31,810 bases of DNA, from positions 1-31,810 of IMG/VR virus record IMGVR_UViG_3300002145_000107; one strand, given 5' to 3'. Shown one piece after another: positions 1 to 31,810 of the stretch (position 1 is the stretch's first letter; each line of letters begins with the position of its first letter). The notes beneath the pieces were generated by a model, which was not told the DNA's origin, did no database searches, and was given only the letters and a program-made list of their open reading frames with translations. A program made the translations under genes and the position numbers. This stretch comes from a virus.

Positions 1-38
1 AGGTCTAGGTTTTTTTATATAAGTCAAAGACTTATGTT

Positions 39-88
39 TGGTGCGCCCGGCACGATTCGAACGTGCGACCGCCTGGTTCGTAGCCATG
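39..88 (-). tRNA. 3' half of tRNA-Arg(ACG); probable attachment-site junction
   Basis: On the minus strand this reads as an anticodon arm with loop CTACGAA (anticodon ACG, 77-83), a variable loop, a perfect T arm (GCACG, TTCGAAT, CGTGC at 50-66), the acceptor 3' strand CGGGCGC, discriminator A and CCA (39-41). The 5' anticodon stem (84-88) has one mismatch, and no D arm or 5' acceptor strand follows at higher coordinates. Only the 3' half is therefore present. Tyrosine integrases often recombine inside a tRNA anticodon arm and leave such a half gene at one prophage end. The missing half lies on the prophage side, which puts the prophage at higher coordinates and host DNA at 1-38. Confidence 0.8.
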
Positions 89-165
89 CACCCGAACTCC
101 GGAAAACAGCTAATTATCAAGCACTTAGCTTTTAAGTTTTCCTATAGGTTTGGTTTTTCGTGCCG

Positions 166-315
166 CCTAAGCTGTTGATTTTAAACAACACCAGAAACGC
201 TATAGGAAAGAATTTAAGCCTTTTTTCCCGAATATCAGCCCAAAACCAAAACCGCAGGATTCGAACCTGCACGGCCATGCCCAAGCATGACCGCACACGC
301 CCTAAGCCGTTGATT
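166..315. repeat. 15-bp imperfect direct repeat in the gene-free left end
   Basis: CCTAAGCTGTTGATT (166-180) recurs as CCTAAGCCGTTGATT (301-315), with one mismatch. The second copy joins the tRNA-like half at 246-309 at its anticodon region. Bases 89-405 hold no gene I can support: only this repeat, the second tRNA half and a weak hairpin at about 322-345 without a T-run. The repeat could be an integrase core or arm site, but that is inference. Confidence 0.4.
246..309 (-). other. tRNA-like 3' half with long variable arm (class II); likely a second attachment scar
   Basis: The minus strand shows an anticodon-like stretch (CTTAGGG), an 8-bp variable arm (GGTCATGC/GCATGGCC around TTGG, 273-292), a perfect T arm (GCAGG, TTCGAAT, CCTGC, 254-270) and an acceptor-like strand GGTTTTG. 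The long variable arm and a possible UAG anticodon suggest tRNA-Leu. No matching 5' anticodon strand, D arm or 5' acceptor (CAAAACC) is found upstream, and CCA is not encoded. It is not a working tRNA. It may be a remnant of another integration event, or a tRNA piece carried by the phage. Confidence 0.45.
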
Positions 316-405
316 CTGCGCAAGACCTGCTTTCACAGGCTTGAGCAATCTAGGCCTGATGTGACGGGAATTGTGGCGAATATTAAAGCGGCGAGTCCTG
401 TTTGG

Positions 406-1110
406 CTAGGGTATATATCTACCCGACAAATAATCAACAATATCAGCGATAGTTGCCACACCTGGGTAGCGATCAAGAATATAATACTCCGCCAATTTTG
501 ATCCAGCAGCAGTTGATAGCGCGCCCATCCCTGCAGAGTATTTTGTCGGATCTGCGCCCACGCGGGTACTGAAACTCGCAAGAGATATTAGCGTCTCATT
601 AAAATTAGCGGAGAGCACATCTGTAACTGGGTCATACGAAATCACGCCGCACAGTGGGTCGCCGATTTGCACAGTATCAATCGGGGAGTTCGCAATACCA
701 CTTCCCCATCCGTGGATTGAGGGCCGCGTATTGCTCTGCACTGTCATGTAACCCCCAGGGAAGCTTAGTATGAACCCCGTGCCTGGGTTAGTCATAGCGA
801 ATGCCCAGACAAAACCATCCGTGAACGTGTCCACTATCTGTGCATTTTGAGAGACAACGGTAGCGCTATCATTTAGATCAAACGCAGGAAGGCCGTTTAG
901 CGTTGTACTCGCTGGAGCTGAAAATCCATCCTTAACAACAACGGGACTATTTCCCGCCCGGTCGTTTGTGGGAAATGATGTATTAAACTCAGGGTCAAAA
1001 ACCAAAGTTGGTAACCAACCCGCTGTCTGCTTGTCTCGATCAGATATAGTAAACTGCTCACCAATGCCAATTTTTGATGGAACTTGCAGAAATGTCGTTA
1101 AATAAGTCAT
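406..1110 (-). CDS. LamG/concanavalin-like phage tail-associated protein
   Basis: A 234-residue protein, the last gene of the late operon. Its ATG overlaps the stop of the tail-fibre gene (TAATG), so the two are probably translated together. I see no signal peptide or membrane segment. The ending (AEYYILDRYPG, then DYLSGRY at the C-terminus) resembles the end of LamG-type jelly-roll domains, which typically finish with an 'AE..iydR....' strand and a 'YL..rY' helix. The middle stretch NGLPAFDLNDSA also fits that fold. A role in glycan or host-surface binding at the tail tip is inferred from the fold and the position next to the SGNH fibre. It could also be a fibre chaperone. Confidence 0.6.
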   Translation of the reverse strand: MTYLTTFLQVPSKIGIGEQFTISDRDKQTAGWLPTLVFDPEFNTSFPTNDRAGNSPVVVKDGFSAPASTTLNGLPAFDLNDSATVVSQNAQIVDTFTDGFVWAFAMTNPGTGFILSFPGGYMTVQSNTRPSIHGWGSGIANSPIDTVQIGDPLCGVISYDPVTDVLSANFNETLISLASFSTRVGADPTKYSAGMGALSTAAGSKLAEYYILDRYPGVATIADIVDYLSGRYIP

Positions 1111-3188
1111 TAAACAATCCTCAGTGATTGTGTCGCGTGTTGAATAAGTAAATAGCGGGCAAACAAACTCCCCACATAACGAGCGCCTTTAGCATTTATG
1201 TGAGGGTCATTAAATGTTTCTGGGTCAAACTTAACTCCAGAATCAGTCGAATATTGAAGATTGGGGATAATGTCGCGCACATCAACGATTTGTAGATTTT
1301 TATAATTAGCAAGCGCTTCAAACAAGGGGGCTTTGTTACTGTGTACTATGCTAAACCACTGCACAATAAAAATCGGACAGGCTGCGTCAGCTTCACGAAC
1401 CCTGCCGACAATCTCTAGCATGTCATCTAAAAAATCTTGATCATCAGTTGCGTAATCATTTTCTCCCAAATTAATCATTACAGCGTCAGTACCAAGCGAC
1501 TGCATGTATGCTATCTGCGTTGCCCTATCCTGCTGCACGTGATCACTGGCCTTAAATCCCCCGATTGCGCAACGAGTTACGCTAAAGCCGCCAGCGCTAT
1601 TGCGAAAATCAAAACCAAGCAGCAAGGGAACGCCCGATATTGTTGCTGGCGGGTCTATTTCAAGACCCCAGCGACCACTCGCGGCACCGAAGCCAGTAAT
1701 AACAATCGACTGCACTTCCTTGTCGCCATCCTGCTGAACAATGATTGACTGCCACGCACCGTCGCCATTAAGGCCCGCACCCAGCGGCCCGTTATCAGTC
1801 ACACGAAGCTGGAACGTGTTGGATTGACCTACTGGATTCTGTCCGACAAAGAAAACCTCTATCTCGTCAACGTCGTATCGTGGGTGGCTACGCGCAGCCT
1901 CGGCAAGCTCTATAAAGTACGATCCAGACGCACCAACTGGAGCCATGACCGACCTAAGCAAACCGTATTCATTGCCAGCAATACTGCTGCTTTGATTACG
2001 CTCTTGCCAACCCGTGTGCGTGACAACTAGATTACCTGTGTGTACCGAGCCTAATGTGTCAGGATTAGATGTGACATAACGCGGGCCGCCTTCGCCCATA
2101 GCCGCCGCACCAATGTCATGCAAAGCATCAATAGCAGCAAGACCGCCTGTTCCGTAAGTCAGCGAGTCACCAAAACAAAAAATATTAATAAACTCGCCCG
2201 AGTAAGCTTTGCTCAAATAAGAATTAATTAGCTGATAATTATCAAGCTCCTGCGCAGCATCCTCAGCAACACTGCCCCCCTTACCAACACCATTAGGCCC
2301 GATAGTCACTATGGTGTAGTCTGAGTATCCATGAAAATCGATACTATCCAGTGCTTTTGTAATCAATGAATACCCATCTGCGTCTATAACCTCAAACGCA
2401 CTGTCTGTGTATCCGTAAAAAAATGAAACACCATTTATGCGCCCCTCGATCTCATTTATTTTTGTTGTAGAGGGTAAGGTTTTCCCTGTAGCTGTAGCTA
2501 CCGGCCCAGCCTCAACAATATACTCTTCTCGAAACAAATCATCGTCAGCGGAGCGCAGTAAAAACGACTGCCCAACATCCCGATTCGCCGCAATCACTGC
2601 CGTAGCCGAAGCCCCCGTAAGCCCACTAGACGCAGCAAAACTCACGGTAGGCGCAGAGGTATAACCACGCCCACGCGCAGTTATTTCGTAAGCACTAATT
2701 GCCCCGCTGACAACAGTAAACCAGCCAGCTGCACCACTACCGGCACCGCCAGAAAATGCCAGTGCAAAAGTGCCGTCAGTTCCACCAGAGCCTGCCACCA
2801 GCGAATCTAGCGCGTAGACGCCGTTGCTTAGGGCGTCAGCGGTGCTTGCGTAGATTTCCTTGCTGCCCTCAGCAGCATTGGCTGCATTCGTTGCCCGATC
2901 TGCTTCTGTCACCGCAACGGCGGCAGCTTCAATGGCGGCAGCGGTGTCGGCTTCAAATCCTTCAATTACTTCTACTGCTTCCACTGCTGACGCGGCTGCC
3001 GCATCAGCAGAATCTGACGCCTCTCCTGCCTTGCTCACAACAAAGCCTGCCACCGCCACGGTCTGCGCTAGCGCAGGCACAAAGCGTGTGCGGTGGCCAC
3101 CTTGTTTTAGGCCGGTGCTGGCATTGGCGTCGTCGGTGATTGTGGAGCCGTCACCGCCTACGCTCTCATCAAAGGTTACGCTCGCCAT
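1110..3188 (-). CDS. Tail fibre/spike with C-terminal SGNH (GDSL) hydrolase domain
   Basis: This 692-residue protein has a short virion-attachment region, an Ala-rich helical or coiled-coil stretch at about residues 50-110, a Gly/Ala-rich linker to about 200, and an SGNH hydrolase domain from about 335 to the end. The SGNH blocks are visible: FGDSL with nucleophile Ser342, a Gly block (GGFKASDH), LGEND with Asn577, and DPHIN with the Asp661/His663 pair. Such fibre esterases usually deacetylate surface or capsular polysaccharide during adsorption; the substrate here is unknown. Start: ATG with GGAG eight bases upstream, directly after the stop of the preceding gene. It sits where host-range proteins are expected. 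Confidence 0.85.
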   Translation of the reverse strand: MASVTFDESVGGDGSTITDDANASTGLKQGGHRTRFVPALAQTVAVAGFVVSKAGEASDSADAAAASAVEAVEVIEGFEADTAAAIEAAAVAVTEADRATNAANAAEGSKEIYASTADALSNGVYALDSLVAGSGGTDGTFALAFSGGAGSGAAGWFTVVSGAISAYEITARGRGYTSAPTVSFAASSGLTGASATAVIAANRDVGQSFLLRSADDDLFREEYIVEAGPVATATGKTLPSTTKINEIEGRINGVSFFYGYTDSAFEVIDADGYSLITKALDSIDFHGYSDYTIVTIGPNGVGKGGSVAEDAAQELDNYQLINSYLSKAYSGEFINIFCFGDSLTYGTGGLAAIDALHDIGAAAMGEGGPRYVTSNPDTLGSVHTGNLVVTHTGWQERNQSSSIAGNEYGLLRSVMAPVGASGSYFIELAEAARSHPRYDVDEIEVFFVGQNPVGQSNTFQLRVTDNGPLGAGLNGDGAWQSIIVQQDGDKEVQSIVITGFGAASGRWGLEIDPPATISGVPLLLGFDFRNSAGGFSVTRCAIGGFKASDHVQQDRATQIAYMQSLGTDAVMINLGENDYATDDQDFLDDMLEIVGRVREADAACPIFIVQWFSIVHSNKAPLFEALANYKNLQIVDVRDIIPNLQYSTDSGVKFDPETFNDPHINAKGARYVGSLFARYLLIQHATQSLRIV

Positions 3189-4040
3189 TTATAGTATCTC
3201 CGTTAATGATAATGCGTTGGTATAGCGCGCCGCGTCTGGGTGCGTTACGGGGTCGATTTGCGCAAGACGGCAAAGCATGGTGCGCTGTAAAAACGTGAGG
3301 TCTTGGTTTAGTTGCTGGGTGAATAGCACTTCGTCGGTTATGCCCACGTCGCGCTGGAGTCTAAATAGCCGGCCAAAAGCTTCTGATTCGCTTAGCCAGT
3401 CAAGTGCCATGGAGCATTCGCGCACTTTGGGCCGCTTGTCGAAGTACTCGGTGCCGTCTAGTGCGTTATCTACTTCGCTGGGGTCGGTGTGGCCCCAGCG
3501 TATGCCGTAACTGATGTTGTATTCTGGCTGGAATACGTCGGATAAAAACGCGCGGCCTATTTGTATGTAGCTATCGGTGTTTGCGTCGTCTGCAATGTTG
3601 ATTAGTACTTTTGCTGCAAACCATGCTTGCGACGCAAACCAAATCGCTTGCGGGGTAAATCTGGCGCGATCTTCTTCGCTGGGCTTTCCTGCCCAAAAGT
3701 TGTCGTCTTCCCACTCTAGATCGGTGCTTTGAAATACTGATGGCCATACGTCGATAAGGCCGCTGTCTTCTAGCAGTTCGTCTGTTTCGTCGTAAATTCG
3801 CACCCGCCATTGTGCGGTAACGCTAAGGTTGTGGCTTAAGAGCCCAGCCACGGCAACAGGCCGCGACATGTCTAATTCGGCGGTAAAGTCGAAGGTGGTG
3901 TCGGTTGTGATTGCGCGGTCTTTAAGTACTCGCCGCTGCAGGCGGTCTAGTGGGCGGGTGTAGGTGGCCGCGCTAGTAAGCGTGCAGCGGTCAATTAAAT
4001 TTGGCCAACACAGGGTGACTTTGTTTTGTGCAAACGCCAT
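3189..4040 (-). CDS. Phage tail-tip protein of unknown function
   Basis: A 283-residue soluble protein between the large tail protein (4044-5498) and the tail fibre. Its stop is immediately followed by the fibre ATG, and its own start has a GGGG ribosome site inside the end of the preceding gene. Trp and aromatic residues are common (IDVWPSVF, IWFASQAWFAAK) and the end is helical. I do not recognise a catalytic motif or a well-named family. Its position after the tape measure, with tight coupling on both sides, points to a structural part of the tail tip that may bridge hub and fibre. That role is inferred from order only. Confidence 0.6.
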   Translation of the reverse strand: MAFAQNKVTLCWPNLIDRCTLTSAATYTRPLDRLQRRVLKDRAITTDTTFDFTAELDMSRPVAVAGLLSHNLSVTAQWRVRIYDETDELLEDSGLIDVWPSVFQSTDLEWEDDNFWAGKPSEEDRARFTPQAIWFASQAWFAAKVLINIADDANTDSYIQIGRAFLSDVFQPEYNISYGIRWGHTDPSEVDNALDGTEYFDKRPKVRECSMALDWLSESEAFGRLFRLQRDVGITDEVLFTQQLNQDLTFLQRTMLCRLAQIDPVTHPDAARYTNALSLTEIL

Positions 4041-4043
4041 TAT

Positions 4044-5498
4044 TTAGCCCCATAAATTTAAATAAGTTCGATTGGCGTTGGTGTCTAGGCGCCAGCCAAG
4101 CAAAATAAAGCTGCGCGGGTAGCCAAGCCGCGTACTGTTAATTGTTATGTTGGCGCCCACAAACAATTCGCTTGCATCCAGATCTTTTACGCCTCCCTCC
4201 ACCACGTCGCGGCGCACTTTAAGTAGGGGCAACAAGGCATCTGCCACGGTTTGGGCATCAGCTAAATCGCGCAGGGGGCTGGCAATAATTAATTCGGTCG
4301 ATAGCGGGTGGCGCGTTTTAATTGCTGCATCCGTGGCCACTGCGCTGCGATATTCGCTGGCATAACGCGCAGGGTTAACCGTGGTAACAGCGAGATCAGT
4401 TTGCACTGTGGCTACCATGTCGGCTTGTATTGTTACTTTGTAAACAGGTAAGCCATTACTGCCAGAGCCGGTGGCCGAGCGGTCTAGGCTGGCGAGCTGC
4501 CAGTCTTCAATTGTTATGTCTGCTGTGGCGGGTGCCGCCAGCGGAGTAACGCGAATTTCTCCACCATCATCAAGCGCAAAGTAGCAGCCGCAACCATGGG
4601 CGACGGTTTCTAACGCCGATTTATAGCTGTTGTCCGAAGTTACAAATATGCCGACGTTACCCACGGCATTGAGCGCGCTAAGATCGGAGGCGTTTACGGT
4701 GTAACCCGCCATTGTTGCAAGCTGGTCAAACACGTCGCCGGCTCCAGTGTCGTCACGCGCCGCGTCGCACGTAATTGACTGCGCCGCAGAACCAAGGCTG
4801 AAATAACCTTGGTACGTTCGCCAAAAGCCTGGGGCGGGCGGCGTGGTGAGCAAGTCAGTTAAGTCTGTGGCGGTGCTCTGATAAATAAGCGCCACACCAC
4901 GATCACGCACCGCGGTTACGGTTACATCGCTGCCATCATGCACTTGGTAAATTAGCTTTGAGGTGTTAACCAGTACCGGCGATGCATTAACAACTGAGCC
5001 AAGCACCAATGGTTTGCGGGTGCCGCCTATGTCGTCTGCCGTACCCTCTACGCCGTTTGGTAGCACGTTATTACCGGCAAATACATTGGCGGCAATGGCG
5101 TCGTCTAGTTGTGCTAATGGATCGCGCAGGGTAAAAATCACGCGCTTGTCACTAAACGTCATGCGCTCAACGGTTGCGGTTAAAAACGTGCTGGGGGTGC
5201 CGCTTACTACTTGGCGAACCGTCATGGCTCTGCCGTCTACAGCATAATCTGCAAGATAATTTAGGCCGCCATCGGTGTTTATTAGCTCTACTTGGCCAAT
5301 GCTAGACCGGCCGCCGCCAGACAGCAGCGGGCCGGTATTTGCGCGCACTTGAAATAGCGCAGACTGAATTAAGCGCGGCTCATAGTAATGGTGCAGCGGA
5401 CCACTTTCTACTTGTGTGTAGTCGCCACTGGCAAAGCGCAATGTCTCTGCCACATCGCTGCCGTTGAGCGCGGCAATGTCTACCGCCCACACCATCAT
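4044..5498 (-). CDS. Phage tail-tip/hub protein, hypothetical
   Basis: A 484-residue protein whose ATG ATG start overlaps the stop codon of the tape measure gene. It opens with a short hydrophobic stretch (MVWAVDIAAL) that looks like a beta-strand, not a signal peptide, and is beta-rich throughout, with long Thr/Val/Asp stretches. The middle holds IGGTRKPLVLGSVVNASPVL, of a type I associate with tail proteins encoded just after tape measures in siphophages that lack the lambda M-L-K-I-J set. With the 283-residue neighbour it probably replaces the lambda tail-tip complex. No enzymatic motif is visible. Phage tail identity is fairly sure; the exact role is not. Confidence 0.65.
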   Translation of the reverse strand: MMVWAVDIAALNGSDVAETLRFASGDYTQVESGPLHHYYEPRLIQSALFQVRANTGPLLSGGGRSSIGQVELINTDGGLNYLADYAVDGRAMTVRQVVSGTPSTFLTATVERMTFSDKRVIFTLRDPLAQLDDAIAANVFAGNNVLPNGVEGTADDIGGTRKPLVLGSVVNASPVLVNTSKLIYQVHDGSDVTVTAVRDRGVALIYQSTATDLTDLLTTPPAPGFWRTYQGYFSLGSAAQSITCDAARDDTGAGDVFDQLATMAGYTVNASDLSALNAVGNVGIFVTSDNSYKSALETVAHGCGCYFALDDGGEIRVTPLAAPATADITIEDWQLASLDRSATGSGSNGLPVYKVTIQADMVATVQTDLAVTTVNPARYASEYRSAVATDAAIKTRHPLSTELIIASPLRDLADAQTVADALLPLLKVRRDVVEGGVKDLDASELFVGANITINSTRLGYPRSFILLGWRLDTNANRTYLNLWG

Positions 5499-8400
5499 GA
5501 TTTAACTAGCCTTGCAGTTTTCTGCTCAGACTCTAAGTTACTAACACGGCCATTAAGGCTTTTAAGCTGGTCGATTAATTGCTTTTGCGCCGCAGCTTGT
5601 ATTCTGGTTTGGTGCTGGGTTTCTGCGCGGAGGCTTTCGATTGCTGCAACCACGGGCGCCATATTTACCACGTTACCACGCACCCCTAACGATCCATCAG
5701 CGCCGCGATGCAAAGGCATAATTGCTTCTGGCCCGGCCTCGCCCATTTCTGCCATGTTAAAACGCGTAGGCGAGCTCACTATAGAATTTGTGAATACGCC
5801 GCCATCTGCAAACGCTGGCAGGTTTTGAAATGCGTTCGCTACGTTGGTGGTTTGACTTAAGTTGTCGACATTGCTAATTCCTAGCAGCGACTGAAACGCT
5901 TGCAGCATTTTTTCTGTTCGGCTGCCAAACTGCTGCACCGTTGATTCATAGTTGCCATCGGTATAGGTTATACCGTAGCGCTCAGCTAGCGTTGCTTTGG
6001 CAATTTCGCGCTGGTATATAAGTGCGTCAGACGTTACACCCAAAATTCCCGCCAGCGTTTTTGTAACAAGGTTTTGGGTGTTCCACCAATACAGGCCATC
6101 GTTTAGGCCGTCGACACTGCTGTCTACCGTGCCAATTGCATTTACGTTTGTTTCCGAATTAGTTACCGCGGATGTTCTTACGTTATTAATTGCATCTAAC
6201 TGCTCTTGCAGTAGCGCAAGTTGCTGCTGCTCGTAAGATTCAATATTTATTGACGACACTACCCCGCCAAGCGTGCCTTTAATCTCTTCGTAAATGGATT
6301 GAAATTGTGCGCCGCTGGCATACGCATCTTTAGACAAACTAATAGCTGCATCCGCAGCGCTCGTTAATTTTTGCGCGGCGTCAACGTCGCCACCCAGCGC
6401 GGCAGACGCCAAATTGCGGAACTGATCCAACGCTGTAACGGCCTGCTGCTCAGGTGTGCCAGCGTATTGGCTCGCATCTAATTTCAGCAGATAATCGCTA
6501 ATGCTTTCAGACACACTACGCAGTTGCTCAAACGAGCGGGCCAGCTCCTCGTTTGCAGACTTTTGATCTTTAATTGCATTAATTTGGTCGTAAAGTGCGC
6601 GGTTGCTTTTGTCGAGCGATTCACGCTCGCGGCGGCGAAGCTCGTCAGTGTCGCCGAGCAATTGTAGCAATTGGTTTTCTAACCCTAGGCGCTCGCTGGC
6701 AATATCTGCAGCCGATTTAAACGTTGGCACCAACCCTAAAATGGCATCGGTAAAGGGTTCTAGGCCGGCTTTTTGCACGTTGCTTAGGCCTGCAAATAAT
6801 GCCCCTAACGCAGACACACCACCCTGCGCTGCCGTTTCGACAACATCAAGATTTTGCCCAACAGCGGCCAAGGCGGCGCGTAGGTCTTTGCGGCCATCGT
6901 TAAGGCCAAGCGCAGTGTCAAAGTCATATGCTGATTTTGCGTAGTCTTCTAGCTGGCTGTAGTAGTCATCGAGCAAATCGGTTGCGCTGGTGATTGCGGT
7001 AAAGGCTTCTTGGTGGGCAATGGTTGATAAATCCAAGCCCGCAACATAGGTTTTTAGCGCTTCTGTGCTTGCGGGCATTGCCACGCCTAGGCGCTCAAAC
7101 ATATCGGCCGCGTAGCCTTGGGTTTGCGCGAATTTTTCTGAGTCGGTTAATATAAAATCGGTGAAGCTGTTGATGTTGTCTGCAAACTGCGCAAGGCCAC
7201 CAGCGGCTACGGCTAAATTGTTTGCTACGTGCAGGGTTTGCTCTGCACTTTGCGACGACAAAGACAAGCCCAGCGCGGCGGCGGCGTCTTTAAAAATAAC
7301 GGTTTGGGTGGCCACGCGAGACAGGGTTTCAAACAGCCCCTCGCCCACGTTTTGATATTCTAACAGCGATGGCACTACGGTGAGCGCAATGCTGTCTGCG
7401 AAGGCGCCAAGCACTGCCTGCACTTCTTTTTGCGCATCTTCAGAAGATAAGCCAAATGTTGAAACGCTAAGCCCACCAAAGTCTGTCAGTTTGCTGGTGT
7501 CACCAATACCAAGCAGGTCTACCGCTTCAAACGCCGCAGCGTAAATGCTGCTAATGACTTGCCCAAATTGGCCGGAAATTTCTGCGCCTAGCGATTCGGT
7601 AATGGTGCTGTAGCTTGATTTTGTGCCGCTGCCCAATTTGCTTTTTTTGGTGAGTATTTCTGCGTAAGCAAAAGCACTAACCACACCGCCGCTGATAATG
7701 TCGGCAACACTGCCGCCGAGAATTTGCAAACCCTCGTCAACCTTGCTGGTTTTTTTGGAGCTAATGGCACCACCCACGCCGCTAAACAGGCCACCCAGCA
7801 ATTTGTCTAGATCGTCGCCAAAGCCCAGCGTGAATACATCGAGCGTGCCCATGATTGCGCTATTAGACAGGCCACCCGCACCACCCAGCGAATAGCCCGT
7901 TTGTGCTTTAACCAGCCCGCCACCAAAATCAAGTTGGCGGCCTAACAAATTACCTAGGCCTGTAATATTGGCATTAAGGCTGCGCAGTTCAAACAACATG
8001 CCGTTGCTAACTTGCAGGCCGTCGGATAGATGGTCTTCCATTAATTCTAGCGCTTTAAATGCGCTGTCTGATTTGGCTGATGAGTCACCTAACACCGTGC
8101 CAGTGCCTTGGTTTTGCTGGGCTTGTTGGGCGGTAGATAAACCGCTGCCACCGCCACCACCACCAAACACGTTCACCCCTAGCGCACCAATAGCCGCCAC
8201 TGTGGCGCCGAGTGCTGCCAAGTTGAGTGGGAACGGTAGGCCTACCATTGACGACACTGCCGCCGCAACGGCAGACGATGCGGCTTTTATTCCATTAGCG
8301 GCAACATGGGCCACGGTTTCTGCCTCGATCAAACCGAGTTTTACACCAAGGTTACCCACTGCATAAGCAAGCTCTGCAGCCCTAAAGGCTTGCTCTACTT

Positions 8401-10405
8401 TTTGCAGATTTTTGTATCCGCTTGAGCCTTCGCTAAAGAATTGCTTGCTGGCCGCCGCCATGTCGCCGTAGAGGCTTACTTGGTCTTGCTGGTGTTTGAT
8501 CTCAACCCCCGCAATTTTAACGGCGTCGGTGCCTGCTGCTGCACGGGCTTTGTTGTATTCTTCTTGGGCGTTGATGAGATCACCAAAGCCATCGACAAAG
8601 CTGGATAATGCGCGGGAGGCGTCGTTGAAACCATCAGTAAGGCCACTGCCAAACTCGGCATTTAAAAAGCCGTCGACGATTTTATTGTTTTCTTTTACCA
8701 GGTCGTCCGCTGCCTGGGTTGCGCTTTTTTGGGCATCCTCAACCCTCGCAAGCACATCGGCCTCGTCTTTGTAAGCATCAATAATCCCCTGCTGCTCTCG
8801 CTGCTGGCGCATGAGCGCTTTGGTCATGTCGCCGGCATGGGCGTAGGCGGCAATGAACTTGGCATCTTCTAGGTCGTAGCCAAGGCGCAGTAGGTCGTTT
8901 TCTCGTTTGAGGAGGTTGATTTTTTCAGCGATTTTTTTGGCTTCTTTCGACGCTGCATCAATATTAGTCTTTGTCGACTCTGTATCCTTGTCGCGCAGCT
9001 CCAGTATCATTTTCATGACTTCGGCAACGCGCTTTTGCTGCGCGTTCAGCTCGTTGCTGGCCTGAGTCGCCCCATTGATTGCATTGATATTGTTGGTGAT
9101 GTTTAAAGGATTTAGGCGCTCCCAAATAGAGCTGTCCTCAAGCTCGGCATTCATAGACTCGGCCGCTGCGTGTGCCGCCTCTTCAAGCTCAAACATTTTC
9201 AACCGCATTGTGACTAACTGGCTTTCTAGCTGCGCGTCAGTCAGCCCCTCAAAACCTTTGCGCAGCTTTTCAAGTTCAGGCGTTGTTTGAGTTACGCTGG
9301 TGGCAAATAGCCCGAGCTCTTCTCGGTAGGCGTATATCGCAGCCGTTGCAATAACAGCCACACCTACAGGCCCGCCAACCAAGGCCATGGCGCCACCAGC
9401 AAGCCGAACCGATCCAGCTAGCGCTGTTTGCGCTACCGCAGCCCCGCGAGAGACGCCGGCCATTGACGCAAGCGCCGCTTGATACCTTACGGCCTCAACT
9501 TGCGCGATTACCATCGCAGCTGCCGAAGCCGACACCGAGCCAGCCAAGCGGCCAGCGAATATTGCAGCGGCCACGGTTGCGGCATCGCCAATAGTGTCGA
9601 GATTTTCAGACGCCTCAGAAACCAGATTATTTATTTGCGCTAATGCGCCGGACGCAAAATTATTGCCGCCAGAATCGCCAATCTTGCGAAATAGGCTATC
9701 AATATTGTCGCCAAGGTTTGAAACCTGCCCATTCAGCGTGTCCATTTGCCGATCCATTGAGCCAGCAAACGAGGTATTGCCAATATTTTCTAAGTAGCGT
9801 GTTATTTCTGTAGCGTTATTGCCTATCTCAGTTTTTACGCCCTGAAAGGTCAGCGTTACGCGGTCACCCTCTTGCTTCGCTTTTATGCCAAACTCTTTCA
9901 AGCGCTCAAATTCGCTTGTCGAGGCATCTGCTACCGCCTCAATCATTTGGTTAAGATCTTTGCCCATTGCCGCAGCAGTGTTACCGAATGAGCGCAGCGC
10001 GCTCTCAGTTGGATCCAGTCCAAGCGCCTTCATTTTCACAAACCCGCTGATTGATTGCTGCAGGCTATATGGCGTTGTGGTGGCAAATTTTTCCAAGTCT
10101 GCCCACGCCATATTTGCCGCCACAATCGACCCTGTGACCGTCACTAATGACGCCTTCAGTTTTTGCGTTTCGCGGTTTACCTCGAAAATATCTCCGGCAA
10201 TCTTAATCACACCCATAGCAGCAAGCGCGGCGGTAGCGGTATGAATCGCCTTAGTCACGCCACCAAAGCCGTCCATCATCGACTTAGTATTTTGGTTTAG
10301 CTTGCGCTCGACATTTCCACCAGCCGTGCCAAGGCGGTTTACTTCGCTCTCGGCATTTTTGAGCTGGCGGGTATCGACCGCAATTCCAATGGTGCTTATG
10401 TCCAA
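5495..10405 (-). CDS. Tape measure protein
   Basis: At 1636 residues this is by far the longest gene of the window and lies just after the tail chaperone pair, the usual tape measure position. About residues 80-200 resemble the conserved tape-measure N-terminal domain (MAWADLEKFATTTPYSLQQS, then GLDPTESALRSFGNTAAAMG). Hydrophobic Ala/Gly-rich segments follow at about 270-360 and 700-760, then long helical and coiled-coil regions. The protein sets tail length inside the tube and may enter the host membrane during DNA delivery. Start: TTG at 10405, supported by GAGG eight bases upstream; no ATG is better placed. At about 0.15 nm per residue the tail would be roughly 240 nm, which is an estimate. 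Confidence 0.93.
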   Translation of the reverse strand: MDISTIGIAVDTRQLKNAESEVNRLGTAGGNVERKLNQNTKSMMDGFGGVTKAIHTATAALAAMGVIKIAGDIFEVNRETQKLKASLVTVTGSIVAANMAWADLEKFATTTPYSLQQSISGFVKMKALGLDPTESALRSFGNTAAAMGKDLNQMIEAVADASTSEFERLKEFGIKAKQEGDRVTLTFQGVKTEIGNNATEITRYLENIGNTSFAGSMDRQMDTLNGQVSNLGDNIDSLFRKIGDSGGNNFASGALAQINNLVSEASENLDTIGDAATVAAAIFAGRLAGSVSASAAAMVIAQVEAVRYQAALASMAGVSRGAAVAQTALAGSVRLAGGAMALVGGPVGVAVIATAAIYAYREELGLFATSVTQTTPELEKLRKGFEGLTDAQLESQLVTMRLKMFELEEAAHAAAESMNAELEDSSIWERLNPLNITNNINAINGATQASNELNAQQKRVAEVMKMILELRDKDTESTKTNIDAASKEAKKIAEKINLLKRENDLLRLGYDLEDAKFIAAYAHAGDMTKALMRQQREQQGIIDAYKDEADVLARVEDAQKSATQAADDLVKENNKIVDGFLNAEFGSGLTDGFNDASRALSSFVDGFGDLINAQEEYNKARAAAGTDAVKIAGVEIKHQQDQVSLYGDMAAASKQFFSEGSSGYKNLQKVEQAFRAAELAYAVGNLGVKLGLIEAETVAHVAANGIKAASSAVAAAVSSMVGLPFPLNLAALGATVAAIGALGVNVFGGGGGGSGLSTAQQAQQNQGTGTVLGDSSAKSDSAFKALELMEDHLSDGLQVSNGMLFELRSLNANITGLGNLLGRQLDFGGGLVKAQTGYSLGGAGGLSNSAIMGTLDVFTLGFGDDLDKLLGGLFSGVGGAISSKKTSKVDEGLQILGGSVADIISGGVVSAFAYAEILTKKSKLGSGTKSSYSTITESLGAEISGQFGQVISSIYAAAFEAVDLLGIGDTSKLTDFGGLSVSTFGLSSEDAQKEVQAVLGAFADSIALTVVPSLLEYQNVGEGLFETLSRVATQTVIFKDAAAALGLSLSSQSAEQTLHVANNLAVAAGGLAQFADNINSFTDFILTDSEKFAQTQGYAADMFERLGVAMPASTEALKTYVAGLDLSTIAHQEAFTAITSATDLLDDYYSQLEDYAKSAYDFDTALGLNDGRKDLRAALAAVGQNLDVVETAAQGGVSALGALFAGLSNVQKAGLEPFTDAILGLVPTFKSAADIASERLGLENQLLQLLGDTDELRRRERESLDKSNRALYDQINAIKDQKSANEELARSFEQLRSVSESISDYLLKLDASQYAGTPEQQAVTALDQFRNLASAALGGDVDAAQKLTSAADAAISLSKDAYASGAQFQSIYEEIKGTLGGVVSSINIESYEQQQLALLQEQLDAINNVRTSAVTNSETNVNAIGTVDSSVDGLNDGLYWWNTQNLVTKTLAGILGVTSDALIYQREIAKATLAERYGITYTDGNYESTVQQFGSRTEKMLQAFQSLLGISNVDNLSQTTNVANAFQNLPAFADGGVFTNSIVSSPTRFNMAEMGEAGPEAIMPLHRGADGSLGVRGNVVNMAPVVAAIESLRAETQHQTRIQAAAQKQLIDQLKSLNGRVSNLESEQKTARLVKS

Positions 10406-10408
10406 GGG

Positions 10409-10777
10409 CTAAACCTCAAGTTTAAGTTTTGCGCGGCGCTCAGCACGTAACCGGCGAGCCTCTGCTTGCTCTCGCTGGTGCGTTCTAAATTCGCCATCTT
10501 CGGGGCAATATGGGGGTGGTGCTTTCGGGTTTGTGTACGCCGATAATCCAGAGCAATAGCGCTCTGATAGTGTTTTGATTTGTCGCTTTTCCCATGCCGT
10601 TAAGTCATAAGCAGAGGCGCTATCAAAAGATTGAATTTCCAACCAAGTCAGCGGAGTGGCCCCCGACATACCAGGCAAGCACATGCCCGACTCAAAGAAC
10701 CATTGAATCAAGTAATCACAGGCGTCTGACTGAGGGGGCTTATCGTATGGAACGCGGAATTGTTCAAACTCCCGCAT
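10409..10777 (-). CDS. Tail assembly chaperone, T part (gpT-like; made as a -1 frameshift extension of gpG)
   Basis: The 122-codon frame from the ATG at 10777 is the 3' part of a longer open frame that runs without stop back to the slippery site at 10876-10882. It lies in the -1 frame relative to the upstream chaperone gene, so the main product is probably a gpG-gpT fusion and not a separate protein. The fused part adds about 155 residues after the slip. It ends in an Arg/Lys-rich helix (EARRLRAERRAKLKLEV). In lambda-like phages the rare gpGT binds the tape measure and recruits the tube protein. Its stop is two codons before the tape measure TTG start. Confidence 0.75.
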   Translation of the reverse strand: MREFEQFRVPYDKPPQSDACDYLIQWFFESGMCLPGMSGATPLTWLEIQSFDSASAYDLTAWEKRQIKTLSERYCSGLSAYTNPKAPPPYCPEDGEFRTHQREQAEARRLRAERRAKLKLEV

Positions 10778-10854
10778 TCTCGATATTCTTTCGCGCTTAT
10801 CGTCTTTGTAATCTGGCGTGGCATGGAGCCATGCCAGATGATCGACATAAGCTT

Positions 10855-11286
10855 CTAGCTGCTCGGCTGCTTCTCGAAAAAAGCCGACTCATCTCCCATC
10901 GCCGCATCAACTTGCTTGCGGATAAATGGGGCTGCTTCGTATAAAGCGACGGCGTTTTCTGCGTTACATTCGAGCTGCTTACCGTCTTTGTAAAAGCCAG
11001 ACCATGCCACAGTGCATTCAGCTAGCGTTTGCATAGCCTCTTTGCGATTGCGGGCCATAAGCTCGTCAGTCACAGGCTCGTCATCGCGCTTCCGCTTGCC
11101 TTTGTTGCGCGCCTGCTCGGTGCGGATACGCTTAGCAATCATTTTACGGAAGGCGTCTGACTCAGCGCCATAGACTTCAATCGTCACCGGCTTACCTGTT
11201 TTTTCGTCAGTAATCAGGTCGCCGGCGGGATCATAAAATTCATTAATTACAGTGGTGTCTTTAATCTTTACGCTTGAAATATCCAT
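10855..11286 (-). CDS. Tail assembly chaperone, G part (gpG-like)
   Basis: A 143-residue acidic and helical protein between the tail tube gene and the tape measure, the standard place for the G chaperone. I chose the ATG at 11286 (MDISSVKIKD) because GAGG precedes it at good spacing; an upstream in-frame extension lacks this. A basic patch (RNKGKRKRDDE) lies mid-protein. Six codons before the stop is a TTTTTTC heptamer in the correct X-XXY-YYZ phase. Slipping back one base there continues translation into the T frame. The protein keeps the tape measure soluble during tail assembly. Confidence 0.75.
   Translation of the reverse strand: MDISSVKIKDTTVINEFYDPAGDLITDEKTGKPVTIEVYGAESDAFRKMIAKRIRTEQARNKGKRKRDDEPVTDELMARNRKEAMQTLAECTVAWSGFYKDGKQLECNAENAVALYEAAPFIRKQVDAAMGDESAFFEKQPSS
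10876..10882 (-). promoter_or_regulatory. Programmed -1 ribosomal frameshift site (TTTTTTC)
   Basis: On the minus strand the zero frame reads GCT TTT TTC, so the heptamer T TTT TTC is in the canonical slippery phase. The -1 frame then stays open through 10777 to 10409. A strong hairpin (TGGCATG, loop GCTC, CATGCCA) lies about 40 bases downstream. The zero frame stops at 10855-10857, only six codons after the slip. This matches the G/GT arrangement of lambda-like tails. Confidence 0.75.
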
Positions 11287-11386
11287 CGATATAACCTCAT
11301 GCCTTGCAGTTAGTTGCCATCCAAGAACCCACGGCAGCGGTGGATGAAGCCGCTTTTCGGGCAAGCCCTAGCCGTGGGTATTCCGT

Positions 11387-11845
11387 TTAGCTCGGTGCGT
11401 CTACTTTCACGACAGAGCTGGTAATTTCCAAAGTTGATTGCAGGCCAAGTACAGCGTCAGCGCCGCCGATAATCTCGCGAACGCCCATGCACTTAGCGAG
11501 GTAATAGCGGATCGCGCCGTCAGGCAGGGTCATTCTTACTGATACGGATACGCGTGCTTCGTGGGCAGCCTCAAGGATTGCAACGCCTGCATCAGTCACA
11601 GTGCTATAAGCCATGTTTAATGCTTGGCTGCCGTAGTTGCGCGAGCCTTGCGCTTTTTGCACAATCGGATCTGACAATGGGGTGAATGTAACCAAGCTGT
11701 CAGTGGGCCCAACTTCGCCAGCTTCTGAAACCAACTCAATATCGGTGAACGTAAGCGCCACAAAACCGGCTGCGTCGTGAGTTACGGGAGCGGCAGCAGA
11801 AACAGCGAGTGCAGTCGTAGCCGCAGTAATAAATTGCGTAGTCAT
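11387..11845 (-). CDS. Major tail (tube) protein
   Basis: A 152-residue beta-rich protein (MTTQFITAATTALAVSAAAP at the start) between the tail terminator and the tail chaperones, the usual place of the tail tube subunit. I chose ATG 11845 because GAGG lies nine bases upstream. The N-terminus is hydrophobic and Ala-rich, but is more likely a beta segment than a signal peptide. Parts such as VSVRMTLPDGAIRYYLAKCMG and LEITSSVVKV suggest the tube fold. A terminator hairpin (11872-11896) precedes the gene, so it starts a sub-block of the late operon. The family is assigned mainly from size and order. Confidence 0.65.
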   Translation of the reverse strand: MTTQFITAATTALAVSAAAPVTHDAAGFVALTFTDIELVSEAGEVGPTDSLVTFTPLSDPIVQKAQGSRNYGSQALNMAYSTVTDAGVAILEAAHEARVSVSVRMTLPDGAIRYYLAKCMGVREIIGGADAVLGLQSTLEITSSVVKVDAPS

Positions 11846-11871
11846 AGGGTTTAACCTCAAATTTTAGGTAT

Positions 11872-11896
11872 AAAAAAACCCGCACTAGGCAGGTTT
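11872..11896 (-). terminator. Intrinsic terminator before the tail tube gene
   Basis: On the minus strand AAACCTGC, a short loop and GCGGGTTT form a stem with one mismatch, followed by seven T. It lies between the tail terminator gene and the tail tube gene. It resembles the three conserved terminators of this operon but ends TTTTTTTATACC instead of TTTTTTTATGTCTG. Confidence 0.65.
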
Positions 11897-11918
11897 GGGG
11901 TATGGCACGGCTGCGCCG

Positions 11919-12320
11919 CTATCGCGCTGTAAACGCCCGGTAAGGCATCCGCAGAACAATCTTGAGCCACCCGTCTTCGCTGTAACCGTTACCGCGTGTT
12001 TGGCCGTTGGTCATCTGGACGGATTGGTCTGAATAGGTGTGCGTTGAATATAAAAAGAAGTGGCTGAATATTTCTTCGGCCTTGGTCTTTGCCGCAACTG
12101 CGCCGGTATTAACGGGGTAACGCAGCACTACTTGAAATATGCCGATAACCTCATCCCAAGTGCTTAGGGTTGCCGCCTCACTACCCGCATCGAAAACGGT
12201 TATTTCAGCGTATGGCGTGCCCGTTGTTGGCGTGTAAGCGACGTTCTCGTGTGCGATCGGCAGGCCGAAACTGCCCGCGATGAAAGAATTGATTAGCGCT
12301 TGATCGACACGAATACTCAC
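11919..12320 (-). CDS. Tail terminator-like protein (DUF4128-type)
   Basis: A 133-residue protein beginning MSIRVDQALINSFIAG, in the style of the small tail-terminator/DUF4128 group: a short helix, then beta strands with TPYAEITVFDAGSEAAT and a conserved YSEDGWLKIVLRMPYR end. The GTG start overlaps the TGA stop of the gp10-like gene (GTGA), which indicates translational coupling. In siphophages this protein caps the finished tail tube and joins it to the head connector. The position after the gp10-like protein and before the tube protein supports this. The assignment rests on pattern and order. Confidence 0.7.
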   Translation of the reverse strand: MSIRVDQALINSFIAGSFGLPIAHENVAYTPTTGTPYAEITVFDAGSEAATLSTWDEVIGIFQVVLRYPVNTGAVAAKTKAEEIFSHFFLYSTHTYSDQSVQMTNGQTRGNGYSEDGWLKIVLRMPYRAFTAR

Positions 12321-12688
12321 TTGTTCAGCTCCCGCGCTTTCTTGGCGATGTTGCGCTTAATGCGTGCGACGTTCTTGGCGACCATTGCGTCTTTTTCTTC
12401 GTATACGCTCGCGTATGGAAGATTATTCGTCATATAGGTGAGCGAAACGCCTTTAACCACTGATTGCGCCTCTGCAATAGCCGCGCTGCCCTGCTTATCT
12501 AGTCGCTCGACTTCGGTAGTGATTGGCGCCTCTTCGCTGGTTTGCCAGTTGCCGCGCAATCGCCCGGTATCGACGCGGGTATCCATGATTGCACCCTTGA
12601 ACAAATCCAGCTTTACCGCTCGGCCAAGCTGCTCAACGCTTGCATCAATCTTTTGAGCAATGCGGCGCATATCGCTTTCAAATGACAT
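12317..12688 (-). CDS. HK97 gp10-like head-tail completion protein
   Basis: A 123-residue protein with the hallmark MDTRVDTGRLRGNWQ segment near residue 45, as in the HK97 gp10/putative tail-component family, and a Lys/Arg-rich C-terminus (KRNIAKKARELNK). I chose ATG 12688; the frame extends ten codons further upstream without a good ribosome site and would overlap the preceding gene. It lies between the head-closure candidate and the tail terminator, as usual for this family, and overlaps the next gene by four bases. Its role is in joining head and tail. Confidence 0.8.
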   Translation of the reverse strand: MSFESDMRRIAQKIDASVEQLGRAVKLDLFKGAIMDTRVDTGRLRGNWQTSEEAPITTEVERLDKQGSAAIAEAQSVVKGVSLTYMTNNLPYASVYEEKDAMVAKNVARIKRNIAKKARELNK

Positions 12689-12690
12689 TT

Positions 12691-13047
12691 TTATGCTCGT
12701 ATCTGTACGAAATAACAAATAGGCGTGCCAGCAGGGTTTACCGTTTTGATCGATTCAACGCTGCCCAGGGTAACGCCGCCCATTTGTGGCGTGTCGGTCA
12801 TTAGGGGTTCAACTGAGGCGGTAAGCACCAGCATTTTGTCAGTGCTGCGAATGCGCGTACCGTCCACCAAGTTGTCAGGGTAAGGCTTGATTAAGCCGAT
12901 AGTGGCTTGAGTGTCGTCGCTGCCGGCCGTTGTTTCGCCGGTCACTGGATCGTATGAGCCGTCAGTCACGCGAGGCAATGTCACTGCGCCACCAAACTCG
13001 GTCAGCAGCTCAACGGCAACCACTGCCATATCATCGTAAAAGGCCAT
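12691..13047 (-). CDS. Head-closure/neck protein candidate
   Basis: A 118-residue beta-rich protein starting MAFYDDMAVVAVELLTEFGG, with TLPRVTDGSYDPVTGETTAG, a pattern I associate with small head-closure or adaptor proteins of siphophages. I prefer ATG 13047, which has GGA upstream; an ATG five codons earlier (13062) sits inside the conserved T-run/ATGTCTG flank of a terminator. The gene follows that terminator and precedes the gp10-like gene, separated by two bases. Function is inferred from size, the short repeats and the order connector - closure - gp10 - tail terminator. Confidence 0.6.
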   Translation of the reverse strand: MAFYDDMAVVAVELLTEFGGAVTLPRVTDGSYDPVTGETTAGSDDTQATIGLIKPYPDNLVDGTRIRSTDKMLVLTASVEPLMTDTPQMGGVTLGSVESIKTVNPAGTPICYFVQIRA

Positions 13048-13055
13048 AGGATTTC

Positions 13056-13087
13056 CAGACATAAAAAAACCGGCGCTTGGCCGGTTT
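13056..13087 (-). terminator. Intrinsic terminator with conserved flank (copy B)
   Basis: On the minus strand the stem AAACCGGC/GCCGGTTT with loop CAAGC is followed by a seven-T run and then ATGTCTG. The 14-bp flank TTTTTTTATGTCTG is identical to that of copies at 16847-16860 and 22707-22720. It separates the connector gene (13107-13604) from the head-closure gene. Confidence 0.8.
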
Positions 13088-13106
13088 GGGGTGTGCTTGG
13101 CAGTTG

Positions 13107-13604
13107 TTAAACGCGAACGGCAAACAGCCCGCTATTTTTCAGCAATAATTTAATGTGAACATTGGAAGCCTGCGTTTTATTCACCTTCGTCACTTTGTCG
13201 GGGTTTGCGTATTCAATCTCCACAGCGCCTTCAACGCGCTTGCGTACTGTCGGCAGAACTGCGGCAGAGGGATTGTATGGATCTTCGCCCGCATTAACCT
13301 CAAGGGCCAAACTGAGCTGCGCGTTTAGCACTTGGCGCGGTATCTCGTCGGCAGACCAATACCAGCCTTCAATTTCTACACCTGAACGCGGGAACGCCAT
13401 AGGCTGATCACGCTCGACCAATACGCCTTTTAATTTAGGCTCAAGGCCGTTGATATAGTCAGCGGCTTTAATCAGTAAAGCGTCTGCGGCGTCAGTGTCG
13501 GCAATCGTCACGCCGCGCGCCAAGGCATAGGCGATAAAGTCCGCACGCTCTACCCACGTATTCGCGGCAGCAACTATAGAGCCGTCTTCTTTGATTAACG
13601 CCAT
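13107..13604 (-). CDS. Head-tail connector of the DnaT-like (gp6-like) family
   Basis: A 165-residue protein with the pattern often annotated 'putative DnaT-like ssDNA-binding protein' in phages: a helix with YALARGVTIADTDAADALLI, then ADYINGLEPKLKG, QPMAFPRSGVEI, and IPRQVLNAQLSLALEVNAGED. In the head-tail junction this family is now thought to be a connector and not a replication protein. The order (head genes upstream, closure and gp10-like genes downstream) supports the connector role. The ATG start overlaps the end of the methyltransferase-like gene by ten bases. It is followed by terminator copy B. Confidence 0.7.
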   Translation of the reverse strand: MALIKEDGSIVAAANTWVERADFIAYALARGVTIADTDAADALLIKAADYINGLEPKLKGVLVERDQPMAFPRSGVEIEGWYWSADEIPRQVLNAQLSLALEVNAGEDPYNPSAAVLPTVRKRVEGAVEIEYANPDKVTKVNKTQASNVHIKLLLKNSGLFAVRV

Positions 13605-14161
13605 ATAACACCTATGCCCATGCGGCGGCCATCAGCGCAATCAATAATAGATTCGTGCCGATAATCGCCTTTAATTTCTGCCCATAGCGTAGGGACTTCA
13701 ACGGGCAAGCTCCCAGAATACACGCCTTCGCCGTCAATGTCGTGAAAAGCCACAATAGGCGCCTTTCCGTAGTTGATCCAATCTTGTTTTACGCCTTCGT
13801 AGCGATGGTCGCCGTCGATAAATACAGCGCCATAAGGGCCGTGACCTTCGATATGCTCGATAATGTCTGGCTTGGTAGAGTCACCGAAAATAACAGTGAT
13901 TTTATAACCTAAATTGACCAGCTCATTGGCGCAGTCCGTCATTGCCTCACGGCTTGATCCATGCCCCCATTTGCCGCCCGGTAAGTCCACCGCGACAGCC
14001 TTGCTACCTTTAGGCATGGCCCGCACTACATCGTAGAACGTGTCGCCGTGGCGCGCGCCTATTTCCAGATAGCTCGTAACGCCTTCGCTCACTATAATTT
14101 CAAGAAGCCGCGCCAGCTCTGCGGGCTGCTGGCTGGCCTTGCGCCCGCTTCTGGTAAGCAT
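13595..14161 (-). CDS. Class I SAM-dependent methyltransferase-like protein
   Basis: About 188 residues from the ATG at 14161, which overlaps the stop of the glycosyltransferase-like gene (TAATG); a GTG four codons upstream is possible. Motif I is YLEIGARHG (about 31-39), an acidic position follows beta2 (VAVDLPGG), and FIDGDHRYEG (about 114-123) is the signature of the Methyltransf_24 group. That group often methylates sugars or small molecules; the substrate here is unknown. The gene is coupled to a glycosyltransferase-like gene and lies within the head genes, so it is expected to be expressed late. Modification of a virion glycan is an inference. Confidence 0.7.
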   Translation of the reverse strand: MLTRSGRKASQQPAELARLLEIIVSEGVTSYLEIGARHGDTFYDVVRAMPKGSKAVAVDLPGGKWGHGSSREAMTDCANELVNLGYKITVIFGDSTKPDIIEHIEGHGPYGAVFIDGDHRYEGVKQDWINYGKAPIVAFHDIDGEGVYSGSLPVEVPTLWAEIKGDYRHESIIDCADGRRMGIGVIWR

Positions 14162-14919
14162 TAACCAAGCCACTTTTCAGTAACGAATTTAATTGCGTCA
14201 ATGGTCTGATCTACTCGCCATTGACCATAGGCAACGCGGTTAAAAAAGGCTGCGCGCTTCTTCATACTCGCCACGCGCTTACCCGACAATTCAGCATAAG
14301 GTGCGCAAGGATCGCAGATAACCGGAATACCAGCCAATAACGCCGCGAAACCTGCCGTGCTGTTGTAGCAAACCACCAGCCTAGCGCCATCAAAGGCTTC
14401 TTGCAGCGTCCCTTCCTGCTCGCGCACCTCACTGGCATCAAACTCATACCCGTTCTTTGGGTGTGGTCGATAGAACACGTTATCGTATTCGTCGAAGCGG
14501 TCCCGCAACCATTGCACATGGTCAGTACCGTTCAATGCTGAATCGCCCGGCTTCTGGCCAAGCACTAAAACATAGCCCTTAGCGTCGCCGCCTTTCGCAA
14601 TGATTGGCGTATTAAGCGCCTCGAATCTATCAGGCGGGCAAGCAAAGTCAGGCACGCCATTAAGCCAGTCTTTGGATAGCTGCCAATGGCCTATTTGATG
14701 CTCGCTAGGCCCATTGGTGCGCTTCACATAGCCTTGCTCATAAATGAACACAGGCACCTTGTACGCCTTTATCAATTCAGGCTGACGAATGCCACCAATC
14801 AAGGCTACATCGCACTCAATTGGCGAGTCGCCACCTTTTACGGGTGTATGGCCTAAGCGCTTAATTGCAAACTCAAGCTGCAGCGCAAACATGTTGCGAC
14901 CATGTATAGCAAAAATCAC
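14161..14919 (-). CDS. Glycosyltransferase-like protein (GT-B, capsule/Kdo-transferase type)
   Basis: A 252-residue protein starting at a GTG that overlaps the TGA of the 56-residue upstream gene. The C-terminal half carries RPHPK (151-155) and YNSTAGFAALLAGIPVI (about 185-201), a pattern typical of the nucleotide-sugar-binding half of GT-B enzymes of the capsule export/Kdo-transferase type. The N-terminal half is shorter than in full GT-B enzymes (usually over 350 residues), so it may be a reduced or specialised form. It is co-encoded with a methyltransferase-like gene between the capsid and connector genes. The acceptor could be the capsid, the tail or a host surface glycan; the sequence does not decide. 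Confidence 0.6.
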   Translation of the reverse strand: MIFAIHGRNMFALQLEFAIKRLGHTPVKGGDSPIECDVALIGGIRQPELIKAYKVPVFIYEQGYVKRTNGPSEHQIGHWQLSKDWLNGVPDFACPPDRFEALNTPIIAKGGDAKGYVLVLGQKPGDSALNGTDHVQWLRDRFDEYDNVFYRPHPKNGYEFDASEVREQEGTLQEAFDGARLVVCYNSTAGFAALLAGIPVICDPCAPYAELSGKRVASMKKRAAFFNRVAYGQWRVDQTIDAIKFVTEKWLG

Positions 14920-15086
14920 TCTGCGGCTGCCTTTTTAGCTGGTGCTTTTTTGGCTGGCGCTGGCGTTCGCACCTTCTCGCCTTCTGGCGCAAATCGTGCG
15001 TCCAAAATCTTGTAACCTTGCTCACGCAATTTCGCCTTTTCTTCCGGGCTAACTGGGTGCATCAAGTATTTAATTTTGTCGGTCAT
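14916..15086 (-). CDS. Small capsid-adjacent protein with histone-like Ala/Lys tail
   Basis: A 56-codon gene right after the major capsid protein and its terminator. It begins MTDKIKYLMHPVSPEEKAKL and ends in a Pro/Ala/Lys repeat (PAPAKKAPAKKAAAE), like the tails of histone H1-type proteins. The central QGYKILDARFAPEG looks folded. The TGA overlaps the GTG of the glycosyltransferase-like gene. Position and size suggest a head accessory protein; the basic tail could touch packaged DNA or the capsid interior. The family is not named with certainty, but the good start and overlap make the gene real. Confidence 0.7.
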   Translation of the reverse strand: MTDKIKYLMHPVSPEEKAKLREQGYKILDARFAPEGEKVRTPAPAKKAPAKKAAAE

Positions 15087-15096
15087 TTGATTACCT

Positions 15097-15120
15097 AAAA
15101 AATAAAGGGGCCGAAGCCCC
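15097..15120 (-). terminator. Intrinsic terminator after the major capsid gene
   Basis: On the minus strand GGGGC-TTCG-GCCCC is followed by TTTATTTTTT, seven bases after the capsid stop codon. The stable UUCG tetraloop and U-rich tail make it a convincing terminator, or a 3' stabiliser of the capsid message. Confidence 0.8.
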
Positions 15121-15126
15121 TATGAG

Positions 15127-16095
15127 TTACAGTGTTGCGTTACCAATCGCGATAACACCAGCGGTGTGCTTGATGTCAGTTGCAATCTTGTCCCAGTTGC
15201 TACCAGTGGCCAGCTCGGCATCAGTTGGCGACTTGCCGCCATTAGCCTCATCCCACGTGTAACCCTTGAGGCCCACACCAAAGGTGTAATCAACCTGCAT
15301 AGTTGTTTCAATGCGGCCTTTACCGTTGCTGGTTTCGATGTTGGAGATAATATCGCCGCCATCGTGAACAATCGCTGCGGACTCAACCAAGCCCAACACT
15401 TTCTCAAGGTCAGGGCTACCGGTTTCGTTAAGCGCTGGCGCGTCAGTGACCACAACCACTTTGCCGAGAATATCAACAACATTGACGTTACTGGCTTGGA
15501 ACAGGTTAACGGTGTTGGTAAGGTTTTGGCCGATTAAGCGGTGATAGGCCGCGCCGGTCATTACGTTGGCCAGAATCGAGCCGCTGTGGTCACCAAACTT
15601 CGCGTGTGCGTTGTTCAGTGCCGCATAGCTCAGCGCAGCTGAACCCGATACGTTGTTGGTCGCTGCAGCTTGGTTGCTAATTGCAGCAACAAGCGCGGCA
15701 ATCGCTGTATTGAGCTGGTCAGCCATCAACGCTTCTGCGAAATTGCGCGACGCAACCTCGATGCCTTCGGTGGTAGGCTTCTGCAACCAAGTTAGCTGCG
15801 AAGGCTCGAACAAAATAGGGCCAAAGCCACCGGCTACTTTTACAGAGCTGCGCTTTAACTGAGTCAAGTCAGTCGCAGTAACGGCGCTGTTAGTACCGTA
15901 ACGATCAACCCGGCGCTGTGCGCTGTGAATCGCCGCAAAGAATGACTCTTGCAGGAAATCACCGTCAAAGCCCTCGGTGGTTAAGCGAATAGTGTTGCGA
16001 CTCGCCTGGTTAAATTTATCAATCATTTGCGCCAGCGTTTCAATGGTGGCGGGCATGATGTATTGGTTAAAAACTTGCATTTGAGATAGTGACAT
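15127..16095 (-). CDS. Major capsid protein
   Basis: A 322-residue protein downstream of the scaffold gene and upstream of the connectors, as in HK97-fold phages. It starts MSLSQMQVFNQYIMPATIET and has the FNQASRNTIRLTTEGFDGDF segment and a long middle domain (QLNTAIAALVAAISNQ), similar to major capsid proteins of the Gp13-like group of siphophages. No protease gene is seen, so maturation probably uses the separate scaffold. ATG start, AAGG ten bases upstream. A strong terminator follows directly, consistent with a highly expressed gene. Confidence 0.88.
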   Translation of the reverse strand: MSLSQMQVFNQYIMPATIETLAQMIDKFNQASRNTIRLTTEGFDGDFLQESFFAAIHSAQRRVDRYGTNSAVTATDLTQLKRSSVKVAGGFGPILFEPSQLTWLQKPTTEGIEVASRNFAEALMADQLNTAIAALVAAISNQAAATNNVSGSAALSYAALNNAHAKFGDHSGSILANVMTGAAYHRLIGQNLTNTVNLFQASNVNVVDILGKVVVVTDAPALNETGSPDLEKVLGLVESAAIVHDGGDIISNIETSNGKGRIETTMQVDYTFGVGLKGYTWDEANGGKSPTDAELATGSNWDKIATDIKHTAGVIAIGNATL

Positions 16096-16107
16096 AATGA
16101 ATACCTT

Positions 16108-16806
16108 TTACTTTGGGAGGTCAGGGAATCGAGCCGAAATGGCTGCTTGGCGCTCTGTTTTAGAGCCGCCGAATGAACCAGTAACGGCCCCGCCGCCACT
16201 TCTATTGCTACCATTGGCCCCGCCTCCGGTTGCTCTACTGCCAACAATCACATGCGCGAACGCTGGATCGCTGGAAATTTCGTTTTTCAAATCATCAAGC
16301 GTTGAGGCCGAGGGCTTCCCGTTGGCATCGCGTACCGCTGTGACGTATTTGCCGTCGCGCTGCTCAGCAGCTAAACGGGCTTTGATGTGGGGTAATAGCA
16401 CTTTTGCACTGCCTTCAACGGCGAGCTCGGATGCCATTTGCATAGCCACTGAATCAACTGTCATGGTAGTGACTGAGCCGCTTAGCGCGTCAATCGCTGC
16501 TTGAAGCTCCTGCTCTCGCTTGGAGTATTTATCCTGCCAAGACTTATCGAGCGCCTCAGTGTCGCCGCCTTTGCGCGCTGCCTCTTCGGCTGCTCTGGCT
16601 GCGGCCTCCTCGGCCTCTTTCGCTTTTTGGGTCACGGCCTTTTTTTCAGCCAGCAACTCATCCACTTTCGATTTAAGGCCAGAAATGTCTTCTTGCTTCG
16701 GTAATCCTTCGATACCTAAAACAAATTTGCCTTCTTTCTCGGTGTAAAACGGCTGTAAAGACTCATCAACCCCGTCGAGTGAATCTAGTTGGTATTGCAG
16801 TGCCAT
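16108..16806 (-). CDS. Capsid scaffolding protein
   Basis: A 232-residue protein directly before the major capsid gene. I chose ATG 16806 because of the GGGGGA site upstream. The N-terminus has GVDESLQPFYTEKEGKFVL, followed by a long charged coiled coil (residues about 45-110, rich in Ala/Glu/Lys), a helical central part, a Gly/Ser-rich linker and the short basic end FPDLPK, which could contact the capsid. This is the layout of GP20-type and similar scaffolds. It guides procapsid assembly and then leaves. No protease motif is seen. Confidence 0.8.
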   Translation of the reverse strand: MALQYQLDSLDGVDESLQPFYTEKEGKFVLGIEGLPKQEDISGLKSKVDELLAEKKAVTQKAKEAEEAAARAAEEAARKGGDTEALDKSWQDKYSKREQELQAAIDALSGSVTTMTVDSVAMQMASELAVEGSAKVLLPHIKARLAAEQRDGKYVTAVRDANGKPSASTLDDLKNEISSDPAFAHVIVGSRATGGGANGSNRSGGGAVTGSFGGSKTERQAAISARFPDLPK

Positions 16807-16846
16807 GTGCTTATCCCCCAAGGATAATTTTTGCAGGCCCAGCCCG

Positions 16847-16878
16847 CAGACATAAAAAAACCGCCCGTAGGCGGCCTG
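16847..16878 (-). terminator. Intrinsic terminator with conserved flank (copy C)
   Basis: On the minus strand CCGCC, loop TACG and GGCGG are followed by seven T and ATGTCTG. The 14-bp flank is identical to copies A and B. It lies between the MuF-like gene and the scaffold gene. Confidence 0.8.
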
Positions 16879-16897
16879 GTTGAAACTTAGTGTGCTG

Positions 16898-18007
16898 TTA
16901 GTCGATGCCAGCTTTTAGAAACGCGGTAGGCTCTAAATCTTTCATTTGCTGTATTGGCGTTCTGCCGTTCCGTGTTGTCAGCGGCTCAAAATTTCGCCCT
17001 ATGTTCAGCTCTGCGAAGCGTTCAGCGGTTAAACCGCCATCACGTAACAGCTTGGCCCTTGTCGCGCCTATTGCATCGCTTTGGAATGCCGCCGGCTGTT
17101 TCTTGAGCCATGAATAGTAAGTCTCGTTTGCATCAACGCTTGTTACTTTGCCTTCCGGCGTTCTGGCTGATCGTGTGCCGTCTTCGCCAAGGAAGTCGAA
17201 ACGCTTATCGAGTTTTGGCGTAGTCGTTGACCGACACCGAATATGAATTGGCGGCCTCGGCCCTTTGTCGATTGGGAATACTTGGCCGTCCAAAGATCTG
17301 CATTGTGTGCTTGTTCTTGAATCTAGCGTTGAGTTCCAAATAACCCCGGCAATAATATCGCTATTGGCGTTCCAAGTTTCATTGCGAGCGACTGACGACG
17401 CATGCTGTACTGCAGTTCTGACAATGGCCTCAGCATTGCGATTGCTCACCGCCAAAATACCGTCGTTGAATTTGTTGGCTCGGGTGCCGCGAACCTTCTG
17501 CAAAATTTGGTTTGTGGTTTGGCCTTCAAAGGCGCCCTGGCGAATAGCACCAGAAACCCGCTTAACCTCGTTGTTTGACCAGTCCTTGATAAACGGTTCA
17601 AGCAACTTGCCGCCATCAGGACCGCGAACCGATAAAGGCGCAGACGTTACCGCGGCGACAACCTGAGTCGATGCCGGAATAACTGCCTCAAACGATCCAG
17701 CCGAAACCGCGTTAAGTGACCGGGCCTCAAATTCTGACTCATACTCGGCAAGATCAATCAGATTGCCTTTCAGCACCTCACGGTAATTGCCGTAAATGGC
17801 GTTTAAATCGCTCTCTACGCTGCTCAATAATTTGTTGAGCCTAGTGCGCGAGAATGCTGTTAAGTCTTCACCGGACAGCCGCAAGCGTATGGAGCGGTCT
17901 ATTTCCTTCAAGAAGCTGGCGAACTGGTTTGCCTCGCCCGACTTCAAGCGTTCTAAGTAGACAGCGTGACGTGTCGACTGCTCGATTAGCTGGGCTTGCG
18001 CGGTCAT
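16898..18007 (-). CDS. Minor head protein of the MuF/SPP1 gp7 family
   Basis: A 369-residue protein directly after the portal gene, overlapping it by ATGA. The N-terminal 150 residues are helical. The C-terminal part has the conserved head-morphogenesis block: VRTAVQHASSVARNETW, WNSTLDSRTSTQCRSLDG (Cys236) and GPRPPIHIRCRSTT (His255, Cys258). The Cys/His residues are typical of this family and probably bind a metal. A few copies of such proteins enter the procapsid with the portal and may be ejected with the DNA. No extra toxin domain follows the MuF core. Confidence 0.88.
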   Translation of the reverse strand: MTAQAQLIEQSTRHAVYLERLKSGEANQFASFLKEIDRSIRLRLSGEDLTAFSRTRLNKLLSSVESDLNAIYGNYREVLKGNLIDLAEYESEFEARSLNAVSAGSFEAVIPASTQVVAAVTSAPLSVRGPDGGKLLEPFIKDWSNNEVKRVSGAIRQGAFEGQTTNQILQKVRGTRANKFNDGILAVSNRNAEAIVRTAVQHASSVARNETWNANSDIIAGVIWNSTLDSRTSTQCRSLDGQVFPIDKGPRPPIHIRCRSTTTPKLDKRFDFLGEDGTRSARTPEGKVTSVDANETYYSWLKKQPAAFQSDAIGATRAKLLRDGGLTAERFAELNIGRNFEPLTTRNGRTPIQQMKDLEPTAFLKAGID

Positions 18008-19410
18008 TCATCCAGCCCTAACCCGTCAACCTGCGAGTCGGTTTCTTCCTTGATCGATTCGTCTTCCTTCTCTGGGTCAATCAGCCCGTATTTTCTCAGC
18101 TGGTCGTATAGATCGCCCTCGGGATACTTGCCCGTCATCCACAATTGCACCAGCGCGGTCAGCATAGGCGCGTCAAGCTGCGGCTTGGTAAACTCTTGGT
18201 TGATTTCATAAACCACCTCGCCAGCGCCGCCCATAAATTGCAGCATCCAGCCGGCCATTTTGGTGTAAGCCTCAGACACGTTGGAAACGGCAAGCGATAA
18301 AACGCTATGCTCCGATTCGTTATCGTGCTGCGCTTCGGTGGCTGTTTTTACTGCAGAACCTGCCGTGATTAAGCGTGCGCCAAGGCCAACCATCTGCTCT
18401 TCTTTCTGATCCATTGCCTCTTTGCAAAGGGTGTTTGGCTGGGCCTGCTCAATACCGCACGCGCCGCCCTCTGGCAGCAACCAAGGCGCACGCGAGCCAA
18501 GGTAAAGACCCTGCGTTTCCATGTGTTCGCGCCAGTTTTCATTTAGGCCACTGAGCCACGGCTGCGGCTGGCCACACAAAAAGGCCGAGTCTTCGTAATC
18601 AGCAGAATTAAGAAAGTGGGCAATGTTCAGCTTTGCCAAATCGTAAAAAGGCGAGTCATCAGGGTGTGAGTCGTTATTGCTCGAGCCTACAAAGGTAAAC
18701 GGGATTTCATTCCATGCTTTACCGGCTGCGGATCGCACAACCCAAGGCTTTTGATATAACACCCAGCCACCGTCACCGTTCTTGCGCCATAGCTCTTGCG
18801 TGTAGACGCCATCGGTTAACCGTAAAACGCGATACTGGTCAACTTGATCCTCGCCAAAACCGTCATCAGTAACGACGCTCGCCTGCTCATAAAGCACAAC
18901 AAGGGTATAGCGATAGACCGCGCCAAAGCGCTCAAGCCGCCAATTGATAACCGACTTGGCATCGTAGGAGGCAACCGTCGCACGAATGCCACCAGTAGCC
19001 ATTTGAGCGCGGGTAGATTCGCCCTCAACTGGTGGATAGTCAGCCAACAAACCTTTGCGGCCCTTTTTCAGCACCTCGGCAAGCGTCGACTGCGATTGCT
19101 GGTAAATGCTTAGGCCGTTGCCGTCAATGTCATCCTTGATGTACTCCAGCGTACTGGGAACGGTGCAGGTCGGCACCTTGCGAAACGCGGCACCAATCAA
19201 ACTTTGCAGCGTCCGGCGTGTGGCGTTGTAGTAAACAGCCCGCGCTCTGTACTGCCGATTACGCTCTGCATTCTGGGCGCTTTCGTCTGCCTTGTTCAAA
19301 TACGGCAGATAGCTCTCAACATTAGCCGAAACAGCGTCATCGACCACGGCCCACGCTGGCAATGCAGCCAGGTATTCCGCGTGCTGAAATGTGACGTTGT
19401 TTTTTGACAT
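18004..19410 (-). CDS. Portal protein (DUF4055-like)
   Basis: A 468-residue protein directly after the large terminase (TAATG overlap) and before the MuF-like gene, the normal portal position. Internal segments match what I know of DUF4055 portals: an N-terminal YLPYLNKADESAQNAERN, then RTLQSLIGAAFRKVP, and NIAHFLNSADYEDSAFLCGQ in the core helix region. The acidic C-terminus (EDESIKEETDSQVDGLGLDE) is also common. Portals form the twelve-subunit DNA channel at one capsid vertex and dock the terminase. Length is normal. Confidence 0.88.
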   Translation of the reverse strand: MSKNNVTFQHAEYLAALPAWAVVDDAVSANVESYLPYLNKADESAQNAERNRQYRARAVYYNATRRTLQSLIGAAFRKVPTCTVPSTLEYIKDDIDGNGLSIYQQSQSTLAEVLKKGRKGLLADYPPVEGESTRAQMATGGIRATVASYDAKSVINWRLERFGAVYRYTLVVLYEQASVVTDDGFGEDQVDQYRVLRLTDGVYTQELWRKNGDGGWVLYQKPWVVRSAAGKAWNEIPFTFVGSSNNDSHPDDSPFYDLAKLNIAHFLNSADYEDSAFLCGQPQPWLSGLNENWREHMETQGLYLGSRAPWLLPEGGACGIEQAQPNTLCKEAMDQKEEQMVGLGARLITAGSAVKTATEAQHDNESEHSVLSLAVSNVSEAYTKMAGWMLQFMGGAGEVVYEINQEFTKPQLDAPMLTALVQLWMTGKYPEGDLYDQLRKYGLIDPEKEDESIKEETDSQVDGLGLDE

Positions 19411-20642
19411 TAGTTAGCAAAGCCCATTTTGATAGAGGTAACAGGTTTAATAATTGGGTAATCGTGGTGAATGAAGTAGCCGCCTGCGTCCGGTAAATGG
19501 TCAAGCCCCTGCGCCTTATCAGGCTCGCCGTTCTTGCCGTATGCCTGCTGCTCTAGGCACCGCGCATACTCTGGGCAGCGGTCTACATTGACCAAATAAC
19601 CATCACCTAAAGCCGCGTTCATTGCGTTGATTCGATCCCGCACCGCGGGGTTTTTCTTTGGCGCGTGAACTGAAAAACGATGGTCGCGCAGTATTTGAAT
19701 GTCGGTCTTGCTGGCGTTGACCGATTTACGCGAATCACCGGAGGCGTCCGGGTAAATATGAATCGCATGGCCTTGATAACGCTCTGCCAATATCCGGCAC
19801 ATATCCGGCGTGTCATAGCCCTTGGTCACTTCGCCAACTGCCACCGGCTTACCGTTGCGCTTGACGTGAATCACCGCGCTCATATTGCCCACGTTGAAAT
19901 CCATGCCGATATACAGCGGCTCGTTTGGCTTCTCAACTTCCTGCGTGTTGCTTTTCTGGCGATTAAATCCGATGTAAATCGTGCCGCTTGTCAGGTTTAC
20001 AAACAGCCCTTCGAGATAGGCGTTTAATAAATGCTCTGGATAAATATCCCTAAGCGAGTCGACATAGCCATCAGGTAAGTGTGGGTTTGAGTAGGTCGGC
20101 GCACGGATGATTTCGTAACCCGGTATTTTCTGGTTTTCCCACGTCTCGTAGACAAAGCGGAAACCTTCCGGCGTTGTTGCCACTGCTGCCGTATTAATCT
20201 CGCCGTTGGGTTTCTTTTGGCGATTACGCGACAAGATACGCCGCCAAACCTCGGCAGCATCATCGCGCTTTAGGGTATCAAGCTCGTCAACATCAGAATC
20301 GCCAACCTCATACCCGATAATGCGGGCCGGTGTATCCATTGAGCGGAATATAATCCTTCCGCAGCCCTGTATATCCAGCACGTTATGCGGGTGCTTTGTC
20401 AGCTTGTAAGGGATATTCAGGCCAGTGAGCATTTCCTCATAACGAGGCCACGCAATCATGCGGATCAAGTCGTAAGTCGGCTCATAAAAAGCGCGATCCG
20501 TTGTCGGGCATTGCAGCTTGCCCAATATGGACCGAACAATAAGCGCCTCAGTCTTTCCAGCGCCGAACCCCGCGACCATTGCCGGGTATTTTGCACCGCT
20601 AAAGATGAATTTATCCTGCGGTATAGTCGGGTTAATCTCCAC
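19410..20642 (-). CDS. Terminase large subunit
   Basis: A 410-residue protein with an ATPase domain (Walker A GFGAGKT at 25-31; Walker B SDVDEL with Asp119-Glu120) and a C-terminal RNase H-like nuclease domain with its first metal Asp in YIGMDFNVG (about residue 245) and a later Asp in IYPDASGDSR (about 300). It pumps DNA into the procapsid and cuts the concatemer. The start is a GTG overlapping the small subunit gene by eleven bases. The length is near the short end of Terminase_6-type subunits, but both domains are intact. Confidence 0.93.
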   Translation of the reverse strand: MEINPTIPQDKFIFSGAKYPAMVAGFGAGKTEALIVRSILGKLQCPTTDRAFYEPTYDLIRMIAWPRYEEMLTGLNIPYKLTKHPHNVLDIQGCGRIIFRSMDTPARIIGYEVGDSDVDELDTLKRDDAAEVWRRILSRNRQKKPNGEINTAAVATTPEGFRFVYETWENQKIPGYEIIRAPTYSNPHLPDGYVDSLRDIYPEHLLNAYLEGLFVNLTSGTIYIGFNRQKSNTQEVEKPNEPLYIGMDFNVGNMSAVIHVKRNGKPVAVGEVTKGYDTPDMCRILAERYQGHAIHIYPDASGDSRKSVNASKTDIQILRDHRFSVHAPKKNPAVRDRINAMNAALGDGYLVNVDRCPEYARCLEQQAYGKNGEPDKAQGLDHLPDAGGYFIHHDYPIIKPVTSIKMGFAN

Positions 20643-21156
20643 TTGGGCGATTGATTACAATGACTGGCGCTTCTAGCACCTTATGCGCCAAATTCTCTTG
20701 GAATGCGCTGACATTGATATGCTTGCCGATGAGCTCGCGTATTCTGGTGCGGTCTGCCAGCTTAACCTTGACCACTTGACCGATTGACTGGCCGTCAACG
20801 CTTAACTCGTTTACATCAACGCCGGATACTAATCCTTGGCGCCAAATAAGCGGCCACTTGTGAATGGGCTTTAAAGCGCCAGTGGCTTCATCGTATAGAT
20901 CAGCTAGGTCCGCACTTGATTCAGCGTCTAAATGGCTAAGCAATGAATCAGAGTCAATCTGCGTGCGTTTTGAGCGTTGCTCTTTGGCAATTTGTACCGC
21001 CGCCGAAACCTTAGCATTGCTTAGTAAGCGGCAAGCGTTGACTTCTGCGGTCTTGCCTATGCCGCTATAACCTGCGCGGATATAAGCTTGAGTGGCATTC
21101 AGGTCTTTAAGGTACTCATCTACAAAGGTTTGCTGTTTTGGTGTTAACTTTCCCAT
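20632..21156 (-). CDS. Terminase small subunit
   Basis: A 174-residue protein starting MGKLTPKQQTFVDEYLKDLN, followed by NATQAYIRAGYS, the signature of the Terminase_2 family, where the N-terminal helix-turn-helix binds packaging sites. The remaining part (LSHLDAESSADLADLYDE and LADRTRIRELIGKHINV) is the usual oligomerisation region. ATG start with GGGGG seven bases upstream. It overlaps the large subunit start. Packaging strategy (cos or pac) cannot be told from the sequence alone. Confidence 0.92.
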   Translation of the reverse strand: MGKLTPKQQTFVDEYLKDLNATQAYIRAGYSGIGKTAEVNACRLLSNAKVSAAVQIAKEQRSKRTQIDSDSLLSHLDAESSADLADLYDEATGALKPIHKWPLIWRQGLVSGVDVNELSVDGQSIGQVVKVKLADRTRIRELIGKHINVSAFQENLAHKVLEAPVIVINRPSGD

Positions 21157-21198
21157 CTCAGCCCCCGGCTTTGATGATGCGGCCCTGCCGCGATATGT

Positions 21199-21339
21199 TC
21201 AGTGTTTGTTAGGTGTTACCCAGTCACGCCCTATTGGCATCGTAAGTGCCAAGAAGCAGCCGAAGCTGTGGGAGTAGAGATAGAGCGCCCGAGCTGGCGG
21301 TGTTTTAACCCACTTGCCGTCTTGGGCTAGGCGCTTGGC
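21199..21339 (-). other. 46-codon open stretch between lysis and packaging genes; possible gene remnant
   Basis: Between the membrane-protein gene (stop at 21349) and the small terminase gene is a 192-base gap. Its minus strand holds 46 open codons ending in TGA at 21199-21201, with protein-like content (RALYLYSHSFGCFLALTMP) but no ATG, GTG or TTG near its beginning and no ribosome site. It could be a decayed small lysis gene or chance. No other feature is seen in the gap. Confidence 0.25.
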
Positions 21340-21348
21340 CTATGGGGA

Positions 21349-21699
21349 TTACTTCTGCAATAAGCTCACAACGAGCGATCCAGTGGCGACTAACGCGACA
21401 AAAATAGAAATAGCCAGCGGCCACTTCATTGACAATGATTTATCACCGAGCTTTTCCCGTTCTCTCGCCGCTGCACGCATCTCAATAAAGCGTTCATTGA
21501 CTGAGCGAACTTCACCGGCCACACCATCGAGCTTTGTTAATACCGCGCCATACTGCTCACTCATGTGAACCTCAAGGCGATCAACGCGGCTCTCTACTGT
21601 CTTAAGGCGGTGGCCGTGGTCGCCAATAGTTGAGCGGCTCTCGTTGTGCTCTTTCCAGAATCGGCTTCGCTCTAGTTCGGGCGCGTCGTTAAGGGGCAT
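21349..21699 (-). CDS. Coiled-coil protein with C-terminal membrane segment (XhlA/holin-like lysis protein)
   Basis: A 116-residue protein: a charged N-terminal half, a coiled coil at about 30-75 (LKTVESRVDRLEVHM), then one membrane segment near the C-terminus (WPLAISIFVALVATGSLVVSLL). This layout resembles XhlA-type haemolysin/holin partners, or an inverted spanin-like protein. It is the third gene of the lysis cassette and starts at a TAATG overlap with the 3-TM holin. No outer-membrane spanin with a lipobox is visible nearby. A lysis role comes from topology and position. Confidence 0.6.
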   Translation of the reverse strand: MPLNDAPELERSRFWKEHNESRSTIGDHGHRLKTVESRVDRLEVHMSEQYGAVLTKLDGVAGEVRSVNERFIEMRAAAREREKLGDKSLSMKWPLAISIFVALVATGSLVVSLLQK

Positions 21700-22187
21700 T
21701 ATTTCAACAGCCTTGTCTTTTCAGCGCTGGATCGTGTTGTGCCAACCCAGTATGTGATTGATGCACCCCACAACGCAGATAATTGACCAAGCATGGCATA
21801 AGCCACGTCGCTGTTTTCGCCTGGTATCTCTGCTCCCAGAACCATGTAAAGCGCAAAGCCAAATATTGCTGTTAGCGAGCCAGTGACGATCATGGGCATG
21901 GGTGAGTGTTTGTGTGCGTCCCGAGCGTCGGCCTTGTCTGCCATCTCTGCCTTGGCAAGATCTACCGCCAGTGACTCAAGTTCGGCGCGATGATCCGCTT
22001 CAATCTGCTTGAGCTTAACCAGCGTTTCAGGGCTCGCCATAGCTTCAGCAACAGCGTTTGGATTGTTATCCACACCAAGAGCACCAGAAACGAGTGCGCC
22101 AATAGCACCACCAGCAGGCCCAGCAAGTACGGTTCCAAGCAATGGAGCTGCTTGGCCAACTTTGATTGCAATGGACTTCCAGCTCAC
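21699..22187 (-). CDS. Holin of the three-transmembrane (GTA holin-like) family
   Basis: A 162-residue protein with a hydrophobic N-terminal Gly/Ala-rich segment (AAPLLGTVLAGPAGGAIGALVSGALG), a charged helix (LKQIEADHRAELESLAVDLAKAE), and two later membrane segments (about 98-120 and 132-148). This matches the '3TM holin' family first named from gene transfer agents. Its GTG start overlaps the endolysin stop (GTGA). The holin opens the inner membrane at a set time so the endolysin can reach the cell wall. Confidence 0.82.
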   Translation of the reverse strand: MSWKSIAIKVGQAAPLLGTVLAGPAGGAIGALVSGALGVDNNPNAVAEAMASPETLVKLKQIEADHRAELESLAVDLAKAEMADKADARDAHKHSPMPMIVTGSLTAIFGFALYMVLGAEIPGENSDVAYAMLGQLSALWGASITYWVGTTRSSAEKTRLLK

Positions 22188-22651
22188 AGATTCGGCCTCA
22201 CAAGTCGTTCGTATTTTTGCACGTAGTCATGCACGGTAGCCTTGCCCAGCGGCGTGTTGTAATACACTTTGTAGTATTTAGCTTGGCCTAAAAGATCGGG
22301 CGGCAGCGACTCTTTGACGCGCCAGTAATGCACGCGGGCGAAAGCGCAAGCGTAAGAAAGGTTTTTGAGCAGGTTGTTCGCTTCCAGCCCAGCACACCCA
22401 GATGCGCGGAATATTGCCGCCGCTAATTCTGGCCGGTACTTTAGATAATTATTGGCAATATCGTTGTGCGTTGCCGGCTCCATTTGCCACAAGCCAAGCG
22501 CTGGACCACCGCCGATCTGGTGAATAAACTCAAACCCGCTCTCTTGTGCCGCGGTACCCAGCAATAATTGCTCGGCTGCCTCGCTGTACATATCAAGTTC
22601 GCGCAATACGGGGCGAATCACATACTCGCGTAATTGCTTTACGTTGAGCAT
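22184..22651 (-). CDS. Endolysin, lysozyme/transglycosylase-like fold
   Basis: A 155-residue protein from ATG 22651, chosen for the GGGGGTGG site upstream. LLLGTAAQESGF places a likely catalytic Glu37 at the end of a helix, followed by GPALGLWQMEP (about 50-59), the glycine-rich turn and 'GLWQ' seen in lysozyme-like and lytic-transglycosylase folds. There is no signal peptide, so export should depend on the holin. It is the first gene after the late promoter and tandem terminators. The exact bond cut in peptidoglycan is not decided by sequence. Confidence 0.8.
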   Translation of the reverse strand: MLNVKQLREYVIRPVLRELDMYSEAAEQLLLGTAAQESGFEFIHQIGGGPALGLWQMEPATHNDIANNYLKYRPELAAAIFRASGCAGLEANNLLKNLSYACAFARVHYWRVKESLPPDLLGQAKYYKVYYNTPLGKATVHDYVQKYERLVRPNL

Positions 22652-22667
22652 ATCCACCCCCAGAAAC

Positions 22668-22689
22668 AAAAAAGCCCCAATGAAGGGGC
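22668..22689 (-). terminator. Intrinsic terminator, second of the tandem pair downstream of the late promoter
   Basis: On the minus strand GCCCC, loop TTCATT and GGGGC are followed by six T. It lies between terminator copy A and the endolysin start. With copy A it would block transcripts from the promoter at 22782-22810 unless RNA polymerase is modified. Confidence 0.8.
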
Positions 22690-22706
22690 AAGGCTTTCAC
22701 TAAATT

Positions 22707-22737
22707 CAGACATAAAAAAACCCGCTCAAATGGCGGG
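22707..22737 (-). terminator. Intrinsic terminator with conserved flank (copy A), tR'-like
   Basis: On the minus strand CCCGC, a seven-base loop and GCGGG are followed by seven T and ATGTCTG. It lies about 40 bases after the expected start of the late transcript. A further hairpin (GTGCC/GGCAC, 22745-22763) sits just upstream in the leader. Confidence 0.8.
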
Positions 22738-22781
22738 CCTTGGGTGTGCCGACTTGTATGGCACGATGAACTAATGTGGCT

Positions 22782-22810
22782 ATAATTTTCCTTTTTAGGA
22801 TAATTGTCAA
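22782..22810 (-). promoter_or_regulatory. Late promoter candidate (pR'-like)
   Basis: On the minus strand a perfect TTGACA (22805-22810) is spaced 17 bases from AATTAT (22782-22787). It lies just after the stop of the Q-position gene and points into the lysis and structural genes. The next elements downstream are two terminators, as in lambda pR'-tR'. Confidence 0.6.
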
Positions 22811-22819
22811 GTTTTGGCC

Positions 22820-23410
22820 TTACATCACCCCCCAAAGCGCGTGCAGCGCGTCCACATCCATTGCCTTAATAGCCTTCTTTACCTTATCCCACGTCTTACG
22901 CTCGGTGCTGTTGTTCCAATCCTCCTGCCGAATTTGTAACAGTTCCCAAGGTTCTGCAATGCCGTACTGGTTCTGCAGTTGGTGTATTGCCATTAACTCT
23001 ATGCGCGGCCTTACTTCGCGGTGACAGCCGCCCATGCTCATAATTACCGCTGATACCAACGGCGGAATAATAGGGCTGCGAACACCTGAAAACACATTGT
23101 AGCGCGCCGTAAGTAACAGCGGGTATGGATATTCCAAAGAGTGGATCTTGCGCATTACCCTGCACCGCAAAAAATCATCGTCGCTGATTGGCACTTGTGA
23201 GAATTGCGCTTTGCGTGTTGGCGAGGCGTTAACTTGAGTCCCCCAGTTTCCGCTTGAGCGCTTGAGCTTTGCCTCGCCTTTGGCCAAGCGGGTTTGCATA
23301 TCGCCCAACATCGATGGCGAGCTTGGGGCGTCAATATCAAAAGCCCAGCGTACAATGCCGCGCATTTGGTGCGGGTCGAATTGCTCTTGTGTGTCAGCTC
23401 GCATTAGCAT
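22820..23410 (-). CDS. Protein in the late-antiterminator (Q) position; family not recognised
   Basis: A 196-residue protein, the last gene of the leftward early operon. It ends ten bases before the -35 box of the late promoter. I do not recognise a named family with confidence. It is basic in the middle (RLAKGEAKLKRSSGNWG), has a helical segment DDDFLRCRVMRKIHSLEYPYPLLL, and ends in IRQEDWNNSTERKTWDKVKKAI. Lambda-like phages encode Q exactly here, between NinG and pR', and the two terminators in front of the lysis genes require such a function. The Q role is therefore positional inference. Start: ATG at 23410 with GGGGAC upstream. Confidence 0.55.
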   Translation of the reverse strand: MLMRADTQEQFDPHQMRGIVRWAFDIDAPSSPSMLGDMQTRLAKGEAKLKRSSGNWGTQVNASPTRKAQFSQVPISDDDFLRCRVMRKIHSLEYPYPLLLTARYNVFSGVRSPIIPPLVSAVIMSMGGCHREVRPRIELMAIHQLQNQYGIAEPWELLQIRQEDWNNSTERKTWDKVKKAIKAMDVDALHALWGVM

Positions 23411-23419
23411 TCTTGTCCC

Positions 23420-23836
23420 CTATAGCCACTCAACTAAAAACGTTTGCCCTGCCTCGATCTGCTTCAACTGCTCGCGGTAATGCTTGGCCACTTCGCCAAT
23501 GCCTTTGGTCTTGCGATAAACCCTGCCGCGGAACGTGTCGTTTGCCGCCTCTTGGAGTAATTCAAAGCGGCCAGATCCTATGCGCTTCTCAAACCATGCC
23601 GAATGCTCAGAAGGATGGCTGCCAAGGTAGGCATGGCACCCGTAGCAAAGCGATGAAGCATTGTCTGGGTGAAACCGAGTGCCCCACTTACCCCGACCAT
23701 GAAAGTGCGAGCAATCTAGCGCCTGCCTTCGGCCTTCTGGGTAGTGGGTACCGCAGCGCTCACAATTCCAGCCGGCCAAGGCACGGATGCACTTAGAAAA
23801 TGCGTCATCTGCAGGTGTTCGTTTAATTGCGCCCAT
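23420..23836 (-). CDS. NinG-like recombination protein (HNH/zinc-finger type)
   Basis: A 138-residue protein with two Cys pairs (Cys25-x2-Cys28, Cys64-x2-Cys67) enclosing DCSHFHGRGKWGTRFHPDNA. This is the NinG (Rap) pattern of H-x-R-G and RF-x-x-DN before the second Cys pair, then an RIG segment (EKRIGSGRFELL). Lambda NinG/Rap is a junction-cleaving endonuclease that helps phage recombination. It lies in the nin-like region directly before the Q-position gene, the same order as in lambda. A general HNH nuclease is the alternative. Confidence 0.7.
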   Translation of the reverse strand: MGAIKRTPADDAFSKCIRALAGWNCERCGTHYPEGRRQALDCSHFHGRGKWGTRFHPDNASSLCYGCHAYLGSHPSEHSAWFEKRIGSGRFELLQEAANDTFRGRVYRKTKGIGEVAKHYREQLKQIEAGQTFLVEWL

Positions 23837-23854
23837 TACATACGGTTCCTTGGT

Positions 23855-24076
23855 TTAGAAATTAGCATCAAGAGCCCCCGCGGATTCTTTGCTTTGAATC
23901 GCTGCATTTGCGGAGCTGCGTTTGTATATCCAAACAACTGAGCCGGCTGGGCAAATAGAACACATGCTACCGTCAGGCATTACGACTTTAATCGACCCGC
24001 CAGCCACCTTTCCCCCGCGCTCGGCTAAGTGGTTTATTTTCTTTTGCTGAATCGCTGTTGTTTTTATCTCGGCCAT
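23855..24076 (-). CDS. Small hypothetical phage protein
   Basis: A 73-residue protein starting MAEIKTTAIQQKKINHLAER at an ATG that overlaps the TGA of the cupin-like gene (TGATG); a GTG one codon upstream is also in frame. It has two Cys (MCSICPAG) and a short beta-like stretch SVVWIYK. No known motif. It is part of the nin-like region, where many small genes of unknown function are found, and its tight coupling supports a real gene. Confidence 0.6.
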   Translation of the reverse strand: MAEIKTTAIQQKKINHLAERGGKVAGGSIKVVMPDGSMCSICPAGSVVWIYKRSSANAAIQSKESAGALDANF

Positions 24077-24513
24077 CACTCACACCCCCCGATCTGCTTG
24101 CCGTCCGGCGTGGTCATTTTTGAGTAGTGAACCGGCCCCTTGGCACACCAGAAATACCAGTCTTTGCGAAAACGTGGACCGGTCAGAAATAGCGTCCAAG
24201 CGGGCCCGTCAGTCAAAATAATACGGTGCTTGAACTTAGCGCTACGAAAAACTGGCCAGCCTCGCGGGATCTTTCGCAAGGTTTCGTAGGTTATTTTCTT
24301 TCCGCGGCACGTCCAAAAGTGGGTCTCGTAAAACTCACTAATTCTGCCACTAAGCAGAAAGGACACTGACGCCCAAGGATGGTCATGAAGGGCTCTGTCA
24401 TCGTCGCTTCCACTGTATTTGTGCAGGTAACAGTTGAAAATCGGATTGCGCGGGATAATGTGCCAGCGCTCCAAATAGTTAACGCCGATTGTTTTACTTG
24501 GCTTAATGCGCAT
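24076..24513 (-). CDS. Cupin-like phage protein
   Basis: A 145-residue protein with a pattern seen in many phages: a YLERWHIIPRNP opening, DRALHDHPWASVSFLLSG with a candidate metal site His-Asp-His, then SAKFKHRIIL and PAWTLFLTGPRFRKDWYFW. This is a double-stranded beta-helix (cupin) arrangement with conserved His residues. The chemistry, if any, is unknown. It is translationally coupled to the NinB-like gene upstream (TAATG) and to the next small gene downstream (TGATG). Confidence 0.65.
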   Translation of the reverse strand: MRIKPSKTIGVNYLERWHIIPRNPIFNCYLHKYSGSDDDRALHDHPWASVSFLLSGRISEFYETHFWTCRGKKITYETLRKIPRGWPVFRSAKFKHRIILTDGPAWTLFLTGPRFRKDWYFWCAKGPVHYSKMTTPDGKQIGGCE

Positions 24514-24980
24514 TAGCTGGCCTCCGGATATTGCTCAATGCCTTTCAGGTCAGGCTCGGTTAATCGCATTCCGAGCCCCGTAAAATGGGTATAAATCGAA
24601 TCAAGGTATCTCACCTTTTGCTTTTTCTTCATTAGTCGCGTCACTGGGAAATCAAACGGCTCCTGCATTAGCTCAAGCTTTGTTTCGTATGGCAGCGGCT
24701 TAAAAATAGCGTCGTAGCGCTCGGCAAAATCTGGGTCTTCTTTCAGGATCACCACGCCAAAGTGAAGCTTGCAAAAGCCCCTATACTCTTCTGCCGTTTT
24801 ATCGCCTTGGCGCTCGGCCTCTTGCATCCAAAGCCTTTGCAATCGGTTTTGGTCTAGGGTTCGCTTTTCATCGACAAACGCCATGCTGCCAGACTGGCCA
24901 TAGAGCTTGCGCTTGGTCGCCTCTTCGGCTGCCAGCTTTACCGCGATAGGGTTTGTCATGTCATAGGTTATTGCGCTCAC
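24513..24980 (-). CDS. NinB-like recombination protein candidate
   Basis: A 155-residue protein. The RTLDQNRLQRLWMQ segment (about 40-53), a helical region (KTAEEYRGFCKLHFGV), and the VTRLMKKKQKVRYLDSIYTHFTGLGMRLTEPD block resemble the NinB/Orf family of phage recombination mediators, which share an 'R..DQN..' start and an 'S.(M)(S)K.E...L...I...(...)G(V).(W).(D)P' end. The match is by pattern only. Start is GTG at 24980, directly after the stop of the preceding gene. Its place in the nin-like region fits. Confidence 0.5.
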   Translation of the reverse strand: MSAITYDMTNPIAVKLAAEEATKRKLYGQSGSMAFVDEKRTLDQNRLQRLWMQEAERQGDKTAEEYRGFCKLHFGVVILKEDPDFAERYDAIFKPLPYETKLELMQEPFDFPVTRLMKKKQKVRYLDSIYTHFTGLGMRLTEPDLKGIEQYPEAS

Positions 24981-25244
24981 TCACACCGCCCCCTTAACCG
25001 CAAACAGCACAGCGCCTTGTCCGTCGTTGTCGGTGCGCTGGGGGTCAAATGTTTTATGGTCAAGCTCTTTGATCGCCCCTTGCCTAACCATCGTCAACAC
25101 CTTGGCGTTAAGCTCGCGACGTGGAATGCCGGTGGCCTTCATCATGTCAATTTTGGTGGCACCGTCTTCGCCATAGCGGCAAATCACCGCATAGATTTTT
25201 TTATAGCCTGGCAACGTGATTGCTGATTTCAGATTTGGCCTCAT
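24981..25244 (-). CDS. Small winged-helix DNA-binding protein
   Basis: An 87-residue protein with a helix-turn-helix type fold suggested by YKKIYAVICRYGEDGATKIDMM, then GIPRRELNAKVLTMVRQGAIKEL, and a C-terminal beta wing. ATG overlaps the stop of the preceding gene (ATGA). It is one of two consecutive winged-helix genes in the early operon. The role (regulation, or assistance in replication) is not known. Confidence 0.6.
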   Translation of the reverse strand: MRPNLKSAITLPGYKKIYAVICRYGEDGATKIDMMKATGIPRRELNAKVLTMVRQGAIKELDHKTFDPQRTDNDGQGAVLFAVKGAV

Positions 25245-25501
25245 GCTGCAACCCCTCCACTTGCTTCAATATCAACGCACTTGTATTTTTCAAGTATTCC
25301 CATTGCTGGTTTGCCGGTGTGCTCAACGTAGGTAATCGCCGCGGCGCGCTCCTCAAAATGCGCTTTATGCTCGCGAGACAATCCCTTGCGGTCCCCTTTG
25401 CTTTTGAGCTCTGCACGTATGCGAAACAGGCCGGCTTCGTGTGCGTGGCGTGATAGCCTAGCCAGCGCTGGCCCCGCTACTTGATAATCAATTTTGCTCA
25501 T
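25241..25501 (-). CDS. Hypothetical phage protein
   Basis: An 86-residue protein starting MSKIDYQVAGPALARLSRHA at an ATG overlapping the TGA of the preceding gene (ATGA). It is basic and helical with Arg/Lys/His-rich parts (ELKSKGDRKGLSREHKAHFEER). It has no motif I recognise. It lies between two winged-helix genes and is coupled to both, so it is a real early gene of unknown function. Confidence 0.6.
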   Translation of the reverse strand: MSKIDYQVAGPALARLSRHAHEAGLFRIRAELKSKGDRKGLSREHKAHFEERAAAITYVEHTGKPAMGILEKYKCVDIEASGGVAA

Positions 25502-25815
25502 GCGCTTAGCTCCAGATGCCCCGGCAACCATAGCCGCGACATAATCAATCTGGGGGGAATGCAGCTCTCGGTAGGCTCCAAACCGATTAGCTGCGCTGGC
25601 GGCTTTAGGCTTGTGTAAAACGTCGTGGTTGAGCGATCCGGCCTGTCAGCCAAAATCTTTCCTTGGTCGACTAAGACGGCAAGGCGAGCGTAAATAATGC
25701 TTTTTTCCTTGCTGATGCCCGCCGCAATATCCTTGGCGCAGCACTTCGGGTTCTCAGCAATAAACCGATGAATCTCGGTTTCTGCGTTCGTTCTGCAAAT
25801 CTCTTTCTGGTTCAT
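25498..25815 (-). CDS. Winged-helix DNA-binding protein
   Basis: A 105-residue protein with a clear winged-helix pattern: ETEIHRFIAENPKCCAKDIAAGISKEKSI, then IIYARLAVLVDQGKIL and a beta wing (RSTTTFYTSL). The C-terminal 30 residues are irregular. It has a GGAGG ribosome site and ATG start, 10 bases after the P-like gene, and probably belongs to the early operon. Regulator or replication accessory are both possible. Confidence 0.65.
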   Translation of the reverse strand: MNQKEICRTNAETEIHRFIAENPKCCAKDIAAGISKEKSIIYARLAVLVDQGKILADRPDRSTTTFYTSLKPPAQLIGLEPTESCIPPRLIMSRLWLPGHLELSA

Positions 25816-25825
25816 GCTGCCTCCG

Positions 25826-26494
25826 TTACGCTTCGGTTTTATTGTCGATAACGCTAGAAATTAGCGCCGATATTTTCGCCACACCATTTGGACAGGGCTT
25901 TGCGGCCTGCGCGGTATCGGGATCGTATGGCGGTTCAATCAAATATTTATGGCGAGGTGTCTGCTCGATCATTCGCGCCCTGCGGCGGGTTTGCTCGGCA
26001 TTGCGCGGCGCCGACATACCTAGGCGCAAAGGGGCGCCAACATCGACGTTGTACTTGAGCAAGATGCTGATTTCGTGGTCTGTGTATTCGCCGCTGTTAA
26101 CGCGAGACTTCCACTCAGGCAGCATCAGCAAGCACTCTTCGGCCCGCTGTTTGAGATACCAGGGGTCGCCTCGGTCTAAATCCCAAGAACCGATCTTGAT
26201 ACGGGACAAAACACCTAGCGGGCTTTGCGCTAGCCGCGCCTCAGAAATAATTTGATCTGGAGTAATCGTGCCGCCTTCCAAAAGCTCGATCAGGTCAGCC
26301 ACCTTGGGATAAAACTGGCCAGACTTGGTTTGCTGGATATGCAGACTTACCGCCTCTTGAATTTGATTAAACTCAAAGCGCTCAAGCGCGTGGAAATACA
26401 TTTTCAGCGCGGTTACCGAGAGCAAATCGCGCTGGTAGTATTCGCTTGTCGCGTCCATCAGGTCTTTGAATTTGCGTCTATCCGACTTATCCAT
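25826..26494 (-). CDS. Replication protein in the P position (helicase-loader candidate)
   Basis: A 222-residue protein. The N-terminal half, FKDLMDATSEYYQRDLLS, LKMYFHALERFEFNQIQEAVSLHI and GQFYPKVADLIELLEGG, matches a pattern seen in phage helicase-loader or DUF6475-type proteins ('..FY..L..(..)..I..A...H......G.F.P...D...'). The second half is basic and less ordered (SAPRNAEQTRRRARMIEQ). It overlaps the replication initiator gene by eight bases and follows it, like lambda P after O. It may deliver the host DnaB-type helicase to the origin. Pattern and order support this. Confidence 0.6.
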   Translation of the reverse strand: MDKSDRRKFKDLMDATSEYYQRDLLSVTALKMYFHALERFEFNQIQEAVSLHIQQTKSGQFYPKVADLIELLEGGTITPDQIISEARLAQSPLGVLSRIKIGSWDLDRGDPWYLKQRAEECLLMLPEWKSRVNSGEYTDHEISILLKYNVDVGAPLRLGMSAPRNAEQTRRRARMIEQTPRHKYLIEPPYDPDTAQAAKPCPNGVAKISALISSVIDNKTEA

Positions 26495-27311
26495 TCACCA
26501 CCTCGCCTTCAAAAAAATCGCCGTTGTTTTCGTTTTCAAGCCAGTTGTCTAGGCCGTTGCTGTCTCGTGGATACTTGGCGCCACCACGCGGCACCCCTGC
26601 GCCCTTGCCGCTTGTAGTCCAGCTGTATTCAAACCCACGCCAGTTTCGTGTCACACACTCAGCAAGGCATTCGTCAACGGTCATCCCCGCACCAACAGCG
26701 ACGTGAAGCTCTTTGGAAAAGCGGTTGATAACGGTCTGGCTGATATTGGCCTTCTGGCGTTTGCGCATAGCCACCCAGTCAGCAAGCGTTTGCTCTGACG
26801 GCATTTGCGGCCAAGATGAGAAATCAAGCGGCGGATTTTTTACCTGCGACCGAACGGGCGCAGTAGTATTATTCTTTACATTCTTATCATTCTTTACTTC
26901 TTTACATTCTTCTAGTGTTGTCGCTGGCTTGTTGCTTTGCCTGTCGTTTGCCTGCGGTTTGCCTGTCTCTTTGCCTGCGGTTTGACTGTCGCTGTCTTGG
27001 TAGTCGTCGTAGTTAGTTATTGAAATTATTGAGAATTTATTTGTTTTTTGCCTGTCGATCATTTGATTATTTTCTAACAGCTTTATGAGCCGTCTTAACT
27101 TGGAAATGCTGATTTTGCTTGTCGCTGAAAACGCCTCTAAACCGAACACAAATTGACCACGTTTTACCGTTATCAAGGCACCGTTAAACATCTTCGTTTT
27201 GTCTGAATGATTCGCGTTAAGCAGCATAGTCATCCACGCCTTGAAGAACTCTGGGTCTTCAAAAATCCAGTGATCTTGGATAGCTCTATGCAATTTGATC
27301 CAACCAGCCAT
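26487..27311 (-). CDS. Replication initiator in the O position (phage replisome organiser/DnaD-like)
   Basis: A 274-residue protein starting MAGWIKLHRAIQDHWIFEDP, then FKAWMTMLLNANHSDKTKMFNG and ITVKRGQFVFGLEAFS, the well-known N-terminal winged-helix domain of phage replication initiators. A Lys/Asn/Thr-rich linker follows (about residues 110-160), encoded by a repeat-bearing DNA stretch (26872-26911). The C-terminal part (LADWVAMRKRQKANIS, GMTVDECLAECVTRNWRGFEY) resembles DnaD-like or helicase-interacting domains. It likely binds the origin, possibly within its own gene as in lambda. It follows the CII-like gene in the early operon, with a divergent small gene in between. Confidence 0.75.
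   Translation of the reverse strand: MAGWIKLHRAIQDHWIFEDPEFFKAWMTMLLNANHSDKTKMFNGALITVKRGQFVFGLEAFSATSKISISKLRRLIKLLENNQMIDRQKTNKFSIISITNYDDYQDSDSQTAGKETGKPQANDRQSNKPATTLEECKEVKNDKNVKNNTTAPVRSQVKNPPLDFSSWPQMPSEQTLADWVAMRKRQKANISQTVINRFSKELHVAVGAGMTVDECLAECVTRNWRGFEYSWTTSGKGAGVPRGGAKYPRDSNGLDNWLENENNGDFFEGEVVNG
26872..26911 (-). repeat. Iteron-like direct repeats inside the replication initiator gene; origin candidate
   Basis: On the minus strand AAGAATGTAAAGAA occurs twice (26898-26911 and 26872-26885), with a third GTAAAGAA between (26890-26897). They lie in the A/T-rich linker-coding part of the initiator gene. In lambda the origin iterons lie in the middle of O. The same DNA also codes a simple Lys/Asn linker, which could produce such repeats by itself. 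Confidence 0.4.
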
Positions 27312-27342
27312 TACTTAACCCGCTTTAACCGTGTTATTGAAT

Positions 27343-27352
27343 TTAAAGAGCG
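27343..27352 (-). promoter_or_regulatory. boxA-like antitermination element upstream of the replication initiator gene
   Basis: The minus strand reads CGCTCTTTAA, very close to the NusB/NusE-binding boxA of rRNA leaders and lambda nut sites. It lies 31 bases before the initiator ATG. Short inverted repeats upstream (about 27360-27410) could serve as a boxB-like hairpin, but no clear partner stem is seen. Confidence 0.4.
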
Positions 27353-27513
27353 GTAGCCCGCAAGCCTCACAACTTCCCATGTGACGGGTTTTCTCTTATG
27401 GTTGAGGTGCGAACAACAACCGAGAGAAACTTTCATGCCGACCTTCTTCTTAAAAATCCACCGCCAACCCAGACGCCAACAACAAAATAAATCACCGGCT
27501 GAAGGTATCTAAA

Positions 27514-27882
27514 ATGGCCCCAGATACTTTTTGGCAGCTCATCTCCATTGCCACTTTCTTTATCGGTGTTCTTGTCGGCCACTGGCTCGCTATCGGCAGA
27601 GATAAAAGGAATGACTTCAACGCTTTGGCCCCGCAATTGGCGATCAAGGTCGGCAGGCATCAAAACTTTATCGGCGATGAAGTGGTGTTTGCTTTGCGCA
27701 TATGCCCGTGGAATATCAAGCGCAGGCTGCGCAAGGCAATTGACCGATACTTGAGCGCAAAAGCCGAATACCAGCCCCAAGGGCAAGACCCTGTAACGGG
27801 TGAGCTGCTTTATCCTGAAAGCAATCTCCCTGCGCTTCAGGATGCGGCTAGGGATTTGGTCGATATTCTTGGTAGACGCTAA
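27514..27882 (+). CDS. Small membrane-anchored phage protein, encoded against the early operon
   Basis: A 122-residue protein with one N-terminal membrane segment (FWQLISIATFFIGVLVGHWLAI) followed by GRDKRNDFNALA, a pattern seen in small phage inner-membrane proteins ('GH.(L)(A)IGRD(K)R.(E)FN'). The cytoplasmic part is basic then acidic, and ends ALQDAARDLVDILGRR. Start: ATG with AAGG eight to nine bases upstream. It points rightward between the CII-like and replication genes, both leftward, so early transcripts run antisense through it. Function unknown. An overlapping minus-strand frame (27433-27888) is less protein-like. Confidence 0.65.
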   Translation: MAPDTFWQLISIATFFIGVLVGHWLAIGRDKRNDFNALAPQLAIKVGRHQNFIGDEVVFALRICPWNIKRRLRKAIDRYLSAKAEYQPQGQDPVTGELLYPESNLPALQDAARDLVDILGRR

Positions 27883-27887
27883 AGGCA

Positions 27888-28214
27888 TTACGCAGCCGCC
27901 TTTAATCTCGCCAATTCTTTTTCAAGCTCCGCGATCCGGTCATGCTCGGTAAGGTATTTTTCAACTAGGTAAAGCACTGGGCTTGTGTCGCCAGTGACGG
28001 CAATAAACTTCTCAAGGTCGTCTAGAGTGAATCGCTGCGAGTCGTCAGGGGATTGGGTGCACTTTCGCGCCAATGTCGACGGTGAATAATCCATATCAGC
28101 GGCAATCGACTTCTGAGGTCTGCCCTGCTTATGAACCTGGCTCGAAACATACTCTCGGCAGCTACCGAACGAGTCAGTAAGGCCTTTATCAAAGTTGAGC
28201 GTTATCTGATCCAT
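27888..28214 (-). CDS. CII-like transcriptional regulator
   Basis: A 108-residue protein with a helix-turn-helix region (RPQKSIAADMDYSPSTLARKC), then QRFTLDDLEKFIAVTGDTSPVLYLVEKYL, as in the phage CII regulatory family (Phage_CII_CP76 type), and a C-terminal coiled coil (RIAELEKELARLKAAA). Lambda CII activates repressor and integrase promoters to favour lysogeny; this distinct CII family is thought to act likewise. It follows the Cro-like gene and a tR1-like terminator, the lambda order. ATG with GAGGTG ten bases upstream. Confidence 0.72.
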   Translation of the reverse strand: MDQITLNFDKGLTDSFGSCREYVSSQVHKQGRPQKSIAADMDYSPSTLARKCTQSPDDSQRFTLDDLEKFIAVTGDTSPVLYLVEKYLTEHDRIAELEKELARLKAAA

Positions 28215-28236
28215 CTTTTTGCTTCACCTCGTTTCA

Positions 28237-28252
28237 TGTAGTTTCACCTACA
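28237..28252. promoter_or_regulatory. Short palindrome in front of the CII-like gene
   Basis: TGTAG, six bases, CTACA forms a perfect inverted repeat between the tR1-like terminator and the CII-like ribosome site. It could be a regulator site or an mRNA hairpin controlling translation. Nothing else supports it. Confidence 0.3.
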
Positions 28253-28265
28253 AAAAATGGACAAT

Positions 28266-28291
28266 AAAAAACCCCAGCACGAATGCGGGGC
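28266..28291 (-). terminator. Intrinsic terminator between Cro-like and CII-like genes (tR1-like)
   Basis: On the minus strand CCCC-GCA, loop TTCG, TGC-T-GGGG (one bulged base) is followed by TTTTTT. It starts directly at the end of the Cro-like gene. Its place equals that of lambda tR1, which limits expression of CII and replication genes. Confidence 0.75.
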
Positions 28292-28534
28292 TTAGGCGGC
28301 TTGGGTGGGTTCGCCGAAAATATCTGGGCGTAAGTCGTAACGGGTTACTTGAGCTTTTGTAGCCACCTCGATTGGCAAGCAGTGATGCCCTGGCACTGGC
28401 TTTAGGCCCGTATACCAATGGCTAACTTGCGCTTGCTTTACTTTCCGATCATCGGTGCTGATCGCTTCAGCGAATGCTGTTTGAGAATCGAAAAGATCTA
28501 CAGCGGCTTGAATTGGGGTTTTTTCATCGTTCAC
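28292..28534 (-). CDS. Cro/YdaS-like regulator
   Basis: An 80-residue HTH protein of the YdaS/Cro type: AAVDLFDSQTAFAEAISTDD, then VKQAQVSHWYTGLKPVPGHH with the recognition helix, and a C-terminal VTRYDLRPDIFGEP segment, which is the usual ending of this family. It is the first gene of the leftward early operon and lies just after the left operator cluster, opposite to the repressor. It should oppose the repressor at the shared operators. Start: GTG at 28534 with AGGAG nine bases upstream. Confidence 0.8.
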   Translation of the reverse strand: MNDEKTPIQAAVDLFDSQTAFAEAISTDDRKVKQAQVSHWYTGLKPVPGHHCLPIEVATKAQVTRYDLRPDIFGEPTQAA

Positions 28535-28567
28535 ACCAGAGCTCTCCTAGGCGTTAATCATAGGAGA

Positions 28568-28596
28568 ATATTACTAGCGGTATTATTTTAAGTCAA
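28568..28596 (-). promoter_or_regulatory. Leftward early promoter (pR-like)
   Basis: On the minus strand TTGACT (28591-28596), 17 bases, TAATAT (28568-28573). The spacer and -10 box overlap operator OR1 and the -35 box meets OR2, so repressor binding would block it. It drives the Cro-like gene and the early operon. Confidence 0.65.
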
Positions 28597-28631
28597 TACC
28601 GCCGGTAGTTGTTAATATTATTAGCGGTATT
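28570..28631. promoter_or_regulatory. Left operator cluster (OR-like), three 15-bp operators
   Basis: ATTACTAGCGGTATT (28570-28584), AATACCGCCGGTAGT (28595-28609) and ATTATTAGCGGTATT (28617-28631) are variants of the palindrome AATACCRSCGGTATT, spaced 25 and 22 bases centre to centre. They fill the gap between the divergent Cro-like and repressor genes. The third copy ends just before the repressor start, suggesting autoregulation. Confidence 0.75.
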
Positions 28632-28644
28632 CAAAATGCGTTAT

Positions 28645-29043
28645 ATGAACATCGACGCCCGAAAAAAAGAACTATCCCCCGAGGATAAAGCCATATGCGC
28701 TAATTTGCGTAGAATATGGGACGCAAAAAAGAAAGTGCTAGGCCTATCTCAACTACAAGCCGCTCAGCACCTCGGTATTACCCAGGGCGCCATCAGTCAT
28801 CAACTCCAAGGCCGCAACGCACTCCATACGGATGCGATAATTCAGTGGGCAGAGCTACTGCAATGTAGTGAGCAGGACATTGATCCGAATCGGCAATACT
28901 TTTCTGGTAGCGGTAATGCTCAAGTGCAGCGAGAAATTTCTGAGATTCTTGAACGCGTAGGCCCGAAAAATCAGACGGCTGTAATGGCGATGCTTCGCAC
29001 GTATGTGGCTGAGTTAACTCGTCAAGACGACGCAAAAAATTAA
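28645..29043 (+). CDS. CI-like repressor, short form without peptidase domain
   Basis: A 132-residue protein with a Cro/CI-type HTH (GLSQLQAAQHLGITQGAISHQLQG, about residues 33-56) and a helical C-terminus (QREISEILERVGPKNQTAVM, then MLRTYVAELTRQDD). Full CI-type repressors are over 200 residues and carry an S24 autocleavage domain; none fits here. No Shine-Dalgarno site precedes either ATG (28636 or 28645). A -10-like CAAAAT at 28632-28637 would place the transcript start near 28645, so the message may be leaderless, as in lambda cI. It faces the Cro-like gene across the operator cluster. Confidence 0.75.
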   Translation: MNIDARKKELSPEDKAICANLRRIWDAKKKVLGLSQLQAAQHLGITQGAISHQLQGRNALHTDAIIQWAELLQCSEQDIDPNRQYFSGSGNAQVQREISEILERVGPKNQTAVMAMLRTYVAELTRQDDAKN

Positions 29044-29104
29044 GAAAGTCGCGCTGTTCGGAATCACTCATGAGCGCGAGGGTTTGTTTTAACATTTTGT
29101 CCAT
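28793..29104 (-). CDS. Candidate SOS-controlled small protein, antisense to the repressor gene
   Basis: A 103-codon frame from an ATG preceded by AGAGG at good spacing. The first 20 codons lie outside the repressor gene and encode an amphipathic helix (MLKQTLALMSDSEQRDFLNF). The rest overlaps the repressor 3' part by 251 bases on the other strand, so it may partly be a shadow frame. Upstream is a leftward promoter whose spacer is filled by a LexA box (29161-29190), with a leader of about 50 bases. Induction could make an antirepressor protein or an antisense RNA. Only the promoter geometry, the ribosome site and the N-terminus support it. Confidence 0.4.
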   Translation of the reverse strand: MDKMLKQTLALMSDSEQRDFLNFLRRLDELTQPHTCEASPLQPSDFSGLRVQESQKFLAALEHYRYQKSIADSDQCPAHYIAVALPTELSHPYGVRCGLGVDD

Positions 29105-29160
29105 ATCCACCTCTGCTCGCTGGTGCTTAATCTAAAGCCATTAAATCAGCGGGGATTGAA

Positions 29161-29190
29161 AGACTACTGTATGGAAATACAGTTAGTCAA
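29161..29190 (-). promoter_or_regulatory. Leftward promoter TTGACT-18-TAGTCT with LexA box in the spacer
   Basis: On the minus strand TTGACT (29185-29190) and TAGTCT (29161-29166) are separated by exactly the 18 bases that hold the SOS box. LexA bound there would shut the promoter. A rightward promoter is also possible: TTGAAA (29156-29161), 16 bases, TACAGT (29178-29183), leading to the gene at 29301. Direction is not decided by sequence. Confidence 0.5.
29167..29182. promoter_or_regulatory. LexA (SOS) box
   Basis: CTGT, eight bases (ATGGAAAT), ACAG, with TA just before, is close to the E. coli-type consensus TACTGTATATATATACAGTA. Inverted flanks (GACTA/TAGTC) extend the symmetry. It lies in the 197-base gap between the leftward candidate ORF and the gene at 29301. 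Confidence 0.7.
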
Positions 29191-29300
29191 TATTGATTTT
29201 TAGCGCTACATGCGCCACCAGTTGCTAACGTGTCACAAGTAAAAACGGTGTCAAATTAGGGCGCGCCCAGGAAAAACCCTTTAAAGACAAAGGATTGGCT

Positions 29301-29891
29301 ATGACTAAACCATGGATAGGAACAAAGGCATCTGATGATATGGCTGCAAGGCAAGAAGGCACGATAAACGCTATCTTAACAGGCGAACAAAAAGAATTTT
29401 GGGGCGACGAGATATTAGCGCTTGAAGATGATTCTGAAGCCAGGTACCAACTATCCTTAAATTACTTACCTTTGCCCGGTGCTTTTTTTCAGGCCGCTAG
29501 AGCCATGAGAGATGTAGTCAAAGCAAAAAGGAAGCTCAAGGAGAGCTACAAGGATGAGCTAACTAAGATCTACTGGCTAGCGGTAATATCTTCTTATGGT
29601 CTGCCGCGATCTAAACGCGCAGACACGGTGGGTTTTAATATTTTCGAGATAACCCCTGCGGAATCTCTTTTTTCACTGGATTTATCCTACAAAAAGTTTG
29701 GCTATGAAAAATTAACCCTGCTTACTGCTACTGATAAAAAGTGGATTATTGAGGCGTGGGGGGACAACAAGCGTCATTCAACCCTAAATTCTTCGGCAAA
29801 AGCTCTTTGGAGAGAAGCTGAAAATAGATACATAAAAGCCCAAAAGGATCGATGGGACGACATTTTTAAGCCAGAAAACTACTCTAAGTGA
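29301..29891 (+). CDS. Hypothetical protein in the rexA-like position (lysogenic cargo candidate)
   Basis: A 196-residue protein (MTKPWIGTKASDDMAARQEG) with AAGGA seven bases before ATG 29301. It is soluble, helical and rich in Lys, Trp and Tyr (IYWLAVISSYGLPRSKR, KKWIIEAWGDNKRHSTL). I know no family for it. It lies between the repressor and the right operator cluster, in the repressor's direction, where lambda has rexA. It may be expressed in the lysogen, with the SOS box region as a possible extra promoter. A superinfection-exclusion or defence role is plausible but rests only on position. Confidence 0.7.
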   Translation: MTKPWIGTKASDDMAARQEGTINAILTGEQKEFWGDEILALEDDSEARYQLSLNYLPLPGAFFQAARAMRDVVKAKRKLKESYKDELTKIYWLAVISSYGLPRSKRADTVGFNIFEITPAESLFSLDLSYKKFGYEKLTLLTATDKKWIIEAWGDNKRHSTLNSSAKALWREAENRYIKAQKDRWDDIFKPENYSK

Positions 29892-29978
29892 TGCACTAGA
29901 CCCTAGATCCAAGGAGAGGTGGTATTGGATACGCTTATTGATTTGGATTTATCTTGACGGAGATACAGGAGCAGTAGG

Positions 29979-30530
29979 ATGCATGATCGAATCTATGGGC
30001 CGGAGCACGCGGCACTCAGAAGCATATCCAATGTAGACCGACACCATGACCTTGCCACAGCAGTTGGTCGAGTAATAGGTAATTTCTCGTGCCTTGAGAC
30101 CAGTTTAATGCTGGTTTTTGGCCAGCTGATGCGTTGCGACCAGAGCAGAGGAAATATTGTTTTTCAATCCATTAACAGCATGGATGCGAAAATACGGCTT
30201 ACGAAAATGTTAGTCCGGGGCTTTGTTGAAGATCGAGAGCTAAAGGCGAAGTGCTATGAGCTATTAGCTCAAACAAGCAAGGTTAACTCTAGTCGAAACA
30301 AACTAGTACACGGCACGGTCGGCGGCAGACCGGAAGATGGCGGCTTCAAATTGATATCATCAAGACCGCCCAATGCGGACAGCAAAGAACTGTTCAAGCC
30401 TTCGCAGTCGATCGACGTAGACGCCATCAACGCCTTGGCCGATGACATATCCATCATAGACACTAGGCTCTCCCATTTATGGGTCTCACACGAGATAGTT
30501 CAGAAAGTATCAGCTCGACCACTCTGGTAG
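29979..30530 (+). CDS. HEPN-like protein in the rexB-like position (defence candidate)
   Basis: A 183-residue helical protein. The motif RNKLVH (Arg106 to His111), followed by Gly, fits the RX4-6H signature of HEPN RNases. Before it are long helices (RVIGNFSCLETSLMLVFGQLM, SMDAKIRLTKMLVRGF) of the kind found in HEPN-like proteins. HEPN proteins cut RNA in toxin-antitoxin and abortive infection systems, but some are inactive. It has AGGAG seven bases before its ATG and lies 87 bases after the 29301 gene, probably one transcript. Tandem terminators follow. The HEPN assignment is from the motif and helicity alone. Confidence 0.65.
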   Translation: MHDRIYGPEHAALRSISNVDRHHDLATAVGRVIGNFSCLETSLMLVFGQLMRCDQSRGNIVFQSINSMDAKIRLTKMLVRGFVEDRELKAKCYELLAQTSKVNSSRNKLVHGTVGGRPEDGGFKLISSRPPNADSKELFKPSQSIDVDAINALADDISIIDTRLSHLWVSHEIVQKVSARPLW

Positions 30531-30636
30531 CGATTTCTTCGTCGGGCAGCCTGAATCGCTCATCGTGGATATCACAATCAGCCAGCTCAGAAACGACCTT
30601 TTGAACCAGGTCGTTTTTAATTTTATCGTCAAGCAT
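30463..30636 (-). CDS. Small acidic protein, convergent with the HEPN-like gene
   Basis: A 57-residue frame from ATG 30636 with an AGG site upstream: MLDDKIKNDLVQKVVSELAD, then LPDEEIATRVVELILSEL. It is acidic and mostly helical, with the periodicity of a real small protein. Its 3' end overlaps the last 68 bases of the HEPN-like gene on the other strand. It could be a partner or antitoxin-type regulator of that gene, but no such family is recognised. No clear promoter is seen. Confidence 0.45.
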   Translation of the reverse strand: MLDDKIKNDLVQKVVSELADCDIHDERFRLPDEEIATRVVELILSELSRVRPINGRA

Positions 30637-30676
30637 AGATAACCTACCGTATCCCACCATTTGGATGATACAACAA

Positions 30677-30700
30677 GCCGCCCACCAAGGCGGCTTTTTT
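30677..30700 (+). terminator. Rightward intrinsic terminator (first of a tandem pair)
   Basis: GCCGCC, six bases, GGCGGC is followed by TTTTTT. It ends the repressor-side transcript after the HEPN-like gene and shields the right operator cluster, as lambda timm does. Confidence 0.85.
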
Positions 30701-30720
30701 GCGCCCTACCCTTTCCTCCA

Positions 30721-30745
30721 AACCGCCAAAGTGGCGGTTTTTTTT
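30721..30745 (+). terminator. Rightward intrinsic terminator (second of a tandem pair)
   Basis: AACCGCC, five bases, GGCGGTT is followed by a T-run to 30745. Two terminators in a row suggest that read-through into the early operon must be tightly prevented in the lysogen. Confidence 0.85.
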
Positions 30746-30774
30746 CGCCTGTGATTTGAGTATAGCAAAATAAT

Positions 30775-30813
30775 AATACCGGCGGTATTGACTTTAATAA
30801 TACCAGCGGTATT
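30775..30813. promoter_or_regulatory. Right operator cluster (OL-like), two 15-bp operators
   Basis: AATACCGGCGGTATT (30775-30789) and AATACCAGCGGTATT (30799-30813) are near-perfect palindromes, 24 bases apart, and match the three operators at 28570-28631. They overlap both boxes of the rightward promoter. The distance to the left cluster (about 2.2 kb) is close to that between lambda oL and oR, allowing repressor looping. Confidence 0.8.
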
Positions 30814-30815
30814 AT
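30788..30815 (+). promoter_or_regulatory. Rightward early promoter (pL-like)
   Basis: TTGACT (30788-30793), 16 bases, TATTAT (30810-30815). The first operator covers the -35 edge and the second fills the spacer. It drives the rightward genes from 30921. Confidence 0.7.
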
Positions 30816-30920
30816 ATACCCATCGCCCCACACCAAGCCGAGTTGACAGCCGGAAGAAGCTAGTCGTTAAACGGTGCGAGGCAAAAGAATCACCACAGAT
30901 AACTTTTAGGGGATAGGGGA

Positions 30921-31097
30921 ATGGATAAGCACGTTTTAAAAGGTTTGGTTAAGGCTTGGCAGTCAGAGATAGACGCCGATGAGGTTCGCAACGGTTCATC
31001 AGACGCAGCTTTAGCCAATGCGAAATTGGATGGCCAGCGCGACGGTATCAAATACTGCATAACCCAGCTTAAGCAAGTGATTGAGATATTCGGATAA
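30921..31097 (+). CDS. Small hypothetical early protein (first gene of the pL-like operon)
   Basis: A 58-residue protein, MDKHVLKGLVKAWQSEIDAD, with ribosome site AGGGGATAGGGG. It ends ITQLKQVIEIFG and is mainly helical. It lies where lambda has N, but lacks the Arg-rich N-terminus of N proteins and is not assigned. A terminator follows directly at 31111-31135, so later genes need read-through. Confidence 0.65.
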   Translation: MDKHVLKGLVKAWQSEIDADEVRNGSSDAALANAKLDGQRDGIKYCITQLKQVIEIFG

Positions 31098-31110
31098 CCC
31101 CTTGGTACTT

Positions 31111-31135
31111 GGCCCAGCGGTAACGGGCCTTTTTT
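31111..31135 (+). terminator. Rightward intrinsic terminator (tL1-like)
   Basis: GGCCC, nine bases, GGGCC is followed by TTTTTT. It lies between the first and second genes of the rightward early operon, like lambda tL1 after N. Confidence 0.7.
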
Positions 31136-31148
31136 AAAGGACAGAGAT

Positions 31149-31421
31149 ATGAACTTAGAAAACCACATGGTTATCGACCTAAACCGCGACCTAGATCGCA
31201 TGTTTCCCGCCGATACCTGCCAGCGTCGCGCTGACAAGGTTGAAGCAATAGCCGAAAGCCTGTGGTTTGACGAGTCGATCATCAGCGAAGCGGTATCAGA
31301 GAGCAATAACTTCCCAGCATTCCACCGCGCACTACTGGCGGGCGATACCGCAGAAGCGGGCCGGATTATTCACCAAGGCATTACGGATTATATCAACACC
31401 ATTGCGGAGCAAAGAGCATGA
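31149..31421 (+). CDS. Small hypothetical early phage protein
   Basis: A 90-residue protein (MNLENHMVIDLNRDLDRMFP) that is acidic and helical, with a sound AAAGGA ribosome site. Its end overlaps the next gene (ATGA). No known motif. It belongs to the rightward early operon. Confidence 0.65.
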   Translation: MNLENHMVIDLNRDLDRMFPADTCQRRADKVEAIAESLWFDESIISEAVSESNNFPAFHRALLAGDTAEAGRIIHQGITDYINTIAEQRA

Positions 31422-31720
31422 AACAGACAGTGACGTTATACATACATCGTAATTTGGACTTCTGTGAGGCCAATGCTGCCTACACGCCTGAATTTATCAT
31501 CTACACCTTTGACGCCTCGAATCTGGAGCACGCGAATTACGTGCTGTTAGGCACACAGGAAATTGAAGCCAACATTCCTGACGTTGATTACCGCGAGCAA
31601 GCCCTCGCCAAGATCGACGAACAAATCAAGTCAGTGAAAGCGAATGCAAGCTGCGAAGCCAGCAGGCTTGAAGCCCGCAAAGCCGAGCTACTCGCAATCG
31701 GTAACGAGGTGGCAGCATGA
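31418..31720 (+). CDS. Hypothetical early phage protein
   Basis: A 100-residue protein: a beta-rich N-terminal half (VTLYIHRNLDF, FIIYTFDASNLEHANYVLLG) and a helical, probably coiled-coil C-terminal half (LAKIDEQIKSVKANASCEAS). It overlaps its neighbours on both sides (ATGA), so translation is coupled. No family is recognised. Confidence 0.65.
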   Translation: MKQTVTLYIHRNLDFCEANAAYTPEFIIYTFDASNLEHANYVLLGTQEIEANIPDVDYREQALAKIDEQIKSVKANASCEASRLEARKAELLAIGNEVAA

Positions 31721-31810
31721 ATATCAATTTCCCTCGCGACACCAAAGTTGTGAGCCTGCAAGAATTTGCAGCCAAGCACGGCAAACGCTTGCGCGCCACA
31801 CGGCGCGACC
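31717..31810 (+). CDS. 5' end of a phage gene cut by the window edge
   Basis: The ATG at 31717 overlaps the TGA of the preceding gene and opens a frame to the end of the window: MNINFPRDTKVVSLQEFAAK, then HGKRLRATRRD. It is too short to assign. It continues the rightward early operon, where recombination genes and the integrase are expected. Confidence 0.55.
   Translation, partial: MNINFPRDTKVVSLQEFAAKHGKRLRATRRD

Follow-up and report, generated by a model that had tools for sequence, protein, structure and literature searches.

A HEPN-like gene and a convergent small open reading frame behind the repressor of a lambda-type phage: a possible module of Tha/Ith type

The window, by which we mean the whole stretch of 31,810 bases analyzed here (an IMG/VR virus record, on which all positions are numbered), ends on the right in a lambda-type immunity region (Table 1). 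From left to right, the region comprises a YdaS-family gene on the minus strand, a repressor gene that is divergent from it, two further plus-strand genes (gene 1 and gene 2), terminator stems, and a second operator cluster; rightward genes follow from 30921. Comparisons at the DNA level found no known phage that resembles this region. A domain search found no peptidase domain in the repressor, and no relatives of the repressor were found in viral contigs.

The operator motif AATACCGCTGGTATT has three copies in the interval from cro to the repressor gene and two in the second cluster, which overlaps a rightward promoter-like sequence (TTGACT-16-TATTAT, 30788-30815). With up to three mismatches allowed, the window contains 11 matches to this motif, versus 0.8 expected in shuffles. 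Given this layout, an earlier reading made from the sequence only was correct in assigning both genes to a position like that of rexAB: they lie between the repressor and the second operator cluster, run in the direction of the repressor, and are upstream of tandem terminators.

Table 1 Features of the immunity region, with transposon-type units that carry relatives of gene 2 on other contigs
Feature	Position	Strand	Basis
Cro-like regulator, YdaS family	28292..28534	-	PF15943 E 6e-16; phrog_35 E 1.8e-14
First operator cluster, three sites (28570-28584, 28595-28609, 28617-28631)	28570..28631	.	pattern scan
CI-like HTH repressor, 135 aa	28636..29043	+	HTH_3 E 2e-5; phrog_2328 repressor E 3.6e-6
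Gene 1, 196 aa, all-helical, unnamed mobile-element family	29301..29891 (ATG 29301, stop 29891)	+	translation, tblastn, alignment, AlphaFold
Gene 2, 183-aa protein, probably HEPN-like	29979..30530 (ATG 29979, stop 30530)	+	translation, family alignment
Codons for R106-N-K-L-V-H111 in gene 2 (candidate catalytic motif)	30294..30311	+	translation, family alignment
57-aa ORF (MLDDKIKNDLVQKVVSELADCDIHDERF...), candidate inhibitor in an Ith-like position	30463..30636	-	codon score
Terminator-like stem AAGCCGCC/GGCGGCTT with T-run	30675..30701	+	read directly in sequence
Terminator-like stem with T-run	30720..30740	+	sequence analysis
Extended -10-like TGCTATACT, candidate promoter of the 57-aa ORF	30759..30767	-	9-base match
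Second operator cluster, two sites	30775..30813	.	pattern scan
IS1595-type units with a gene 2 relative (examples from L131-L148)	L132:4921-6991; L132:7125-9212; L134:3502-5599; L139:222-1851; L140:4933-7138		

The translation of gene 2 contains the RNKLVH motif that had been reported at residues 106 to 111. Gene 2 has no significant match in Pfam, PHROGs, NCBIfam, or PADLOC; among solved structures, a profile search against the PDB returned nothing of note and no significant match. AlphaFold, run on the lone sequence without relatives, gave no meaningful fold (pLDDT 37, pTM 0.23). A weak tblastn match on Pseudomonas syringae plasmids seeded a profile, and the resulting alignment of 23 members, which are 12 to 28% identical to gene 2, has exactly three invariant columns, G30, R106, and H111. 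The closest member is L032, with 29% identity to gene 2 across 161 aligned columns (blastp E value of 8e-9 for the pair). A lack of Arg/His conservation in homologs had been named as grounds for refutation; both residues are kept in 23 of 23 members, a count to be read with the bias of profile searches toward members that keep the motif. Since these residues are invariant at such low identity, we consider the motif to be more than a chance occurrence. Residue 107 is N in 20 members and D in 2, and an acidic residue stands at the position of E40 in 22, although gene 2 itself lacks the K or R four residues on that the HEPN type (Ex3[KR]) would have.

The published HEPN signature is Rx4-6H with N, D, or H after the R (PMC3710099), which the motif of the gene 2 family fits. 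Compared with HepT-like HEPN proteins, which were taken from genomes by family, the profile of the gene 2 family gave a local match that is confined to 26 columns around the motif (E value of 1e-4 in a single comparison); the unrelated gene 1 family, used as a control against the HepT-like profile, gave an E value of 0.17. Single family members have subthreshold matches in Pfam and PADLOC, among them matches to several HEPN families (Cthe_2314, HepT, Apea, Csx1, and Csm6). The gene 2 family shares with the HepT-like, Cthe_2314-like, and Apea-like HEPN families (PMC3710099; PF01934, PF18730, PF18739) an Rx4H with N after the R, a conserved acidic residue upstream (in gene 2 not in the Ex3[KR] form), and a mobile, accessory distribution, whereas gene 2 has no significant match to the curated HEPN families, falls below every curated cutoff, and belongs to a diverse, unnamed mobile-element family of its own. 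From the motif and its conservation, we regard gene 2 as quite probably HEPN-like, and it is predicted to be a probable RNA-cutting RNase.

Relatives of gene 2 were detected in 5 of 369 Gammaproteobacteria genomes (profile search) and 15 of 190 Alphaproteobacteria genomes (refined profile), the genomes having been sampled from each class. None were found in 50,697 phage records or in scans of viral contigs, so a second phage with this arrangement was not found. The relatives have no fixed partner gene. Ten lie directly downstream of, and on the same strand as, an IS1595-family transposase, and in five of these ten, terminal inverted repeats around GATTRTATACTTGAC (approximately 18 bp) bracket the transposase and the HEPN-like gene in a unit of 1.9 to 2.3 kb; two copies have exact 8-bp target duplications (TTTTAAGG and GAAACAAG). 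In these cases, IS1595-family transposons carry a member of the gene 2 family as a passenger. No IS1595 terminal repeats were found around gene 2 within the window.

Other carriers include a conjugative plasmid, on which a gene 2 relative lies beside a second RN-motif protein, and another relative lies beside an HNH gene. On Pseudomonas syringae plasmids (L008:3224-4456), the relative follows an uncharacterized protein with an RNKIAGH motif after 15 bp, downstream of an SRAP gene. At L023:1125-8262, the genes in one same-strand row encode a gene 2 relative, a reverse transcriptase, two other proteins with RN...H, and one with an FRG domain; the row is possibly a defense island or a cassette array. 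These carriers and neighbors are the company of accessory conflict genes, which is not by itself proof of defense.

Such a distribution could also mean that neither gene serves phage exclusion and that both are transposon- or plasmid-derived passengers lodged in a transcribed, nonessential site. The transposon-borne relatives of gene 2, its near-neutral codon score, and the low G+C content of gene 1 (42% versus 51%) are all in keeping with this idea. We nevertheless consider it very unlikely, because strict retention of the Arg and His across so divergent a family implies a selected activity.

Gene 1, like gene 2, has no significant match in Pfam, PHROGs, NCBIfam, or PADLOC. Its relatives, at 31 to 42% identity, occur on enterobacterial and rhizobial plasmids (E value of 9e-32 by tblastn against plasmids), in a Nevskiaceae MAG and other genomes, and on two viral contigs. 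The family keeps W5, W34, P57-L58-P59, R70, G111, P119, G134, L140-L141, D145, and E151, and among these positions the family alignment reveals no catalytic-looking residue set. AlphaFold yields a good model (pLDDT 84, pTM 0.80) that consists of helices almost throughout. Foldseek found no match to it among solved structures at an E value of ≤1, and the best VIA-align Z score was only 5.4, to assorted helical proteins that name no family. Assignments of gene 1 as an MNT protein, a RexA-like protein, or a HEPN half were considered and rejected for want of support.

On one of the viral contigs (L010:2860-5471), the gene 1 relative follows an S24 (CI-like) repressor gene and a staphylococcal-nuclease-like gene and precedes a serine recombinase gene, which makes this contig a second, independent case of lysogeny-module placement for the gene 1 family. 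The relative on the other (L009) lies among tail genes. In three rhizobial loci (L007, L012, and L013, at about 5.6 to 7.6 kb), the gene 1 relative converges on one and the same AAA+ FtsH-like ORF, approximately 10 bp away. In IncC multiresistance plasmids (L002:6001-6564 and L130), it lies amid integrases, IS elements, and resistance genes.

The sequence-only reading had proposed that genes 1 and 2 form a two-component exclusion system, and a RexAB-like pair, with one protein sensing and the other killing, would fit two adjacent genes on the same strand in the operon position of rexA and rexB. The placement of a gene 1 relative behind a CI-like S24 repressor in a second virus is also in line with such a pair. 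The two genes were not found together in any other locus examined: no gene 2 relative was found near gene 1 in 13 other gene 1 loci or, at an E value of ≤1, in six whole genomes or records that carry gene 1, and gene 1 was absent from 22 gene 2 contexts. The claim of a pair fails on this lack of co-occurrence, which the sequence-only reading had itself named as the observation that would count against it, and we rejected the two genes as one unit. The 87-bp gap between them and the unrelated distributions of the two families also weigh against a RexAB-like pair, which we judge to be quite unlikely. The RexAB systems of lambda and Pseudomonas putida (PMC11077077, PMC12894663) likewise have two genes behind the repressor on the same strand; however, they combine a DNA-binding sensor with a membrane effector, while the window has a probable RNase without conserved pairing, and, in the searched libraries, neither of its proteins matches any established Rex family. 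Genes 1 and 2 are most readily understood as two separate cargo genes carried in one lysogeny operon. By position and analogy, an exclusion function for this cargo is plausible.

Many HEPN proteins are toxins of toxin-antitoxin systems (PMC3710099), for which plasmids and transposons are typical carriers. A further hypothesis is that gene 2 is a maintenance gene of this kind, with gene 1 or the small antisense ORF described below as the antitoxin, in which case it would stabilize the prophage and any exclusion would be incidental. We found no adjacent MNT nucleotidyltransferase gene of the kind that accompanies HEPN toxins in HEPN/MNT systems; the neighbors of gene 2 are gene 1 and the small ORF. 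The hypothesis appears unlikely given that gene 1 is not an MNT protein, that it does not co-occur with gene 2, and that relatives of gene 2 have no fixed partner.

A feature missed in the sequence-only reading, and a more informative partner for gene 2 than gene 1, is a small minus-strand ORF whose tail overlaps that of gene 2 by 68 bp. Its first 35 codons lie outside gene 2 and, scored with codon frequencies from the phage's other genes, reach 12.2 bits, a value attained by 0 of 74 spurious ORFs in the window, while true genes average 7.6 bits at the same length. The score over all 57 codons was reached by 0 of 54 spurious window ORFs. Judging by codon use, which resembles that of the phage's own genes, this ORF is likely a real gene. 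Searches found no homologs of it. The candidate promoter is weak, since the window contains no more matches of the TGCTATACT type than expected by chance. The operator at 30775-30789 would contain its -35 region, and the repressor could therefore control the antisense ORF. The terminators of gene 2 have T-runs on the plus strand alone, so transcription of the minus strand could pass through them. We also searched the intergenic gaps for an RNA antitoxin (AbiF-like) and found folding no better than in shuffles, no Rfam family over its cutoff, and no tandem repeats of note.

The arrangement resembles Tha/Ith, a system of Staphylococcus aureus prophages in which Tha is an RNase that aborts infections and loses its defensive function with the substitution H270A (PMC11087260). 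Ith, which is expressed once the cI operon is silent, switches Tha off at induction and prevents autoimmunity (PMC11087260). In the record of Staphylococcus phage 80alpha, the cI operon ends with tha (301 aa, HEPN motif R265NSIMH270), which ith (66 aa) faces from the opposite strand. Both loci have a gene with a HEPN-type RNxxxH motif behind the repressor (tha in 80alpha and, as gene order and operators indicate, the HEPN-like gene 2 here), and in both a small convergent gene overlaps its 3' end, by 64 bp for tha/ith versus 68 bp in the window. They differ in that Tha has 301 aa with a C-terminal HEPN domain, whereas gene 2 has 183 aa and lacks the separate N-terminal region of Tha, and in that ith adjoins int in 80alpha, whereas the ORF in the window adjoins the second operator cluster. 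Gene 2 and Tha align at the motif only (blastp E value of 1.5; 10.7 bits with the family profile), and the antisense ORF has no similarity to Ith. Because no sequence similarity extends beyond the motif, the likeness is probably convergent.

Given that order, orientation, and tail overlap are the same as in tha/ith of 80alpha, we postulate that gene 2 and the antisense ORF may form a Tha/Ith-like module, which would work like Tha/Ith without being a member of that family; we assign this reading a probability of roughly 0.4. The principal alternative is that gene 2 encodes a HEPN-type RNase that is expressed in the lysogen and achieves exclusion by itself, the antisense ORF being a chance or unrelated feature and self-immunity being provided otherwise, for example, simply by shutoff of the repressor operon. 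This alternative draws on the same evidence from motif and position and agrees with the failure to find a homolog of the antisense ORF, but it leaves unexplained why the codon use of that ORF exceeds that of every spurious window ORF and is typical of true genes; we consider it somewhat unlikely.

For the Tha/Ith-like module, we propose the following scheme. Gene 2, as a prophage-borne RNase of HEPN type, would be transcribed behind the repressor in the lysogen, where the enzyme would remain inactive or at a tolerated level until triggered by an infecting phage, whereupon it would cut RNA and abort the infection. At prophage induction, transcription of the repressor operon would stop, and the antisense gene would then be read toward gene 2 from the operator region. 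It could disable the RNase through its protein product, antisense transcription, or both, so that the phage could grow. Gene 1 would be separate cargo of the same lysogeny operon. We infer the RNase activity, the expression in the lysogen, the antiphage role, the trigger, and the role of the inhibitor from the motif, the position, and the analogy with Tha/Ith.

Two other prophage genes invite comparison. STM14_3211 of prophage Gifsy-1 is alike by description, being a predicted HEPN protein in a variable region of a lambdoid prophage, where its role was not established (PMC9879122). BstA (PMC8585504) is likewise a prophage-encoded defense with a device that spares its own phage, but it belongs to another protein family, and its self-immunity device is a DNA element rather than a convergent gene.

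For very few prophages is it understood in detail how an abortive RNase can be carried without self-destruction at induction. Our broadest proposal, which we offer tentatively and consider rather doubtful in its entirety, is that a lambda-type phage has arrived at the Tha/Ith solution without detectable homology, by combining a lysogen-expressed HEPN RNase, from a new family otherwise found on plasmids and IS1595-type transposons, with a tail-overlapping gene for a new inhibitor that disarms the RNase at induction. If this is true, a defense gene plus a convergent self-immunity gene would be a recurrent design; an independent case of this geometry would point to a general rule, and small ORFs over the tails of lysogeny-module genes would be a way to find more. 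The analysis also brings to notice a large HEPN-like family that has no name and is spread over several kinds of mobile carriers.

A second minus-strand ORF (MDKMLKQTLALMSDSEQRDFLNFLRRL..., 28793-29104) starts just beyond the repressor stop and overlaps the 3' end of the repressor gene; it has a good Shine-Dalgarno-like sequence (AGAGGTGG) and a codon score of 5.3 bits over 35 codons.
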